DNA from: Mesobacillus jeotgali
GTDB taxonomy: Bacteria; Bacillota; Bacilli; Bacillales; Cytobacillaceae
NCBI RefSeq assembly: GCF_014856545.2
Contig: NZ_CP109811.1
Coordinates: 1,358,001 to 1,422,000 of the forward strand
Direction of reading: 5' to 3'
Length of the DNA: 64,000 bases
Positions within the stretch are counted from its first letter, which is position 1. Every line of letters starts with the position of its first letter. A program made the translations under genes and the position numbers. This document shows, piece by piece, positions 1 through 64,000 of the stretch. The notes beneath the pieces were generated by a model. It saw only the letters and a program-made list of their open reading frames with translations, searched no databases and was not told the DNA's origin.

Positions 1-788
1 AAGAAAAACAGATTTATCCCATCGCCAGGGTGGTCGTTTTTAAAGATACAGCCCTGGCAAATAAAAAACCGGAGTGGTCATTTAAGGATGGAAACCAAGT
101 CTGGAAAAATGGCAGAGGAGAATCATTCGTCAATCCATTCGTGAAAGAAGTATGGGATTACAACGTTCAAATTGCGATCGAAGCAGCAAAAATGGGCTTC
201 CAGGAAATCCAGTTTGACTATGTCCGATTCCCTGAGGGTTTCGAAAAGAGGGATTCTACACTGCAATATTCTATGGGTGACTATAAGGATGCAGAAATGG
301 ATAATGTCCAAAAACGAGTCAAAGCAGTGACTGATTTTGTGGCCTACGCCCGGAAAGAATTAAAACCTTATGATGTCAAAGTATCAGTTGATATATTTGG
401 TTACACAGCAACTCTTCCCGAAGCTCCAGGAATAGGACAGAACTTCTCGAAAATCTCTGAGAATGTTGATGTCATTTCTTCAATGATTTATCCAAGCCAT
501 TGGACTTCTTATTTCGGGATTGCCAAGCCTGACACAGAGCCATATCGTCTCGTTCAGGAATATGCAAAATTGGAAAAGAAGAAGCTTGATGAATTAAAGA
601 CCCCGCCTGTTTCACGTCCATGGCTGCAGGATTTCACAGCATCATGGTTAGGCAGCGGGAATTACCTTGTCTACGGGAAAAAGGAAGTCGAAGATCAGAT
701 CAGGGCATTGAAGAATCAGGGGATAAACGAATACCTATTATGGAACGCAAGCAACAGATACTCTCCTAATGTTGATTACACACCATAA
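1..788 (+). CDS. Putative glycoside hydrolase, DUF4015 family (5' partial)
   Basis: The reading frame is already open at the left edge, so the N-terminus, including any signal peptide, lies outside the window. The visible 262 or so residues look like the C-terminal half of the DUF4015 putative glycosyl hydrolase family, a TIM-barrel-like group. Supporting segments are FDYVRFPEG, VSVDIFGYTA, DVISSMIYPSHW and a terminal RALKNQGINEYLLWNASN. In this family the acidic residues of the FDYVRFP-type segment sit at the putative active site. It probably acts on cell-wall or extracellular polysaccharide, but the substrate is unknown. A strong terminator follows. Family call is from recognisable motifs, function is inference. 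Confidence 0.75.
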   Translation, partial: EKQIYPIARVVVFKDTALANKKPEWSFKDGNQVWKNGRGESFVNPFVKEVWDYNVQIAIEAAKMGFQEIQFDYVRFPEGFEKRDSTLQYSMGDYKDAEMDNVQKRVKAVTDFVAYARKELKPYDVKVSVDIFGYTATLPEAPGIGQNFSKISENVDVISSMIYPSHWTSYFGIAKPDTEPYRLVQEYAKLEKKKLDELKTPPVSRPWLQDFTASWLGSGNYLVYGKKEVEDQIRALKNQGINEYLLWNASNRYSPNVDYTP

Positions 789-825
789 CCATTCGAATTG
801 AAAAAACTTTATAATTCCTGATACT

Positions 826-865
826 AAAACAGCCTGGAATGATGAAAATCATTCCAGGCTGTTTT
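826..865 (+). terminator. Rho-independent terminator after the DUF4015 gene
   Basis: Perfect 18-bp inverted repeat (826-843 and 848-865) around a GAAA loop, ending in TTTT. The symmetry also gives an A/T tract on the other strand, so it could serve the convergent small gene at 921-1106 as well. Confidence 0.85.
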
Positions 866-920
866 CATATCATTAGATTATCGACATGAAAATAAGTTAT
901 AATAACAGATGGGATATGGA

Positions 921-1106
921 TTACTTCTTGCTGCCGCCGACATTTTTCCAGCCAGTTTGCAGACTTGTTGATTGATCGACGAATTCATTTCTTTTATTTC
1001 CACTAAAGAACCTGGTTCCTACTCCATTGGTAATCACACCAATTGTCGCGGTAATACCCACAATCAGTAAAGCAACGATAGTTAAATCCATTATGTAACC
1101 GCCCAT
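921..1106 (-). CDS. Small single-pass membrane protein, unknown function
   Basis: A 61-residue protein with one hydrophobic segment near the N-terminus (about residues 7-28, LTIVALLIVGITATIGVITN) and a charged, lysine/arginine-rich tail. The start at 1106 is preceded by a strong GGTGGAGG ribosome binding site at ideal spacing, which supports real translation. It is convergent with the upstream DUF4015 gene and divergent from the yjbC-like gene. I do not recognise the family. It may be a small sporulation or stress membrane peptide, but nothing in the sequence proves that. Confidence 0.6.
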   Translation of the reverse strand: MGGYIMDLTIVALLIVGITATIGVITNGVGTRFFSGNKRNEFVDQSTSLQTGWKNVGGSKK

Positions 1107-1315
1107 GATAAACCTCCACCTTTTTTTTCACCTAATCTTGATAGTGATTTTGTGATAAATATAATTCATGATCCCGTACATCTTTATTTTAAAAGAATTG
1201 CTCATGTATTAAAAGAACTTTATGAAGAAAAAATAATACAAGTATTTAGATCATGGTTATATAGAAAAAGCTGGGTGCTTATCGGGATGGAATAAAATTA
1301 AAAAGGAGATAAGCA

Positions 1316-1885
1316 ATGCATTGGTATGAAAAATTAAATCAATATTTCCCGATTGAGGAAATGAAGTCAAAAGAGCATATGGAAACACTTTTAAAGGAAA
1401 GACCAGAGATCTACCATAAGGATGAGGGGCCAGGACATGTGCTCATGTATGTAGAGACAGATGATTTCGTGTTCATTGATTACCTCTTCGTATCTAAGAC
1501 GACTCGCGGTCAGGGGCTCGGCCACAAATTGATCGAAAAGCTGAAGGGAAAAGGCAAGCCGATTATCCTTGAGGTTGAACCAGTTAATTATGAGGACACA
1601 GATACTGAAAAACGTCTGCGCTTTTACAAGCGGGAAGGGTTCGAGCATGCAAGGACAATTGGTTACAGGCGCCGGTCGCTCGCCACGAAGGAAATCAATG
1701 AGATGGAAATCCTTTTCTGGTCACCTGATGAGGCGTCTGAGGATCTAGTGTACGAAGCTATGAAGAAAACCTACAACATGATTCATACTTATAAAGATAA
1801 GAAGTTTTACGGAGAATCATACCAGCCAGTTGATGAAGTGTTGACTGTCGAAGATAAACGGGATGATTTACTTCAGGACATCTAA
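1316..1885 (+). CDS. yjbC: GNAT-family N-acetyltransferase YjbC
   Basis: A 189-residue GNAT acetyltransferase. The acetyl-CoA binding motif A is visible as TRGQGLGHKLIEKLKGKG around residues 62-80, followed by the beta5 region PIILEVEPVN and RFYKREGFEH typical of the fold. A good AAGGAG site precedes the ATG. In B. subtilis yjbC lies directly upstream of spx and is partly co-transcribed with it under stress; the same order is seen here with a terminator and about 390 bp between. The acceptor substrate is not known. Confidence 0.88.
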   Translation: MHWYEKLNQYFPIEEMKSKEHMETLLKERPEIYHKDEGPGHVLMYVETDDFVFIDYLFVSKTTRGQGLGHKLIEKLKGKGKPIILEVEPVNYEDTDTEKRLRFYKREGFEHARTIGYRRRSLATKEINEMEILFWSPDEASEDLVYEAMKKTYNMIHTYKDKKFYGESYQPVDEVLTVEDKRDDLLQDI

Positions 1886-1891
1886 ATCACG

Positions 1892-1930
1892 AACGCAACC
1901 AGTTTTTTACATGGTTGCGTTTTCATTTTA
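1892..1930 (+). terminator. Terminator after yjbC
   Basis: Stem 1892-1901 with 1912-1921 (AACGCAACCA / TGGTTGCGTT), followed by a T-rich tail. It separates yjbC from spx, so spx is probably also driven by its own promoters in the following gap. Confidence 0.85.
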
Positions 1931-2319
1931 AGTAAATTAATTGAGAATAAAACTATTTTAAAAAGAGAGGTTTAAGTTCTGCGTAAACGGGTAAATATAA
2001 ATAAATTGTGATAATGACTTCACGACGGACAGATATGGAAGGAATTGTACGAATATTTATATAGATTGAATCAAAGGGTGATGAAAAAATATATTCTTTC
2101 TTGAAACTTTTTTCTATTTCGTTCGTTATATATAGAGAAGAGTAAAAATAATCTTACATAACTACCCGGAATAAATTATGAAAAGGGATACCTTTTATCA
2201 AATCCTTGGTGTATAATAAACAATATGAATTATAAAATTAAACTTATTATTATTTAAGAAATGACAGTTCATTTGAAGCAAATAATATATAAGTAAATCT
2301 AAGGGAGTGTGAATTACCA
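1931..2319 (+). promoter_or_regulatory. Intergenic region upstream of spx
   Basis: AT-rich gap of about 390 bp with no credible gene. A TATAAT hexamer at 2212-2217 sits about 100 nt upstream of the spx start and is a plausible sigma-A -10 element, but I see no convincing -35 at the right distance. In B. subtilis this gap holds several spx promoters and the PerR and YodB operators. I cannot assign those operators here. Confidence 0.4.
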
Positions 2320-2715
2320 ATGGTCACTTTATACACTTCACCAAGTTGTACCTCTTGCAGAAAGGCCAAGTCATGGCTGGAAGAACATGAAATCTCATAT
2401 ACTGAAAGAAACATATTCTCAGAGCCTTTATCTATTGATGAAATAAAGGAAATTCTCCGTATGACAGAAGACGGAACAGATGAAATCATCTCAACCCGAT
2501 CTAAGACTTTCCAAAAGCTTGATGTAAACCTGGAAACAATGCCTTTACAGGAACTGTTTGAGGTTATCAAGGAAAACCCTGGCTTGCTTCGCCGTCCGAT
2601 CATCATTGATGAAAAGCGCCTGCAGGTTGGATACAATGAAGATGAAATTAGACGATTCCTGCCACGTAAAGTGCGTACTTTCCAGCTTCGCGAGGCTCAG
2701 CGTTTAGTAAACTAA
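2320..2715 (+). CDS. spx: Transcriptional regulator Spx
   Basis: 131 residues, the standard Spx length, and almost identical to the B. subtilis protein. The redox switch CTSC is at residues 10-13 in a thioredoxin-like fold (ArsC family). The RNA polymerase alpha-CTD interaction region with [13 protein letters not shown] and the conserved [19 protein letters not shown] segment are present. Spx binds the RNA polymerase alpha subunit and redirects transcription during disulfide stress. It is degraded by ClpXP with the adaptor SpxH, whose gene is also in this window (9978-10859). The C-terminus ends in LVN rather than the LAN-type tail of B. subtilis. A terminator follows directly. Confidence 0.97.
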
Positions 2716-2720
2716 ACTTT

Positions 2721-2750
2721 AAGCTCCCTTTTTTGGGGGCTTTTTATTTT
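2721..2750 (+). terminator. Terminator after spx
   Basis: Hairpin AAGCTCCC / GGGGGCTT with a T-rich loop and tail immediately after the spx stop codon. Confidence 0.85.
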
Positions 2751-3333
2751 TGATGCAGCGCCTAACCCGGTGTTCTCCTGGCAATGCAGACAAATTGAAA
2801 TTCAGGCACTTTTCTGCTAAAGTGTAAAGAATACTTTAAATTAGTTTGTTAAGTTCCAATGATTTTGGGCTAACCTTCTTGATTGTATCTTTAGGGAACG
2901 GGATCCTGTGGTTAGGCAGCCAATTAGCACAATCCCTAGAGTTAATCAATCCAGGTGAGTCCATTCATTAGCCATTTTAAAGATGTTTTTTTCGTAAATT
3001 TCGTTCCTTTTTCAACCTCTTTACGCATTATTATATTCGAAGTCTTCTCGAAAAAAGCATCGATGTCTATAATGATGCGAAATAAAACCATTTATGAGAG
3101 AAAGAATAATTCATGCGAAAACAACCTTTATAAAAATGGGTGTATATTTTGTTTCCAAAATGGCTTAATATAACATAAAATAAAAGTACAAGATCGTTTA
3201 TTTCTTTTTACACAGTCCCTTTATAAATCAAGGTGATTCAGGCTTATTTATTAAGGGTAAATGATAAAGACCAACTGCTTTTTTGGGGGTATTTAGTCCC
3301 TTCAAATCTTTGCCTGGAAGGGAGAGAAAGCGA
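2751..3333. other. Non-coding gap between spx and mecA
   Basis: About 580 bp with no credible gene. A 72-codon frame at 2955-3173 lacks a ribosome binding site and has unusual composition. A short piece resembling the start of the dispersed repeat family (CAGCGCCTA, near 2756) is present. The mecA promoter should lie here, but I could not pick a convincing -35/-10 pair. Confidence 0.4.
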
Positions 3334-4005
3334 ATGGAAATCGAGCGTATTAATGAGAATACCGTGAAATTTTATATTTCATATATGGACATAGAGGAGC
3401 GCGGTTTTGACCGGGAAGAAATCTGGTATAACCGTGATCGCAGCGAAGAGCTATTCTGGGAGATGATGGATGAGGTCCATGCCGAGGAGGAGTTCACAGT
3501 TGAAGGTCCTTTATGGATCCAGGTTCAGGCCCTGGAAAAAGGTCTGGAGGTTTTAGTGACAAAGGCACAGCTGTCCAAGGACGGTCCAAAGTTTGAACTG
3601 CCGCTTCCAAACGATAAGATGAAGGATCTTCCGGTCGATGAGAGGATTGAGGAGCTGCTTGACCATCAGTTCAATCCAAAAGGAATTGATGATGTTGATC
3701 CCGCCTTTGAGGATGATTTAGAATTCCTGCTATACTTCAAGGATTTCGAAGATGTCATTGCTCTTTCAAAACGGCCGGGAATCGATAAAGTCAAAACAAG
3801 CTTATACAGCTATGAAGACAAATATTATTTATACATTGAGTTTCCTGAGCAGGAATTTGAGGATGAAGAAGAAATTGACAATATACTAAGCGTTCTTCTT
3901 GAGTATGGGCAGGAATCGACAGTCACGATTCACCGTCTCGATGAATACGGTAATAAAATTATCGAAGAAGATGTGTTTAGTGTCATAAGAAAGCACTTTT
4001 CCTGA
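3334..4005 (+). CDS. mecA: Adaptor protein MecA
   Basis: A 223-residue MecA. The start at 3334 (MEIERINENTVKFYIS) has a GGGAG site and matches the family start; the frame extends upstream but that extension is not MecA-like. The N-terminal domain (to about residue 85) recruits substrates such as ComK and ComS. An acidic linker and the C-terminal domain (from about residue 125, DLEFLLYFKDFEDVIALSKR) bind ClpC and drive assembly of the ClpCP protease. It follows spx as in B. subtilis. MecA also affects Spx activity there, so the neighbourhood is regulatory in theme. Confidence 0.96.
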   Translation: MEIERINENTVKFYISYMDIEERGFDREEIWYNRDRSEELFWEMMDEVHAEEEFTVEGPLWIQVQALEKGLEVLVTKAQLSKDGPKFELPLPNDKMKDLPVDERIEELLDHQFNPKGIDDVDPAFEDDLEFLLYFKDFEDVIALSKRPGIDKVKTSLYSYEDKYYLYIEFPEQEFEDEEEIDNILSVLLEYGQESTVTIHRLDEYGNKIIEEDVFSVIRKHFS

Positions 4006-4011
4006 TTGTAG

Positions 4012-4041
4012 GCCGATTTCAGAAATGAAATCGGCTTTTTT
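4012..4041 (+). terminator. Terminator after mecA
   Basis: Perfect 9-bp stem GCCGATTTC / GAAATCGGC followed by six T residues. Confidence 0.9.
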
Positions 4042-4153
4042 GATATAATAATCTGTATGTATGAATCCCTTTACTTAATAGAAACGTATATATATCTAAA
4101 GCTCCCAACGCTGGTTGCAGGGAAAATCCAGAGAGAGAAAACAGGTGGTAACA

Positions 4154-5665
4154 ATGAAGAATACAGTTCGGGTCTTAACGTTTTTAATGATCCTCGCTGG
4201 GATCTATTATTTGTTTTACGAAAAACTTGACGCAGCTTATCTTGGATATATCAGTATATTTATGTCGCTCACAGTCATTTTCATCAGCTTTGTGATATTC
4301 CTTGAGAATCGGCATCCGGCCCAGACATTGACATGGATTGTCGTCCTTGGCGGCTTTCCGGTAGTAGGTTTTATTTTTTATTTGTTATTCGGCAGGAATA
4401 AACGCAAGGAGAAGATGTTCCGGCGTAAATATTTTCTTGATAAAAAAGCCTTTTCAAAAATCGAAGGGGACACGGAAAGGGTCAACAGGGCAAGGATGTC
4501 TGAAATGGAAGAAGATCATCGCCGCTTGTTTACCCTTGCCCAGAAGCTTGGGAACAGCCCTATTTCATTTGCAACCTCCACAAAAGTGCTGACAAATGGT
4601 GATGAAACATTCAGCCACATTCTTGAAGAGCTAAAAAAAGCTACCCACCATATACACATGGAATATTATATTGTCCGCCATGATGAAATCGGGGAAGAAA
4701 TAAAGGAAGTGTTAGTAAGCAAAGCCAAGAAAGGGGTGAAGGTGAGATTCCTTTTTGACTCTGTAGGTTCCTGGAAGCTTTCTAAAAAATATATATCCGA
4801 GCTGAGTGAAGCAGGGGTAGAAGTGGTCGAGTTTGGTCCTGTCCGCCTGCCATTCCTCAATAGTAAATTTAATTTCAGGAATCACAGGAAAATCATCGTG
4901 ATTGATGGAACAGTTGGGTTTGTGGGCGGCCTGAATATCGGGGATGAATACCTGGGAAGGGACAAAGGATTTGGCTTTTGGCGGGACACTCATCTTATGG
5001 CAAAAGGAGAAGCGGTAAGGAGCCTTCAACTGATATTCCTTCAGGATTGGTATTACATGACGAATAAAAGCTTTCTGACGTCGGATTATCTTTCGCCAGC
5101 GCTGCAGGCCAACACTCATGGTGGGGTACAAATGATAGCGGGAGGACCTGACAACGAATGGAGTGTCATAAAGAATATCTTCTTTTCCATGATATCCTCT
5201 GCTGATAAATCAGTTTGGATCGCGTCACCTTATTTCATCCCTGATGAAGACATTTTCAGCGCAATTAAAGTGGCGGCGCTCAGTGGTCTGGATGTCAGGC
5301 TTCTTGTCCCTAAGCGGCCAGATAAAAGAATCGTCTTCTTTGCTTCGAGGTCGTACTTTCCGGAACTGCTTGAAGCTGGCGTTAAGATTTATGAATATGA
5401 AAAGGGCTTTATGCACAGTAAGATCGTCATAGTCGATGGTGAGCTCGCTTCCATCGGGACATCGAATATGGACATGAGAAGTTTCCACCTGAATTTTGAA
5501 GTCAACGCCTTCCTTTACAAAACGAATAGCACGGCGAAACTTGTGAAAGAGTTTGAAAATGATGTACTCCATTCAGTAGAAATTGTGATGGATGATTTTA
5601 ATAAACGCCACCTTGGTTACAGACTGCTCGAATCTACTTCGAGACTATTGTCGCCAATGCTGTAG
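4154..5665 (+). CDS. cls: Cardiolipin synthase
   Basis: A 503-residue membrane phospholipase-D-superfamily enzyme that joins two phosphatidylglycerol molecules into cardiolipin. Two N-terminal transmembrane segments (about residues 5-22 and 30-52) are followed by a PLDc_N region (HPAQTLTWIVVLGGFPVVG) and two HKD catalytic motifs, HRKIIVIDG near residue 250 and HSKIVIVDGE near residue 425. Both histidines and lysines are present, so it should be active. The ATG at 4154 has an AGGTGG ribosome binding site; an upstream in-frame extension lacks one. It sits between mecA and coiA, a placement seen in several Bacillaceae but not in B. subtilis 168. Confidence 0.93.
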   Translation: MKNTVRVLTFLMILAGIYYLFYEKLDAAYLGYISIFMSLTVIFISFVIFLENRHPAQTLTWIVVLGGFPVVGFIFYLLFGRNKRKEKMFRRKYFLDKKAFSKIEGDTERVNRARMSEMEEDHRRLFTLAQKLGNSPISFATSTKVLTNGDETFSHILEELKKATHHIHMEYYIVRHDEIGEEIKEVLVSKAKKGVKVRFLFDSVGSWKLSKKYISELSEAGVEVVEFGPVRLPFLNSKFNFRNHRKIIVIDGTVGFVGGLNIGDEYLGRDKGFGFWRDTHLMAKGEAVRSLQLIFLQDWYYMTNKSFLTSDYLSPALQANTHGGVQMIAGGPDNEWSVIKNIFFSMISSADKSVWIASPYFIPDEDIFSAIKVAALSGLDVRLLVPKRPDKRIVFFASRSYFPELLEAGVKIYEYEKGFMHSKIVIVDGELASIGTSNMDMRSFHLNFEVNAFLYKTNSTAKLVKEFENDVLHSVEIVMDDFNKRHLGYRLLESTSRLLSPML

Positions 5666-5696
5666 AAACCTGGATCTGATCCGGGTTTCTTTCTTT
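5665..5696 (+). terminator. Terminator after cls
   Basis: Stem GAAACCTGGA / TCCGGGTTTC (one G-T pair) with a T-rich tail, overlapping the last base of the stop codon. Confidence 0.8.
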
Positions 5697-5715
5697 TTAT
5701 TAATAAGTATAAACT

Positions 5716-5747
5716 TTCGGGGCTGACCAAGGTGCTTTCGCTTTTTT
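5716..5747 (+). repeat. Partial copy of the dispersed intergenic repeat
   Basis: The sequence TTCGGGGCTGACCAAGGTGC followed by TTTCGCTTTTTT matches the 3' end of the full repeats at 9127-9247 and 11441-11557. Only this end is preserved. Confidence 0.6.
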
Positions 5748-5839
5748 TGATTTGTGAACGTTTTATAAACCTTTTCCAAATATAAAGGTTTTAAATGTAT
5801 GAACTAGAATATGTCATGGAGAAAGGAGGCGCATAAAAT

Positions 5840-7042
5840 GTGCTAGTTGCGAAAAAAAGTGATGGCGTAAGGTTATCATTAGGTGAAAGATATGAGAAAA
5901 GTGATTTAATAGAAATCAGGTCGAGGGAGAAATTCTACTGTCCTGAATGTGATGAAGAAGTGGTCATGAAACTAGGGAATAAGAAGATTTGGCACTTTTC
6001 GCATTTGGCGGGAGGAAGCTGTCAGTATGAGTATGAACGGGAATCAGAGTACCATTTAACCGGCAAGCTAAAGCTTTATAATTGGCTGAAGGAGCAGGGG
6101 ATTACTGCTGAACTTGAACAATTTGACCCCAAAATGAATCAGAAACCGGACATTGCCTTCGAGTTGCAGAATCAAAAATATGCAATTGAATTCCAATGCT
6201 CAGCTATACCTTCGGAGATTTTTGAAAAAAGAACCAGGACGTATTTTGACCATGGAGTAATACCAATCTGGGTTGCTGCAGAGAGTTTGATCAAGCGCAA
6301 GTCCCATAATATTGTCTCAATCAATAACTTCCTCTACCTCTTCATTCGGCGGTCCGGATACTCCTGGAATATACCAGCCTTTTGCCCGGTTACAGGGCAA
6401 TTCATTAATCTGCATGGAGCCATTCCAATCACTTCTAAAAAGACATTAACGAAAATTGAAGTACAGTCGATAAATCAGTACTCATTAGCGGAGTTTGTCA
6501 GTCCGGCTGATAAGCCATTTTCCTTCTTGAAGGCCTGGCAAAGTGAAAACCAAAAAATGAAATCACGCTACTTAACTTCTCCTGGTGCATGGCAAAATCC
6601 ATTCCTGAAAGAACTCTACCGCAATCACCTAAGTCTTCTTACAATTCCATTCGAAATTGGACTTCCTGTACGCTCAAGCCCCTATATCGAAACACCATCA
6701 ATGATCTGGCAGACATATCTCTACCTCGATGTTTTCCGTCATTATCAAATTGGGGACATTATATATTATTCGAGAATCCGGGAAGCCTTTTATAAGCGTA
6801 TAAGAAGGAAAGAAATCAAACTCCGCATCTTGCCCGCAGCTCGAGAAAAAGATCACTGGCATGCTCTTGCTGAATACGTATTTCTTTTAACAAGGGTGTC
6901 ATACTTGGAGAAAATTGATTCAGGCAAAGTGAAAGTACTCCGGAAAATTATTATTCCAAATTCAATTGATGACCACATTAAGGCAGAAGCAGACTTTTTC
7001 ACCAAGTACGAAAAGGAAATTATAGAATCCATATTCCCGTAA
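5840..7042 (+). CDS. coiA: Competence protein CoiA-like
   Basis: A 400-residue CoiA (YjbF in B. subtilis). It starts with GTG at 5840, ten bases after an AAAGGAGG site. The N-terminal zinc-finger-like region has the CPEC pair near residue 35. It is followed by a restriction-endonuclease-like core with H-F-S-H (residues 54-57), PDIAFELQNQKYAIEFQCS (a D...E-x-Q nuclease-type signature) and a helical C-terminus. CoiA is needed for processing of incoming DNA during transformation; the nuclease fold is established by family comparison, its activity is inference. Order mecA-(cls)-coiA-pepF matches the B. subtilis locus. Confidence 0.9.
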   Translation: MLVAKKSDGVRLSLGERYEKSDLIEIRSREKFYCPECDEEVVMKLGNKKIWHFSHLAGGSCQYEYERESEYHLTGKLKLYNWLKEQGITAELEQFDPKMNQKPDIAFELQNQKYAIEFQCSAIPSEIFEKRTRTYFDHGVIPIWVAAESLIKRKSHNIVSINNFLYLFIRRSGYSWNIPAFCPVTGQFINLHGAIPITSKKTLTKIEVQSINQYSLAEFVSPADKPFSFLKAWQSENQKMKSRYLTSPGAWQNPFLKELYRNHLSLLTIPFEIGLPVRSSPYIETPSMIWQTYLYLDVFRHYQIGDIIYYSRIREAFYKRIRRKEIKLRILPAAREKDHWHALAEYVFLLTRVSYLEKIDSGKVKVLRKIIIPNSIDDHIKAEADFFTKYEKEIIESIFP

Positions 7043-7208
7043 CATGAAATGGATAATAACTGCGTAAAATAGGGTAGTTAGAAAGAGGGCATTTACAAAC
7101 GAAAAACTTTTTCTTTATTAAAAATTAATAGAAGGAAATAAGAAAACATTAGCGAATATGTTACTAGAAAAGTTTTTCGAATTCCGAAATGTTGTTAGGA
7201 GGATTTAT

Positions 7209-9026
7209 ATGTCAAACGAATCTGCAGTTAAGAAATTGCCAGTAAGGGACGAGGTTGCCACAGAGAATACGTGGAGACTTGAGGATATTTTTGCAGTTGA
7301 TGAACAATGGGAAAAAGAATTCAATGAAGTAAAGGGTTTGATTCCTTCTGTCCAGGAGTATCAGGGCAAGCTGGGAGAAAGCGCTGAACAACTATATAGT
7401 GCACTTCAGCTTCAGGATAAATTGCTTGAGCGCCTTGGAAGACTTTATACATACGCGCATATGCGCTATGACCAGGATACAACGAATTCTTTCTACCAGG
7501 GACTTGATGACCGCATCAAGAATCTGTATTCTCAAGCGGCGAGCGCGCTTGCCTTCATCGTACCAGAAATCCTGGCTGTTGATGAAGAGAAGATCAAGGG
7601 CTTTCTGAATGAAAAAGAAGAGCTCAAGCTTTATGAGCATGCATTGGAGGAAATCAATCTTCAGCGTCCGCATGTCTTATCCGCGGAAGAGGAAGCACTC
7701 CTGGCTCAGGCTTCAGAGGTCATGAGCTCACCGTCAAATACATTCGGAATGCTGAACAATGCTGATCTAGAATTCCCTTCAATCCAGGATGAGAACGGAG
7801 AAGATGTAGAAATCACACATGGCCGTTATATCCGATTCCTGGAAAGCGAAGACCGCAGAGTTCGTGAAGATGCATTCAAAGCAGTGTATAAAACATATGG
7901 CAGTTTCAAGAATACTTTTGCCAGCACATTAAGCGGCAATATCAAAAAGGATAATTTCAATGCAAGAATTCGCAAGTATGACTCTGCGAGGCATGCTGCG
8001 CTGTCTGCGAATAATATTCCTGAAAGTGTCTATGAGAATCTTGTGAATACGGTGAATGACAATCTGCACCTGCTTCACAGATATGTAAAGCTTCGCAGGA
8101 AAGTACTGGGCTTGGATAAACTTCATATGTATGACCTTTACACACCGCTTGTTAAGGATGTGAAAATGGAGATTCCTTATGGTGAAGCAAAGGAATATGT
8201 CCTAAAAGGTTTAGCGCCTCTTGGCGATGAATATAACAATATCCTTAGAGAAGGATTTGAAAATCGCTGGGTGGATGTGTATGAGAACAAAGGGAAACGC
8301 AGCGGAGCTTATTCTTCAGGCGCATATGGCACGAATCCATATATCCTGATGAACTGGCAGGACAATGTGAATAACTTGTTTACGCTGGCTCACGAGTTCG
8401 GACATTCCGTACACAGCTACTATACAAGGAAGACACAGCCATATCCTTACGGCAACTACTCTATTTTTGTTGCTGAAGTGGCGTCTACTTGCAATGAAGC
8501 GTTATTGAATGACTATATGCTTAAAACAATCGATGATGAGCAGAAGCGTCTGTACCTTTTAAATCATTACCTCGAAGGCTTCCGTGGAACTGTATTCAGG
8601 CAGACTATGTTCGCTGAATTTGAACATATGATTCATCAAAAGGCTCAGAATAACGAGGCATTGACAGCTGATTCATTGACAAAGGACTACTACGAGCTGA
8701 ATAAAAAGTATTTTGGTGAAGAGGATATCATTATTGATGAAGAAATCGGTCTTGAGTGGTCAAGAATTCCGCATTTCTACTACAATTATTATGTATATCA
8801 GTATGCTACTGGCTTCAGTGCGGCAACTGCGCTGAGCAAACAGATCCTTGAAGAAGGACAGCCAGCAGTTGAGCGCTACATTGAATTCTTGAAATCTGGC
8901 AGCTCGGATTATCCAATCGAGGTACTGAAAAAAGCAGGCGTCGACATGACTAGTTCAAAGCCAATTGAGGAAGCATTGAAAGTCTTTGAAGAAAAGCTTA
9001 ATGAAATGGAAGCACTGCTTTCATAA
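7209..9026 (+). CDS. pepF: Oligoendopeptidase F
   Basis: A 605-residue M3-family zinc metallopeptidase that cleaves oligopeptides in the cytoplasm. The zinc-binding HEFGH is visible near residue 394 (LAHEFGHSVHSYY), with the downstream glutamate ligand in EVASTCNEALL. The ATG at 7209 follows a perfect AGGAGG; a longer in-frame start at 7158 has no site. Length fits the family. In B. subtilis (yjbG) it neighbours coiA as here, and excess PepF interferes with sporulation signalling peptides. A terminator follows. Confidence 0.95.
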   Translation: MSNESAVKKLPVRDEVATENTWRLEDIFAVDEQWEKEFNEVKGLIPSVQEYQGKLGESAEQLYSALQLQDKLLERLGRLYTYAHMRYDQDTTNSFYQGLDDRIKNLYSQAASALAFIVPEILAVDEEKIKGFLNEKEELKLYEHALEEINLQRPHVLSAEEEALLAQASEVMSSPSNTFGMLNNADLEFPSIQDENGEDVEITHGRYIRFLESEDRRVREDAFKAVYKTYGSFKNTFASTLSGNIKKDNFNARIRKYDSARHAALSANNIPESVYENLVNTVNDNLHLLHRYVKLRRKVLGLDKLHMYDLYTPLVKDVKMEIPYGEAKEYVLKGLAPLGDEYNNILREGFENRWVDVYENKGKRSGAYSSGAYGTNPYILMNWQDNVNNLFTLAHEFGHSVHSYYTRKTQPYPYGNYSIFVAEVASTCNEALLNDYMLKTIDDEQKRLYLLNHYLEGFRGTVFRQTMFAEFEHMIHQKAQNNEALTADSLTKDYYELNKKYFGEEDIIIDEEIGLEWSRIPHFYYNYYVYQYATGFSAATALSKQILEEGQPAVERYIEFLKSGSSDYPIEVLKKAGVDMTSSKPIEEALKVFEEKLNEMEALLS

Positions 9027-9033
9027 TAGAAAG

Positions 9034-9069
9034 AACCGGCTGCACAGTTTATTGCGGCCGGTTTTTTTG
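9034..9069 (+). terminator. Terminator after pepF
   Basis: Ten-bp stem AACCGGCTGC / GCGGCCGGTT (9034-9043 with 9054-9063) followed by a run of T. Confidence 0.88.
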
Positions 9070-9126
9070 TTATATAGGAAATTATAAAAGCATTTTAGTC
9101 TGGATAACTACATCTGGGTGTTTAAT

Positions 9127-9247
9127 CCAGCTCCAGCGCCTAGCCCCTCGAGTCGCTTCGGTCCGCCCAATGAAGTCAGTCAAAGAACGACTTCACCGGT
9201 CCGCCCTCCAGCGCTTGTCGGGGCTGAACGAGGCGCTTGCGCTTTTT
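9127..9247 (+). repeat. Dispersed intergenic repeat, full copy A
   Basis: About 120 bp beginning CCAGCTCCAGCGCCTAGCCC and ending GGCGCTTGCGCTTTTTG. The ends can pair (AGCGCCT..AGCCCC with GGGGCT..AGGCGCT), and an inner GAAGTC / GACTTC hairpin is visible. A second near-identical copy lies at 11441-11557 and a truncated inverted copy at 21577-21647. No gene inside. This looks like a palindromic extragenic repeat with folded RNA potential. Confidence 0.85.
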
Positions 9248-9307
9248 GTTCCTAATGCTTTTATAAGTATCCAGGTAATATTGCTAGTAAACTCTGGAGC
9301 CGGAAAT

Positions 9308-9481
9308 TTAAAACCCTTTAAACTTTTTACGGTTATTTAAATATATCAGTAAAATAAATAAAGCCAGAAACAGGATAGGGGAGGTAAGATATAAGGGCAG
9401 AAGGTGCATTAACCCTAAAATATGAAGGATAAAAGAAAAAAGTACGAATAGAGCCATAAGGGAAAGACCTATTTTATCCAA
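9308..9481 (-). CDS. Small two-helix membrane protein (57 aa)
   Basis: A short frame starting with TTG at 9481, eight bases after a GGAGTGA ribosome binding site, and encoding 57 residues. Two hydrophobic stretches (about residues 5-24 and 27-48) are followed by a basic tail NNRKKFKGF, as in small integral membrane proteins. I do not recognise a named family. It stands alone between pepF and a noncoding stretch; function unknown. Confidence rests on the ribosome binding site and the clean amphipathic layout. Confidence 0.55.
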   Translation of the reverse strand: MDKIGLSLMALFVLFSFILHILGLMHLLPLYLTSPILFLALFILLIYLNNRKKFKGF

Positions 9482-9700
9482 TTTTAATCACTCCGGATCG
9501 CTTTATATTTCATTTATATGCTTGCGTCCAGGCATTCATGAATCGGATTTGACAATATTGTGAAATAACACACAAGGATATTGTGATAGGGCGCCTGAAT
9601 ATGATATATTTATGGCGTGAAGTTGATCACAAGCAAACATTTACCCCTTTGTTTGACCGTGAAAAATTTCTCCCATCCCCTTTGTTCGTATAAAATAGAG

Positions 9701-9736
9701 AAAAGGCCTTGCAGTTGGAGAGCTGCAAGGCCTTTT
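9701..9736. terminator. Strong bidirectional-looking terminator without an obvious gene
   Basis: Perfect 14-bp stem AAAAGGCCTTGCAG / CTGCAAGGCCTTTT with T tracts on both strands. No adjacent coding region ends here, so it may terminate an unannotated RNA or block readthrough. Confidence 0.8.
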
Positions 9737-9784
9737 TCTGCTTTGGTTTCGGTGATTATTAATAAAAGTAGACGTTGAACATAA

Positions 9785-9900
9785 GCATTTCGACCACATT
9801 TTAAATTAATTTGGCGAATCTCGAATTTTTTCGACCACATTTCAAAATATATTGGCGGATTTACATTTTTTTCGACCACTTTTTCAATTATTTCGACAAA
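9785..9900. repeat. 41-bp tandem repeat with TTCGACCAC motif
   Basis: TTCGACCAC occurs at 9789, 9830 and 9871, exactly 41 bp apart, with a shared TTGGCG(A/G)AT segment in between, and a partial TTCGAC at 9892. About two and a half units. No coding role seen. Confidence 0.75.
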
Positions 9901-9949
9901 CCGCTTTAAATGGGGCAGTTTCCTAAATTCGATAAACAACTGCACAAGA

Positions 9950-9977
9950 AACAAAAAAAAACCGTGCAAACGCACGG
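9950..9977 (-). terminator. Terminator of the yjbI-spxH operon
   Basis: On the minus strand a CCGTGC / GCACGG hairpin with a GTTT-type loop is followed by a long T run, directly after the spxH stop codon. Confidence 0.88.
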
Positions 9978-10859
9978 TCATCCTTCTTGATATCGCCAGA
10001 ACACCCCATATTTTGCAGGGATTTGTTCGACTCGCTGCTTTAGCATTAGTTTCTTTAATTCCTTCTCGGCCTGTTGGACAGTCATGTCATATACAACGGC
10101 TACTTCCTTAGAGGCAACCATCTTGTATTGCTTCAGGAATTGTTCAAGCATTGGCGGCTCTGCAGGTTCTGGTTTCTCCTGCAGCATTTCCTCAAGAATC
10201 TGGACATAGACCTCATATGGGTAAAGACCGGTAATCTTGATGCCCTCCTCCTCGACGTTAGCGTTAAAGAAGACGAAAGTCGGAATTTCCTGGACATCCA
10301 TTTCATTTGTTATTTTCAAATCGCACTGAAATGCTTTTGCAGCAGTTTCAGAATGAATATCGGTCACAAATTCCTCTACGTCCAAACCGACGCGCCTTGC
10401 GCAGTTTTTTAATACCTCGAAGTTAGAGACATTCTGTTTTTCGAGGAAAAGGACTTCCTGAAGCTGGCGCAGGAATCGGATGCCATTCTTTCTCCCTTGA
10501 AGCTCAGCTGATTTTATCGCAATTGATGCTAAGTAAGGGGATGACACAGGGTTTTCAAACCACAGTGATCCGTCACATGACATTCCAGTTCTGCTTGCTG
10601 TTTTTTCCCAAAGCTCAGCAATCGTTTCATAACGTTTTTTTCTGCTCATGTTCAGCGTGGCCAATTTGCCGCTTAATACATGGCGAATAGAAAAATACTT
10701 GCCATATTCGATTTGCAGCTTCTTGATGATTGGTTCTAGTGCCCAGCATTCCGGACAGAGGGGGTCGACAAACATGTAAATCTCGATGGGCTTTTTATCC
10801 AGGCTATGGCAAAACTCTGATGGGTCATAGCTTAGAAGGTTTTCCCGACTCAGTTTCAT
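9978..10859 (-). CDS. spxH: ClpXP adaptor SpxH (YjbH)
   Basis: A 293-residue DsbA-like thioredoxin-fold protein. The family motif CPEC is seen in [16 protein letters not shown] near residue 35, and the cis-proline region is EIPTFVFFN. SpxH binds Spx and presents it to ClpXP; on disulfide stress it aggregates and Spx is stabilised. The B. subtilis protein also has an N-terminal zinc-binding His/Cys cluster; here there is a CHSLD segment near residue 17 but no His-rich run, so zinc binding may differ. It overlaps the upstream yjbI gene by 4 nt, so the two are co-transcribed. Confidence 0.93.
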
Positions 10860-11257
10860 GTGTTATCACCAGTTTCATCTTCAGGTGTATTAATCATATG
10901 CTGGGCGGTCAAGTAAAGTCTTGCGTAAAAATCTTCCCTTACCGGTCCTTTAAGCCCAACTTCATCCATGGCCTCAGTCATGCAGGAGAGCCAGGCTGTC
11001 GCTCTGGTCGGCGTGATTTCGAACGGCAAATGTCTTGCACGAAGCATTGGATGACCATGTTCATTGGTATATAAGGGTGGTCCTCCTAAATATTGAGTTA
11101 AGAACTGCTTTTGTTTTCGAGCAGTTTCTGTCAAATCATCTGGGAAAATAGGAGCAAGATCAGGATGCATTCCAACACGGTGGTAAAAAGCATCGACCAG
11201 CCGGTGAAGTGTCCCTTCGCCAATGGCTTCGAATGGTAAGGTCTTATTCTCAACCAT
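10856..11257 (-). CDS. yjbI: Truncated haemoglobin, group II (YjbI)
   Basis: A 133-residue group II (trHbO-type) globin. Recognisable features are the B/C helix region [17 protein letters not shown], the E-helix [15 protein letters not shown], and the proximal-histidine segment [13 protein letters not shown] with the F8 histidine. The G helix tryptophan typical of group II (TAWLSCM) is present. It binds haem and oxygen; in B. subtilis it has peroxidase-like activity and is co-transcribed with yjbH. The same head-to-tail overlap of 4 nt is seen here. Confidence 0.95.
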
Positions 11258-11392
11258 ATTGATAACTCCTTTAAAATAGATTTTGAAATTTCATTCAGCT
11301 TTGATAGTTATGCTATTTATTGTAGCAATGCTAAATTTATATCTCAAACAAATCGTCTCGAATTCCGTAAAAATGGAAAGGTTTTGCTGTTC
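11258..11392 (-). promoter_or_regulatory. Upstream region of yjbI-spxH
   Basis: About 135 bp of AT-rich sequence upstream of the yjbI-spxH operon, presumably holding its promoter. I could not fix the hexamers with confidence. Confidence 0.3.
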
Positions 11393-11436
11393 TGGCCTGG
11401 AAACGCTTGTCGGCTGACCAGGGCGCTTACGCTTTT
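11393..11436 (+). repeat. Partial copy of the dispersed intergenic repeat
   Basis: Matches only the 3' third of the full repeat (CGCTTGTCGGCTGACCAGGG to CGCTTTT). It sits directly in front of full copy B. Confidence 0.7.
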
Positions 11437-11440
11437 CATT

Positions 11441-11557
11441 GTCCAGCTTCAGCGCCTAGCCCCTCGATCGTTTCGGTCCGCCCGATGAAGTCAAAGAGCG
11501 ACTTCACCTGTCGGCCCTCCAACGCTTGTCGGGGCTGATCAAGGCGCTTACGCTTTT
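11441..11557 (+). repeat. Dispersed intergenic repeat, full copy B
   Basis: Closely matches copy A (9127-9247) along its whole length, with the same AGCGCCTAGCCCCTCGA start and GGGGCTGATCAAGGCGCTTA end. Same orientation as copy A. Confidence 0.85.
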
Positions 11558-11575
11558 CTACTAATGTACACAAAA

Positions 11576-11604
11576 AGGCCGCCTGTTACCACTGACAGGC
11601 GGCC
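11576..11604 (-). terminator. Terminator of yjbJ
   Basis: Perfect 11-bp stem AGGCCGCCTGT / ACAGGCGGCCT; on the minus strand it is followed by TTTTTG. Confidence 0.88.
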
Positions 11605-11641
11605 TAAACCGATGGGAATATTCTCCTTTTAAAGCTTCTTA

Positions 11642-12286
11642 TTATGCGTAAAAGACATCCGTGACTTTACGTACATAGTTTTGCGTTTCTTTAAATGGAG
11701 GGATTCCACCATATTTATCTACATTTCCCGGTCCTGCATTATAGGCTGCAAGAGCAAGCTCAAGATTATTGTCATATCTGTCGAGCATTTGACGGAGGTA
11801 TTTACTTCCGGCAATTATATTCTCTGCTGGGTCAAAAACATTTTTAACGCCAAGACCCCTGGCTGTCGCAGGCATCAGCTGCATCAGCCCTGACGCACCG
11901 GCATGGCTGACTGCATTGGGGTTGAAATTTGATTCCTTTTGAATGACAGACTTAATAAGTTTGGCTGGTATATTGAACATAGAAGCAGCCTTATCAATGA
12001 TTCCATCAAAATCTACATTGCTTTTGGCCGCTACCTTTGTCAGTTGAACAGGAGGCAGCATATGGCTAACGCTTTGTTTTGCTAAATCTAAATTGTTAAC
12101 GGCTGTTTGCGCGTTGTTAAATAACTCCTCAAGTCTTGTTGCAGTAGCACCTAGAGCATTGCTTTGCTCACTCAGGATGCCGGAGAGCATTTCCTGAAAA
12201 AGGCCGTTCCCAGATTGAGTGGCTGGCTGGTTGAAGTTTTGTAGTGCCTGCAGTTCAAGCATGACTTTTAACTGGTCAACATTCAT
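11642..12286 (-). CDS. yjbJ: Lytic transglycosylase YjbJ
   Basis: A 214-residue soluble lytic transglycosylase of the SLT/GEWL fold. The catalytic glutamate is in QKESNFNPNA, followed by the conserved SGLMQLMPATA and ALAAYNAGPGNV motifs. It cleaves peptidoglycan between MurNAc and GlcNAc. The ATG at 12286 has a good AGGAG site; the frame runs on upstream into yjbK territory without one. There is no signal peptide visible, as in the B. subtilis homologue. It shares orientation with yjbK, 19 bp upstream, and may be co-transcribed. Confidence 0.9.
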   Translation of the reverse strand: MNVDQLKVMLELQALQNFNQPATQSGNGLFQEMLSGILSEQSNALGATATRLEELFNNAQTAVNNLDLAKQSVSHMLPPVQLTKVAAKSNVDFDGIIDKAASMFNIPAKLIKSVIQKESNFNPNAVSHAGASGLMQLMPATARGLGVKNVFDPAENIIAGSKYLRQMLDRYDNNLELALAAYNAGPGNVDKYGGIPPFKETQNYVRKVTDVFYA

Positions 12287-12305
12287 TGTGATTCTCCTGC
12301 CTGGT

Positions 12306-12893
12306 CTATTCTTGTAAAAGATTATATTTTTTAAGGTAAAATCTTTTAATTTTATTATCGGTCGGTCTAATGGGGATTTTAAGGTCTTCCAATAATCTGG
12401 AAAAAACTTCATACCCGGCTGACTCATTCGTTACTTCATATTCTAGCTCATAATCTTCTGTATTTAAATAGTAACTATGGTCCAGAACAAGCAATCCTTC
12501 TTTGTACTCAATCTCGGCACGGACGGTGGTAAGAGACCCGAAAAATAGCAATGGCTCTGTATCTTTAATTAATTCCGAAACAGCGTCTTTAACGACACCA
12601 TCCGGAAGCTTCCCTGTTGACAGTGCTTCCTCCGCCTGGATGGGAGTGAGGATCTGGTTCGTTTCAAGCAGTCCCTGTTGTGCAGGCTGCTTTAATGTCA
12701 TTTCAAACCAGGATTCTTTTTCCCTGATTCTCAAGGCAGAACCTTTCTCCTTTAAGGTGAAGGAGTTCGTATCAAAATAATGATTAATTTGTTTTTTGAA
12801 TTGCTTTGGTTCTATTTTAAAGTGTATTGTAAGTAATTGAAATTCTTCCTGAGTCAGCATGTTCTTGAATTCTATTTCGATATTCTGGCTCAC
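12306..12893 (-). CDS. yjbK: CYTH-domain triphosphatase-like protein YjbK
   Basis: A 195-residue CYTH (CyaB/thiamine triphosphatase) protein. The signature EIEFK is at the N-terminus (IEIEFKNML), with RIREKESWFEMTLK and the EIEYKEG strand later in the tunnel fold. The family hydrolyses triphosphates or polyphosphate with divalent metals. I chose the GTG at 12893, after AGGGCGG, because it gives the family start SQNIEIEFK; an ATG-less longer frame starts at 12911. It is next to relQ and nadF, suggesting nucleotide or polyphosphate metabolism. Confidence 0.88.
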   Translation of the reverse strand: MSQNIEIEFKNMLTQEEFQLLTIHFKIEPKQFKKQINHYFDTNSFTLKEKGSALRIREKESWFEMTLKQPAQQGLLETNQILTPIQAEEALSTGKLPDGVVKDAVSELIKDTEPLLFFGSLTTVRAEIEYKEGLLVLDHSYYLNTEDYELEYEVTNESAGYEVFSRLLEDLKIPIRPTDNKIKRFYLKKYNLLQE

Positions 12894-13011
12894 ATATTTC
12901 CGCCCTTTCAAGTAAGTTGTCCTTATTATCTCTTTAAATCAGGTTCGCTTCAATCCTTAGTAGAAAATGGTTCGATATGATAAAATAAAAAAGATTATGG
13001 AGGTTGAAGAT
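12894..13011 (+). promoter_or_regulatory. Divergent promoter region between yjbK and yjbL
   Basis: 118 bp separate the divergent yjbK-yjbJ and yjbL-relQ-nadF-yjbO groups. Both promoters should lie here; a TATGATAAAAT stretch at about 12976-12986 is a plausible -10 for the forward operon. Confidence 0.4.
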
Positions 13012-13392
13012 ATGAGTCAAAGAATTTTAATTACAGAAGCGAAAATTGAAAATAATGAGCTGTGTCTCTACACAAATACAGAGACAGACATTGGGGATTT
13101 TGCTCCAACCGGGCAAATGCTCGTTGATTCCGATCAATTATCATTTGTTTATATTGTTGATCAAAAGGATGGATATCGATATGTCACCATTCCAGAAGGG
13201 ACTTGGAGTGTTATTCAGGCTGGTCTCCAGGCTGGACTTGATACGTTTTTAACGAATAAAAGCGGGAAACTAAAATTGGATAGATTCCAAAGTGAAATGG
13301 AATATTTGATTGAAAATATAACCGGCAACAGCAATTATGGAGAGGAAATGGTCGCGAAAGTGGAACAGGTTTTTGCCGCACCCTCCGCTTAG
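13012..13392 (+). CDS. yjbL: UPF0738 family protein YjbL
   Basis: 126 residues, matching the UPF0738 family found next to relQ in Bacillaceae. The ATG at 13012 follows GGAGG with ideal spacing; an extension to 12967 lacks a site. No transmembrane segment, no catalytic motif recognised. Function unknown. Its stop lies 33 bp before relQ, so co-transcription with relQ, nadF and the pseudouridine synthase gene is likely. Confidence 0.85.
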   Translation: MSQRILITEAKIENNELCLYTNTETDIGDFAPTGQMLVDSDQLSFVYIVDQKDGYRYVTIPEGTWSVIQAGLQAGLDTFLTNKSGKLKLDRFQSEMEYLIENITGNSNYGEEMVAKVEQVFAAPSA

Positions 13393-13425
13393 CTTTCGTG
13401 AATAGAACCGGATGAGGTGACTGAT

Positions 13426-14064
13426 GTGAAACACTGGGATCAATTTTTAGAACCCTATAAGCACGCTGTTGAAGAATTGAAGGTAAAGCTTAAGGGAATC
13501 AGGAGCCAATATGAGCTCCATTCTGACCATTCCCCGATTGAATTCGTTACGGGAAGGGTAAAGCCTATTGCGAGCATCCTTGATAAAGCCCATCAAAAAG
13601 GAATTTCACTTGATAAACTTGAATCGGAAATGCAGGATATTGCCGGCTTGAGGATCATGTGCCAGTTCGTAGATGACATCAAGACAGTTGTGGAACTATT
13701 GAGAAGCCGGAATGATTTTGAGATTGTCGAGGAGAGGGATTATATCTCGCATAAAAAAGCGAGTGGTTATCGCTCCTATCATGTTGTAATCCGCTATCCT
13801 GTCCAGACGATCCGAGGCGAAAGAAAAATCCTGGCCGAGATTCAAATCAGGACATTGGCGATGAATTTCTGGGCGACAGTAGAGCATTCGCTTAACTATA
13901 AATACAAAGGGCTTTTTCCTGAGGATATAAAAATAAGGCTGCAGCGCGCGGCAGAGGCAGCATTCCGTCTCGATGAAGAAATGTCAACCATCAGAGGAGA
14001 AATTCAGGATGCACAGGCATTTTTTACACGGAAGAAAGAAATGCAGCAGGATGGGAAGAAATAG
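13426..14064 (+). CDS. relQ: GTP pyrophosphokinase, small alarmone synthetase RelQ (SAS1)
   Basis: A 212-residue synthetase-only RelA/SpoT homologue that makes (p)ppGpp from GTP/GDP and ATP. The catalytic core includes GRVKPIASILDKA, DIAGLRIMCQF, the YISHKKASGYRSYH loop and EIQIRTLAMNFWATVEHSLNY. There is no hydrolase or regulatory domain. The protein forms a tetramer in B. subtilis (SasB/YjbM). A GAGGTGA site five bases upstream favours the GTG at 13426 over the in-frame GTG at 13417. The next gene encodes NAD kinase. Confidence 0.95.
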   Translation: MKHWDQFLEPYKHAVEELKVKLKGIRSQYELHSDHSPIEFVTGRVKPIASILDKAHQKGISLDKLESEMQDIAGLRIMCQFVDDIKTVVELLRSRNDFEIVEERDYISHKKASGYRSYHVVIRYPVQTIRGERKILAEIQIRTLAMNFWATVEHSLNYKYKGLFPEDIKIRLQRAAEAAFRLDEEMSTIRGEIQDAQAFFTRKKEMQQDGKK

Positions 14065-14095
14065 TTTAAATCCGAAATGCAGGGGTGTTTGATAC

Positions 14096-14896
14096 ATGAA
14101 ATTTGCGATCACTTCAAAAGGGGATTCCCGGTCCAATACGTTGATGCATAAGATGAAAACGTATCTTTTGGACTTTGATCTACAATACGATGAAGACCAG
14201 CCGGATATTTGTATCTCAGTAGGAGGCGACGGCACTCTTTTGTATGCCTTCCATCGATACAGCAGCAGGCTGGATAAAACAGCATTCATTGGAGTACATA
14301 CCGGACACCTCGGATTTTATGCCGACTGGGTCCCTGAAGAAATCGAAAAGCTTGTCATCGCTGTGGCCAAAACGCCATACCAGGTGATTGAATATCCATT
14401 GCTGGAGGTCATCATCAGGTACCAGCACGGCGGCAGAGAAACCAGATATCTAGCCCTGAATGAATCGACCGTCAAATCTGTTGAAGGCACCCTGGTCATG
14501 GATGTTGAAATCAGAGGTCAGCATTTTGAGCGCTTCCGTGGAGACGGTCTATGCGTATCCACACCTTCAGGAAGCACAGCCTACAATAAAGCACTGGGCG
14601 GTGCCATTCTGCATCCGTCACTGAGAGCAATCCAGGTTGCGGAGATGGCATCCATCAACAACCGTGTCTTCCGGACAGTGGGATCACCTCTGATTCTACC
14701 TGACCATCATACCTGTACCCTTAAGCCAGTCAATAGACCCGACTTCCAGGTAACGGTCGACCATTTGACCCTACTGCATAAAGACGTGAAATCAATTCAG
14801 TTCCGGGTAGCCGATGAAAAAATCCGTTTCGCCCGTTTCCGCCCATTCCCATTCTGGAAGAGGGTGCATGATTCCTTTATCTCCGATAGTGATTAA
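14096..14896 (+). CDS. nadF: NAD kinase
   Basis: A 266-residue NAD kinase (PpnK). The GGDGT motif is at residues 43-47, LALNESTV carries the conserved NE, and [17 protein letters not shown] is the third signature. The enzyme phosphorylates NAD to NADP using ATP or polyphosphate. It lies 31 bp downstream of relQ, as in B. subtilis (yjbN). The length is normal and no residue is missing. Confidence 0.96.
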
Positions 14897-15053
14897 AGGA
14901 GAAGTGTCGAACCGGAATTTTTGAAACCAGCGTTTAATGGACATTTTGAAGGCGGACCAAGCACAAATTGTCTTAAAACCAGCCATGAAAAGATGATGCT
15001 GGAGACCAAGATATCTTACTTAAAAAGAAAAGAGAACGACAGGAGCCGCTGAT

Positions 15054-15959
15054 ATGGCAAGAAACTTCACAATGGATTTTACTGCTGAGGAAGCTGATCA
15101 AGGGAAGCTGCTAAGGGAATTCCTTAAGGAGAAAGAAATCTCTAAATCAGCATTGGCAGACATTAAGTTCAAGGGCGGTTTTATTTCGGTGAATGATCAA
15201 GAAGTAAATGTCAGATATGCATTGAAAACCGCTGATCGAGTCAGAATCGAGTTTCCTCCTGAAGTTCCGTCTGAGGGAATGAAAGGGGAGGAAATCCCGC
15301 TTTCGATTATATATGAGGATGAATATTTGCTGGTGGTCAATAAACCCCCAGGGATGAATACGATTCCATCCAGAGAGCATCCATACGGCAGTCTGGCGAG
15401 CGGACTTATCGGATATTATGAAAAAAACGAAATCTCCGCTACCACGCATATTGTCACAAGACTGGACAGGGACACTTCCGGTCTGGTCCTGATTGCCAAA
15501 CATAGCCATATCCATCACTTATTCAGCAAGCAGCAGCGGTTGGGCGGTGTAAAGCGGAGCTATGAAGCTTTTGTTGAAGGTATTGTTGAACAGGGTGAGG
15601 GTATGATCGATGCCCCGATCGCAAGGAAGCCAGACAGCATTATAGAACGGGAAGTGCATCTTGATGGACAGAATGCCTGCACTTTATTCGAAGTTAGTAA
15701 ACGATATGAAGGGTTCACTCATATGAAGCTCTGGCTAAGAACAGGCAGGACCCATCAAATAAGGGTCCATATGAGTTACTTGGGCCATCCGCTGCTTGGT
15801 GATACTTTATATGGAGGCAACCGGGATTCGATTTCAAGGCAAGCCTTGCATTGCAGGGAACTAACCTTTAGCCACCCATTTTTACATAAGGAAATCCGCT
15901 TTACTGCAAGTCTGCCATTCGATATGCAACAAGTGCTTAATCAAGGCAAGTCGTTTTGA
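15054..15959 (+). CDS. yjbO: RluA/RluD-family pseudouridine synthase YjbO
   Basis: A 301-residue pseudouridine synthase. An S4-like N-terminal segment (to about residue 75) is followed by the catalytic domain with HIVTRLDRDTSGLVLIAK, where the aspartate of RLDRDTSG is the catalytic residue, and GRTHQIRVHMSYLGHPLLGD. It modifies uridines in rRNA or tRNA; the exact target is not shown by sequence. It follows nadF by 157 bp and closes the yjbL-relQ-nadF-yjbO run. Confidence 0.93.
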   Translation: MARNFTMDFTAEEADQGKLLREFLKEKEISKSALADIKFKGGFISVNDQEVNVRYALKTADRVRIEFPPEVPSEGMKGEEIPLSIIYEDEYLLVVNKPPGMNTIPSREHPYGSLASGLIGYYEKNEISATTHIVTRLDRDTSGLVLIAKHSHIHHLFSKQQRLGGVKRSYEAFVEGIVEQGEGMIDAPIARKPDSIIEREVHLDGQNACTLFEVSKRYEGFTHMKLWLRTGRTHQIRVHMSYLGHPLLGDTLYGGNRDSISRQALHCRELTFSHPFLHKEIRFTASLPFDMQQVLNQGKSF

Positions 15960-15977
15960 AAAACGATTTGCCTTTTT
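15945..15977 (+). terminator. Terminator after the pseudouridine synthase gene
   Basis: Stem GGCAAGTCGTTTT / AAAACGATTTGCC overlapping the stop codon, followed by TTTTT. Confidence 0.85.
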
Positions 15978-16068
15978 ACATTTCTCTCAAATATTTCATC
16001 AGATATTTCCGGGAAAAAATCAAATCATAAGGAAGTAAATGAATGCAATTTGAAGGAGGAAGCATCAC

Positions 16069-17248
16069 TTGAACATATATAAACATGGAAAGATAATGGC
16101 AGTATCTGCTGTTATGTTATTAGGACTTGCAGCATGCAACAATAATGATGAAGCGATGGATATGCGTGACAACAGGATGACTACCCTGGGGAATAACCAG
16201 GAAAGCTATTGGGATAATGATGCAAATAGAATCAAACAGCAAAGACGCAGAGCAGAAATCAATGCTGCGAAAGGAAATCCTAATAAGCAAGACCAAAATC
16301 AAAATGGCGATAAGGCCACTAGTGAAATCATGCAGATGCCTGAAGGGTATATCACCGTAGATCCTAACTCTTACAGTACGGGAATTCCAAGTTCTAAATA
16401 CCCTCATACAGAAATGAACAGGCAGGGCAGGCTGACATTAACAGAAGGGCAACGGGCTGACCTTGATAATATGATGGCTGAATTGCAGCGCCGAACTGGT
16501 GTTGAACTTCCAGAGTTGAATAGAGGGGGAATTCCTGCACCTGAAGATGCTGCACCAGCACCTGACCAAGGAGCCGCACCAGCACCGCAGGAAAGGGCAA
16601 CGCCAGCTCCAGCTCCTGAGCAAGGAACTGCACCAACACCACAGGAAAGAACAGCCACCAGCACCTGACCAAGGAGCCGCACCGGCACCGCAGGAAAGGG
16701 CAACACCAGCTCCAGCACCTGACCAAGGAGCCGCACCAGCACCGCAGGAAAGAGCAACACCTGCTCCTGACCAAGGAGCAGCACCTGCACCACAGGAAAG
16801 AACTACACCAGCACCACAGGAGGAAGCAGCTCCAGCACCTGAGCAAAATGCAACTCCTTCTGGTACCGAGATCAGTGCTTTCGAAGCAAAAGTCATTGAC
16901 CTGACAAACGAACAGCGCAGGAAAAATGGCTTGCCAAACCTGCAGCCTGACACAGCTTTAAGTAATGTGGCACAGGAAAAATCCAATGATATGCAAGCGA
17001 AGAATTATTTTTCACATACAAGTCCTACTTATGGCTCGCCATTCGATATGATGAGGGACTTTGGTGTATCGTACAGCACAGCCGGGGAGAACATCGCGAT
17101 GGGACAGCGGAGTGCCGAAGAAGTCGTGAACGCATGGATGAACAGCGAAGGGCACAGGAAGAATATCTTAAGTCCTAACTACACGCATATTGGTGTTGGG
17201 CATACAACACAGGGGAACTACTGGACGCAAATGTTTATCGGAAAATAA
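16069..17248 (+). pseudogene. CAP-domain (YkwD-type) lipoprotein gene with frameshift in a repeat tract
   Basis: The gene starts with TTG at 16069 after AAGGAGG and encodes a lipoprotein signal with lipobox LAAC (cysteine at residue 23). A spacer leads to proline/alanine-rich repeats and a C-terminal CAP/SCP domain with HTSPTYGSPFDMM, AGENIAMG and WMNSEGHRKNILSPNYTHIG. Frame 1 ends at a TGA at 16666-16668 inside the repeats, and the CAP domain continues in another frame to 17248. Comparing repeat units, one has 25 bases where a sister has 24, so a single extra base explains the break. It could be a real loss, phase variation, or a sequencing slip. Confidence 0.85.
16550..16850 (+). repeat. 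Tandem coding repeats, PAPDQGAAPAPQERAT-type units
   Basis: Roughly five to six degenerate units of about 42-54 bp encoding alternating PAP(D/E)QG(A/T)AP(A/T)PQER(A/T)TPAP. They form a proline-rich wall-spanning spacer between the lipid anchor and the CAP domain. The frameshift of the host gene lies in this tract (about 16650-16668). Confidence 0.85.
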
Positions 17249-17251
17249 TAA

Positions 17252-17290
17252 GAAAAAGCTAACCGTTGTTGTTCAATGGTTAGCTTTTTC
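17252..17290 (+). terminator. Terminator after the CAP lipoprotein gene
   Basis: Perfect 17-bp stem GAAAAAGCTAACCGTTG / CAATGGTTAGCTTTTTC with T tracts on both strands; it can also serve the convergent prpE gene. Confidence 0.9.
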
Positions 17291-17301
17291 AAATAGGGGT
17301 A

Positions 17302-18040
17302 TTATTTTATCTCCCTGAATTTTTCGGGCACAAAGGGCATCGAGGATGGTACGGATACAAGCTCCATTTCTGGATAACGCAAGGCTGTCAAATTGCCGCC
17401 AAAAACAGCTCCTGTATCGATATTGTAAGTGTTGTTAAGGACTCTTGGCTCTCTTACCGGCGTATGTCCATATACGATGATTGCTTTTCCATGGTAATTT
17501 TTTGCCCAATCACGGCGTACAGGAGTTCCGTCTGGATTGCTTTTTCCGGTTATATCCCCATAAAGGACAAAGGTTTACTTTTGAATTATTTTTCCCTATG
17601 TAATCTTCGCGAATCCCGGCATGAGCTATCACAAGACGGCCATGGTCGAGGACGTGGTATAAAGGAGCAGATTCATATAAGGAAATGAATTTCCCGCGGA
17701 ATTCCTTTTTTTGCTCTGATTTGAGTGACATAATTTCTGAAACTGTTGTCTCAAGTCCATGTGTCGTCTGAACTTTATTTCCTAACAGATATCGGTACAA
17801 TTTATTGCAATGGTTACCCGGAACATAAAAAGCTGATTTTTTATTCATTGCCAGTTCCCAAACCAGGTTTGCTGTTTTTAAAGATTCTGGGCCACGGTCT
17901 GTCAGATCGCCTACGAAAGCAAGATGCCGGCCATCAGGATGAACCGGAAGTCCGTTACTCCAGTCGTAACCCAGTTTTTTGCTGAGTTCTTCAAATTCAA
18001 GGTAACAGCCATGGATATCGCCGATAATATCGAGCTTCAT
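17302..18040 (-). pseudogene. prpE: Bis(5'-nucleosyl)-tetraphosphatase PrpE, frameshifted
   Basis: The first part (18040 to about 17580) encodes a calcineurin-type metallophosphatase with [20 protein letters not shown] and GNHCNKL metal-binding motifs and [12 protein letters not shown]. In that frame translation then stops at 17510. The rest of the family sequence ([47 protein letters not shown]) is intact in the +1 frame down to a stop at 17302. The break is at the short GTAAACC tract near 17575. A one-base insertion or two-base loss explains it. PrpE is a spore and vegetative phosphatase that cleaves Ap4A. The restored length (about 245 aa) is normal. Confidence 0.85.
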
Positions 18041-18199
18041 TTTATGAAAGTCCTCCTTTAATTGTATATTCTTCCCGCAGTCGGAAAAAGGACAAGTTTA
18101 CATCAAAAAAGGGAATGTTAAGACAAAAGGGCGTAGGTAATAATCTGGTATCAAACATATATTGCCCAATTTAATTTTAAATGAAAAAGAGTAGATAAA

Positions 18200-18230
18200 A
18201 GACAAAGAAATTAATAAATGCTAGTATAAT
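18200..18230 (+). promoter_or_regulatory. Probable sigma-A promoter of mgtE
   Basis: TATAAT at 18225-18230 lies 33 bases before the mgtE start; the -35 is weak (AGACAA about 17-18 bases upstream). I looked for an M-box magnesium riboswitch in the 220-bp gap and did not recognise one. Confidence 0.5.
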
Positions 18231-18262
18231 GAAATGTACATAAAGGAAAGGGGGTAAGGTGT

Positions 18263-19642
18263 ATGTCTGAAGAACGTCAGGAATCAGCATCCAGGCAGCA
18301 AATCAATTCCGAGTTGCTGATGGAAGCACTTTACTCTGAGAAAATTGATGATTTCCGTGCGGAATTTCTTGACTTGCATCCATATGACCAGGCCGAATTT
18401 TTCAGTGAGCTTGATGATGAGGATCGCGCGAAGGTTTATACCTTCCTATCACCTGAAGAGATGGCTGATCTATTCGAGAACCTGGAAGCTGATGAAGAAG
18501 ACTTCAAAGATGTATTGGCCCAGATGAATCCTAATTACGCGGCTGATATGCTTTCAAATATGTATGCGGATGACGCGGTCGATGTCCTGAATGAACTCGA
18601 TAAAGACCAGGTCGCCAGTTATTTGACGATTATGGACGAAGATGCAGCACAGGAAATCAAAGACCTGCTGCATTATGAAGAATATACAGCCGGAAGTATC
18701 ATGACGACTGAATTCATCGCGATTTCTGCCAACCAGACGGTGCGATCGGCAATGTATATCCTGAAAAAGGAAGCGCCGCAAGCTGAAACGATTTATTACA
18801 TTTTTGTCGTCGATGAAGATAAAAGGCTGGCTGGTGTAATATCTTTGAGAGACCTGATTGTTGCTGATGATGAAACGATGATTGCTGAAATCATGAATGA
18901 TCGAGTCGTCTCTGTTTCGGTTCGTGAGGACCAGGAGGAAGTAGCCAGGATGATGCGGGATTATAATTTCCTCGCCCTTCCTGTTGTCGACTTCCAAAAC
19001 CATCTCCTCGGAATCATCACAGTTGATGACATAATAGATGTCATGGAAGAAGAAGCTTCGGATGACTATTCGAAGCTTGCAGGTATCGCGGACCTTGATA
19101 CCGTTGACCGAAATCCATTAAGTGCTGCCAAGAAGCGTTTGCCATGGCTGATCATTTTGCTCTTTTTGGGCATGTTTACAGCAAGCCTTATAGGAAGATT
19201 CGAGGATACATTGGATAAGGTCGCTATTTTGGCCGTTTTCATTCCTCTCATCGCCGGAATGGCAGGAAATACGGGTACCCAGGCACTCGCTGTAGCCGTC
19301 AGGGGCATCGCCACGGGGGACCTTGATAAAGAGAGTAAATGGAACATTATCCTTAGGGAAGCAGGAACTGGATTTATAACTGGTGCAGTTTGCGGCATCC
19401 TTGTTACATTCATCGTCTATTTTTGGAAAGGTGAACTTTTCCTCGGGGTTTTGGTAGGAATTTCTATCTTCATCACTTTGATCATTGCGACACTGGCAGG
19501 ATCGCTGGTTCCGCTGCTCATGCACAGATTGAAGATCGATCCTGCCGTCGCATCAGGTCCGTTTATCACGACGATTAATGATATCATCAGCATCTTGATT
19601 TATTTTGGAATTGCTACTGCTTTCATGAGCTATCTAACTTAA
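18263..19642 (+). CDS. mgtE: Magnesium transporter MgtE
   Basis: A 459-residue MgtE Mg2+ channel. It has an acidic superhelical MgtE-N domain (about 20-130), two CBS domains (about 140-260, with YTAGSIMTTEFIAI and ADDETMIAEIMNDRVVSV) that sense cytoplasmic magnesium, and a five-helix membrane domain from about residue 290. The pore signature is IAGMAGNTGTQALAVAVRGI. AAAGGGGG precedes the ATG. It lies between prpE and the yjbQ antiporter gene; B. subtilis has its main mgtE elsewhere, so this placement is a genus-level difference. Confidence 0.95.
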   Translation: MSEERQESASRQQINSELLMEALYSEKIDDFRAEFLDLHPYDQAEFFSELDDEDRAKVYTFLSPEEMADLFENLEADEEDFKDVLAQMNPNYAADMLSNMYADDAVDVLNELDKDQVASYLTIMDEDAAQEIKDLLHYEEYTAGSIMTTEFIAISANQTVRSAMYILKKEAPQAETIYYIFVVDEDKRLAGVISLRDLIVADDETMIAEIMNDRVVSVSVREDQEEVARMMRDYNFLALPVVDFQNHLLGIITVDDIIDVMEEEASDDYSKLAGIADLDTVDRNPLSAAKKRLPWLIILLFLGMFTASLIGRFEDTLDKVAILAVFIPLIAGMAGNTGTQALAVAVRGIATGDLDKESKWNIILREAGTGFITGAVCGILVTFIVYFWKGELFLGVLVGISIFITLIIATLAGSLVPLLMHRLKIDPAVASGPFITTINDIISILIYFGIATAFMSYLT

Positions 19643-19718
19643 TATACAACGTTCAGATGTTAACTGTTCGTTTGAGACAGGTACAACGTAAACCCTATTT
19701 AACAAAGGAGGGAAGAGG

Positions 19719-21572
19719 ATGGAACATCATGCTTCGATTACCTCACTCGTAATCGTCATCATTGTTGCATTTTTAACACCTATTTTATTGCACCGCTTAA
19801 AATTGAACATCATACCAGTTGTAGTCGCAGAAATCATTATGGGCCTAATTATAGGTAAAAGCGGCTTCAATATCGTCCATGAGGATGCCTGGCTTGGCAC
19901 CCTGTCTACATTAGGATTTCTGTTCCTAATGTTCCTGAGCGGATTGGAAATAGATTTTTCCGCTTTCACAAGTGGCAAAAAGAATAAATCGGTGCCAAAA
20001 AAGGAACCTAACACATTTGCAGTTGCATCAATTATCTTCGTGGGCATTTTCATTGCTTCGTTAGGATTGTCTTATTTATTTGTACTTGCCGGTTTCATCG
20101 AAAATGTATTTTTAATGACGCTGATAATTTCCACAATTTCACTTGGGGTCGTAGTGCCTACACTTAAAGACGCCCATTTGATGAAGACCAATATCGGCCA
20201 AATCATTTTATTGGTGGCCGTTATCGCGGATCTGGCAACGATGATTCTTCTAGCTGTCTTTGTCTCCCTTTATGATGGCGGAGAAGGAAATACATGGCTG
20301 CTTCTCATCCTGTTTGCGGCTGGAGTTGCTTTGTATTTCGTTGGAAAAGTCTTTAAAAACCGTACATTCATCAACGCTCTCTCAACCGGTACTACCCAAA
20401 TAGGTACTCGTGCGGTCTTCGCACTGATTATCTTGCTGGTGGCGATTTCTGAAACGGTTGGAGCTGAAAACATCCTTGGAGCGTTCCTTGCCGGGGTACT
20501 TGTTTCACTGCTGGCACCAGACCAGGAAATGGTCCATAAACTGGATTCATTTGGCTATGGATTTTTAATCCCGATATTCTTTGTTATGGTCGGGGTTGAC
20601 CTGGATATTTGGGCCTTATTCAGCGATAAGAAGCTTCTAATGCTGATTCCGTTATTACTTCTGGCATTATTCTTATCTAAGTTGATTCCAGTCTACCTAT
20701 TGAAAAAATGGTATGATACGAAAACGGTATTAGCAGCTGGGTTTTTGTTAACGTCAACACTGTCACTTGTCATCGCCGCAGCGACAATAGGTGAGAGAAT
20801 GGAAATGATCACTCCGGAAATGAGCGGTACACTGATTCTAGTTGCGGTCATCTCCAGTGTTCTAACACCAATTTTATTCAAAAAGCTATTCCCGCAGGAA
20901 AAAGCAGAAGAGAAGAAGGTAAAAGTGGTCTTCATTGGCGCCAACCAGATGACACTTCCTGTTTCCAGAGCCCTGCAGTCTTCATTGTATGAACCGGTTC
21001 TTTTTCATACGAAACAGGAAAAAGCGGATAATCGGATTGCTGATTCAGTGTTTGAAATCATCGAGATGGAGAATTACGAAATTGATACCCTTGATAAACA
21101 TGAAGTGTATAATGCGGATATCATTGTCATCTCCACAGGTGATCCTGACCTGAACGCAACGATTGCTGTCAGTGCAAAGGAACATGGTGTTGGACGTGTC
21201 ATCGCCAGAATTGAAAGTCCGGACCTGGCAGAGAAAGCTCAGGAAGAGGGAATCGAGGTATTCTCAGTCCTGCGTTCAACTGAATCACTGCTGCGTGCGA
21301 TGATTGAATCACCAGGCGTCATGACAATCCTGACCAATCAGGAAAATTCCCTGCATGAAATCAGGATGCTGAATGATCACTTCGACGGTATGACACTTCG
21401 ACGCTTCCCGTTCACTGGAGATGTCATTTTTGTTCGTATCTTGCGTGAGAACGAATCAATCGTGCCTCACGGCGATACCGAGCTGAGGCTGAATGACCGT
21501 CTGATTGTTACAGGTTCCAAGGAATATGTCGATGAACTGAAGCGTGAACTTGAATTCTGTTTTTGGTGTTAA
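19719..21572 (+). CDS. yjbQ: CPA2-family cation:proton antiporter with RCK domains (YjbQ)
   Basis: A 617-residue membrane antiporter. The N-terminal two thirds form the Na+/H+ exchanger fold with many hydrophobic helices, including FLFLMFLSGLEIDF and AENILGAFLAGVLVSLLAP. The C-terminal part has a TrkA-N nucleotide-binding domain starting near residue 400 (KVVFIGANQMTLPVSRAL) and a TrkA-C domain at the end (DRLIVTGSKEYVDELKREL). It probably exports K+ or Na+ in exchange for protons, gated by a nucleotide. Gene order prpE-(mgtE)-yjbQ matches B. subtilis. A good AAAGGAGGG site precedes the ATG. Confidence 0.92.
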   Translation: MEHHASITSLVIVIIVAFLTPILLHRLKLNIIPVVVAEIIMGLIIGKSGFNIVHEDAWLGTLSTLGFLFLMFLSGLEIDFSAFTSGKKNKSVPKKEPNTFAVASIIFVGIFIASLGLSYLFVLAGFIENVFLMTLIISTISLGVVVPTLKDAHLMKTNIGQIILLVAVIADLATMILLAVFVSLYDGGEGNTWLLLILFAAGVALYFVGKVFKNRTFINALSTGTTQIGTRAVFALIILLVAISETVGAENILGAFLAGVLVSLLAPDQEMVHKLDSFGYGFLIPIFFVMVGVDLDIWALFSDKKLLMLIPLLLLALFLSKLIPVYLLKKWYDTKTVLAAGFLLTSTLSLVIAAATIGERMEMITPEMSGTLILVAVISSVLTPILFKKLFPQEKAEEKKVKVVFIGANQMTLPVSRALQSSLYEPVLFHTKQEKADNRIADSVFEIIEMENYEIDTLDKHEVYNADIIVISTGDPDLNATIAVSAKEHGVGRVIARIESPDLAEKAQEEGIEVFSVLRSTESLLRAMIESPGVMTILTNQENSLHEIRMLNDHFDGMTLRRFPFTGDVIFVRILRENESIVPHGDTELRLNDRLIVTGSKEYVDELKRELEFCFWC

Positions 21573-21576
21573 TTAG

Positions 21577-21647
21577 AAAAGCGCAAGCGCCTTGGTCAGC
21601 CCCGACAAGCGCTGGAGGGCCTGACAGTGAAGTCGTTCTTTGACTTT
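21577..21647 (-). repeat. Dispersed intergenic repeat, truncated inverted copy C
   Basis: The reverse complement of the 3' half of copies A and B (AAAAGCGCAAGCGCCTTGGT to GTGAAGTCGTTCTTTGACTT). The 5' part is missing. Confidence 0.8.
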
Positions 21648-21694
21648 AAAACAACTTTCAAAGTTGAATTTTCACTTTCATAAACTTGAAACTA

Positions 21695-21719
21695 AACCCG
21701 CCTTCCCGGCGGGTTTTTC
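21695..21719 (+). terminator. Terminator after yjbQ
   Basis: Stem AACCCGCC / GGCGGGTT followed by TTTT, upstream of the fabI promoter. Confidence 0.85.
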
Positions 21720-21746
21720 TTTTCAAATGAAATAATATAGTGTAGA

Positions 21747-21765
21747 ATTAGCACTAGGTACTAAT
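21747..21765 (-). promoter_or_regulatory. FapR-type operator upstream of fabI
   Basis: On the minus strand this reads ATTAGTACCTAGTGCTAAT, very close to the known Bacillus FapR box (ATTAGTACCTAGTCTTAAT from memory). FapR represses fatty-acid synthesis genes, including fabI, until malonyl-CoA accumulates. It lies 31 bases before the fabI ATG, near the expected promoter. Confidence 0.82.
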
Positions 21766-21795
21766 AACTTGTATTAACAGGGGGAAGTTTTAAAA

Positions 21796-22563
21796 ATGAC
21801 TCTTTCATTGAACGGTAAAACATATGTAGTAATGGGTGTAGCTAATAAAAGAAGTATCGCCTGGGCTATTGCTCAATCTCTCCACAATTCAGGGGCCAAT
21901 TTGATTTTCACTTATGCAGGAGAGCGCCTTGAGAAAAGCGTGCGAGAACTTGCAGCATCTCTTGATGAAAATTATTTAGTCTTGCCTTGCGATGTGACAA
22001 GTGATGAAGATGTTGCTAAATGCTTCAAAGATATAAAGGAAGCGGCTGGCACAATTTATGGTGTCGCTCACTGTATCGCTTTCGCAAACAAGGAAGAATT
22101 ACAGGGCGACTATATGAATGTATCACGCGATGGATTCCTGCTGGCCCATAATATCAGTGCATACTCACTGACTGCAGTCGCCAAGGAAGCGAAAGAGCTG
22201 ATGGCTGAAGGCGGCAGTATTGTCACTTTGACGTATCTCGGCGGTGAGCGTGCGATCCCGAACTACAATGTCATGGGTGTGGCAAAGGCATCCCTGGATG
22301 CAAGTGTCCGTTACCTGGCGGCAGATTTAGGTAAGCACAATATTCGTGTAAACTCTATTTCAGCAGGCCCAATCCGAACACTTTCTGCTAAAGGTGTAAG
22401 TGATTTTAATTCTATTTTGAGGGATATTGAGGAAAGAGCTCCGCTTCGCCGCAACACTACTCCGGAAGAAGTCGGTGACACAGCCGTTTTCCTTTTCAGT
22501 GACATGTCCCGGGGGATTACTGGTGAAAATATCCATGTCGATTCAGGGTTCCATATTTTATAA
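21796..22563 (+). CDS. fabI: Enoyl-[acyl-carrier-protein] reductase (NADH)
   Basis: A 255-residue short-chain dehydrogenase of the FabI type, which reduces enoyl-ACP in the last step of fatty-acid elongation and is the target of triclosan. Cofactor-binding GVANKRSIAWAIA is at residues 15-27. The catalytic Y-x6-K is in NYNVMGVAKASLD, with the family's second tyrosine in LTYLGGERAIPNY. Length is normal. AGGGGG precedes the ATG and a FapR box sits upstream. Order fabI-cotO-cotY/Z follows B. subtilis yjbW-yjbX-cotZ/Y. Confidence 0.96.
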   Translation: MTLSLNGKTYVVMGVANKRSIAWAIAQSLHNSGANLIFTYAGERLEKSVRELAASLDENYLVLPCDVTSDEDVAKCFKDIKEAAGTIYGVAHCIAFANKEELQGDYMNVSRDGFLLAHNISAYSLTAVAKEAKELMAEGGSIVTLTYLGGERAIPNYNVMGVAKASLDASVRYLAADLGKHNIRVNSISAGPIRTLSAKGVSDFNSILRDIEERAPLRRNTTPEEVGDTAVFLFSDMSRGITGENIHVDSGFHIL

Positions 22564-22581
22564 AGTTCTTTTAAGAAAGCA

Positions 22582-22612
22582 AAGTCCGCTTGAAATTTCA
22601 AGCGGGCTTTTT
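22582..22612 (+). terminator. Terminator after fabI
   Basis: Stem AAGTCCGCTTGA / TCAAGCGGGCTT with a T-rich tail. Confidence 0.88.
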
Positions 22613-22708
22613 ATGTCTAGGTAACTTCCTTCAAAAAGTTTTAACCCTGGGTAAATGTCCAGCATAAACATAAAGAGACTAATTGATTCGACCCGGGAGG
22701 TTTGGAAA

Positions 22709-23161
22709 ATGGCCCGAAGAAGAAAACGCTTGAACCCACTGTTATATATTGACCAGCCGACATATCAAGAGGTTGCAACGAGCATGCAGAATAAATTTAA
22801 GTTCAATGATCAAGAGCAAGGTGAAGAGAAGGAAAATCAGCAGCCAGAAGAAAGTGCTGGGGAAAGTTCAGTTGCAGTTGATACACTGGAAAACAGTTCT
22901 GAGGAAAGCTCTGAGAGAGTAGGAGAAATCGAAAAGAAACCCTTTAAGGAAATGTCAATCGAAGAAAAGATTGGATATTTGGCTCAATTTCCTGCATCGA
23001 TTGTGAAAATCCAATACAGCTTTATTACTTCGGAAAGTAGGGTTGTAGGTTATTTTATTTCGAAGGAGGATGATTACATCACAGTCTTTCCAAGAAATAA
23101 ACGTAAGCCAGTAAAGATATTGATAGAGAATATCCAGGATATTAAGGTAAGTGGATTATAA
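22709..23161 (+). CDS. cotO: Spore coat morphogenetic protein CotO
   Basis: A 150-residue CotO (YjbX). The N-terminus is basic (MARRRKRLNPLLYIDQP), the middle is a low-complexity glutamate/serine/glutamine linker, and the C-terminal domain is conserved (FKEMSIEEKIGYLAQFPASI, VVGYFISKEDDYITVFPRNK). CotO is needed for assembly of the outer spore coat or exosporium. The ATG at 22709 follows GGGAGG; an extension to 22655 lacks a site. It converges with the cotY/Z gene. Confidence 0.88.
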   Translation: MARRRKRLNPLLYIDQPTYQEVATSMQNKFKFNDQEQGEEKENQQPEESAGESSVAVDTLENSSEESSERVGEIEKKPFKEMSIEEKIGYLAQFPASIVKIQYSFITSESRVVGYFISKEDDYITVFPRNKRKPVKILIENIQDIKVSGL

Positions 23162-23167
23162 AAAAGG

Positions 23168-23196
23168 AAAAGGGCTACCTGATTGGCAGCCCCTTA
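23168..23196. terminator. Bidirectional terminator between cotO and cotY/Z
   Basis: Stem AAGGGCTACC / GGCAGCCCCTT (one mismatch or G-T) with A-rich sequence before it and T-rich sequence after; on the minus strand it ends in TTTTCCTTTTTT. Confidence 0.75.
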
Positions 23197-23199
23197 TTC

Positions 23200-23691
23200 T
23201 TACAGGTCTTCCGTAGCTACTGGATCCAGGCAAACCACTGCGCAGAAGCAGTCAAGGTCTATTGTCATACAGATGCCAGTTCTAAAGAAAGTTGTTGTGC
23301 CATTGATTTGGCTGCAAGGATCTGCACATTTGCTCAATCCGTTTGGATCATCAGTTGTTGTCAGCAACTCAAGCTTCGCGCAGTTGTCATCGACTTTTGA
23401 CACCCTGAAGAAGAACGACTCAATGCATTGCAATGTTTGAGAAGTGCCGTTCCTTGATAGCAGTTGAACCCCTGTGCCAAGGAATGGTTCACAACCGCAG
23501 TACAAGATTAGCGGAATTGTATCGAAAGTAGCAGGTGTTGATGCACCAGCCAGAAGGTCCTGGATGGATTTGTGACAGCTAACATCACAATCACCTTCAT
23601 CGTTGTCAACCTCGTCTTGAGCGTCTGCAACTCGCTTTAAAATATCCGCTACACAACTATCTGTGTCAAATTTTCTTTTTCCACAAGACAT
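23200..23691 (-). CDS. cotY: Cysteine-rich spore coat protein CotY/CotZ
   Basis: A 163-residue CotY/CotZ-type protein with about 15 cysteines, including CDVSCHKSI, CGCEPFLG, the FFFRVSKVDDNCAKLELL core and the C-terminal IDLDCFCAVVCLDP. These proteins form the disulfide-linked crust or exosporium lattice on the spore surface. The start MSCGKRKF at 23691 has AAAGGAG at good spacing; the ATG nine bases upstream overlaps that site. CotY and CotZ are paralogues and only one is present here, so the choice of symbol is uncertain. Confidence 0.88.
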   Translation of the reverse strand: MSCGKRKFDTDSCVADILKRVADAQDEVDNDEGDCDVSCHKSIQDLLAGASTPATFDTIPLILYCGCEPFLGTGVQLLSRNGTSQTLQCIESFFFRVSKVDDNCAKLELLTTTDDPNGLSKCADPCSQINGTTTFFRTGICMTIDLDCFCAVVCLDPVATEDL

Positions 23692-23733
23692 ATAATTCAT
23701 CTCCTTTTAGTTGATATGACCTATTGTCCTTAA

Positions 23734-23742
23734 TAGAATATG
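23734..23742 (-). promoter_or_regulatory. Candidate sigma-K -10 element of cotY/Z
   Basis: On the minus strand CATATTCTA fits the CATAnnnTA pattern of mother-cell sigma-K promoters and lies about 43 bases before the cotY/Z start. The -35 (AC) is too weak to judge. Confidence 0.45.
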
Positions 23743-23892
23743 AATTGCCCTCCTAATGGTGTGGGTGTTTGTCTAATTTCACCATGATTCCCATAAAAAA
23801 ATGATGACAGGAGCGGACAGGCTCAAGCCTATACATAGGGATTTGCCCCGCATAAACTGTAGTGAATTGACTTAACACTGGTGGTGAAATGG

Positions 23893-24237
23893 ATGGGGAA
23901 TTGGCTTGATCTATGCCTCCTTGTATTTGCGAGCTTCCGTTTGACCAGGCTGATTGTTTATGATTCAATCACTGAATTTCTTCGGACTCCATTCCACGGT
24001 ATAGTGGAGGAGACATTGGAGGATGGGAGTACGGAAACTTATATAGAAATAAAGGGGGAGGGGCTGAGGTACTGGATTGGTGAGCTGATAAGCTGCCACT
24101 GGTGCACCGGGATTTGGACGACTACCTTCCTGTATGCAGGCTATGTATTGGTTCCGCGGCTAACAATGCCAGTCATCACGGTGCTGGCAATCGCAGGCAT
24201 CGCATCGGTGATCCAGCATCATTTTATAAAAGACTGA
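23893..24237 (+). CDS. yjcA: DUF1360 sporulation membrane protein YjcA
   Basis: About 114 residues. The N-terminal helix ends in ASFRLTRLIVYD, the middle has LISCHWCTGIWTTTFLYAGY with the CxxC-like CHWC pair typical of DUF1360, and two further hydrophobic helices follow. In B. subtilis YjcA is a sporulation protein of unknown role in this same position. I prefer the ATG at 23893, five bases after GGTGGTGA; GTG codons at 23881 and 23884 are alternatives. Confidence 0.85.
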   Translation: MGNWLDLCLLVFASFRLTRLIVYDSITEFLRTPFHGIVEETLEDGSTETYIEIKGEGLRYWIGELISCHWCTGIWTTTFLYAGYVLVPRLTMPVITVLAIAGIASVIQHHFIKD

Positions 24238-24326
24238 CGACTTTAAATTAGTGAGTCCGTCCAGAACCCATTGGAATCCTTGTTCATAAACTATTATATG
24301 GACTCTTTAATGAAGGGGTTGTAATA

Positions 24327-24449
24327 ATGGAGGAAAAACAAATAGCGCAAAACAGCAAGGGTTCAACGGAGTCAAAAAGCAATGCCTCGACCCGCCGAGT
24401 ACGAAAAAAACGCGGATGTGGTTGTGGAAAAAAGAAAAAACAATCGTAA
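24327..24449 (+). CDS. Very small basic protein with GCGCG motif (40 aa)
   Basis: A 40-residue frame, ATG at 24327 after AAGGGG, with a serine/glutamine-rich start and the C-terminus RKKRGCGCGKKKKQS. A strong terminator follows directly, which supports a real transcription unit. It sits among sporulation genes, so a spore-specific small protein is likely, but I do not recognise a named family. Confidence 0.6.
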   Translation: MEEKQIAQNSKGSTESKSNASTRRVRKKRGCGCGKKKKQS

Positions 24450-24455
24450 AAGCAG

Positions 24456-24488
24456 CGTCTGCCTGATTTTCTGGCAGACGTTTTTTTA
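24456..24488 (+). terminator. Terminator after the 40-aa gene
   Basis: Perfect 8-bp stem CGTCTGCC / GGCAGACG followed by seven T residues. Confidence 0.9.
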
Positions 24489-24691
24489 TGTGAATATAGT
24501 TCAATGGGGAAATCTATAAAGGCCAATGAGGATAATTTTAAAAGGGGCGTAAATCTTATAAAAGACATATCCATTTGCTGAAAAGATGGCTTTACAGTAC
24601 TTGGAAATAAAAGCCTCACTAAAAAATTCATAAATTGGGTTTTAGACGTGGAAAATAATTTTATCAGATGAACCATAGGAAGGGATTAATG

Positions 24692-25180
24692 ATGAATATG
24701 AAACAGGCTGTAAATCTTTTGGCAATATTAATAATGCTTGGAGCTGGCCCTGCTGGCTGTACTTCTTTTGGAAAAACTTCACCAGAGAGCAGAGCATCCA
24801 TGATTCAGTCCGTCAATCCTGATCCTGGCGCGACAAATGATCTGGATGAGAAAGATATCAAGCTTGCCAAGAAAGTTAAGAAAGATATCGCTGCACTTGA
24901 TGAAATTTATGATGTAGCAGTCATTGCCGGAAAAAAAGAAATATTAGTCGCATACAAGGTCAAGCATTTAAAGCGCTTCGGGATGAAGCGGATCGAGAAA
25001 GAAATCAACAAAAAATTGGAAAAGAATTATCCTGATGAAGATTTCATTGTTTCCAGTGACTATAAGATTTTTATCGAGGCGGTGGAGCTTCGGGAGAGAA
25101 TGAAAGATCCGTCCTTTCCGGATAAGAAAGCCGAAGAGCAATTGCAGCGGATTATTTCGCTCAAAAAGGAATTAACATAA
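24692..25180 (+). CDS. YhcN/YlaJ-family sporulation lipoprotein
   Basis: A 162-residue lipoprotein. The signal peptide ends in the lipobox region GPAGC. The mature part carries the YhcN/YlaJ-type core (AKKVKKDIAALDEIYDVAVI, EILVAYKVKHLKRFG) and a lysine-rich C-terminal helix. Such lipoproteins are in the inner spore membrane. ATG codons at 24668, 24689, 24692 and 24698 are in frame; 24692 is best placed after AGGAAGGG. It is only about 15 bp upstream of spoVAC, a position typical of the spoVA-2 type operon. Confidence 0.82.
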   Translation: MNMKQAVNLLAILIMLGAGPAGCTSFGKTSPESRASMIQSVNPDPGATNDLDEKDIKLAKKVKKDIAALDEIYDVAVIAGKKEILVAYKVKHLKRFGMKRIEKEINKKLEKNYPDEDFIVSSDYKIFIEAVELRERMKDPSFPDKKAEEQLQRIISLKKELT

Positions 25181-25195
25181 GAAAGGATGGGTGAA

Positions 25196-25675
25196 ATGGG
25201 GGATAAAAAAAAGCAAAAAATGACACCAGAGCAGCAGCAGTATCAACAGCTGGAACAAAAGCATGAACTTAAACGTCCAGTAGTTAAAAATTGCATCAAA
25301 GCTTTTTTGGTTGGTGGGTTGATTTGTACCATAGGTCAGGCAATCACCTATTTTTATATATACTTTTTTAATTTTACAGAACAAACAGCTGGTAATCCGA
25401 CAGTAGCAACGATGATTTTCCTTTCCATGCTGTTGACAGGATTTGGTGTATATGACCATATCGGCCAATTTGCAGGTGCGGGCAGTGCTGTACCGGTTAC
25501 TGGCTTTGGAAACTCTGTCATTTCAGCAGCGATCGAACACCGAACTGAAGGGTTTGTCCTCGGTGTCGGGGGAAATATGTTTAAACTTGCAGGTTCTGTT
25601 ATCTTATTTGGTGTCTTTGCAGCCTTTGTAGTTGCACTGGTAAAAACTTTGTTGACGATGATGGGGGTGCTGTAA
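25196..25675 (+). CDS. spoVAC: Stage V sporulation protein AC
   Basis: A 159-residue SpoVAC with a charged N-terminus and four or so transmembrane helices, including IKAFLVGGLICTIGQAITYF and QFAGAGSAVPVTGFGNSV, the family hallmark. SpoVAC is a membrane channel component that moves Ca-dipicolinate into spores and out at germination. The ATG at 25196 sits eight bases after AAAGGA; ATG 25187 is an alternative overlapping that site. Its stop abuts the spoVAD start. Confidence 0.95.
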   Translation: MGDKKKQKMTPEQQQYQQLEQKHELKRPVVKNCIKAFLVGGLICTIGQAITYFYIYFFNFTEQTAGNPTVATMIFLSMLLTGFGVYDHIGQFAGAGSAVPVTGFGNSVISAAIEHRTEGFVLGVGGNMFKLAGSVILFGVFAAFVVALVKTLLTMMGVL

Positions 25676-26689
25676 ATGTTGATTGGAAAGCAATCATGGC
25701 AATTTGCAAACAAACCTGTCATTGAATCATGGGGCTCATCAGGTGGTCCTTTCGAGGCTGAGGGGAAATTGGCAGCAGATTTTGATGTCCTCCATGACGA
25801 TTTGTGGATGGGAGAAGAATCATACGAGAAAGCACATAGAGTTTTACTTGAGGAGGCAATTAAGTCTGCGTTGCAGAAAGGGAATTTCAACAAAGAGGAC
25901 ATGCAATTTATGCTTGCTGGTGATTTAATCAACCAGATCACACCGACCAGCTTTGCGGCAAGGACGATGGAAATTCCTTATTTTGGCCTCTTCGGAGCCT
26001 GCTCTACCTCAATGGAGGGCCTTGCGCTGGCATCATTTATTGTGAATTACCAGGGAGCAAAGAAGACTGTAACCGGCGCATCGAGCCACAATTCGGCAGC
26101 AGAAAAACAATTCCGTTACCCAACCGAATATGGCGGTCAAAAACCACCAACAGCACAGTGGACTGTAACCGGGGCAGGAGCGGCTGTCGTAACGGACAAT
26201 CCGGATAAGCATGAAAAAATCGTAACGACCTCTGCCACAATCGGGAAGGTAGTGGATATGGGGATTTCAGACCCCTTTAATATGGGCGGGGCAATGGCTC
26301 CTGCAGCCGCTGATACAATCATTGCCCACTTTAAAGATTTGAATCGAGAACCCTCCTATTATGATTTAGTTGTCACAGGTGATCTTGGAAGGATTGGGCA
26401 GGCTACTACATACGAGCTTTTGCAGCAGTCTGGATTAGAGATTACCAAGGAACAATTTCAGGATTGCGGTTTGATGATTTACAATGATGACCAGCCAGTC
26501 CAATCTGGCGGCAGCGGTGCAGGATGCTCCGCTTCCGTCCTGTATGGCCATTTACTAAACCAGATGAAAAATGGTGTCTATAAGAGAATCCTTGTTGTTG
26601 CGACAGGAGCTCTGTTATCACCGCTATCATTTCAGCAAAATGAAACTATTCCATGTATAGCCCACGCTGTATCTATAGAAATGAACTAA
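25676..26689 (+). CDS. spoVAD: Stage V sporulation protein AD
   Basis: A 337-residue SpoVAD with the thiolase-like fold that binds dipicolinic acid at the spore inner membrane. Visible hallmarks are PYFGLFGACSTSMEGLALAS, with the thiolase-type cysteine, TGASSHNSAAEKQFRYPTEYG and the final GGSGAGCSASVLYGHLL. It starts directly at the spoVAC stop and is followed 15 bp later by spoVAEB. Confidence 0.96.
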   Translation: MLIGKQSWQFANKPVIESWGSSGGPFEAEGKLAADFDVLHDDLWMGEESYEKAHRVLLEEAIKSALQKGNFNKEDMQFMLAGDLINQITPTSFAARTMEIPYFGLFGACSTSMEGLALASFIVNYQGAKKTVTGASSHNSAAEKQFRYPTEYGGQKPPTAQWTVTGAGAAVVTDNPDKHEKIVTTSATIGKVVDMGISDPFNMGGAMAPAAADTIIAHFKDLNREPSYYDLVVTGDLGRIGQATTYELLQQSGLEITKEQFQDCGLMIYNDDQPVQSGGSGAGCSASVLYGHLLNQMKNGVYKRILVVATGALLSPLSFQQNETIPCIAHAVSIEMN

Positions 26690-26704
26690 AAAGGAGGAAT
26701 CGAA

Positions 26705-27061
26705 TTGCTGCCAATGTTTTTCTGGGCTTTTGTTGTTGGAGGCTTGATCTGTGTATTCGGCCAGCTGATGTTTGATATTGTAAAATTGACACCAGGACAC
26801 ACGATGAGCTTGCTTGTTGTTATTGGGGCTGTCCTTGATGGTTTTGGACTTTATGAGCCCTTGATTGATTTTGCAGGAGCAGGTGCTACGATTCCAATTA
26901 CAAGCTTTGGTAATTCGCTCGTTCACGGTGCTCTTCAGGAAGCAGAGCAGCACGGATTGGTCGGTGTCCTGACAGGTATGTTCGAAATCACGAGTTCAGG
27001 TATTTCGGCTGCTGTGATTTTCGGCTTTATCGGCGCCCTTATCTTTAAGCCAAAAGGCTGA
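26705..27061 (+). CDS. spoVAEB: Stage V sporulation protein AEB
   Basis: A 118-residue membrane protein of the SpoVAEb type, related in sequence to SpoVAC, with three to four helices and the [20 protein letters not shown] signature. It starts with TTG, well placed after AAAGGAGG. It works with SpoVAC and SpoVAD in dipicolinate transport. Confidence 0.93.
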
Positions 27062-27085
27062 TTCTGTGTCACAAGGGATGATCAA

Positions 27086-27802
27086 ATGCCTGATATTCTT
27101 AGAACCATTATAAGGTCCATCTTGCTGATTCTAGGCTTATTTATCATTACAAAGCTTCTTGGGAAAAAGCAGTTGTCGAGTTTGTCATTTTTTGAATATA
27201 TCGTTGGAATCACTGTAGGCGATATTGCTGGCACATTAGCGATGGATCCTGATTTGAGCTTGAGGGATGGAATTGCCAGTCTGGTTGTCTGGTCGTTCGT
27301 CCCTTTGGCAATTTCAACGATATCCTTAAGAAGCAGAGCTTTTCGAAAAATAGTTGAGGGGAAATCAACTACCTTCATTGAAAATGGCAATATTCTTGAA
27401 AAGAATATGCGTAAAGAAAAATACAGCATAGATGAGCTGCTGGAGCAACTCCGCAAGAAAAGTGTATTCAAAGTGGCTGATGTGGAGTTTGCTTCGCTTG
27501 ATTCAAATGGAGAATTGAGTGTTTTATTGAAAAAAGCAAAACAGCCTTTGAGATATGAGGATATTGCAATTAAGATCGAAGAAGAGTCTGCCCCTGTGGC
27601 CGTTCTAGTCGATGGAAAATGCATCGATGAAAACTTAAGGCGGATAGGTGTAGAAAGAAGTGCATTGATGGAACAAATCCAGGCTAAAGGATATCAGCCA
27701 GATCAAGTATTTTATGCAGAAATGGATTCTAGAGGAAATCTTAGTGTTGATTTATATGATGAATTTATATCCTGCCAATTCCCGGACTTTGATCATGTTT
27801 AA
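27086..27802 (+). CDS. DUF421 membrane protein (YetF/2Duf-like)
   Basis: A 238-residue protein with three N-terminal transmembrane helices, the conserved LGKKQLSSLSFFEYIVGITVGDIAG segment (quoted in part: FFEYIVGITVGDIAG) and a cytosolic mixed alpha/beta domain. DUF421 proteins of the YetF/2Duf kind are encoded at the end of spoVA-2 type operons and influence spore germination and heat resistance. Unlike 2Duf, no DUF1657 domain is visible here. It lies 25 bp after spoVAEB and is probably in the same operon. Confidence 0.85.
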   Translation: MPDILRTIIRSILLILGLFIITKLLGKKQLSSLSFFEYIVGITVGDIAGTLAMDPDLSLRDGIASLVVWSFVPLAISTISLRSRAFRKIVEGKSTTFIENGNILEKNMRKEKYSIDELLEQLRKKSVFKVADVEFASLDSNGELSVLLKKAKQPLRYEDIAIKIEEESAPVAVLVDGKCIDENLRRIGVERSALMEQIQAKGYQPDQVFYAEMDSRGNLSVDLYDEFISCQFPDFDHV

Positions 27803-27896
27803 TACATGATTTCTGGATGGATGGGGGCTCGCCCATACATATTCGTTAAGCCTTACATATATTGCTATTGAGTAATAAAAAGTGAGGTGAAGAAGA

Positions 27897-28022
27897 ATGG
27901 GCTACGGTTGGTGTGGCGGCGGCTACGGCTACGGAGGCGGCGGCTATTACGGCTCCACTTTCGTATTGATCGTCGTATTGTTCATTTTGTTGATTATTGT
28001 AGGAGCAAGCTTCTACAACTAA
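27897..28022 (+). CDS. yjcZ: YjcZ-family sporulation small membrane protein
   Basis: A 41-residue protein. A glycine/tyrosine-rich head ([19 protein letters not shown]) is followed by one hydrophobic helix ([20 protein letters not shown]). This is the typical YjcZ layout. A GAGGTGAAG site precedes the ATG, and a terminator follows. It is a short gene of the mother cell or spore membrane; its role is unknown. Confidence 0.9.
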
Positions 28023-28034
28023 AGGTAAAGAAGG

Positions 28035-28066
28035 AAAAGCTGTTCCAATTGGAGCAGCTTTTTCTG
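28035..28066 (+). terminator. Terminator after yjcZ
   Basis: Stem AAAAGCTGTTCC / GGAGCAGCTTTT with one G-T pair, followed by T. Confidence 0.85.
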
Positions 28067-28157
28067 CATAGACTAATGATGATTTTAATGGGCTCTCTTT
28101 CACCATTTTTAGCTTCCTTCATACAATAGAGTAGTTAAAGAAGGAGGCGTGATTTAT

Positions 28158-28412
28158 ATGGATAATAATTTCTTCAAGAATATAGAAAAAAAGACTGGCG
28201 TTAATATGAATGATGTATTTGAGTTAGCGAATTCATTACAAAATGCGAACTTTAAGGATGAGCAAACTGTAAGAGGCGTTATTCGCCGTGTTTCAAAAAT
28301 GGCTAACAAGCCAGTAAATAAAGAAATGGAAGACAAGATTGTAGAATCCATTGTCAAGGATGGAAAGCAGCTTGACTTTGGCCAGATCTCCAAAATGATC
28401 AACAAGAAGTAA
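28158..28412 (+). CDS. spoVIF: Stage VI sporulation protein F
   Basis: An 84-residue SpoVIF (YjcC). The sequence NIEKKTGVNMNDVFELANS and the C-terminal QLDFGQISKMINKK match the family, which is needed for assembly of spore coat proteins and acts with GerE. The ATG at 28158 is ten bases after AAGGAGG; a GTG nine bases upstream is too close to the site. It is followed by a strong terminator shared with yjcD. Confidence 0.9.
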   Translation: MDNNFFKNIEKKTGVNMNDVFELANSLQNANFKDEQTVRGVIRRVSKMANKPVNKEMEDKIVESIVKDGKQLDFGQISKMINKK

Positions 28413-28420
28413 TTCTTGAA

Positions 28421-28470
28421 TGCCAAATCAGGACCTGAGTTATATTCCCAGGTCCTGATTTGGCATTTTT
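28421..28470. terminator. Bidirectional terminator between spoVIF and yjcD
   Basis: Perfect 17-bp stem TGCCAAATCAGGACCTG / CAGGTCCTGATTTGGCA with T runs on both sides. It overlaps the last codons of the convergent yjcD gene. Confidence 0.9.
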
Positions 28471-30758
28471 CTTTTTAAATTGGATAAAAAACGGGAAGGA
28501 TTAGCTTTCCTGCCTCGCCTTCTTTGTGGCACAGAAATGAACAAGTTCTTTTCTGCTCTAGTCACAGCTACATAAAGTAGACGGCGTTCTTCCTCGAGAG
28601 GCTGCAAGTCCCCATTACGATAGGCATCCAAAGCGTAATCATGAGGGATGCTTCCGTCTACTGTACCGATGATATAAACATTGCCATATTCAAGTCCCTT
28701 GGCTCGATGAATGGTACTGAGGGTGATGGCGTCAGTCATATTCCTGCTGCTTCGCTTTATTTCTGCGTTCATGGCTGTCATATGGTCAGCATGCTCAAGG
28801 AAATCTCCGACAGTTTTAAAATTTCGCGCAGCTACTTTTAAATCCCGAATGTCGTCAGAGCCCTTTTCAAGCTGGTTGCCTTCATTTCCGCGCTTTTTGA
28901 TAAAGTCCTGATAACCAAGGTCCTTTTCGACTATATCGATTGCCGATACCGGCGACAGGGAAGACAAAGAGCGTACAATCGGTATGAGTCTTTTCAGCTT
29001 TTGTTCCTGGAAGGCAAATCCGGTTTTCACAGTGGTAAGTGCTTCAAGCATGGAACAATCGTTCAGGATGCTATTAGCTTGTAAATCACGGAAAACCGAC
29101 TGCTTTAAAAAGAGAGATGGCAAAATATTTTTAATTGCATCAGGATCGTCAGGATTCATACTTAGACGCAAAAATGACAGCATTCCTTTTACCATGAATC
29201 GCTCGTAAAAGGATTCTATGTCCTGATCAAGGCGGAATGGCAAGCTGGAATTCGCGAGTCTCTCGAATATTGCGCGGCTGGCAGCATTCGTCCTGAACAG
29301 GATGGCGAAATCACCTGGGCGTTCCTCCTGTTCGATCCGCTCTTTTATATCTGTCAGGATCATCGTTGCCTCTTCTTCTTCATCATAAGGATGGAAGATG
29401 ACTGGCGGACACTCACCGGAAAATTGGGCTCTCATTTCTTTTTCATGGCGTGTGAGATTCGCGGAAATTAAAGTGTTGGCTGTCTCAACAATCTCATGCG
29501 GCGAGCGGTAATTTTGGTTTAATATGATTAGTTTAGTGTGTTGAAAATCTGTCTTAAACTTGGACAGGTAGGCAGGATCACTGCCTCGGAATGAATAGAT
29601 AGACTGATCATCATCGCCAACAGCGCAAACATTCCCATGCTTTTCAGACAGCATTTTCATGAGTTCATATTGAACTTTATTGATATCCTGAAACTCATCG
29701 ATTAAAAAATAGTGAAAACGATTTTGGTAGTTTTCCAGTATTGCAGGATTTTCCTTAAAAAGCGTATAACAGCCGAGAAGCATGTCATCAAAATCGAATA
29801 GTTTCTGCCTGTCTTTAGCAGCTTCATAGTCTTTATACAGCAAAGCCACCTTTTCTTCCCAAGGGGATTCAGGCTTAACTTCACCAGGCATGATCATCGT
29901 ATTTTTCCATAAACCGATTTGCTGGAGAGCCAGGTCATAGGCGAACTCTTTTTCGTCAAGCTGGAGCTTTCGGCCAGCCTCTTTCAAAATCTGTTCCCGC
30001 TGCCATTCCTTTTTCATAAGCTTGTCAGATGACCATGTTTCACGTTCGTGAAAACAAAGGATTCGGTAGAAGATGCTATGGAAGGTGCCAGCAATCAGCT
30101 GGTTGACCTTAGCGGGAGACATGCCCGGGTATAGGGCAATCCGCTTCTTCATCTCAGCCGCAGCCTTCGCTGTGAAGGTAACAAGCATGACAGAACCAGG
30201 ATCAATGTTCTTCTCTTCAATCATGAAGGCTGTTCTCGCGGTCAGTACTCTCGTCTTGCCACTCCCAGCTCCTGCTAGAATCAATAATGGTCCCTCTGTA
30301 GAAACAACAGCTTTTTCCTGGTTGCCATCAAAATGGATCCCAGCTTCTTTAAGTTGTCTTAAATAGTTTAGCTTTACCCCTGGCTTAGCCGGCGGGAGCG
30401 GATTAAATGGTGAAGGAATCTTTACTTCGCGAGGAAAAACGAACTTTTCCTCTGTTTCAGCTTCAGCCGTAATGGAACGGGACTTTGGGATTCGGAATCC
30501 ATTTCGTTCGATATATTCTGCTTTCTCGGACGGCTGGACTGAAAGGGGGGATTCACGTTGTTCATTGCAATCTTCTTTTGAGGAAAGATGATGGTAGAAA
30601 CGTGGCTTGTCCTTGATGCCGAGGTAAAAACGTACCGGACCTCCGCATACAGAACAGGTAAGCATTCCTTTTTTTCCATCATCATATAGCTTTTGATAGT
30701 CCTCGCGGTTATATTGATCAAGGCTTATTATCTGATGATTATACTTGGCTGTTTTCAT
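28440..30758 (-). CDS. yjcD: UvrD/Rep-family ATP-dependent helicase YjcD
   Basis: A 772-residue superfamily 1 helicase. A short N-terminal zinc-ribbon-like segment (CSVCGGPVRFYLG, with a second C-x-H cluster) precedes the helicase core. Walker A is ILAGAGSGKTRVLTARTA near residue 170, Walker B/DEAD-type DEFQDINKVQYELM, motif III GDDDQSIYSFRGSDPAYL and the late motifs TIHRAKGLEYGNVY and RLLYVAVTRAEKNLF. It translocates 3'-5' on single-stranded DNA. The ATG at 30758 follows GAGGG; an extension to 30791 has no site. The gene is in the same place as in B. subtilis. Confidence 0.93.
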   Translation of the reverse strand: MKTAKYNHQIISLDQYNREDYQKLYDDGKKGMLTCSVCGGPVRFYLGIKDKPRFYHHLSSKEDCNEQRESPLSVQPSEKAEYIERNGFRIPKSRSITAEAETEEKFVFPREVKIPSPFNPLPPAKPGVKLNYLRQLKEAGIHFDGNQEKAVVSTEGPLLILAGAGSGKTRVLTARTAFMIEEKNIDPGSVMLVTFTAKAAAEMKKRIALYPGMSPAKVNQLIAGTFHSIFYRILCFHERETWSSDKLMKKEWQREQILKEAGRKLQLDEKEFAYDLALQQIGLWKNTMIMPGEVKPESPWEEKVALLYKDYEAAKDRQKLFDFDDMLLGCYTLFKENPAILENYQNRFHYFLIDEFQDINKVQYELMKMLSEKHGNVCAVGDDDQSIYSFRGSDPAYLSKFKTDFQHTKLIILNQNYRSPHEIVETANTLISANLTRHEKEMRAQFSGECPPVIFHPYDEEEEATMILTDIKERIEQEERPGDFAILFRTNAASRAIFERLANSSLPFRLDQDIESFYERFMVKGMLSFLRLSMNPDDPDAIKNILPSLFLKQSVFRDLQANSILNDCSMLEALTTVKTGFAFQEQKLKRLIPIVRSLSSLSPVSAIDIVEKDLGYQDFIKKRGNEGNQLEKGSDDIRDLKVAARNFKTVGDFLEHADHMTAMNAEIKRSSRNMTDAITLSTIHRAKGLEYGNVYIIGTVDGSIPHDYALDAYRNGDLQPLEEERRLLYVAVTRAEKNLFISVPQRRRGRKANPSRFLSNLKRKMPNQDLGI

Positions 30759-30981
30759 GTTTTCCCTCATCTCCGACCAAAAATAGCACAATCTTTATCA
30801 TAGCAGAATATGATTTTTAACAAAAGGTGTTTTGTACACGGTAAATGACTTCGGGAGTTTTTATTATCTTGGCTGATAACAGGAAAATTTTTCTCATTAA
30901 TAGTTTTATACGGTCATAAATAGGGAAAAGGAAAAGAAGAATATAGTGAGAAAAAAATAATAGTACTTGGGGGATATCAAA

Positions 30982-31314
30982 ATGGGATACATTCTTCCAG
31001 TGACAAATTATCAATATATACAATATGCAGAGCGTGAAATAGGAACCGACTATGATCCATTTATGATTCAAAAAGTGAGCAGGGTCCGTAAAGAAGATCT
31101 GGTGGAAAAGGGTCAGGAACAACAAGAGCAAGCCGTTGCACCAATGCAAAAGCGGAAGGGCCAGCAGCCTGTCGCACGTATGCAGCTGGCGGCCTCTGAT
31201 ACAAGCTTCAGTTATACGGATCGGGTTTATAAGAAAAAGGTAAATCCTTTAGTGGTCAGCAAAGCATATGCTGAATTAACCGGAAAAGGAAGGCACTACA
31301 GCGAGTCGATTTAA
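30982..31314 (+). CDS. Hypothetical protein, 110 aa
   Basis: A soluble, hydrophilic 110-residue protein beginning MGYILPVTNYQYIQYAEREI, with a glutamine/basic middle (KGQEQQEQAVAP) and a C-terminal YTDRVYKKKVNPLVV. The ATG at 30982 is nine bases after TTGGGGG; an upstream TTG is in frame. The same type of small protein is found in this region in other Bacillus, but I cannot give it a function. It is divergent from yjcD. Confidence 0.6.
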   Translation: MGYILPVTNYQYIQYAEREIGTDYDPFMIQKVSRVRKEDLVEKGQEQQEQAVAPMQKRKGQQPVARMQLAASDTSFSYTDRVYKKKVNPLVVSKAYAELTGKGRHYSESI

Positions 31315-31402
31315 ACTCAGCTGTTGTGCTTTTTTTGTTGCTTCGGAGATTAACTAGTTGTGGGTAATTAAAATTAATAGTTCTATTCGGAAACAGGGGA
31401 AA

Positions 31403-31437
31403 AAGAAGACTCCACTCTTATTAGAATGGAGTCTTAC
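31403..31437 (-). terminator. Terminator of the yjcH-yjcG-yjcF group
   Basis: Stem AGACTCCA / TGGAGTCT; on the minus strand it is followed by TCTTTTTCC-type T-rich sequence. Confidence 0.75.
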
Positions 31438-31443
31438 TAAGTT

Positions 31444-31869
31444 TTAAATAGATTTTTTCATTGTTTTGTGTGGAATCCCGGCATCCATGAATTCTTCCGA
31501 TACTGTTTCATATCCTAGTCTGGAGTAAAATGGGATAGCATGTGTTTGTGCGTTCAATTTTAAGGTTGATATGCCCTGTGACTTGGCATATTCCTCAATT
31601 TTATTCATGACCGCAACACCGGCACCTGTCTTGCGGTTCTCTTTTAATACGCAAATCCGTTCAACCTTGCCGATTCCATCCAATACACGGAATCTCCCGG
31701 CTCCAGCAGCTTTTCGGTTATCATCATATAACACAAAATGGATAGAGTCGGATTCATATTGATCAATTTCTTCTTCTTCAGGAACATTTTGCTCATGAAT
31801 GAAAACAGTCTTGCGTACTTCGAATGCATCTGCTAATTCTTGTTCGTTGTTGACAATTTTTACTTCCAC
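31444..31869 (-). CDS. yjcF: GNAT-family N-acetyltransferase YjcF
   Basis: A 141-residue GNAT protein of the ElaA/YjcF type. It has FIHEQNVPEEEEIDQYE near the N-terminus, the acetyl-CoA loop VLKENRKTGAGVAVMNK and LNAQTHAIPFYSRLGYETV. Acceptor unknown. It is six bp downstream of yjcG, so it is translated from the same message. Confidence 0.92.
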   Translation of the reverse strand: MEVKIVNNEQELADAFEVRKTVFIHEQNVPEEEEIDQYESDSIHFVLYDDNRKAAGAGRFRVLDGIGKVERICVLKENRKTGAGVAVMNKIEEYAKSQGISTLKLNAQTHAIPFYSRLGYETVSEEFMDAGIPHKTMKKSI

Positions 31870-31875
31870 GTTTTA

Positions 31876-32385
31876 TTATTCCTTTCCAAGCCTGAATGTT
31901 TCATATACTGTCCACGAACCATTATCCAGCTGGTACAGTAAGTGTATTCTGTCGGCTGTATCCTCAAATTGCACTTTTGACATCCTTAATGAACCATATA
32001 CATCGGAATGTTCATCGTCTGACATCTTCTGTCCGATGGTGATATGAGGAACAAAGTTATACTCCTGGTCTCCATCGAATGTGGCATTCAGTTCATTATG
32101 AAGCCTTTCCAAATCTTCTGGTGATTCAACCTTCAAGTAGATTACGTTGTTAACGGGCTTAAAGGAACCAATCTTGGTGACCTTGATATTGACTGGTTTG
32201 AAATTCCTGGCGATTGAATCGAGTTTGTTCGCGATTTCCTTGATTTCTTCCTCCGTTGCTTCAAAAGAAGACTTCAATGTTAAATGAGGAGGGATTAACG
32301 CATAGTGAGGATCATAACGCCTTCTCATTGAATTTGCATAATCCTGAATTTTTTTCGATGGAAAAATGACAATTCCGAATTTCAT
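31876..32385 (-). CDS. yjcG: 2H phosphoesterase / RNA 2',3'-cyclic phosphodiesterase-like YjcG
   Basis: A 169-residue two-histidine phosphoesterase (2'-5' RNA ligase family). Both H-x-T/S-x motifs are present: PPHLTLKS near residue 34 and PHITIGQ near residue 115. The B. subtilis protein has a known 2H fold but an undefined substrate. The ATG at 32385 gives the family start [11 protein letters not shown]. yjcF follows within six bp. Confidence 0.93.
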
Positions 32386-32493
32386 CTCAGGTACCCCCGT
32401 TTCATTAGTATGGTGCATATCGATTAACTGTATAATATGATTTACCATTCATTATAACAAATATTCTAAATATATAATATAAAGATGCATACA

Positions 32494-33216
32494 TTATGAA
32501 AACATATGTCTGATTGCCCTCTTTAGGTCCGGCTGCCAATGCGTCCATGTATGATCCCCGCTGAATTCATCGTAAAAATAGCCAAAGCCTCTTTCCTTGA
32601 ATACTTTCGAAAGCTCTCTGTTCGGTGTCAGAAAGTCTTTGTTTTTGGAAGAGGTCTTTACTTCTGTTTCTTGGTCACCAACAGTATGGTAAATCTGGAG
32701 CAATTCTGGTTTGTCAAAACCCTTGACAGCCGCAGCTACATCCTCATTTACATACGGTGACTGAAGCAATGCCTTCCCAAATGTGTGAGGATACTGGAGA
32801 GCTGCAAGCAGTGAAACTGTGGCTGCGAGTGAATCACCAATCAGTGCGCGGCCCATTCCCATTTGATAGGTAGGATATTGTTCATCCAGGTATGGTACGA
32901 GCTCATGAGCGAGAAAACGGATATAAGCTTGATGCTGCTCACCTTTTGGATGATACTTGCGCCTTCTGTCCTCGACTGATTCATATGGGATTCCCACAAT
33001 GATGACGTTTTCAATTTCCTTTTTGCCAAGAAGTTCGTCCGCAACTCTTCCAATCCGTCCTAACTGGAAATAATCGCGTCCGTCTTGTGCTATCAGTAAT
33101 GAATATTTATATAATGGAGAATAGTTGGCAGGCAAGTATACGAGCATGCTCACTTCTTCTCCCAGTTCCTTGCTTTGCAGCGTTATCTCTTCGATTTTGC
33201 CCATTGGAAAACCCAT
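32494..33216 (-). CDS. yjcH: Esterase-like alpha/beta hydrolase YjcH
   Basis: A 240-residue esterase of the enterochelin esterase/esterase D family. The nucleophile elbow is GDSLAATVSL, with an oxyanion region LIAQDGRDYF and a C-terminal DHTWTHWQ likely carrying the catalytic histidine. The start at 33216 is seven bases after GGAGG. Substrate unknown. Upstream of yjcG and probably in the same transcript. Confidence 0.9.
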   Translation of the reverse strand: MGFPMGKIEEITLQSKELGEEVSMLVYLPANYSPLYKYSLLIAQDGRDYFQLGRIGRVADELLGKKEIENVIIVGIPYESVEDRRRKYHPKGEQHQAYIRFLAHELVPYLDEQYPTYQMGMGRALIGDSLAATVSLLAALQYPHTFGKALLQSPYVNEDVAAAVKGFDKPELLQIYHTVGDQETEVKTSSKNKDFLTPNRELSKVFKERGFGYFYDEFSGDHTWTHWQPDLKRAIRHMFS

Positions 33217-33410
33217 TCATTTACCTCCAAATCAATGTGATCTTGTATTCCGACACCATGATTTTAGCATATGTATTTTAAAAAAGCTTTTATGGAAATC
33301 TACCTATATCGTGAAAGAAATATAGCAAGCAAGTAACATGTTTGACAATTGTGTGAAGTCTTATGTTAAGATTATGTTGAACAATTCTATTTCTATAAGG
33401 GGGAATTCTG
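33217..33410 (+). promoter_or_regulatory. Divergent promoter region, yjcH and TAXI operon
   Basis: 194 bp. TTGACA at about 33341-33346 followed 17 bases later by TATGTTAAG-type sequence is a plausible promoter for the TRAP operon. Confidence 0.45.
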
Positions 33411-34406
33411 ATGAAAAAAAGAAAGTTTCTTTTGTTCACTGCATTGATGCTGGTTCTTTCAATGGTACTGGCTGCATGTGGCGGCGGCTCTGACGAAGAG
33501 GGCGGCGGAGAAGGTAAATCAGAAGAAAAGCCAAAATACATGAGCATCCTTACTGGCGGTACGGGTGGTACATACTTCCCGTTGGGCGGATCATTTGCCA
33601 AGATCGTATCTGACGCAACTGGGGTTAGCACGAATGCTGAAACAACAGGAGCTTCTGCAGAAAACATGCAGAGCATTAAGGACAATAAAGGTGAAATCGC
33701 CTTCACTCAAACTGACATCGCTTCCTACGCAACAGAAGGTAAGCTAATGTTTGATGGAAATAAAATCGAAAATATTAAAGCAATCGGAACATTGTATCCG
33801 GAAACAATCCAAATCGTTACAACAGCTAAATCAGGTATCAAATCAGTAGAGGATCTTAAAGGCAAAAAAGTCTCTATCGGTGCACCAGGTTCTGGTACGG
33901 CAGCGAATGCAGAGCAAATCCTTGAAGTCCATGGCCTTTCTCTTGATGATATCGAAAAGCAGGACTTGAGCTTTGATGAGTCAGTAAACGGCATTAAAGA
34001 CGGCAACATCGACGCGGCTTTCGTAACAGCTGGAACACCTACAGCTGCTGTTGAAGAGCTATCCGCTACAGAAGATGTTGTAATTGTCCCGGTTGAAGCT
34101 GATAAAGCTGAAGAGTTAATCGAGAAGTATCCTTACTATGCAAAGGAAGTTGTTCCTTCTGGAACATACAAGCTGGATTCTGAAGTGCCGACAGTGGCAG
34201 TTCTTGCAATGCTCGTTGTAAAGGCAGACCTTTCTGAGGATCTTGTATATGACATCACAAAGTCAATATTTGAGAATCTTGATCAGGTAACACATGCGAA
34301 AGCTAAGCAAATCAAACCTGAAAATGCACTTAACGGCGTTGGTATCGAAGTTCACGCTGGTGCCCAGAAGTACTTTGATGAAAAAGGTATCAAAGCAGCT
34401 GAGTAA
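33411..34406 (+). CDS. TAXI-family TRAP transporter solute-binding lipoprotein
   Basis: A 331-residue extracytoplasmic receptor. The signal peptide ends in the lipobox LAAC, then a glycine/glutamate-rich linker and the TAXI core: LTGGTGGTYFPLGGSFAKIV, QTDIASYATEG, KVSIGAPGSGTAANAEQIL. TAXI receptors deliver substrates, often glutamate or dicarboxylates, to the fused TRAP permease; the substrate here is not known. The permease and DUF1850 genes follow. Confidence 0.93.
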   Translation: MKKRKFLLFTALMLVLSMVLAACGGGSDEEGGGEGKSEEKPKYMSILTGGTGGTYFPLGGSFAKIVSDATGVSTNAETTGASAENMQSIKDNKGEIAFTQTDIASYATEGKLMFDGNKIENIKAIGTLYPETIQIVTTAKSGIKSVEDLKGKKVSIGAPGSGTAANAEQILEVHGLSLDDIEKQDLSFDESVNGIKDGNIDAAFVTAGTPTAAVEELSATEDVVIVPVEADKAEELIEKYPYYAKEVVPSGTYKLDSEVPTVAVLAMLVVKADLSEDLVYDITKSIFENLDQVTHAKAKQIKPENALNGVGIEVHAGAQKYFDEKGIKAAE

Positions 34407-34414
34407 TAGTAAGA

Positions 34415-34456
34415 AATTGACCGGACAGTGTCCTTTAGGACATTGCCCGGTCAATT
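34415..34456 (+). terminator. Hairpin after the TAXI receptor gene
   Basis: Nearly perfect 18-bp stem ATTGACCGGACAGTGTCC / GGACATTGCCCGGTCAAT without a long T run. It probably attenuates between receptor and permease genes, raising receptor levels. Confidence 0.7.
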
Positions 34457-34598
34457 CATCTTAAACATAAGGCTTTTCACAAGGAAGGCCAAACGGGTAA
34501 AAACCCAGGCAGGATAGACCGAACTTCCAACCGGTCTATTTTTTACTGCAATAAAGAAAGTACTCCATCGGAGACAATGGACAGGCGAGGCTAGTAAT

Positions 34599-35132
34599 AT
34601 GAAAAGAAACTGGAATAAACCAAAAATCTTCGTACTGTCGGCCCTCATCATTATTTTTATTGTGATTTCAATCAATATCCCATACAAAAAAGCTCTTGTT
34701 TTTCTTACACCTGAAAGTAATGATATACTCTGCTATGTACCGACCAGTGCAGGCGAAACCTTTAAAATAAAGTATAAGCACTCAATACATCTGTCAGATG
34801 TGATTGAAAGCTATAAAGTGACCGAGAGCAATAAAATCAGACAATACGAACTGGAGTATGAAGATTTTGCAATCGGTATGCCATCAGAAACTGTAGATGG
34901 AGAGAGCTTTGAAATGAAGGATGGCAAGTATTATATTACAAATATGGCCAGGGAATTTTCACATTTCGATATGAGGCTTGGCCAGGTCCGGGCAAACCAT
35001 ACCCTGATATATGAAGACGTAACCTACCCATTGTCAAAGGCGATTAAGCCAGGATCACGGGTACGGATAAAGATTGAGGAAATTAGTTTATTAAAGCAAT
35101 TGGAAGGAGTGAATATCCTTGACGACAAATGA
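34599..35132 (+). CDS. DUF1850 protein of the TAXI-TRAP operon
   Basis: A 177-residue protein with one N-terminal membrane anchor (about residues 9-27) and an extracytoplasmic domain containing FKIKYKHSIHLSDVIESYKV, the DUF1850 hallmark. This family is nearly always encoded between the receptor and the fused permease of TAXI transporters, as here. It overlaps the permease start by 14 bp. Its task is not known. Confidence 0.88.
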   Translation: MKRNWNKPKIFVLSALIIIFIVISINIPYKKALVFLTPESNDILCYVPTSAGETFKIKYKHSIHLSDVIESYKVTESNKIRQYELEYEDFAIGMPSETVDGESFEMKDGKYYITNMAREFSHFDMRLGQVRANHTLIYEDVTYPLSKAIKPGSRVRIKIEEISLLKQLEGVNILDDK

Positions 35133-37077
35133 AGAAACGGTATCTCAAGAAAAACAACAAGAGCTTCTGGAGAAATATGATCCGGAGGCCGCAACTAGAA
35201 AGTTGGCAGGCAAGATGGGATGGATTGTCTTCTTTGGGCTTCTGGCTTTCTCTGTATTTCAGCTATACACCTCAATATTTGGTATCCTGACTGCACAGCT
35301 CCAGCGTTCCATCCACCTGGGATTCGCTCTGGCACTGATTTTCTTATTGTTCCCGGCAAGGAAGAAAAACCTTAAGGTGAAAAAGGTGGCATGGTATGAT
35401 CTGCTATTGGCTGTGATTGCTGTTGCCGTCGGAGCCTATTGGCCAGTAATGATCGATGAGCTCGTTAACCGTGTCGGACGATTAACACCAACTGATTTTT
35501 ACATTGGTATTGCCGCAATCCTGCTGGTCCTTGAAGCGACACGAAGGACGGTTGGCTTGCCAATCACGATTATTGCAGCTTTATTCATGGTTTATGCCCT
35601 TTATGGACCTTATATGCCAGGCTTCTTGGCACACAGGGGACTTGACCTGGAATCTCTCGTTCAGACAATGTTCTTTACGACAGAGGGTATTCTAGGAACG
35701 CCTTTGGGCGTTTCCTCAACATTTATATTCTTATTCCTATTGTTCGGTGCCTTCCTGGTAAAAACCGGCGTTGGACAATATTTCAATGATCTTGCCGTAG
35801 CCGTTGCGGGCAAAAGTACTGGCGGCCCTGCTAAGGTTGCGATTTTCTCCAGTGCCCTGCAGGGAACAATCAGCGGAAGCTCAGTGGCTAACGTTGTTAC
35901 ATCGGGTTCTTTTACGATTCCAATGATGAAAAAGCTTGGGTATCGCAAAGAATTTGCCGGTGCTGTAGAAGCGGCGGCATCAACTGGTGGTCAGCTGATG
36001 CCGCCGATCATGGGAGCAGCAGCGTTCCTGATGGTTGAATTCATCGGTGGCGGGATCACCTATTGGGATATTGCCAAAGCTGCGACGATCCCGGCGTTAT
36101 TATATTTTACTGGTATCTGGATCATGACCCACTTCGAAGCGAAGAGAATAGGGCTTCGCGGTTTATCCGATGAAGAAATGCCCGACAGAAAAGAAGTTCT
36201 TAGAAAGATTTATCTACTTTTGCCGATCCTGATTGTTATTATCCTAATGGTCAGCGGTATGAGTATTATGCGTGCTGCTTTGTGGTCGATTCTATCTACG
36301 ATTGTAGTAAGTGCTGTTAGCAAAGAGACGAGAATCGGATTTAGAGATGCAATCGATGCACTTGTCGATGGTGCGAGGACAGCTCTGGGAGTAGCGGCAG
36401 CTACAGCTGCGGCTGGTATCATTGTTGGAGTAGTCACGAAGACTGGTCTCGGATTGAAGCTTGCTAATGGCTTGCTCGACCTATCTGGTGGTTACTTGAT
36501 TCCAACATTGATGCTGACAATGCTTGCAGCCATCGTTTTAGGGATGGGTTCACCAACGACAGCTAACTATGTTATCACTTCAACAATTGCAGCACCTGCA
36601 ATTATCCTTTTGGGTATACCAGATTTATCTGCCCACTTATTTGTTTTCTATTTTGGCATTATTGCCGATATCACTCCTCCTGTTGCGCTTGCAGCATTCG
36701 CGGCGGCGGGTGTTTCCGGCGGAGAACCGCTGCGGACAGGTGTGAATTCGGCCAAGCTGGCAATTGCCGCTTTTATCATTCCTTATATGTTCGTGTTGTC
36801 TCCTGAACTCCTGATGATTGATACTACCTGGACGTACTTGATTTGGGTGGTATTCACGGCCATTTCAGGTATGCTGGCAATTGGTGCCGGCATAATCGGT
36901 TACTGGCTGAGGAAATTATTCTGGTGGGAAAGAGTGCTGGGAATCGTGGGAGGTATTATGCTGATCTACCCAGAAGGTATGACAGATATAATCGGTCTCG
37001 GTCTTTTTATCCTGCTTGTTGCACTTCAGATTATCATTAAGGATAAAGATTCAGTGAAACCTAAGACAGCAAATTAA
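35119..37077 (+). CDS. TRAP transporter permease, fused 4TM/12TM subunits
   Basis: A 652-residue permease combining the small DctQ-like and large DctM-like domains. It has many hydrophobic helices and the conserved motifs SGSSVANVVTSGSFTIPMMK, EAAASTGGQLMPPIMGAAAF, GMGSPTTANYV and DITPPVALAAFAAAGVS. It uses ion gradients for uptake of the ligand bound by the TAXI receptor. It starts with TTG after GAAGGAG, within the end of the DUF1850 gene, showing translational coupling. Confidence 0.95.
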   Translation: MTTNEETVSQEKQQELLEKYDPEAATRKLAGKMGWIVFFGLLAFSVFQLYTSIFGILTAQLQRSIHLGFALALIFLLFPARKKNLKVKKVAWYDLLLAVIAVAVGAYWPVMIDELVNRVGRLTPTDFYIGIAAILLVLEATRRTVGLPITIIAALFMVYALYGPYMPGFLAHRGLDLESLVQTMFFTTEGILGTPLGVSSTFIFLFLLFGAFLVKTGVGQYFNDLAVAVAGKSTGGPAKVAIFSSALQGTISGSSVANVVTSGSFTIPMMKKLGYRKEFAGAVEAAASTGGQLMPPIMGAAAFLMVEFIGGGITYWDIAKAATIPALLYFTGIWIMTHFEAKRIGLRGLSDEEMPDRKEVLRKIYLLLPILIVIILMVSGMSIMRAALWSILSTIVVSAVSKETRIGFRDAIDALVDGARTALGVAAATAAAGIIVGVVTKTGLGLKLANGLLDLSGGYLIPTLMLTMLAAIVLGMGSPTTANYVITSTIAAPAIILLGIPDLSAHLFVFYFGIIADITPPVALAAFAAAGVSGGEPLRTGVNSAKLAIAAFIIPYMFVLSPELLMIDTTWTYLIWVVFTAISGMLAIGAGIIGYWLRKLFWWERVLGIVGGIMLIYPEGMTDIIGLGLFILLVALQIIIKDKDSVKPKTAN

Positions 37078-37086
37078 TAAATGTAA

Positions 37087-37115
37087 AAGGAGTCCTTACT
37101 AAAGGGCTTCTTTTT
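37087..37115. terminator. Terminator between the TRAP operon and the convergent small gene
   Basis: Stem AAGGAGTCC / GGGCTTCTT with G-T pairs, followed by eight T residues on the plus strand. Confidence 0.75.
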
Positions 37116-37116
37116 T

Positions 37117-37341
37117 TTAGCTTGATTTAAGCAGCTTATTTCGTTTTTCAGGCATAACTGACAGGATGTTTTCCTTTTTGAACAGGCGGTCAGCCTTTCT
37201 GAGAAAACAGAAAGCTTTAAAATAACGATCGTGTATTTCTTTAACGATAATTCTGCGTTGGGTAATTTGGTTATTTGCTGCAAGATAAATCATCTCCACA
37301 GCAAGGTTTTCATTACGTGATTTTTCAAGCAGACCATTCAT
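37117..37341 (-). CDS. Small WYL-like protein, LexA-controlled
   Basis: 74 residues: MNGLLEKSRNENLAVEMIYL, then QITQRRIIVKEIHDRYFKAF and CFLRKADRLFKKENILSV. This resembles the short stand-alone WYL-type proteins of Bacillus that accompany SOS genes. WYL domains bind nucleic acids or nucleotides. The ATG at 37341 follows AAGGAG at ideal spacing. The promoter has a LexA box between -35 and -10, so the gene should be induced by DNA damage. No YolD or DinB-like gene follows; the gene stands alone. Confidence 0.75.
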   Translation of the reverse strand: MNGLLEKSRNENLAVEMIYLAANNQITQRRIIVKEIHDRYFKAFCFLRKADRLFKKENILSVMPEKRNKLLKSS

Positions 37342-37370
37342 GCGTTTCACTCCTTAAATTTTTTCTAATA

Positions 37371-37424
37371 ATATTATACCCGAACATTCGTTCTTTACTC
37401 AATCTTTTTAGAACACTCGTTCCT
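37371..37424 (-). promoter_or_regulatory. SOS promoter with two LexA (DinR) boxes
   Basis: CGAACATTCGTTCT at 37381-37394 fits the Gram-positive LexA box (CGAAC-N4-GTTCG type). A second GAACACTCGTTC is at 37411-37422. On the minus strand TTGAGT and TATAAT (37373-37378 region) are 18 bp apart and enclose box 1. LexA binding would block this promoter until DNA damage. Confidence 0.85.
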
Positions 37425-37473
37425 AAACTTTTTAAAGGGATATATGGTATAATTTAGAAGTGAGGTGTTAGTA

Positions 37474-38091
37474 ATGGAGAATGAATTGCTTAAGGTGTTC
37501 GATGAACAGGGAAATTGGATAGGAACAGAAACGAGATCAGAAATACATAAAGCAGGATATTGGCATGAAACATTCCATTGCTGGTTAACAGAAAGGATAG
37601 GCAATGAAGACTTTCTTTTCTTTCAAGTCCGCAGTTCGGCTAAAAAAGATTACCCGAATTTAATGGATATCACTGCAGCAGGGCATATTCTTGCTGATGA
37701 AAGCCCACTGGATGGCTTAAGGGAAGTAAAAGAGGAACTTGGGATAGATATAGCACTGGAGGATCTGCATTCATTAGGGATTATTAAAGATGCATTGGAC
37801 AGTGCAGAATTAATCGACAACGAATTATGCCATGTTTATTTATATGACCAACATCTACCATTCGACAGCTATGAGCTGCAATTCGAAGAGGTCTCGGGAA
37901 TTATGAGGGTAAGTCTGAATGAATTTGAAAACTTATGGTTTGGCAAAGTGGAGGAAATAAAAGTAGAAGGCTTCCTGGTGAGCAGGGACCAAGAAAAGAT
38001 ACCGCATAGCATGCTTGTGTCGAAGCACGATTTTGTTCCACATGAGGATGAATATATTGAAAGTGTGATTAAGGCAATTAAGAATGCATAA
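37474..38091 (+). CDS. Nudix hydrolase, IPP-isomerase-like
   Basis: A 205-residue Nudix protein with the box GHILADESPLDGLREVKEEL; one residue is missing between the first glutamate and the arginine compared with the usual spacing. The N-terminal EQGNWIGTETRSEIHKAGYW and WHETFHCWL are typical of the IPP isomerase-like Nudix subgroup. Substrate unknown. The ATG at 37474 follows GAGGTG. It is divergent from the LexA-controlled gene. Confidence 0.88.
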   Translation: MENELLKVFDEQGNWIGTETRSEIHKAGYWHETFHCWLTERIGNEDFLFFQVRSSAKKDYPNLMDITAAGHILADESPLDGLREVKEELGIDIALEDLHSLGIIKDALDSAELIDNELCHVYLYDQHLPFDSYELQFEEVSGIMRVSLNEFENLWFGKVEEIKVEGFLVSRDQEKIPHSMLVSKHDFVPHEDEYIESVIKAIKNA

Positions 38092-38180
38092 ATCACCTTT
38101 TTATACAAAATATTATTGACAATCCTATCAATCCAGTATATATTAATAAATGTCCTCACTAAGCAGGACGAACTTAATAA

Positions 38181-38253
38181 GATTCCTTAGCTCAGCTGGG
38201 AGAGCGCTACCTTGACAGGGTAGAGGTCGCTGGTTCGAACCCAGTAGGAATCA
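38181..38253 (+). tRNA. tRNA-Val (anticodon GAC)
   Basis: Full cloverleaf: acceptor GATTCCT / AGGAATC plus discriminator A, D arm GCTC..GAGC, anticodon stem CTACC / GGTAG with loop TTGACAG giving anticodon GAC, and T arm CTGG TTCGAAC CCAG. CCA is not encoded. Its 3' end is the likely attachment site of the adjacent integrase-bearing island. Confidence 0.95.
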
Positions 38254-38260
38254 TACTTTT

Positions 38261-38305
38261 AAAAGCTTGAAACCCTTAATATATAAAGGTTTCAGGCTTT
38301 TTTGT
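38261..38305 (+). terminator. Terminator after tRNA-Val, convergent with the integrase gene
   Basis: Stem AAAAGCTTGAAACC / GGTTTCAGGCTTTT with one G-T pair, then TTTTTTG. Confidence 0.8.
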
Positions 38306-38372
38306 TTTATTTACATGGCACCAAACAAGTTACAGAAAACTAGGTTGGTGCCATTTTGGTGCCATTTTATTT

Positions 38373-39488
38373 TTAGTTTGATTTCCTTAAAAGGGTATCA
38401 ATTCGATTTGCCGCTTCTTCCTGCATGCTAGGCAGAACATGCGAATAAATATCTAGCGTAGTCTTTATGTTAGTGTGCCCCAGGCGTTCTGAAATTACTT
38501 TTGCATTTACACCACAAGCTAGCAGCATTGTGGCATGAGTATGCCTTAAATCATGCAACCTTATAGATGGAACATTAGCCTCTTTGATTAACCTTTGAAA
38601 AGTTCGTTTTAGATTTTCTGGGTTAATTGGGGTTCCTTTTGAAGTACTAATGATAAGATCATTGTCTACATATTCAGGTCCGAGGCTAAGTTTCTCTTTG
38701 GCCACACCAGCCTTATGCTTCCTTAGGAGTGCTGCGGTGTCATTTGAAAGTTTGATACTCCTAATACTAGCCTTCGTTTTTGCCTCTGAAAGGGAATGTT
38801 TTCCATCTTTACTGAGGGTTTGACGAACATAAAGCATTTCTTTTTCAAGGTCAACATCTCTCCAGCGTAACCCTAATATTTCCCCCCTGCGCATACCAGT
38901 TGTTATAGCTAGATAAAATGCAGGATAAAGCCTGTCTAAGCATGCTGCTTTTTGAAATGACTGGATTTCTGGAACGTCCCATACCGCCATTTCCTTTTTA
39001 CTATCCTTTGGAAGTTGAATCTTAGTAATCGGATTAGAAGGTAAGAGTTCCATATTCACAGCATAATCAAGGGCACCTTTAACAATGCTATATATTTTCT
39101 TAACACTAGAACTTGCGAGACCCTCATCCTTAAGTTCATTGACGAATTTCTGTAGAAGGACAGGTGAAAGCTGAGCCAATTGCACATGGCCGATGTAGGG
39201 AATGATTCGATTCTTTAAGTAAGCCTCATAAGTATTAGCTGTTTGAATACTTATGCTATTTTTCTTACTTTTAAACCAGTCATTTATATGGTCTTTCAAC
39301 AGCATACTTGAGGGTGCAAAATAAGTCCCTTTATAAACAGCTGCCTCCACTAACGCTAAAGCTTTCTCAGCGTCCCTCTTGGTTTTAAAGCCACGCTCCT
39401 TTTTTCTCCGTCGCTTCCCAGTAATAGGATCGGTTCCTAGTTCAGCAACAAAATACCAACTAGAACCTTCTTTTTTTATTTGTCCCAT
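38373..39488 (-). CDS. int: Tyrosine-type integrase of the tRNA-Val island
   Basis: A 371-residue phage/ICE-type integrase. The N-terminal arm-binding domain (GTDPITGKRRRKKERGFKTK) and SAM-like core-binding domain precede the catalytic domain with TGMRRGEILGLRW (Arg I), RLHDLRHTHATMLL (His-x-x-Arg), LGHTNIKTTLDIYSH (His and the catalytic tyrosine). I place the start at 39488, nine bases after AAGGAGA. It ends 120 bp from the tRNA-Val gene and points towards it, the usual arrangement at an attL site. Confidence 0.93.
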   Translation of the reverse strand: MGQIKKEGSSWYFVAELGTDPITGKRRRKKERGFKTKRDAEKALALVEAAVYKGTYFAPSSMLLKDHINDWFKSKKNSISIQTANTYEAYLKNRIIPYIGHVQLAQLSPVLLQKFVNELKDEGLASSSVKKIYSIVKGALDYAVNMELLPSNPITKIQLPKDSKKEMAVWDVPEIQSFQKAACLDRLYPAFYLAITTGMRRGEILGLRWRDVDLEKEMLYVRQTLSKDGKHSLSEAKTKASIRSIKLSNDTAALLRKHKAGVAKEKLSLGPEYVDNDLIISTSKGTPINPENLKRTFQRLIKEANVPSIRLHDLRHTHATMLLACGVNAKVISERLGHTNIKTTLDIYSHVLPSMQEEAANRIDTLLRKSN

Positions 39489-40030
39489 TGGTGACATTCT
39501 CCTTAAATAGATAATGTCCCCTAAAGGTATGACAAGCTTCATTACTAATTATACAAGATTTCCATATGAAAATAAGCAATTTTTATACCTCCAGTAAGTT
39601 TATTAGTACACCATAAAGGTCACCTTAGTTCTCTATACGAGATATAAATACAATATTTAAGTAGAAATGAAATTATTTTTTATAAAAAAATTCTCTTATG
39701 AGACGAATAGATAATACATACATATTATTGTGAAAGCTTTTATACCAAGCAAAAGGTATTCTTTAAAAACAGATTTAAACATTTAAAGATTACCTTTAAA
39801 GCAAATAACAGACACGTATTAATTTTCATAGCTTTTTTTGCTTTTTAAAAAGTTTAGTTTTAAAAAGTCACAAGAATTTTTTTAAAATTTTATTTAAACC
39901 TCTTAATTCCTCCATTTTCAACTCGTATAGAGCCGTTGAAGGGGTGCATAACTCCTTTAAACATCATAGAAAGGGACATATTCTTATTAAATATATATAA
40001 GAGTATGTCCTCTTAACTGGAGGAATCAAA
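39489..40030. promoter_or_regulatory. AT-rich control region of the island
   Basis: About 540 bp without a gene between the integrase and the replication gene. AAGGTATTCTTTAA at 39753-39766 and TTAAAGATTACCTT at 39783-39796 form an inverted repeat with one mismatch. A 14-bp hairpin, GGACATATTCTTAT / ATAAGAGTATGTCC (39974-39987 with 39997-40010), lies just before the ribosome binding site of the next gene and could be an operator. An excisionase gene is not visible. Confidence 0.5.
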
Positions 40031-42804
40031 TTGAAAATGGAGCAAACAAATATAAAATGTTTAGAAGATGCTGTAAGGTACTTTGGTGAAGAATGGAGTG
40101 ATCTACCAATTATTGCTCTATCAGATAGCCCTTTAAGTTCTCAAGGAGCGCAAGGAACTATCATAATGACAGAAGTTGATTCCGTGATCCCAGAGTTATT
40201 GAATCTCATGGAAAATGGTAAACTCGGTATCTGCTTTTATCCAAATGGGGCGGCGCATAACCATTTAATACAAGAAGTTCGTTGGCATTTTGTAGATATC
40301 GATGAAGGTGACAAAGGTATACAAATGGAAAGAATAAAAGAAGCTCCTTTGGCCCCTACAATGGTGTATAAGGGGAGGAAAGGCCATAAACTCCTTTACC
40401 GTATTAAAGACGGGAAATGGGATAAGAGCTCTCCTGATCTACTAGAAAATTCAATAGTATATTTTAAAAATATTCAACAACAGTTAATTGAATATTTTGA
40501 AGGGGATAAAAGTGTAATTAACCCTTCACGCGCTTTACGAATGCCATTTGTTAATAATTATAAAGAGTTTCATCTCGGGAAAGTTTATGAAGAAGAGTTG
40601 ATCAGTTTTAACCCACAGTATGTATATACTCAAGAAGAGATTATGAACGCCTTTCCTCAAGTGGGTAGAAAATATCATGTTAGGAAAAACTCCAGTAATT
40701 TTAAAGAGTTTTCACTGGAAGTGAATAAAAATCTAAGTCTTTTTACAACCTACCTAACCGATAGCAACTTAAAATGGACTGACTATGGGGATCGTCTTTC
40801 ATTTTCCTGTCCGATTCACAAAGATAGCAATCCATCCGCATACATGTATAAATCGGATTTAATAGTTTATTGTTCACGGGGATTAGCTGATGGTGAATGT
40901 AAAGTGGGTTCAGGTAAAACGTTGGGATGGATTGCACAACATTTAGGTATAGATGAATTACTACTAGCATGGAAAACTTTAAGTAATCGAACGCAAGAAA
41001 AATACTTTAGACACATCAACCTGGAAAGTATGTCGACAACTGATGCGATAAGTATAGAACAAGCTTCTGGGGATTATAAAGCTCTAGTTAGCAATATTCT
41101 ACATAATCTTATCTGTGTCATGAACGAAAGAGGAATTGAAGTTGATTATCAGACTAAGTATGTTTATGAGAGCATCCTAAACTGTGCTTTAGATTCCAAT
41201 AAAAGTTTCTTGTGTGCTTCTCTTCCTCCAGGAGGAGGTAAAAGTACTTTACTTAGAGAAATGCTCAAATATTTATTGCAACAAAAGGTCGAACAGTCAG
41301 GAGCCATCATTGTGGTTGAAAGGCTAGAGACAGCGAAGCAAATAGCAAAAGAATTAGGAAATTATTCTTGTTACGAAGAGGAGGGGGGAGGTCGTGACAT
41401 TCCAAATTACGTATCTAAACCGGCAGCCTATGTTATGGAAAGTGCATATACCTTTAAAGGTTGCAAAAAGGATTTAGTAGAATATTCATACGGTGTTTGT
41501 CGAGGCTGTGAATATATAAATAATTGTGATTTGCCTAAGAAATATAACACGCAAAAAAATTTTCCTGTGGTTATTATTTCGCATGCCAGACTTCAAATGG
41601 AGAAAGAAAAACTGAAGAATTATGAGTTTTGGAGTGATTTTAGAGGATGAACATTTAGAAGAAACCTTCTTATTGTTGATGAAAAGCCCTCTTTGATTAA
41701 TATAAGGTCTCTCAAGAAAAGAGACTTAGATCAATTTATATTGGAGGTTAGAAGTACTATCTCTAATCATAATGATGTTGTTTCAACAGAATCATTAATT
41801 AAAGTATTGATTATGTTGAGCAATTACTAAAATTAGGAGGGAGGGTTCATAGAGATCAATTTAATCAAGTAAGTGCATATTTTCAATTTGTGAGTAAACT
41901 AGATAACAGTAGTTTTAATACTATCATTTTAGACGGAACCTCAGAAATTGATTTGGATTACAACGTCAATGAAAATATCGACATTTTATCAATGCCTAAA
42001 GGAATAAGGGACTATAATCAATTGGAAATTTATAATGCCCCTTTAACAATCAGTAAGCAATCCTTGAAGATAGAACCTTCTCTGAAGGAGAAAGTAGTTG
42101 AATCAATAAAAATATTAGCAGAAAAGGAAAAGGTTTTTGTCCTTTGTTTTAAAGAGCATAAACCAGAGTTAATTAATGATTTATCTAAAGAGATTTCCAA
42201 CGACAGAGTAAAAATAAACCATTATGGTAATGTAAAAGGTTCTAATGAATATGTGGATTGCACAGTAATGGTAATTGTAGGGATTCAACACAAAAGTGAC
42301 CCATATTACATTTCTAAACATATTGCACTGAATGGGGACGTCTTAAGTAATGAGACTATTACTATAAATGGAGTACGAAGATTCAAAGACTTGGAGATTG
42401 AGAGGGTAAAACTTAATGATCAATTAGTGGGAATTATCCAAGATATCTTAAGAACAAAAATCCGTAATAGAAGTAATAAAGAAGTAGTTAGAATTTTTAT
42501 ACCAACTAGAGATAAAATCTTTATTAGTCTCTTAAAAGAATATTTTAGTGGAAGTTCATTGTTAGAATGGAATTTAATAGAGTCTTCCAAACCAAGTTGG
42601 TATAAACAAATGAGTGATATTTTTAGCAGTTTACTTATAAATGAAACTATTACCAAACAGGCACTTAAAGAAAAACTAGGGTTAAATGGGCCGGCTGGAA
42701 ATAAAAAACTCCAACGGGTGCAAACTACAGAATTATTTCAGGGCCTCTTAAGAGATAATAATATAAAACCACTAAGCACGAAAATGTATATTAAGACGCA
42801 ATGA
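40031..42804 (+). pseudogene. Primase-helicase replication protein, broken
   Basis: A long replication-type protein with TTG start at 40031 after GGAGG. The N-terminal part resembles an archaeo-eukaryotic-type primase (HFVDIDEGDKG, NPSRALRMPF). A zinc-finger-like CPIHKDSNPSAYM..CSRG region and a helicase part with Walker A LPPGGGKSTLL and a cysteine cluster follow. An in-frame TGA at 41648-41650 interrupts it; the same frame then continues with LLIVDEKPSL (Walker B-like). A frameshift near 41815 moves the rest to another frame, which stays open to 42804. Two lesions make it a pseudogene. Family details are inference. Confidence 0.7.
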
Positions 42805-43018
42805 TTTTAGTAATTGGACCTCCATGTATAGGGGTTTTTTTTATAATTAGCCTTAATAATTACTAGGCTTCGCTTTCTAATTTCACCTGAAACTTTGTTG
42901 CTTGGTGCATTTTAAAGCCTTAATCCATTAGGATACTGCACCAAAATACACTAAACTAAGTCCTTACCAGCTTTTATATTTTAAAGTATAGAATAGGAAC
43001 CAGAGAACCATGATTAAG
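42805..43018. other. Non-coding gap before the IS21 element
   Basis: About 210 bp of AT-rich DNA. A weak hairpin with a T run at 42820-42842 may end the broken replication gene. No gene seen. Confidence 0.4.
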
Positions 43019-43141
43019 GCACATGTTAACGCTAGAATAAAGTTGACAGTTTTTGCTTGATTAGATTTTACACTTTTGCTCAATCAACCTACTACTTTAG
43101 TAAAATAGATAGTGATGTTATTTTACTGGAGGTTAGGGTTT

Positions 43142-44702
43142 TTGGAGGAGAAGTTAGTGTTATATGTAAAGATTCATGAACTACGTAAAAGAAAATTTAA
43201 AGTAGCACAAATTGCTAAGGAGCTTAAGATCTCAAGACCAACTGTCTATAAGTATTTAGAAATGTCATTTGATGAAGCAAAAGCGTATACGGAACAACCT
43301 TTGGGGAAGAAGAAAAAATTGGATCATTATAAAGACTGGATACTTGCCTGGCTAGAAGAGTATCCTCACCTGAGTAGTGCTCAAATTCATGATTGGCTTT
43401 TGGAGAGATATCCCGACCTATTGGTCGGTGGAAGTACTGTGAGAACTTATGTGAAAAATATTCGTGAAGTCTATCAGATTGAGAAAAAGGTCATCGTTCG
43501 TCAATACGAAGCAGTTCCTGAACAACCAATGGGCAAACAGCTTCAGGTAGACTGGGGTGAAACAAAACAGAAGACGATAAACAACAAAGAAATCAAACTG
43601 TACTTTATTGCCTTTGTACTCGCTCACTCCAGACATAAATATATGGAATGGCAGGTACGTCCATTTACTACAAGAGATGCGATCAGGTGTCATGAAAATG
43701 CATTCCAATTTTACGGAGGACGAACAGAAGAAATCGTTTATGATCAGGACCACTTAATCACAGTGAGTGAAAATGCAGGCCATCTGCTTTTAACATCAGA
43801 ATTTCAAAGCTATGTGAATGAGCGTAAGTTTAAAGTTCACTTGTGTAGAAGAGCTGATCCTGAATCTAAGGGCATGATTGAAAATGTAGTTAAATACATA
43901 AAAGGCAATTTCGCAGACAGTCGAGTGTTTAGCGACATAGAAGATTGGAATAATCGAGCACTACAGTGGCTTCAACGTACGGGGAACCATCAGGTTCACC
44001 AGACAACAAAAAAAAAGACCAGCAGAAGTGTTTCTCCTCGAAAAGCAACACTTACAGCCAGTCTCTTCGTTACTTTCATATGAAAGTACCAATAACCAAA
44101 GTATAACAAGAAGTGTAAGCAAGGACAACACTATCCGTTATAAGTCAAACCGTTATTCCGTCCCACTCGGGACTTATCAAACAAGGACTGAAAATCTTGT
44201 ATGGATTGAAGTGACAGGCGACGAACATCGTATGCTTGTAATCCGAAAAGAAGTAAATGGTGAAATCATTGCCGAACACATTATTAGCTCAGAAAAAGGA
44301 AAACTCATTCAAAACCGCCATCATACCCGTGATCGTTCAAAAGGGATTGAAGAGCTTAAGCAACGTCTAATCTCTAACTTTGAAGATCAGACACAGGCAG
44401 CTGTTTATTTTGATGAAATCAGCCAAAGATACCCAAGGTATCGTCGAGACCAGTTTGCGATCATCCACAAGGTGATTCAACAGTACCCAGCATTAATTGA
44501 TATTGTGATGACTAAGTGCATGACAGAGAAATTATACAATGCGAATGATTTTCGCGATATCGCTCATCACCTTGATACATTGAGTGATGAACCGATTAAA
44601 GAGGTACAATCCTTTTATCCTAATTCAGCAAAACACTCTCATATCAAGGCCTCTATCCGTTCTTTAAATGCGTATACAAGCATTTTAGGAGGTCGAGCAT
44701 AA
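43142..44702 (+). pseudogene. istA: IS21 transposase IstA, frameshifted at an A9 tract
   Basis: An IS21-type DDE transposase with an N-terminal helix-turn-helix (VAQIAKELKISRPTVYKYLE) and the catalytic core QLQVDWGETK, EIVYDQDH and KGMIENVVKYIKGNF. The first frame ends at 44083. The remainder (RPAEVFLLEKQHLQPVSSL onward) lies in the +1 frame from about 44015 to 44702. The switch point is a run of nine A at 44008-44016; eight would restore the frame. It is either inactive or expressed by transcriptional slippage. I favour TTG 43142 as the start, ten bases after GGAGG. Confidence 0.88.
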
Positions 44703-45466
44703 TGAACAAGACGGTGCATGAATTACAAGATCAATTTCGTCAGTTACGCTTATCTGAGACTGCGGAGGAGCTGCCACAGCTTCTTCGCGAAGCTGAGAAA
44801 GCATCTTGGACTTACTTAGAATTCTTAGAATCTCTTACGCGTTATGAATTAGCAAAACGTGAAGCAAAAAGCCTTGATAAAAGAATGAAATGGGCACGCT
44901 TCCCTTTCGTGAAGTCATTAGATGAGTTTGAACTGGAAGGTCAAAACGTTCTGACAGCACGACAGCTAAAACAACTCAGAGAGTTAAGCTGGCTGGAACA
45001 ACAATACAACTTAATTCTACTAGGGCCACCTGGCATTGGAAAAACGTACATCGCAATCGGACTAGGACTCGAAGCCGTTTACAGAGGATTCAATGTTTAC
45101 TTCGCTACAATGGGTGAGCTTGTACAGCTATTAAAGACAGAAGAATACTTGAATAAATCTAAAGTCCAACTCAAACGGATTAGAAATGCCGATCTTATGA
45201 TTATCGATGATTTGATGTACATGGCGATGGATCAGAGAGAAGCAAACTTATTCTTTCATTTAATTAATCATTTATACGAACGAAGTTCGATCATCCTTAC
45301 CTCAAATAAAAGTCCAGATGAATGGGGTAATTTAATTGGAGATCAAGGCATTACGACAGCTATTTTGGACCGTTTGCTTCATCGTGTTGAAGTCGTACAT
45401 GGTGGCGAGGATGAGGAAAGTCATCGGATGAAAAACCGAAAAAGCATTTTTTCAGCAGAAGTGTAA
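44702..45466 (+). CDS. istB: IS21 helper ATPase IstB
   Basis: A 254-residue AAA+ ATPase that assists IstA in target capture. Walker A is LLGPPGIGKTYIAIGLG, Walker B LMIIDDLMYMAM, and the sensor region SIILTSNKSPDEWG. It overlaps the istA stop by one base (TAATG), showing translational coupling. It is intact. Confidence 0.95.
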   Translation: MNKTVHELQDQFRQLRLSETAEELPQLLREAEKASWTYLEFLESLTRYELAKREAKSLDKRMKWARFPFVKSLDEFELEGQNVLTARQLKQLRELSWLEQQYNLILLGPPGIGKTYIAIGLGLEAVYRGFNVYFATMGELVQLLKTEEYLNKSKVQLKRIRNADLMIIDDLMYMAMDQREANLFFHLINHLYERSSIILTSNKSPDEWGNLIGDQGITTAILDRLLHRVEVVHGGEDEESHRMKNRKSIFSAEV

Positions 45467-45657
45467 AAAGGAAACGAGCATAAAGTGTAAAATTAAACTT
45501 GACGTCTACAGCACATCGTGCTCTTAAGGCAATCCGTTAGAACCTAGTAACATAAAATATACTCTTTCAAATCGTAAGCAAAAAATAACTATTTACTGGA
45601 ACAAGTTGGAATATGGTAAACTTATCCTATAACCTGTAAATCTTGGGAGGTTTATCT

Positions 45658-48237
45658 ATGGATCAACAACTATATACTGATATCGAAAAGTGGCTAGCTC
45701 AACGTCATCATTGGCTTCAAGATGCGGCGTCACGACTAATCAAAAATAACAACACATTAAGCAATACGGACATACAAGAGTTAATCGAATTATGTAAAAC
45801 AGAAGCAAATCTAATAGATTCCGAAATGAAATTTAAGAGTATTGAACCAAAAAGTCTTTCGATAAAGGATTCATCAACTAACTTAAGAATGGATTCAATA
45901 AACTATGTGAAAGGTATTAGCGCCCTTGGTCCTAGGAATCCTCTCTCTTTCAAGGGATCCTTGTCTATTGTATATGGTCAAAATGGTTCGGGTAAATCAA
46001 GCTATGTTCGGTTACTTAAACACATGTCAGGAGCTAAAAAAACTGGGACGTTATTGGGTAATGTGTATCAACAAAGTAAGCAACTTCAAGAATGTTCAGT
46101 AAAAATTACATCAAATGAGAATACAAGTGATGTTAGGTGGACTCCCGAAATGGGAGCACTTAGTGAGTTAAGAGTTTTACAACTTTACGATACTGACTGT
46201 GCCAATGTTTATGTAAATGAGGAGAACGAGGTTGCCTATGAACCATGGATACTTCAGTTTTTTAGTCAATTAACCAATGTATGTATCAAAGTCGGACAAG
46301 CTATTAAGCGGGAAATGGAGAGCATTTCGCTTGCAAAATTAAGTCCACCCGTTGAATTTTCAAAAACCATTTCAATTCTCTGGTTTAGTAAAATTAGTGA
46401 TTCTACTAGCAAAAAAGAAATCGAAGCCCACTGTTCTTGGGGTGAGGCTGACGAACACGAACTTAACAATAAAAGAAAACAGATCGCAGAGACAGATCCT
46501 ATTGAAAAGATGAAACAATATAGAAAAACTGCAAAAAGCATTATAGATTTTCATAAACTACTTTCAGATATTAAAACCTCTTTATCAGATGTAGCATGTA
46601 CGAGAATAATTAATGCTAAGGCAGACTTTGTCAATATTAAAAAGGCTGCAGATGAGGATGCCAAGAAAATCTTTGAAGGTCTTCCACTTGATGGTGTAGG
46701 TACTGAAAGTTGGAAAATACTCTGGGAGCAAGCAAGATCTTTTTCTGAACAACACGCTTATCCAAGTGAACCTTTTCCATACACTTCTACTGGTGCGAAT
46801 TGTGTACTTTGCCACCAGCCCCTATTGAGTGAAGCGAAAAGTAGACTAAATTCTTTTGAATCTTACATAAAAGAATCCCTTAGCGAACAAGCTAAAGTAG
46901 CTGAAGAACATTTAAATAAGTTGTTAGGAGAAATAAAGGAGATTCCAAGTGATGCACACATTGAACTTTATTGTAATTCTCTAGGAATCACCTCAGAAGT
47001 CGAGAAGAAAAATGTAATAGATTTTTGTGCTAGGCTACAAAGCAGAAGGGATTGTTTAAAGAATACTACTTCACTTGACCAACTTCCCCCATTACCTACT
47101 GAAGATATATTATTTGCTTTAACTGAAGCCGCGGTAGGTAAAGAAGAAGAGGCCTCTGGTTTTGCTGAATTGGCGGTAAGCGAAAAAAGGGATGAAACCA
47201 AGAACAAAATTATAGAACTTGAAGCTCGTAAGTGGTTGCACCAAAACAAAACAGTTATTACCCAAAATGTTGACAACCTTAAGTGTATTGTTAAATATAA
47301 GGATGCCCTTTCACTCACAGCAACTCAAACGTTGTCAACAAAGAAATCTTCGTTATCAGATGTATTAATTACATCTGAATACATTAAAAGGTTCCAAAAG
47401 GAATTAAGAGAACTTGGGGGCTCTAGAATTAGTGTTAATCTTGTAAAGACTAAAGCACAAAAAGGTCATATCTATCATCAAATCCAACTTAAAAATTGTC
47501 ACTCAACTGTCCGTACCTCTGAGGTATTAAGTGAAGGTGAGTTTCGTATAGTTTCGCTGGCGGGATTTCTTGCAGACGTGGAGGGTAGCTCGGATAATAC
47601 CCCTTTTATATTTGATGACCCTATTTCTTCCCTGGATCAATTGTTTGAAGAGGCAACTATTAGAAGAATTGCCAGATTGAGCCTATCTAGACAAGTAATA
47701 GTCTTTACTCACCGACTATCATTTTTGACGTTACTTGAAGAAGCTGCAAATGATTTAGGAATAGACTGCGATGTTACTTGGCTTCGGTCGGAATCTTGGG
47801 GTACTGGTGAACCAGGAGAAACCCCGGTATTTGCTAAGAGACCGGATAAGGCATTAAATTTACTCTTGAATGATAGATTAAGTAGAGCTCGAAAAGTATT
47901 ACAAGAAAAAGGAAGAATAGAATACGACCTTCTAGCAAAAGGGATATGTAGCGATTTCAGAATTTTAATTGAACGATTTATTGAGAATGATTTACTTGCC
48001 GATGTTGTTCACCGGTTTAGGCGTTCAGTAAATACTATGGGGAAAATTCATAAACTTGCTCACATAACTGTAGATGATTGTAAGATGTTTGAAGAATTAA
48101 TGACAAAGTACTCCACATATGAACACTCTCAATCCTATGAAACACCAATAATGCTACCTGAACCCGATGAACTGAAAGAAGATATGGAAACAATAAAATG
48201 TTGGTTAGGGGAATTTAAGAAGCGGAGTATTACATAA
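45658..48237 (+). CDS. Zinc-hook AAA_13-type ATPase, RloC/PrrC-like candidate anticodon nuclease
   Basis: An 859-residue ABC/SMC-like ATPase. Walker A YGQNGSGKSS is at about 106-115, a Rad50-like zinc-hook CVLC at 382-385 lies between long helical stretches, the signature LSEGEFR is at 624-630, Walker B IFDDPISSLD at 651-660 and the switch histidine in FTHRLS. The C-terminal 150 residues have R768-x3-E772 and histidines at 785, 798 and 802, resembling the Arg-Glu-His triad of PrrC/RloC anticodon nucleases. Such proteins cleave tRNA during phage infection. The ATG at 45658 follows GGGAGG. No restriction-modification genes are adjacent. Nuclease activity is inference. Confidence 0.75.
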   Translation: MDQQLYTDIEKWLAQRHHWLQDAASRLIKNNNTLSNTDIQELIELCKTEANLIDSEMKFKSIEPKSLSIKDSSTNLRMDSINYVKGISALGPRNPLSFKGSLSIVYGQNGSGKSSYVRLLKHMSGAKKTGTLLGNVYQQSKQLQECSVKITSNENTSDVRWTPEMGALSELRVLQLYDTDCANVYVNEENEVAYEPWILQFFSQLTNVCIKVGQAIKREMESISLAKLSPPVEFSKTISILWFSKISDSTSKKEIEAHCSWGEADEHELNNKRKQIAETDPIEKMKQYRKTAKSIIDFHKLLSDIKTSLSDVACTRIINAKADFVNIKKAADEDAKKIFEGLPLDGVGTESWKILWEQARSFSEQHAYPSEPFPYTSTGANCVLCHQPLLSEAKSRLNSFESYIKESLSEQAKVAEEHLNKLLGEIKEIPSDAHIELYCNSLGITSEVEKKNVIDFCARLQSRRDCLKNTTSLDQLPPLPTEDILFALTEAAVGKEEEASGFAELAVSEKRDETKNKIIELEARKWLHQNKTVITQNVDNLKCIVKYKDALSLTATQTLSTKKSSLSDVLITSEYIKRFQKELRELGGSRISVNLVKTKAQKGHIYHQIQLKNCHSTVRTSEVLSEGEFRIVSLAGFLADVEGSSDNTPFIFDDPISSLDQLFEEATIRRIARLSLSRQVIVFTHRLSFLTLLEEAANDLGIDCDVTWLRSESWGTGEPGETPVFAKRPDKALNLLLNDRLSRARKVLQEKGRIEYDLLAKGICSDFRILIERFIENDLLADVVHRFRRSVNTMGKIHKLAHITVDDCKMFEELMTKYSTYEHSQSYETPIMLPEPDELKEDMETIKCWLGEFKKRSIT

Positions 48238-48897
48238 TCTATTTTTATTTGAAATTATTAAGATATTTAAATAGAGTCAAAGCAATAAAATAAAATATTA
48301 TACCACTCATTTTAATTGTTATTTGTGGTGGGTTTAATTTGAGCTATGGTTAAGGATGCATTTAAATTGTACTGTTGCTAATATATCTTGTTGGGAATTA
48401 GCTTGAAAAAGTAACTTTACACGCTGGCTTTGTTGCCGCAGGGTAGGTTGCTTTTTTATTTTTTTAAATCCCACTTAACTGACCACTTGTACTATTCCGT
48501 GGTTTACTTTTCTCTATATTCATGCATCTTTTTTTAATGGTATAATATTCCTTGTATAACGCTAAAAGGAGAAGAATATGGGATAAGAAGATTTAGTTGA
48601 ATTAGGTTTTACTAGACAGACGAGTTAAGACATTCTTCTGACCCTGCAGTGACTTCTATACAGATTAATATAATTTCTTAATTTTACAACGTATCATTAA
48701 TAGAGAGATGTTAGGTGTTTTTATAGATCTTTTTATTCACTACTCTATTTACCAGATTGTCTTGTATTTTCAGAAACAGTCATCTTAGCTCCTAAAGAAA
48801 TTTATTTGGAAAGATACCTGTCAGAAAGAGGATATTTCTTTGTGCAGGTTGTGTTAAATTCAGACGAAATATCTCTATATACAAAGGGGTAATAAAA
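48238..48897. other. AT-rich non-coding gap with a structured repeat
   Basis: 660 bp with no credible protein gene. It contains one copy of a terminator-like structured repeat (see 48373-48465). A hexamer GGTATAATATTCC near 48538-48550 could be a -10 for a transcript running right; a short ATG frame at 48578 stops at once. Confidence 0.5.
48373..48465 (+). ncRNA. Structured RNA-like repeat, copy 1
   Basis: TGTTGCTAATAT followed 30 bases later by a hairpin GTAACTT..GGTTGC (48411-48417 with about 48445-48451), an inner segment CTGGCTTTGTTGCCGCAGGG and a long T run. A second copy lies at 49742-49826 with compensating changes in the stem. The layout recalls the terminator region of type I antitoxin RNAs of the TxpA/RatA kind, a weak analogy from memory. 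Confidence 0.5.
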
Positions 48898-49647
48898 GTG
48901 CATTCTGAGGATATGGGTATCGAAGGATCTAAATTAGTTACAATTGATTATGCGTTTTTATTAGCAATTCTTACAGCACTATTATACTTGCTTTCATTTT
49001 TGTTTTATTCAGGAAAGTTATTTTATTATCATTTACCATTATCTTTTGTGGAATTAAATATCCAGCAGATTATTTATTCATCCTTACATTTAGCTCCAAT
49101 TATTATTTTATGTAGTTGGTATGGAGTTTCGCTGCTTCGAAAATATAAATCACAAAAGAACGATGGTTCACAACCAGGTATTGTTACCAGTTTAAGTCGA
49201 AAGAATAGAAAGACGTCATTTATAGGAATAATTAAATATATCTTTTTTGTTTACTGTTTGCCGACAATAGTGATAATCCTTCTATACGTCTTTGATAAAA
49301 AGGGTATATGGCCGTTCCTAATAGGCGTTCTAATACCATATTTTGTGGGAATTGTATTTAATTTATATAAAAAAAGGAATTATGTTTATTTAATGATTTT
49401 AGTATTCGTTTATTCAACGGTAATATCTTTTGGTATAGGTTATTTTAAAGCTTGGACGGAAGATGATTATATTGTAACTGAAAAAAACAAAGAAGCATTC
49501 ATTGTTTTGACTACCTACAACGATAAATTCATTATTGCTCCTTTTAACGAAAAAACTAAAAGCTATAAAAATCAATATCAAATAGTGGAGGTAAAGGATA
49601 TATCACACTTTAAAGTGACTAAAACTGGAAAAATAAAATTAAAGTAA
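48898..49647 (+). CDS. Five-helix membrane protein, unknown function
   Basis: A 249-residue protein with GTG start after AAAGGGG. Five hydrophobic helices are visible (about residues 15-37, 52-74, 103-125, 130-150 and 157-176), followed by a soluble tail of about 70 residues with FIVLTTYNDKFIIAPFNEKT. I do not recognise the family. It is flanked on both sides by the structured repeat and lies next to a decayed nucleotidyl cyclase gene. A membrane effector role in a defence system is possible but unproven. Confidence 0.6.
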   Translation: MHSEDMGIEGSKLVTIDYAFLLAILTALLYLLSFLFYSGKLFYYHLPLSFVELNIQQIIYSSLHLAPIIILCSWYGVSLLRKYKSQKNDGSQPGIVTSLSRKNRKTSFIGIIKYIFFVYCLPTIVIILLYVFDKKGIWPFLIGVLIPYFVGIVFNLYKKRNYVYLMILVFVYSTVISFGIGYFKAWTEDDYIVTEKNKEAFIVLTTYNDKFIIAPFNEKTKSYKNQYQIVEVKDISHFKVTKTGKIKLK

Positions 49648-49741
49648 AGGATTTTTACTAATATATTTAACCACTCATAATATGTGTTATAGGTGGTTGG
49701 TTATATTTGTAAGTTTACAACGAGAATTGTATAATTAATAA

Positions 49742-49826
49742 TGTAGCTAATATCTCGTGCTGTAAATTGTGCTACATGGTAGCCCACACAAGCTTTGGTT
49801 GGCAGGGTGGGCTATTTTTTATTTTT
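49742..49826 (+). ncRNA. Structured RNA-like repeat, copy 2
   Basis: Matches copy 1 (48373-48465) in the TGTAGCTAATAT start, the inner CTTTGGTTGGCAGGG and the T-rich end. The stem is TAGCCCAC / GTGGGCTA (49780-49787 with 49807-49814), perfect and different in sequence from copy 1 but in the same place, followed by TTTTTTATTTTT. Confidence 0.55.
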
Positions 49827-49938
49827 CAATTCCTCCTTTACACAGTTAAAACAAGGATACCACATAGAATCGCTCCCTTTAGCCGTTCCCTAGGCACTGG
49901 CCAGAGACTCTTCAACCCTCCCGCAAGTCCATCAAAAG

Positions 49939-50515
49939 AAAACCCTTGTAAAATTTATAGGTCATATATAAGCGAAATTGTTGCCATACTGAGCGGATAC
50001 ATTAGTTGTAAAGAATAAAAAATTGTGGGTGATTGTGTTTCTGCTATTTTAGTGGTCAATATAAGAGTCAAGTTCATGACACTTTTGCAGCAGCGGCCAA
50101 GATAAATAGCTTGGTTAACAGCCTTAATTATAAATTAGAGAAGAAGGGCTATACAATAAATGCTGGAATTGGGCTCTCCTGGGGACGAGTATTGATGATA
50201 AAGGCAGGATACAATGGATCTGGGTTTAATGATGTAGTGTGGTTGGGAGATTCAGTAAATAAGAAATCTAAAATGTGTTCAAAAGTAATGAAAGAAGTAC
50301 AATATCCTATGGTGGTAACTAAGGACTTTTATGATAATCTCGATGAAGATGCTCAAAAATGGTTTACCCCATCTCCTCATCTCTTCAGTCCTGAATTTTA
50401 TTACGGTGATATAGTCAATATTGAAATGAGGGATTGGTTAAATGAGCAAAAAGAAAAGGATAGAAGGAGTATTCATTTGAACAAGTTAAATTTATATTAT
50501 CGGGAATTGATTTAG
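49939..50515 (+). pseudogene. Decayed Pycsar-type nucleotidyl cyclase
   Basis: Remnant of a class III-like adenylate/guanylate cyclase domain. Pieces in order are KIYRSYISEIVAILSGYISC, a stop, KIVGDCVSAI (metal-binding region), a one-base shift in a T run near 50050, then SGQYKSQVHDTFAAAAKINS, INAGIGLSWGRVLMIKAGY and GFNDVVWLGDSVNKKSKMCS. The GIG-x-x-x-GR and NDVVW-x-GD segments resemble the PycC cyclases of Pycsar phage-defence systems. The N-terminus is missing and at least two lesions are present, so it is inactive unless the C-terminal frame from 50033 alone is used. Confidence 0.7.
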
Positions 50516-50788
50516 GGGAGCCATAACAGGGTAAAACATTATATCAGTTCCTTTTTATTTTGCTTACTTTTAAAATTGAACACTCTACTTCTGGTTTGTA
50601 CTAAAACCCCTTGTATGTCTGGTACAAACCTCCTACCTCCTAAAATTGCGCGGTGATCTTGGCTGCAAAAGAAATGAATCGGGACGGTGTGCTACCTACT
50701 GCAAAGAAGGTGGCTACTTCCTTAATGCAGGAAATAGAATCTTTTTGTCGAAATATTACTTGTTAAAAAAATAAAGGGGCTGTAAATA

Positions 50789-50989
50789 TTGAGTAAATTA
50801 CAAAAGGTTTTGGAAGAAAGAAACAAGATCATACAATTAGAAGAAGCGATAAAGAAGAATACTGAAGAAGCTTTTAGAACTTTGAAGGAGCAATTTAAAA
50901 AACTAGGACTATGGTTAAAGGAATTGTGTTACTTTTCTGTTGAGGTGAAAAATCTTGTTCGTTTCTCCAATGCTATTACACAAATCTGA
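50789..50989 (+). CDS. Small helical protein (66 aa), doubtful
   Basis: A 66-codon frame with TTG start after AAGGGG. The product is lysine/glutamate-rich and likely a coiled coil (KLQKVLEERNKIIQLEEAIK). It may be a fragment of a larger gene. No family recognised. Confidence 0.35.
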   Translation: MSKLQKVLEERNKIIQLEEAIKKNTEEAFRTLKEQFKKLGLWLKELCYFSVEVKNLVRFSNAITQI

Positions 50990-51110
50990 TGAACCATTTA
51001 ATAATGAACAATATATTACTGAGTTAAAGGTATCTCCATGAAATGACTTGCACATAATTGGATTTTTTATCCCTTTCCAATAATATAAATGGTTTTTTAC
51101 AAATAAATAA

Positions 51111-51175
51111 AGTGTACATAAATAAAATTGTGTACATAAATTTGCTAATTACGTTTTTAAAGTGTACAAAAATAA
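51111..51175 (+). repeat. Iteron-like GTGTACA repeats
   Basis: GTGTACA(T/A)AAAT occurs at 51112, 51130 and 51162, spacings 18 and 32 bp, in an AT-rich setting. This could be a replication or transposase binding site left from an earlier element. Confidence 0.5.
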
Positions 51176-51360
51176 TAAAATTTTACTCCTACTACTTCTT
51201 CTAAAGGTGTAGTGGATAGTGCACCAATTGAGTATCTTCTCGAAATAGACTGTGCGGGTTCTGACAATTAGGTAACAAAAATCAACTTAATGATCCTGAC
51301 AATCCAGAGAGTTACATTGTATTTACAGTAACAGTCCATAATAAATAATGGTTGCATAAC

Positions 51361-51404
51361 CAAAGAGGGTGATTACCTAATAGAAGGTAATCACCCTTTT
51401 TTAG
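51361..51404 (+). terminator. Terminator upstream of the cad genes
   Basis: Stem GGGTGATTACCT / AGGTAATCACCC followed by TTTTTT. It shields the cad promoter from upstream transcription. Confidence 0.85.
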
Positions 51405-51440
51405 TTTCAAAGCGCTAATTTCATGTCAATTTATCCTTTA

Positions 51441-51521
51441 TTCAAATATCCATTTGACTATTTGTTTATGTAAACGTAAAATAGAAAATGAAATTTAACA
51501 TTCAAATAAATATTTGAATGT
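51441..51521 (+). promoter_or_regulatory. cadD promoter with CadC-type operators
   Basis: TTGACT (51454-51459) and TAAAAT (51477-51482) are 17 bp apart. A perfect 11-bp palindrome ACATTCAAATA-AA-TATTTGAATGT spans 51498-51521, like the cad operator of plasmid pI258. A second, imperfect TCAAAT..ATTTGA overlaps the -35. CadC should repress here and release on Cd, Pb or Zn. Confidence 0.85.
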
Positions 51522-51566
51522 TAACGAGTATTAAATTATTAATAAAAAATAAAGGGGTTGAATCAG

Positions 51567-52223
51567 GTGGATTTAATTTTAATAATCATCTCTGCTCTTG
51601 GTGCTTTTATTGTAACCAATATTGATGATATTTTTGTCTTGATGATGTTATTCTCTATGGCAAGGTCACAATCTAAAACAAGTAATGGTCTAACGGTTAA
51701 CAAGGTTTCGAAACGTATTAACTCAAGAGATATAGTAATTGGTCAATATCTAGGTTTTGCACTTCTAGTTTTAATCAGTCTTTTAGCAACTTTTGGGATA
51801 ACGCTCCTTGCTGATCAATGGGTTGGTTTACTTGGACTAATTCCCATGTATTTAGGAGTTAGATTGTTCATCAAAGGTGAAGATGATGATGATGATAATA
51901 TTCTTTCTAGGTTAAACAAATTTAATAAGTTTTATTTAAGTGTAGCCTTTATCACTTTTGCTAATGGTGGAGACAATATTGGAATTTATGTTCCGATTTT
52001 TTCAACGTTAGAAACAAATCAATTAATTATTACTGTAGTTACATTCTTTATAATGGTTGCAATTTGGTGTTTACTGGGTTACCGTCTAGCGAGATTCAGA
52101 TTTGTTTCTGAAACACTTGAGAAATACGGGCGATGGATTATTCCAATTGTATTTATAGGATTGGGAATATATATCATGCTAGAAAATGAACTATTTACTT
52201 CTTTGATAAATCTATTTAAATAA
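51567..52223 (+). CDS. cadD: CadD-family cadmium resistance transporter
   Basis: A 218-residue membrane protein of the CadD/LysE-like family with six or so helices and the early conserved IVTNIDDIFVLMMLFS and FITFANGGDNIGIYVPIF segments. CadD gives cadmium resistance in staphylococci. I prefer GTG at 51567, nine bases after AAGGGG, over TTG at 51558. It stands first in the cad set, behind a CadC-type operator. Confidence 0.88.
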   Translation: MDLILIIISALGAFIVTNIDDIFVLMMLFSMARSQSKTSNGLTVNKVSKRINSRDIVIGQYLGFALLVLISLLATFGITLLADQWVGLLGLIPMYLGVRLFIKGEDDDDDNILSRLNKFNKFYLSVAFITFANGGDNIGIYVPIFSTLETNQLIITVVTFFIMVAIWCLLGYRLARFRFVSETLEKYGRWIIPIVFIGLGIYIMLENELFTSLINLFK

Positions 52224-52305
52224 TGTAACAGTTTTGATCGTTATGATCATTTGCTGATATGTTGACTTGATATGGAATTTATTGGGTTACTTTATTTTTT
52301 TGGTC

Positions 52306-52375
52306 CATTATTCAATAATTATTTGAATAATGTCAGGGTAATAATATATAATATATTCAAACGTACACTTGAATA
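52306..52375 (+). promoter_or_regulatory. Two CadC-type palindromes upstream of cadC
   Basis: CATTATTCAA-N7-TTGAATAATG at 52306-52332 and TATTCAA-N8-TTGAATA at 52354-52375, both perfect. The second lies just before the cadC ribosome binding site. They share the TTCAA/TTGAA core with the cadD operator, so cadC-cadA should be autoregulated. Confidence 0.8.
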
Positions 52376-52394
52376 AAAGGAGGGATAATGAGTT

Positions 52395-52763
52395 ATGAGT
52401 AAGAAAGATACTTGTGATATTTATTGTTATGACGAAGCAAAAGTCAAACGAATACAAGGTGAGATGCAAAAAGAAGATATATCTAGTGTTTCTCAATTAT
52501 TTAAAGCACTTGCAGATGAAAATAGGGCAAAAATTTCCTATGCATTATGTCAAGATGAAGAGCTTTGTGTGTGTGATGTAGCTAATATCATTGGGGCTAC
52601 TGTTGCAACGACATCTCACCATTTAAGGACCCTTCATAAACAAGGGATTGTAAAATACCGAAAAGAAGGCAAACTAGCCTTTTATTCGCTTGATGATGAA
52701 CATATTAGACAGTTAATGGTTATTGCATTAGCTCATAAAAAGGAGATGAAAGTCAATGTCTGA
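52395..52763 (+). CDS. cadC: ArsR/SmtB-family metal sensor CadC
   Basis: A 122-residue winged-helix repressor. The Cd/Pb site cysteines C7, C11 (TCDIYCYDE) and C58, C60 (ELCVCD) are all present at the positions known for CadC of pI258. The recognition helix region is GATVATTSHHLRTLHKQG. The ATG at 52395 follows AAGGAGGG. The stop overlaps the cadA start by 8 bases, so cadC and cadA are coupled. Confidence 0.95.
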   Translation: MSKKDTCDIYCYDEAKVKRIQGEMQKEDISSVSQLFKALADENRAKISYALCQDEELCVCDVANIIGATVATTSHHLRTLHKQGIVKYRKEGKLAFYSLDDEHIRQLMVIALAHKKEMKVNV

Positions 52764-54888
52764 ACAAGCTAAAATAAACAACCAAGAAGCTAAAACTTAC
52801 AGAGTTCAAGGACTCACCTGAGCAGACTGTTCAAAAACGTTCGAAGAGAACGTGAAACGTCTGGATGGCGTTTTGAATGCACAAGTTAATTTTGGTGCTG
52901 CTAAAATAACAGTTGTAGGAAATACAACGGTTGAAGCGCTTGAAAAAGCAGGAGCTTTTGATAATTTAAAATTACGAGATGAAAAAGCACAAAAAGTAGA
53001 ACGTGAACCTTTTTGGAAGCAAAAAGAAAACATTAAAGTGTATATTTCAGCCCTATTATTAATCGTTAGTTGGTTATTAGGAGAACAACTCGGAGAAGGT
53101 CATATTGTACCAACAATCGGATATGGGGCATCTATATTAATTGGTGGCTACTCCTTATTTATTAAAGGCTTTAAAAATCTAAGCAGATTTAAGTTCGATA
53201 TGAATACTCTTATGACAATTGCTATTATTGGGGCTGCATTAATTGGTGAATGGGGAGAAGGAGCAACAGTTGTTATTCTCTTTGCCATTAGTGAAGCCTT
53301 AGAACGCTATTCTATGGACAAAGCTCGTCAATCCATTGAGTCCTTGATGGATATAGCTCCAAAGGAAGCTTTAATACGACGTGGAAGTCAAGAGTTAATG
53401 ATTAGCGTTGATGACATTCAAGTAGGCGACATTATGATCGTGAAACCGGGTCAAAAGTTGGCTATGGATGGAATCGTTGTAAAAGGGACATCTACCTTAA
53501 ACCAAGCTGCGATTACAGGTGAATCTGTCCCGGTGACAAAGACCATTGATGATGAAGTATTCGCTGGTACTTTGAACGAAGAAGGATTATTAGAAGTAAA
53601 AGTAACTAAATTAGTGGAAGATACTACTCTTTCGAAAATAATTCATTTAGTAGAAGAAGCTCAGGCAGAACGCGCTCCTTCTCAAGCATTTGTTGATAAA
53701 TTTGCCAAATATTATACTCCGGCAATTGTTGTATTAGCCTTTTTAATCGCTATTGTCCCACCATTATTTGGCGGAGATTGGAGCGAATGGATATATCAAG
53801 GGTTATCCGTACTAGTCGTTGGTTGTCCTTGTGCATTAGTTGTTTCTACGCCTGTTTCTGTTGTGACCGCAATAGGAAACGCAGCAAGAAATGGTGTTTT
53901 AATCAAAGGTGGAATCCACTTAGAAGAAGCCGGTGCATTGAAGGTTATTGCTTTTGATAAAACAGGAACATTAACAAAAGGAGTTCCAGCAGTAACAGAT
54001 ATCGTAACATTTGGCAGAAATGAAAATGAATTATTGACCATCACAGCAGCGTTGGAAAAAGGATCTCAACATCCACTTGCTTCAGCAATTATGAAAAAAG
54101 CAGAAGCAAACGGATTAAATTATAATGAAGTATCTGTTGAAGATTTTCAATCTATAACCGGTAAGGGTATAAAAGCCAAAGTTAAGGACGAGATGTATTA
54201 TGTAGGAAGTCCTAGTATGTTTGAGGAAATTCTTCCAAATGGTATAGATAAAACCATTTCTGAACAAATTTCAACCCTACAAACACAAGGAAAAACGGTC
54301 ATGATTCTTGGAACCGTCAACGCAATTCTCTGTTTAATTGCTGTGGCTGATCAAGTAAGAAAAACATCTAAAGAAGTTATTCAAAAACTTCATCAACTAG
54401 GAATTGAAAAAACTGTTATGCTTACTGGTGATAACCAACGTACAGCAGAAGCAATTGGAAAAGAAGTTGGTGTATCGGACATTAAAGCCGATTTGCTTCC
54501 AGAGGATAAATTAAACTATATTAAACAACTTCGCGAAAAGTATCATAGTGTGGCGATGGTTGGAGATGGAGTAAATGATGCACCAGCTCTTGCGGCATCC
54601 ACTGTTGGAGTTGCAATGGGTGGGGCCGGAACGGATACTGCTCTTGAAACAGCCGATATTGCTTTAATGTCCGATGATTTAAGTAAATTGCCATTTACGA
54701 TGAAACTAAGTCGAAAAGCATTGAGAACCATTAAGCAAAATATTACTTTCTCTCTAGTAGTTAAAGCTATAGCTTTACTTTTAGTTGTACCGGGTTGGTT
54801 AACATTATGGATAGCTATTTTTGCCGATATGGGGGCAACATTGCTTGTAACTTTAAACAGCTTACGATTATTAAAAGTTAAAGAATAA
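52756..54888 (+). CDS. cadA: Cadmium-translocating P-type ATPase CadA with in-frame TGA at the CxxC cysteine
   Basis: From the ATG at 52756, overlapping cadC, the frame encodes [20 protein letters not shown], then TGA (52819-52821), then [20 protein letters not shown]. In CadA relatives this position is the first cysteine of the metal-binding CxxC (GFTCANC type). The rest is a complete P1B ATPase: TGES phosphatase motif, CPC in [26 protein letters not shown] with the phosphorylated aspartate, HPLASAI and [15 protein letters not shown]. No other lesion is present in 710 codons. Either TGA is a nonsense mutation, with restart at a GTG at 52852 giving a pump lacking most of the HMA domain, or it is read as selenocysteine. 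The CadC sensor is intact. Confidence 0.85.
52837..52853 (+). promoter_or_regulatory. Hairpin after the cadA TGA, SECIS-like geometry
   Basis: ACGTTC (52837-52842) pairs with GAACGT (52848-52853) around the five-base loop GAAGA. The loop begins with G, 21 bases after the TGA. Bacterial SECIS elements usually have such a G early in the loop at 16-37 bases from the TGA. The same bases encode FEENV, common in CadA, so the fit could be accidental. Confidence 0.4.
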
Positions 54889-54898
54889 AATAATGTTT

Positions 54899-54936
54899 CA
54901 TATAAAGGGATAATGGTTTTATTATCCCTTTATATG
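54899..54936 (+). terminator. Hairpin after cadA
   Basis: Perfect 16-bp stem CATATAAAGGGATAAT / ATTATCCCTTTATATG, without a strong T run. Confidence 0.7.
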
Positions 54937-55050
54937 ATTTCTTACTGAATTAAAAGGTACGATGCTTCAATGTGATTTTTCGCCCTTCTTGTTCTAAAAA
55001 ATGGGTACTTTTAAAAAATATTTATATTCAGTTTTTCGGAAGTGAAGATA

Positions 55051-55671
55051 ATGAATAATTCTTGGAATCGAGTGATTTATAAAATTTGGTCTCCAATTTA
55101 TGATAAGATTTTTAATTCGGGTGTTTTTTTAAATGCACGTAGACAAATATTTCTAGATATCCCCTTTCATAGTAATCAAAAGGTACTTTTTGTTGGTGTA
55201 GGAACAGGTGCTGATTTAGAGTTAATAACTCAATCAGATTTAGATATAACGGCAATTGATTTTTCACCTGATATGCTTAAAAAGGCAAGTGCGAAATTTA
55301 AAAATTCACCTATTAAATTCTTAGAAATGGATGCTCAAAATATGGAGTTTGATAATGAGACATTTGATTATGTAGTTGCTAGTTTAATTCTTTCTGTAGT
55401 GCCTGATGCAGATAAGTGTTTAACAGAAATGACGAGGGTTTTAAGAAAAGGAGGCAAAATAATTATTTTTGACAAATTCGTATCTGAAGAACATAAATTA
55501 TCTTTTTCAAAAAAGCTTCTTAGACCACTAATAAAAGTATTAGGAACAGATATTGGATTGAATTTTGAAGATCTGTACCGTAGAAATAATATAAATCTAA
55601 TGATAAACGAAGATAAAAATGTAATGATGAATGGAATGTACAGAAAAATAATAATTAGTAAAGTTAGTTGA
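55051..55671 (+). CDS. Class I SAM-dependent methyltransferase
   Basis: A 206-residue methyltransferase of the UbiE-like group. SAM motif I is VLFVGVGTGADLELI, motif II ITAIDFSPDMLKKAS, and motif III is MTRVLRKGGKIIIFDKF. The substrate is unknown; similar enzymes occur in metal resistance clusters. The ATG at 55051 has a GGAAGTGA site; a GTG at 55042 is in frame. It lies between cadA and merR. Confidence 0.82.
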   Translation: MNNSWNRVIYKIWSPIYDKIFNSGVFLNARRQIFLDIPFHSNQKVLFVGVGTGADLELITQSDLDITAIDFSPDMLKKASAKFKNSPIKFLEMDAQNMEFDNETFDYVVASLILSVVPDADKCLTEMTRVLRKGGKIIIFDKFVSEEHKLSFSKKLLRPLIKVLGTDIGLNFEDLYRRNNINLMINEDKNVMMNGMYRKIIISKVS

Positions 55672-55715
55672 TTATGTTTTGAGCAAATTAAAAATTTCAA
55701 AATTACTTTTTACTC

Positions 55716-55747
55716 TTTACCCTGTACTATGGTACAGGGTTTATAAT
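55716..55747 (+). promoter_or_regulatory. MerR-type promoter with long spacer
   Basis: TTTACC (55716-55721) and TATAAT (55742-55747) are 20 bp apart, longer than normal, and the spacer holds the perfect dyad ACCCTGTAC-TATG-GTACAGGGT (55719-55740). This is the hallmark of promoters twisted open by a metal-bound MerR protein. Confidence 0.85.
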
Positions 55748-55765
55748 TTATCTGAGGTGAATGAA

Positions 55766-56161
55766 ATGAAATATCGCATTAGTGAACTTGCAGAAAGGTG
55801 TGGGGTCAATAAAGAAACGATAAGATATTACGAAAGATTGGGTCTCCTTTCGGAACCTTCTCGGACAAAAGCTGGATATAGGATGTATCCAGAAGAGTCT
55901 GTGGAACGCCTACAATTTATTAAACGAATGCAAGATTTAGGTTTTTCTTTAGCCGAGATCGATAAACTACTTGGAGTTGTTGATAAAGACGACGAACGAT
56001 GTAAGGATATGTATGATTTTGTTGTTCATAAAATTGATGAAGTTCAAAAGAAAATTAAGGATTTAAAAAGAATCGAACACATGCTAATTAATTTAAAAGA
56101 TTGTTGTCCTGATGAAAAATCTCTAAATGAATGTCCTATTATTGAAACTTTGATGAATTAG
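55766..56161 (+). CDS. merR: Mercury-responsive regulator MerR
   Basis: A 131-residue MerR. The N-terminal winged helix reads YRISELAERCGVNKETIRYY, followed by a long dimerisation helix. The Hg(II)-binding cysteines C79 (DERCKDM), C114 and C123 (CCPDEKSLNEC) sit at the numbers known for the Bacillus RC607 protein, so this is a mercury sensor rather than a zinc or copper type. The start at 55766 follows GAGGTG. A MerR-type dyad lies just upstream. No merA or merB follows. Confidence 0.93.
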   Translation: MKYRISELAERCGVNKETIRYYERLGLLSEPSRTKAGYRMYPEESVERLQFIKRMQDLGFSLAEIDKLLGVVDKDDERCKDMYDFVVHKIDEVQKKIKDLKRIEHMLINLKDCCPDEKSLNECPIIETLMN

Positions 56162-56204
56162 AAAAGATAGCACAAAATATGTATCATAATAAGGTGGGAG
56201 AAGG

Positions 56205-56663
56205 ATGTCAGATTGTTGTAATAACACTAAAGAAATTAAAAATGAAAATGTTGTAAAGTGTCCATCTTGTAAAAATAGATCTAAAAATGTAAAGTTGATA
56301 ACATTAAAATCAATGCTTAAACCATCTGCATTAGAAACATTAAATGCTAAAGAAAATCACTATTTTTGTTCAACCAAAGATTGTGATGTAGTCTATTTTG
56401 ATACGAATTATAAAGAGTACTTTGTATCTGACATAAAGGTGGCCGTTCATCAAAAAGATGCCTCAGTAACTACACCAATTTGTTATTGTTTTGATTGGAC
56501 AAAAGAGAAAATAAAGGAATACGTAGAAAAAGGCCTTACTCCTAATCCAGTAGAACATATTCGAGAGAACATAAAGGAAAACCGATGTGGTTGTGATGTG
56601 AATAACCCTCAAGGTAGTTGTTGCTTGGCAAATGTTACAAGCTATATCAAAGAACTAACCTAA
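56205..56663 (+). CDS. CopZ-like cysteine-rich metallochaperone
   Basis: A 152-residue cysteine-rich protein. CPSCKNRSKNVKLIT with a zinc-finger-like cysteine pair, YFCSTKDCDVVYFD, and VTTPICYCFDWTKEKIKEYV, the CxC of the BFD/CopZ-NTD iron-sulfur domain, are visible; a CGC cluster and a second cysteine pair close the protein. Such proteins are metal or [2Fe-2S] carriers next to Hg or Cu resistance genes. Lying 43 bp after merR, it is probably the only structural gene left under its control. Confidence 0.8.
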   Translation: MSDCCNNTKEIKNENVVKCPSCKNRSKNVKLITLKSMLKPSALETLNAKENHYFCSTKDCDVVYFDTNYKEYFVSDIKVAVHQKDASVTTPICYCFDWTKEKIKEYVEKGLTPNPVEHIRENIKENRCGCDVNNPQGSCCLANVTSYIKELT

Positions 56664-56700
56664 CCTAATCTATATATACTTAACGAAAGGAAAGGGAGCG

Positions 56701-56817
56701 ATTGTATAGTATACTTAGATTTAAACAACTTTATTTTAACCCCGTCGGAAAATTAGAACGGGGTTATGCGTGTTTGAGATTTTAAGATTAAATACCTTTC
56801 TTGTCACTATACAATAA
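56701..56817. repeat. 9-bp inverted repeat flanking the end of the cargo
   Basis: ATTGTATAG (56701-56709) and CTATACAAT (56809-56817) are perfect inverted copies at either side of the merR-operon terminator, just beyond the tnpC-like gene. They could mark a transposon end, but Tn554-type elements normally lack inverted ends. Confidence 0.4.
56738..56768 (+). terminator. Terminator after the CopZ-like gene
   Basis: AACCCCGT / ACGGGGTT stem, T-poor tail. It separates the metal-resistance genes from the convergent transposition genes. Confidence 0.7.
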
Positions 56818-56824
56818 CCTATAT

Positions 56825-57523
56825 TTATTTTTTAAAAATATTGCTAAATCTATTCTCCATAGTTGAAAGGTTATTATTTTTTTGACATTGTGTTTCTGGG
56901 GCTGTTTCAGTCACTTTGAAGAAAGTATCTAAGTTTTCGAGAGTAGAATGGTTCTTATTAGTATGGTCGAATTTAATTAGATTATCTTTTAGGTTTTTTT
57001 CGTCTCTCAAGTGTGAAAAGGCACTTGAGATCATCTGACTATTATATAGATGTTCATAATGCTTAACTTGTTCTTTCAACTGTTTTATTTCTTCGTCCTT
57101 AATTTTTATTTCCTCATTCATGTCTTTTGAATTATCAAGTGCTTCTTTGTATTTCCTTACCTCATTATAAAGCTCATAAAATGCAGTTTCAATGTAGTGA
57201 AGCTCATTAATAATTTTGTTTTTATCGTTTTTATATATATCAAAAATTTGTTCGATATTTGGAAAGTATACCTCATCCTTTTCGGTTAATCCTAAAGGTC
57301 GTTTAATCGGTTTGTTCAGTTCTTCGATGGTTTCTGGAATACGTCTACTCCAAGTATTCCTGCCGATACCTGTTTGTTTTTCCAGTAACAGATAGGTTAA
57401 CTTTTGACCTTTAAATTTATTTTTAATTTCTAAAGCTATTTCTTTAAGTTCGACATCAGTATAACTGGAAGGTCGTCCTCTTTCCTTTTTAGATTCATTA
57501 CTAGCTGATTTATTTTTACTCAT
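56825..57523 (-). CDS. Tn554-like TnpC accessory transposition protein
   Basis: A 232-residue protein, basic at the N-terminus with a helix-turn-helix-like region (GRPSSYTDVELKEIALEIKN, TYLLLEKQTGIGRNTWSRRI) and a long coiled coil (KDEEIKQLKEQVKHYEHL). It is the last of three genes and overlaps the recombinase gene by 8 bases (ATGAGTAA). Position and type match TnpC of Tn554, but it is longer than the 125-aa classic TnpC. It is probably an orientation or accessory factor. Confidence 0.7.
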   Translation of the reverse strand: MSKNKSASNESKKERGRPSSYTDVELKEIALEIKNKFKGQKLTYLLLEKQTGIGRNTWSRRIPETIEELNKPIKRPLGLTEKDEVYFPNIEQIFDIYKNDKNKIINELHYIETAFYELYNEVRKYKEALDNSKDMNEEIKIKDEEIKQLKEQVKHYEHLYNSQMISSAFSHLRDEKNLKDNLIKFDHTNKNHSTLENLDTFFKVTETAPETQCQKNNNLSTMENRFSNIFKK

Positions 57524-58901
57524 ATCTCTGTTCCTCCATTAATCTAGAATCAATTATTGCTTTATGATCCATGTATTGTACTAACTTCATAGAATTTGTT
57601 TTTAATATTTCTTTAGAGTTAGGATGTCTTGAAATATCTAAGGAACTACATTGTTCCTTCATTAATAGTAGGATCTCATTGATTCGTTGATTGAGTAAAT
57701 CAGAATAATCTTCAAGCCATTTAATCCCTTCCTCATACTCTGATAAATTAGGTTTAAAAACATAGTTATCACACATTCTACAATCCTCAATACAGGTATT
57801 AGGGAATAAATGAGGTGCCTCCTTACAATATCCAAAGTCTACTATTAAAAAGTTTGTGGTATCATGTTCATTATAAATCTTACCTCTATCATATGCTTCA
57901 CGTCTCCAGCCGATAAATCCGTACGACATTGGTTCGGATACTTTTCTCTCCAAAATTTTTTGCGCCAATAAATAAACATAAGATTGGGAGAAATGAACAG
58001 CATGGGAATAGTAATTTTCTTGTGTAGCAATAACGTCATGTCCGGCCATTCTTGCAATTGAAAGCATGTTGAATCCTTGAAGAAACATATTTATTATTGC
58101 GAAATGTCTTGTATCTCCCGGCTTAACTCTTTCGAGGTTTCTTTCTGCGTAAATTTTTTCTACCACTTCATTATAAAATTCTTGTAATAAATACTCGAAA
58201 TTGTATAATGTCATCCTTTTAAAAGCCTGAGATTTTCGTTTTTTTCTATACAACAGATAAAAATCTCTTGGGAACAAATATTCATCCTCGATATCTAATT
58301 CAACTAACTTAATTTTATAAAAAGTAATGAGTTGATAGGTTTTATTATCAATTTGTATAGGTTCGTATATAATTGTTTTATCGGGTGAGTCTTGTTCATT
58401 TTTAATTCTTGGAACCTTTAGCCATGTGCTACCATCGTTTTTTTGATCAAGGCAATCTACTTTCATTAAGAGTAGTTCGTTTGGTCTCATTGGTAATACA
58501 TTTGTAGTTAACCACCATATCATAATAGGCATATATTTAAGTGTTGCTTCAATAGGTTTTGTCTGAAAAAAGTCATTTACAATGTCATTAAAAATCAAAA
58601 CATCATGAAAGTTAGGTAAATTCCTGTTTCCAAACTTTTCAAAAGGTATCGTTTCACAAATTGCTAAAATATCATTTTTTTCCTCACAGATATAAAACCC
58701 AATAAAATTTTTTAAAACATTTGAAACAGAGTAAGCACGTGGTCCTGAAAGTGGCAAAAACATTTCTTTTAGTTTATCAATGTGTTTAAACCCTTGTGAT
58801 AATAGTATTGATTTTTTGAGTATTTGAAGTTCATCATAACACTTGTGAGCATTGACCCCAGATATTCGCCTTAAAGCAATAATGTTTTTGACATCCTTAA
58901 A
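57516..58901 (-). pseudogene. TnpB-like tyrosine recombinase, 3' part, split by a transposon
   Basis: This carries the catalytic half: Arg I in NVLPMRPNELLLMK, the second box in KPGDTRHFAIINMFLQGFN, MAGHDVIATQENYYSH with the histidine and catalytic tyrosine, and a C-terminal cysteine cluster CIEDCRMCDNYVF. An ATG at 58763 is internal; the frame is open upstream (KFKDVKNIIALRRISGVNAH) to the transposon junction near 58901. The 5' part is at 62140-62415. The insertion should abolish full-length protein. Confidence 0.82.
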
Positions 58902-59090
58902 TTTCCGAAAGTTGACGGTATTGCCTGTCCAGAATTAGTCGATTATAATGTCCGTATATAATTCGAAACATTTCGACATTTATTCTGGAGAAAGGAAAAG
59001 ACGTCCCCCATAATGTATAACTGCGCCAACAGTTATACAGGAGACGTCCCACAAAAAAGTATATGGTTATTGTATCAGATTATCAGCTGA

Positions 59091-59621
59091 TTGAAAACAC
59101 TCTTACTGGAGTTTTTAGTTAGGGGTGCGGGGAGGATCCCTTCCCCTTGCTGTGGTAAAGACATGTTGGTTAGAGGTACAAAGAATCGAAAAGCCAAGGA
59201 TCATACAGGTCAGAGTAAAACATATAACATCCGAAGAATGCAGTGCACCAATTGTCAGACCATCCATCATGAACTTCCAGATTTATTGATTCCTTATAAA
59301 CGCTATGAGGCTGAATGTATCGAAGACGTTCTTACGAACCCATCCACCCACATTGTTGCTGCCGAAGATTCCACTCTTTCAAGATGGCACGGTTGGTTTC
59401 ATCAATTAATGGATTATTGGATCGGCTGTTTGAACTCCATCATGATCAGGACCAACCAGGGAAAGATCCCCCAGGATGTTACGTCCAAATGTTCAGGGAC
59501 CGCACTTCAAAGGATAGGACGCTTGGTAGGAGATGCCAATGGATGGCTGACAAGAATTGTCCGGCCCATCGCAAATATAAATTTATGGTTACACACCCGT
59601 TCCGCATTCATTGTCCAATAG
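59091..59621 (+). CDS. DUF6431-type zinc-ribbon protein
   Basis: A 176-residue protein with a CCGKDML..CTNCQTIHHELPD zinc ribbon, the hallmark of the DUF6431 proteins that accompany this transposon type. The start is doubtful: a better-placed ATG at 59062 encodes MVIVSDYQLIENTLTGVF in another frame, so a one-base shift near 59110 may have cut the true N-terminus. Role in transposition unknown. Confidence 0.65.
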   Translation: MKTLLLEFLVRGAGRIPSPCCGKDMLVRGTKNRKAKDHTGQSKTYNIRRMQCTNCQTIHHELPDLLIPYKRYEAECIEDVLTNPSTHIVAAEDSTLSRWHGWFHQLMDYWIGCLNSIMIRTNQGKIPQDVTSKCSGTALQRIGRLVGDANGWLTRIVRPIANINLWLHTRSAFIVQ

Positions 59622-59665
59622 AACCTGATTTACACTCGTGATAGACACAGAGAGGAGAATGTATC

Positions 59666-61021
59666 ATGAGTGATCATAAGAAATCAGAAGAATTGGCAGT
59701 GCAGCGTTTTCAGCTGATATCCCCTTTATTGGCAGAGGGGCTTGACGCTGGGAAAGTAAAGGAGTTAAGAGACCAGATAGCGAAGGCTAGCGGTCTTTCT
59801 GAAAGAACCATCAGGCGATATTTGGCTCAATTTCAGGTAGATGGGTTTGGAGGACTAAAGCCGCAAGGAAGAAAAGGTGCTCAAAAGTCTGAGGCTATCC
59901 CTCCTCATTTATTGGAACAGGCAATCCTTCTGCGTAAGGAAGTGCCGAGCCGGAGCGTGGCTCAAATCATACAGATACTCGAGTGGGAAGGGTTGGCTGA
60001 ACCAGGGCAGATCAAAAGGTCAACGCTCCAGGAAAAGCTCACTGAAAAAGGTTACAGCACACGGCATATGCGACTCTACTCCCAGACAGGAGTAGCTGCC
60101 AGGAGATTTCAGAAGCGACATCGCAACCAACTCTGGCAATCAGATATCAAGTATGGCCCTTACCTGCCAATTGGTCCGAATGGAATGAAGAAACAAGTAT
60201 ATCTTGTCGCCTTTATCGACGACGCCACCAGATTTGTGCTTCACGCAGCTTTCTACCCTACTTTGGATTCAAGGATCATTGAAGATGCCTTTCGGCAGGC
60301 CATACAAAAGTATGGTGTTCCAGAAGCTGTTTATTTTGATAATGGAAAGCAATATCGAACCAAATGGATGTCGCGTACCTGCTCAAAAATAGGCACCCGC
60401 CTTACATACACAAGGCCATACTCAGCTGAATCAAAAGGGAAAATTGAACGCTTTAACAGAGTAATAGATTCATTCATAAGTGAGGCTGTCATCGAAAAAC
60501 CCAATACACTTGATCGTCTGAATGAGCTTTTCCAAGTGTGGCTGACAGAGTGTTATCAGAATAAGCCTCATTCTGCACTTGGGGAGAAAATCAGCCCGGA
60601 AACGGCATTTCGTTCAGATAAGAAAGCGATTCGGTTCATCGATCCGGATACGTTGAGTAATGCATTTCTCCATTGTGAAACGAGGAAAGTTGATAAATCA
60701 GGATGCATCAGTTTCATGGATCAAAAATATGAGGTGGGCCTGACATTCATTGGACGACAGGTTGAAGTTGTTTATGACCCTGCGAATATCGAGGAGCTAA
60801 CCATTGAGTTCGAGGGTCATATTCCATGGAAAGCCAAGAAGCTGGTCATTGGGGAAAGAGCTGGGAAGCGTCCTGCATTACCTGAGCACCTGCAGGTGCA
60901 GGATGTAGAATCTTCAAGACTATTAAAGGCAGCTGAACGAAAGAACCAGGAACGTCAAACTGAACAGAAACCTGCCGTGACCTTCCGTGCCGTTTGGAAG
61001 GAGGATGATTCTCGTGTTTGA
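59666..61021 (+). CDS. DDE transposase with Mu-type C-terminal domain
   Basis: A 451-residue DDE integrase/transposase. A helix-turn-helix (SGLSERTIRRYLAQF) is followed by the retroviral-integrase core with D160 (WQSDIKYG), D225 (VYFDNGKQY) and E261 (SKGKIERFNRV), and a Mu-transposase-C domain. GAGAGGAG precedes the ATG. It partly overlaps the ATPase gene, as in MuA/MuB or TniA/TniB pairs. Confidence 0.9.
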   Translation: MSDHKKSEELAVQRFQLISPLLAEGLDAGKVKELRDQIAKASGLSERTIRRYLAQFQVDGFGGLKPQGRKGAQKSEAIPPHLLEQAILLRKEVPSRSVAQIIQILEWEGLAEPGQIKRSTLQEKLTEKGYSTRHMRLYSQTGVAARRFQKRHRNQLWQSDIKYGPYLPIGPNGMKKQVYLVAFIDDATRFVLHAAFYPTLDSRIIEDAFRQAIQKYGVPEAVYFDNGKQYRTKWMSRTCSKIGTRLTYTRPYSAESKGKIERFNRVIDSFISEAVIEKPNTLDRLNELFQVWLTECYQNKPHSALGEKISPETAFRSDKKAIRFIDPDTLSNAFLHCETRKVDKSGCISFMDQKYEVGLTFIGRQVEVVYDPANIEELTIEFEGHIPWKAKKLVIGERAGKRPALPEHLQVQDVESSRLLKAAERKNQERQTEQKPAVTFRAVWKEDDSRV

Positions 61022-61814
61022 AGCCTTCTATGAAATGGATTACACACCTTTCGCCAGAGATCTTCCGACTGATCAATTGTATGATTCCTCGATGATGCAA
61101 GAAATCCTTGGAAGGCTGAAGTACACAGCTGAAAGACAGCTTTTCGCCGTTCTGAGTGGGGATAGTGGTACTGGAAAGACTACGACCATCCGTAAGTTTG
61201 TGGACAAATTGGATAAAAGGAAATTCCATATCCTTTACCTGTCTGACTCTAAGTTAACACCTCGGCATTTTTACAAAGGTCTTCTGGAACAGTTAGGCTC
61301 CGAAGCGAAGTTTTACCGGGGAGATGCAAAACGGCAGCTTCATCGTGAGATTGAATTAATGAAAGGCATACGAGGGCTACAACCTGTGGTGGTAGTGGAT
61401 GAAGCCCATCTTCTGGACCGTGAAATGCTTGAAGAGGTTCGTTTCCTACTGAACTTCAAAATGGATTCGCAAAGCCCGATGGCGCTTATCCTTGTCGGTC
61501 AAAGTGAATTATGGGATCGACTTCGGCTCCAATCATACGCAGCCATACGCCAAAGAATCGATATCCAATTTCAGCTAGGACATCTCGATCGTGCCCAAGT
61601 TGAAGAATATGTTTCTAGGCACCTTCGTTATGCCGGAGTTGACCAACCAATATTCTCTGACGGGGCTCTCGATGAAATCCATCGGTTTTCTGGTGGTGCC
61701 GCAAGGCTCATAGATAAACTCTGCACGCATAGTCTACTCTATGGCTCACAAAATGGCCGAAGGATCATTGACGACCATATGATCAAGCAAGTCATCCAGG
61801 GTGAACTTTCATGA
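61014..61814 (+). CDS. ExeA/TniB-like AAA ATPase of the transposon
   Basis: A 266-residue AAA ATPase with MFEAFYEMDYTPFARD at the start, Walker A LSGDSGTGKTTTIRKF and Walker B PVVVVDEAHLLDREML. By analogy with MuB, TnsC or TniB it would select and protect targets. I choose GTG at 61014, nine bases after AAGGAGG; an ATG at 61005 is in frame but overlaps that site. Confidence 0.88.
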   Translation: MFEAFYEMDYTPFARDLPTDQLYDSSMMQEILGRLKYTAERQLFAVLSGDSGTGKTTTIRKFVDKLDKRKFHILYLSDSKLTPRHFYKGLLEQLGSEAKFYRGDAKRQLHREIELMKGIRGLQPVVVVDEAHLLDREMLEEVRFLLNFKMDSQSPMALILVGQSELWDRLRLQSYAAIRQRIDIQFQLGHLDRAQVEEYVSRHLRYAGVDQPIFSDGALDEIHRFSGGAARLIDKLCTHSLLYGSQNGRRIIDDHMIKQVIQGELS

Positions 61815-62047
61815 AAAGCCGTTGGAAAGAAATGAATTACAATGAAGAGTTGGATTGTTGGGTTGTATTTTGGGGGGACAATGCTGGTTATAAGATGCGA
61901 TGTGGAGAATGGTTTGATCTTCATCTAGGTAATGGCAAGACTCTTTCCTGCCGTCTGGAACTGGGTAGGGATTGGTATATTTTCACTGGTCGTAACGACG
62001 TAAAGTTCTATCTTAAGAAAAACGAGACGTACCAAGTTGACTTGTAA
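61811..62047 (+). CDS. DUF5348 protein
   Basis: A 78-residue protein with DCWVVFWGDNAGYKMRCGEW and LELGRDWYIFTGRNDVKFYL, matching the small DUF5348 proteins encoded last in this transposon type. It overlaps the ATPase gene by 4 bases. Function unknown. Confidence 0.8.
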   Translation: MKSRWKEMNYNEELDCWVVFWGDNAGYKMRCGEWFDLHLGNGKTLSCRLELGRDWYIFTGRNDVKFYLKKNETYQVDL

Positions 62048-62139
62048 AATCGTTGGGAAGCAGGAAAACTGCCTCCCTTTTCATTTTGGACAGGAAATCC
62101 GTCAGTTTTCGGACAATTAGTACCATCAATTTCCGGACA

Positions 62140-62415
62140 TTGTAGAACGTCATTAACAGCAATAAATGCTTTAACTGCTAAATTTAACTCGCTGAATACC
62201 TCAAAGTCGAATATTAATTCAAAGTTGTTTGCCTTTATTTCACATGGCATTATCCAAGTGCGGTCATTAAAAGTGTCAGCCGCGATATACCCTTTCTTCT
62301 TCAGAGTTAAAAAGGAATTTTCATATATCTCTAAATCGAATTGTTTATATTCCACCTGTTCAACTACACTTAATACTGAGTTACCATGTAACTTCTGAGA
62401 AAGTTTTATTTCCAC
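62140..62415 (-). pseudogene. TnpB-like tyrosine recombinase, 5' part, split by the transposon
   Basis: The first 92 or so codons (EIKLSQKLHGNSVLSVVEQV ... FIAVNDVLQ) up to the transposon junction near 62140. The GTG at 62415 follows AAGGAGA; the previous gene's stop is at 62426. The protein would continue at 58901 with FKDVKNIIALRRISG. In the present state it reads a few codons into the transposon and becomes a dead fragment. Confidence 0.75.
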
Positions 62416-62425
62416 GATACTCTCC

Positions 62426-64000
62426 TTAATCAATAAATATTTTTTCAGCTAAGTTACCTAGTTTTTTTCGAACATCATCAATTTGGATAAACGAGTTTAT
62501 ATAATCAACCCCCAAAAAACTTATACCTTCATCGAGTAGTAATAATAAATGCATTAAAAAGTAAGAATCTTTCTTCCTAATAGCTTCATGACTTGTTGTT
62601 TCTATTGAATTTATCAGTCTATAAAATTCACTACTTAATTCAATAAACAAATAATTTTTGGGGATGATGTTTGGACATGAATAACATGAATTCAATCTTG
62701 GATATTCACAGGTAGGAGATGAAAGACATTGTGCATTTTCTATTTTAGATGGCATTTCACCTTTAAAAACCTTAACTAATGTTTCAGTCAAAGATTCCTT
62801 ACTTAGTTTAACTAACCTTGATATAACTGAGCTTCGTTTTTCTCTTATCTGTAATAGAAATCGAGACCATCTTTCAGTTTCTAGTGGTCCTATTTCACTT
62901 CTTAATGAAGTAATTAAACTAGTTCTTTCTGCCATTGTATGGGGTACGTTGTGTTTTTCTGTAGCTAACAAAATTAAATAATTATAGAGCCATCCGAAAT
63001 GACCTCTTCGAAATAGGTTTAAAGAGACCTTGTTTAAGCTTCCATCATTATTTGTTGCTTGAACATATATTGCGGTAGTCTCTGGGTTGTTATGGGATCG
63101 AACTCTCTGAGTAAGTTCCAATGAAAGATCAGAATCCTTATCGTCTTCCTCAGTGATACTGTAAAACAAGTACGTCATGGTACTATTAATAAATTTTAAG
63201 CTCTTAAACGATTTAAGGGTTGGTTTAAAATTAAAAAACTCATGATGTAATTCACTTCCACTTGTAACTACAGATTTAATCTTTGTACCTACAATAAATG
63301 TTTGTAAAAGGTATTTATTCTTTTTCTTCTGCCTATGTAATTCCGAAATTACCAAAGCAGTTGCCAATGGCTCAACTAAATCCGGTTCAACTAAAAAAGT
63401 AACGAAGACATTAGTTTTACTTGTCTTTATTGACTTGAAAAATATATATAGTTGATTAATGATCTTTTGGCTTTGTGTAATTGTTAGTGTATTATTCTCA
63501 AACCATTCAAATGAATGAACCCGAATAGAATCTAAATCTATATGAGGGGTATTGTAAACAACGTCTGAGGGTCTCCACACATTTGTAAGGTGCATTATTG
63601 TAAACACCCACATATTTGCATAGTTCTGATTACTAATAGCATTAGGAATATGTAATTTGTTATCTTTTACATAATTATAGTAATCATTAAAAACTTCCGG
63701 AGGATAGATATCTTTTTGTTCTTCCGTTTTCTTCACTTTAGATACAACATATTTTTTTGGTACTGATAAATCCTTCGCAGAATAACTATAATTATAAAAC
63801 TGTATGAAAATACGTTGTTTATGTTCATTAGTTAATAGTTTTGTAATAATCCAATCTATAGACTTGACCCCAACCTCATAGATATTTTTTTTAAGATGGG
63901 TTAGGATTCCAAAAACTGATTTATAGTAATTGAAAACTGTTCGGATATGTTTTGGATTTCCCCTTAATTTACTAAATTGGATTTTACAAAACTCAATGTA
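62426..64000 (-). CDS. TnpA-like recombinase of the Tn554-like module (5' partial)
   Basis: The frame is open through the right edge of the window (525 codons visible; the codon at 64000 reads tyrosine), so a start at 63736 is only internal. The C-terminal RVRSHNNPETTAIYVQATNN resembles the H-x-x-R/Y region of tyrosine recombinases, and the last third has a cysteine cluster (CLSSPTCEYPRLNSCYSC). It is the first of three genes, with the TnpB-like and TnpC-like genes downstream. It may be a recombinase or a degenerate partner. Confidence 0.65.
   Translation of the reverse strand, partial: YIEFCKIQFSKLRGNPKHIRTVFNYYKSVFGILTHLKKNIYEVGVKSIDWIITKLLTNEHKQRIFIQFYNYSYSAKDLSVPKKYVVSKVKKTEEQKDIYPPEVFNDYYNYVKDNKLHIPNAISNQNYANMWVFTIMHLTNVWRPSDVVYNTPHIDLDSIRVHSFEWFENNTLTITQSQKIINQLYIFFKSIKTSKTNVFVTFLVEPDLVEPLATALVISELHRQKKKNKYLLQTFIVGTKIKSVVTSGSELHHEFFNFKPTLKSFKSLKFINSTMTYLFYSITEEDDKDSDLSLELTQRVRSHNNPETTAIYVQATNNDGSLNKVSLNLFRRGHFGWLYNYLILLATEKHNVPHTMAERTSLITSLRSEIGPLETERWSRFLLQIREKRSSVISRLVKLSKESLTETLVKVFKGEMPSKIENAQCLSSPTCEYPRLNSCYSCPNIIPKNYLFIELSSEFYRLINSIETTSHEAIRKKDSYFLMHLLLLLDEGISFLGVDYINSFIQIDDVRKKLGNLAEKIFID

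Follow-up and report, generated by a model that had tools for sequence, protein, structure and literature searches.

An in-frame TGA in the metal-binding motif of a Mesobacillus jeotgali CadA pump is almost certainly read as selenocysteine

A cadA gene of Mesobacillus jeotgali has TGA where the first cysteine of its metal-binding CxxC motif is expected, which raises the question of whether the gene is broken or whether this codon is read as selenocysteine (Sec). The gene lies at 52756–54888 on the forward strand of the 64,000-nucleotide stretch of DNA analysed here (the window) and was identified as a P1B-type heavy-metal ATPase gene from its translation and from profile and structure matches. 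Its sole internal stop is the TGA at codon 22 (52819–52821, forward strand), after which 688 codons are open. The protein scored 625.9 bits against TIGR01525 (cut-off 346.25) and 537.3 bits against the Cd-type profile TIGR01512 (cut-off 313.5), which identifies it as a P1B-ATPase of the Cd type, and its HMA domain comprises residues 14–64. The solved ZntA-type pumps 4umv (E 8.7e-141) and 7qbz (E 1.3e-139, match restricted to residues 97–709) belong to the same family as CadA; codon 22 is aligned with a Cys of the CAAC motif in 4umv, so that the metal site U-A-D-C of the window CadA would have Sec where 4umv has Cys. Translation and alignment thus agree with a previous reading made from the DNA letters alone (the sequence-only reading), according to which the TGA sits at the first Cys of the N-terminal CxxC and the frame is intact thereafter. 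Judged by comparative evidence, the internal "stop" of cadA is almost certainly read as Sec, placing selenium in the metal-binding site of the pump.

The genome (4.84 Mb, one contig) was searched for the genes of Sec synthesis and insertion, as the sequence-only reading had proposed, and the outcome supports Sec. Profile searches identified selA (564 bits, cut-off 267.9), selB (364.5 bits, cut-off 242.25) and selD (365.7, cut-off 125), and a tRNA-Sec was present (67.1, cut-off 47), with anticodon tca according to ARAGORN, i.e., tRNA-Sec(UCA). The selD frame extends upstream through an in-frame TGA (AG*GCK, about 9100–10191 of locus L261), and SelD itself is probably a selenoprotein. In known Sec formate dehydrogenases, Sec is followed by His; three of the 17 Fdh-alpha matches in the genome (L266, L267, and L272) have one TGA each, with His next. 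Because selA, selB, selD, and tRNA-Sec occur together with TGA codons in selD and three Fdh-alpha matches, the cell appears to use Sec. The idea that Sec is general to the HMA pumps of this genome was rejected, as the CopA-like locus L002 has Cys in the two GMTCA(S/A)CS motifs examined. Another locus of the same genome resembles a copper pump (L001, around 960–1040), and its 5' region either lies in another frame or is interrupted by stops before a 667-codon frame begins.

Both other cadA paralogues of the genome (L004 and L005, 65% and 70% identical to the window CadA) also have TGA at codon 22, with 691 open codons after it, and all three CadA-type copies of the genome therefore carry it. 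Among 238 loci, in which some genes appear twice because they were retrieved along two routes, codon 22 could be placed in 237 and was TGA in 138, TGT in 84, and TGC in 15; no TAA, TAG, or other codon was found among these 237. Ninety-seven of the regions (L135–L231) had been taken from a listing of family matches and were mostly picked for TGA (81/97). In the 80 named loci, chosen purely on similarity out of 521 found, TGA was present in 26 and TGT in 54. A draw of 398 genomes from the phylum gave TGA-bearing matches in other families at 53–56% identity, among the matches listed, and TGA in 11 of the 28 loci placed at codon 22, three of the 11 being from the family of M. jeotgali. The comparison with homologues envisaged in the sequence-only reading thus favors Sec, as this strain is not alone with TGA (its own paralogues, 138/237, 26/80). 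An assembly error at the TGA is excluded on comparative grounds, since the same codon is TGA in many separate genomes. The unplaced 238th locus (L257) is a more distant pump from another family of the phylum, in which TGA starts its own CxxC (GMD*PDCA). In the CadA relative L244 (genome G456), codon 22 is TGC and a TGA is found at a membrane-region codon that encodes Trp in the query; this TGA is either genuinely nonsense or erroneous.

Across the family, CadA-query matches at E 1e-100, which include other P-type ATPases, occurred in all 193 genomes, and selA occurred in 172. Among the 21 selA-negative genomes (G192 being counted here by elimination), G179 and G183, which are 81% and 80% complete, have tRNA-Sec above the cut-off; the Sec-less set was defined as the 19 genomes with neither selA nor tRNA-Sec. 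CadA matches with an internal TGA were present in 151 of 172 selA-positive genomes (100 among the matches listed and 51 of the 72 remaining genomes, examined separately) versus two of 19 Sec-less genomes, for which the Fisher p of 4.8e-12 is too small because the genomes are related. A TGA match was also present in G179. The other 21 selA-positive genomes comprised 13 with a match without stop, seven without match at E 1e-200, and one with a TAG-bearing CadA match (G028:C63:619-2766). The two Sec-less genomes with TGA-cadA are G169 (L263) and G171 (L264), the latter having a Cys cadA-like gene on the same contig. Lacking selA and tRNA-Sec, these two hosts cannot decode the TGA of cadA as Sec; either TGA-cadA may also derive from a contaminating contig.

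Two hairpins follow the TGA. The hairpin reported by the sequence-only reading at 21 bases past the TGA is real and conserved (HP1, ACGTTC-GAAGA-GAACGT, 52837–52853, forward strand, loop 21 nt after the TGA) and is the likely SECIS core. HP2 (AACGTC-TGGAT-GGCGTT, 52856–52872, forward strand, loop 40 nt after the TGA) is a second hairpin absent from that reading and probably a second part of the SECIS. The bSECIS model, as summarized in PMC13188914, has a loop of 3–9 nt with G in the first two positions, a stem of 4–16 bp, a spacing of 16–37 nt, and an energy of at most -7.5. HP1 fits in loop, stem, G, and spacing, but the 37-nt stretch that holds it folds at -7.3 kcal/mol and just misses the energy threshold; its loop has GA, where GG or GU is usual. 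The spacing of HP2 (40 nt) is 3 nt past the published range. For the 63 nt that follow the TGA, the folding energy is -17.4 kcal/mol, versus -8.9 ± 2.6 in 5000 synonymously recoded sequences (z -3.2), of which a fraction of 0.0048 reached a value as low. An outer stem in the window's own fold (CAGAC/GTCTG) was dropped, as its conservation was not apparent by eye.

The hairpins were compared in deduplicated segments assigned by locus to a Bacilli type (106 Sec, 54 Cys) or a Clostridia-like type (8 Sec, 14 Cys). At least five of the six pairs of HP1 were formed in 106/106 Bacilli-type Sec versus 13/54 Cys segments, and at least five of the six pairs of HP2 in 106/106 versus 5/54. All six HP1 pairs were present in 37 of the 106 Sec segments, and one pair is A-G in 68. 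At the level of sequence pattern, HP1 was found in all 106 Sec segments but also in 8/54 Cys segments, while the combined HP1 and HP2 pattern was found in 105/106 versus 2/54. RNAalifold recovered HP1 and HP2 for the Sec set but neither for the Cys set; for the eight Clostridia-like Sec segments, it gave a longer hairpin whose loop lies equally far from the TGA. Covariation was counted over the complete set of 80 distinct 45-nt segments: of five measures, three were greater than in 500 of 500 shuffles, the remaining two were reached by eight and nine of 500, and all five exceeded every slid version. A first count with 32 segments, i.e., the 29 most diverse of the 80 and the hand-picked L047, L160, and L049, agrees; the hand-picked segments carry paired changes that bias this count toward structure, and the 80-segment count repeats its result. 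Folds were also scored against synonymous recoding, with a single codon table, that of the window's cadA, applied to every set. Within the Bacilli type, the mean z was -2.73 in Sec and -0.61 in Cys segments; within the Clostridia-like type, it was -4.89 in Sec and -2.47 in Cys segments, and there the Cys control folds well too. Synonymous divergence over the hairpin codons was 0.206 in Sec (110 segments) versus 0.712 in Cys segments (54), with 0.50–0.74 in the Sec flanks. The pN/pS ratio was 0.18–0.35 before and after the TGA, and thus both sides are selected as protein.

A Sec-containing CadA is thereby strongly supported by comparative evidence. We propose with high confidence that cadA encodes a Zn/Cd-type P1B-ATPase whose UGA codon 22 would be decoded as Sec by SelA, SelB, SelD, and tRNA-Sec, with SelB recruited by the downstream hairpin(s). 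The UGA could instead be a regulated stop that ends a 21-residue peptide, with the hairpins controlling a restart that yields a pump without the first CxxC arm. A GTG at 52852 could serve as such a start and opens a 678-codon frame, but it lies within HP1, the codons that separate it from the TGA are selected as protein (pN/pS 0.35), codon 22 is TGA, TGT, or TGC and never TAA or TAG in the loci placed, and the link to selA is left unexplained; we regard this scenario as highly improbable. The sequence-only reading had favored a nonsense mutation as the simplest explanation, with Sec insertion as the alternative, an order that is reversed by the Sec machinery, the recurrence of TGA in paralogues and many genomes, and the conserved hairpins. 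TGT and TGC are each one base from TGA, and a Cys codon mutated to TGA would leave cadA a pseudogene or encoding a truncated pump, as must be so for the TGA genes in the Sec-less G169 and G171. The HP2 loop of G171 is changed to TGTAT, which was found in one of 110 segments and is, as one case, the decay expected in a Sec-less host. For the gene in the window, however, a nonsense mutation is scarcely credible, given that all three paralogues of this genome share the TGA, that it recurs in many other genomes, that selection acts at the protein level on both sides of codon 22, and that the RNA structure is specific to TGA genes. In bacteria, near-cognate tRNAs are known to read through UGA, and products with Trp or Cys inserted without selenium could coexist at low level, but as an explanation such readthrough has a negligible probability, since the TGA is associated with selA and tRNA-Sec over the 193 genomes of the family and the SECIS-like structure is largely confined to TGA genes.

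For the Sec-containing pump, we propose the following mechanism. Metal would induce the operon via CadC, SelB would be recruited just after the UGA by HP1, probably helped by HP2, and UGA codon 22 would be decoded as Sec via SelA, SelB, SelD, and tRNA-Sec. In the full-length protein thus made, the N-terminal HMA domain would bind metal through U-x-x-C. As the pKa of the selenol is given as 5.2 versus 8.3 for the thiol (PMC13188914), this U-x-x-C should be a stronger site for soft metals. The selenolate would act as a ligand for Cd, Zn, Pb, and perhaps Hg, and may make the capture of metal stronger or faster where it enters the pump from the cytosol. Full metal efflux would then depend partly on selenium, whose supply would limit the amount of full-length pump.

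The putative regulator gene cadC (52395–52763, forward strand; ArsR/SmtB family) is an open frame with an 8-base overlap with cadA, and the sequence-only reading had noted it as intact and coupled to cadA; this overlap recurs in two annotated plasmid relatives. A cadmium resistance transporter gene (PF03596, 51558–52223, forward strand) is located upstream and a SAM methyltransferase-like gene (55042–55671, forward strand) downstream of cadA, and such a methyltransferase-like gene is also found 3' of L004 and L005. Further neighbors in the window encode a MerR regulator and a zf_CopZ protein. The block from 51244 to 56690 is 97.4% identical to a contig of the Sec-less genome G169 and is mobile or recently transferred. 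Genes 99% identical to the window's cadA were present in at least five other genomes of the family, four of them of other genera, among the matches listed. Judged from these near-identical genes in other genera and the block shared with G169, this cadA copy has moved between genomes. A phage-integrase-type recombinase gene (56825–58763) and a Mu-type transposase gene (59666–61021) are located near the cad block.

A quick unrooted tree was calculated from 83 full-length rows (42 Sec and 41 Cys), to which an initial 104 had been thinned at 97%. The Sec/Cys label requires seven changes on this tree, at least five of them forced by starred branches, and several long branches meet. Most Bacilli-type Cys rows fall among Sec rows, e.g., those of Lentilactobacillus and Exiguobacterium, the latter also representing thinned streptococcal genes. 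Cys CadAs of Bacilli, lactobacilli, and streptococci are 75–84% identical and have TGT at codon 22, and, unlike in the window's cadA, HP1 and HP2 are mostly absent. Three genes with TGT or TGC at codon 22 have kept the hairpins in part or in full (L082 and L158 both, L222 the HP1 pattern), and probably represent recent Sec-to-Cys replacements with a fossil SECIS. A joint reading, which we offer tentatively and with doubt slightly outweighing belief, is that selenium serves as a routine metal ligand, not as a redox catalyst, in Cd/Zn efflux of a large Bacilli family, that Sec-CadA is the prevailing form in any host with Sec machinery and depends on a two-hairpin SECIS for its decoding, that it travels on mobile DNA even to non-decoding hosts, and that replacement of Sec by Cys gave rise to some Cys CadAs, among them perhaps widespread resistance versions. 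If this is true, metal resistance in these bacteria would depend on selenium.

Sec metal pumps were already predicted earlier, and Sec-CadA is common in one bacterial family. The ABB15669.1 type (TIGR01525/COG2217 ZntA), compared here by description only, is like CadA a P1B-ATPase with Sec first in CxxC; the descriptions consulted name no Bacillaceae CadA, paralogues, or two-hairpin element. A metagenome table lists such a Sec pump with one Sec gene and 882 in its last column, taken as Cys homologues (PMC2398784), and a table from 2016 lists it with 25 and 32 (PMC5029168). Most such Sec transporters are described as implicated in metal resistance and as needing further investigation (PMC13188914). 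In open-access PubMed Central, we found reviews and predictions only, with no experiment on Sec in CadA or P-type ATPases and no report on the prevalence of Sec-CadA in the family or on the two-hairpin element. This prevalence, the two-hairpin element, the mobility into Sec-less hosts, and the hairpins surviving in Cys versions are apparently new. Sec is known mostly from redox enzymes and would here be part of the metal-binding CxxC of a pump; the many natural Sec/Cys pairs, the three paralogues, and the copies stranded in Sec-less hosts make its role in a metal site testable. TGA-cadA genes can be miscalled as pseudogenes or as pumps without the first metal-binding arm. The CDS A361_RS27405 (WP_082919471.1) on plasmid pBO1 of Cytobacillus oceanisediminis 2691 is named "heavy metal translocating P-type ATPase", with selenoprotein unmentioned. 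Its protein match to the window CadA has 71% identity, which makes it a more distant paralogue, with the same cadC-cadA order and 8-base overlap as in the window, and the listed CDS spans the TGA in its GFT*AGCA motif.
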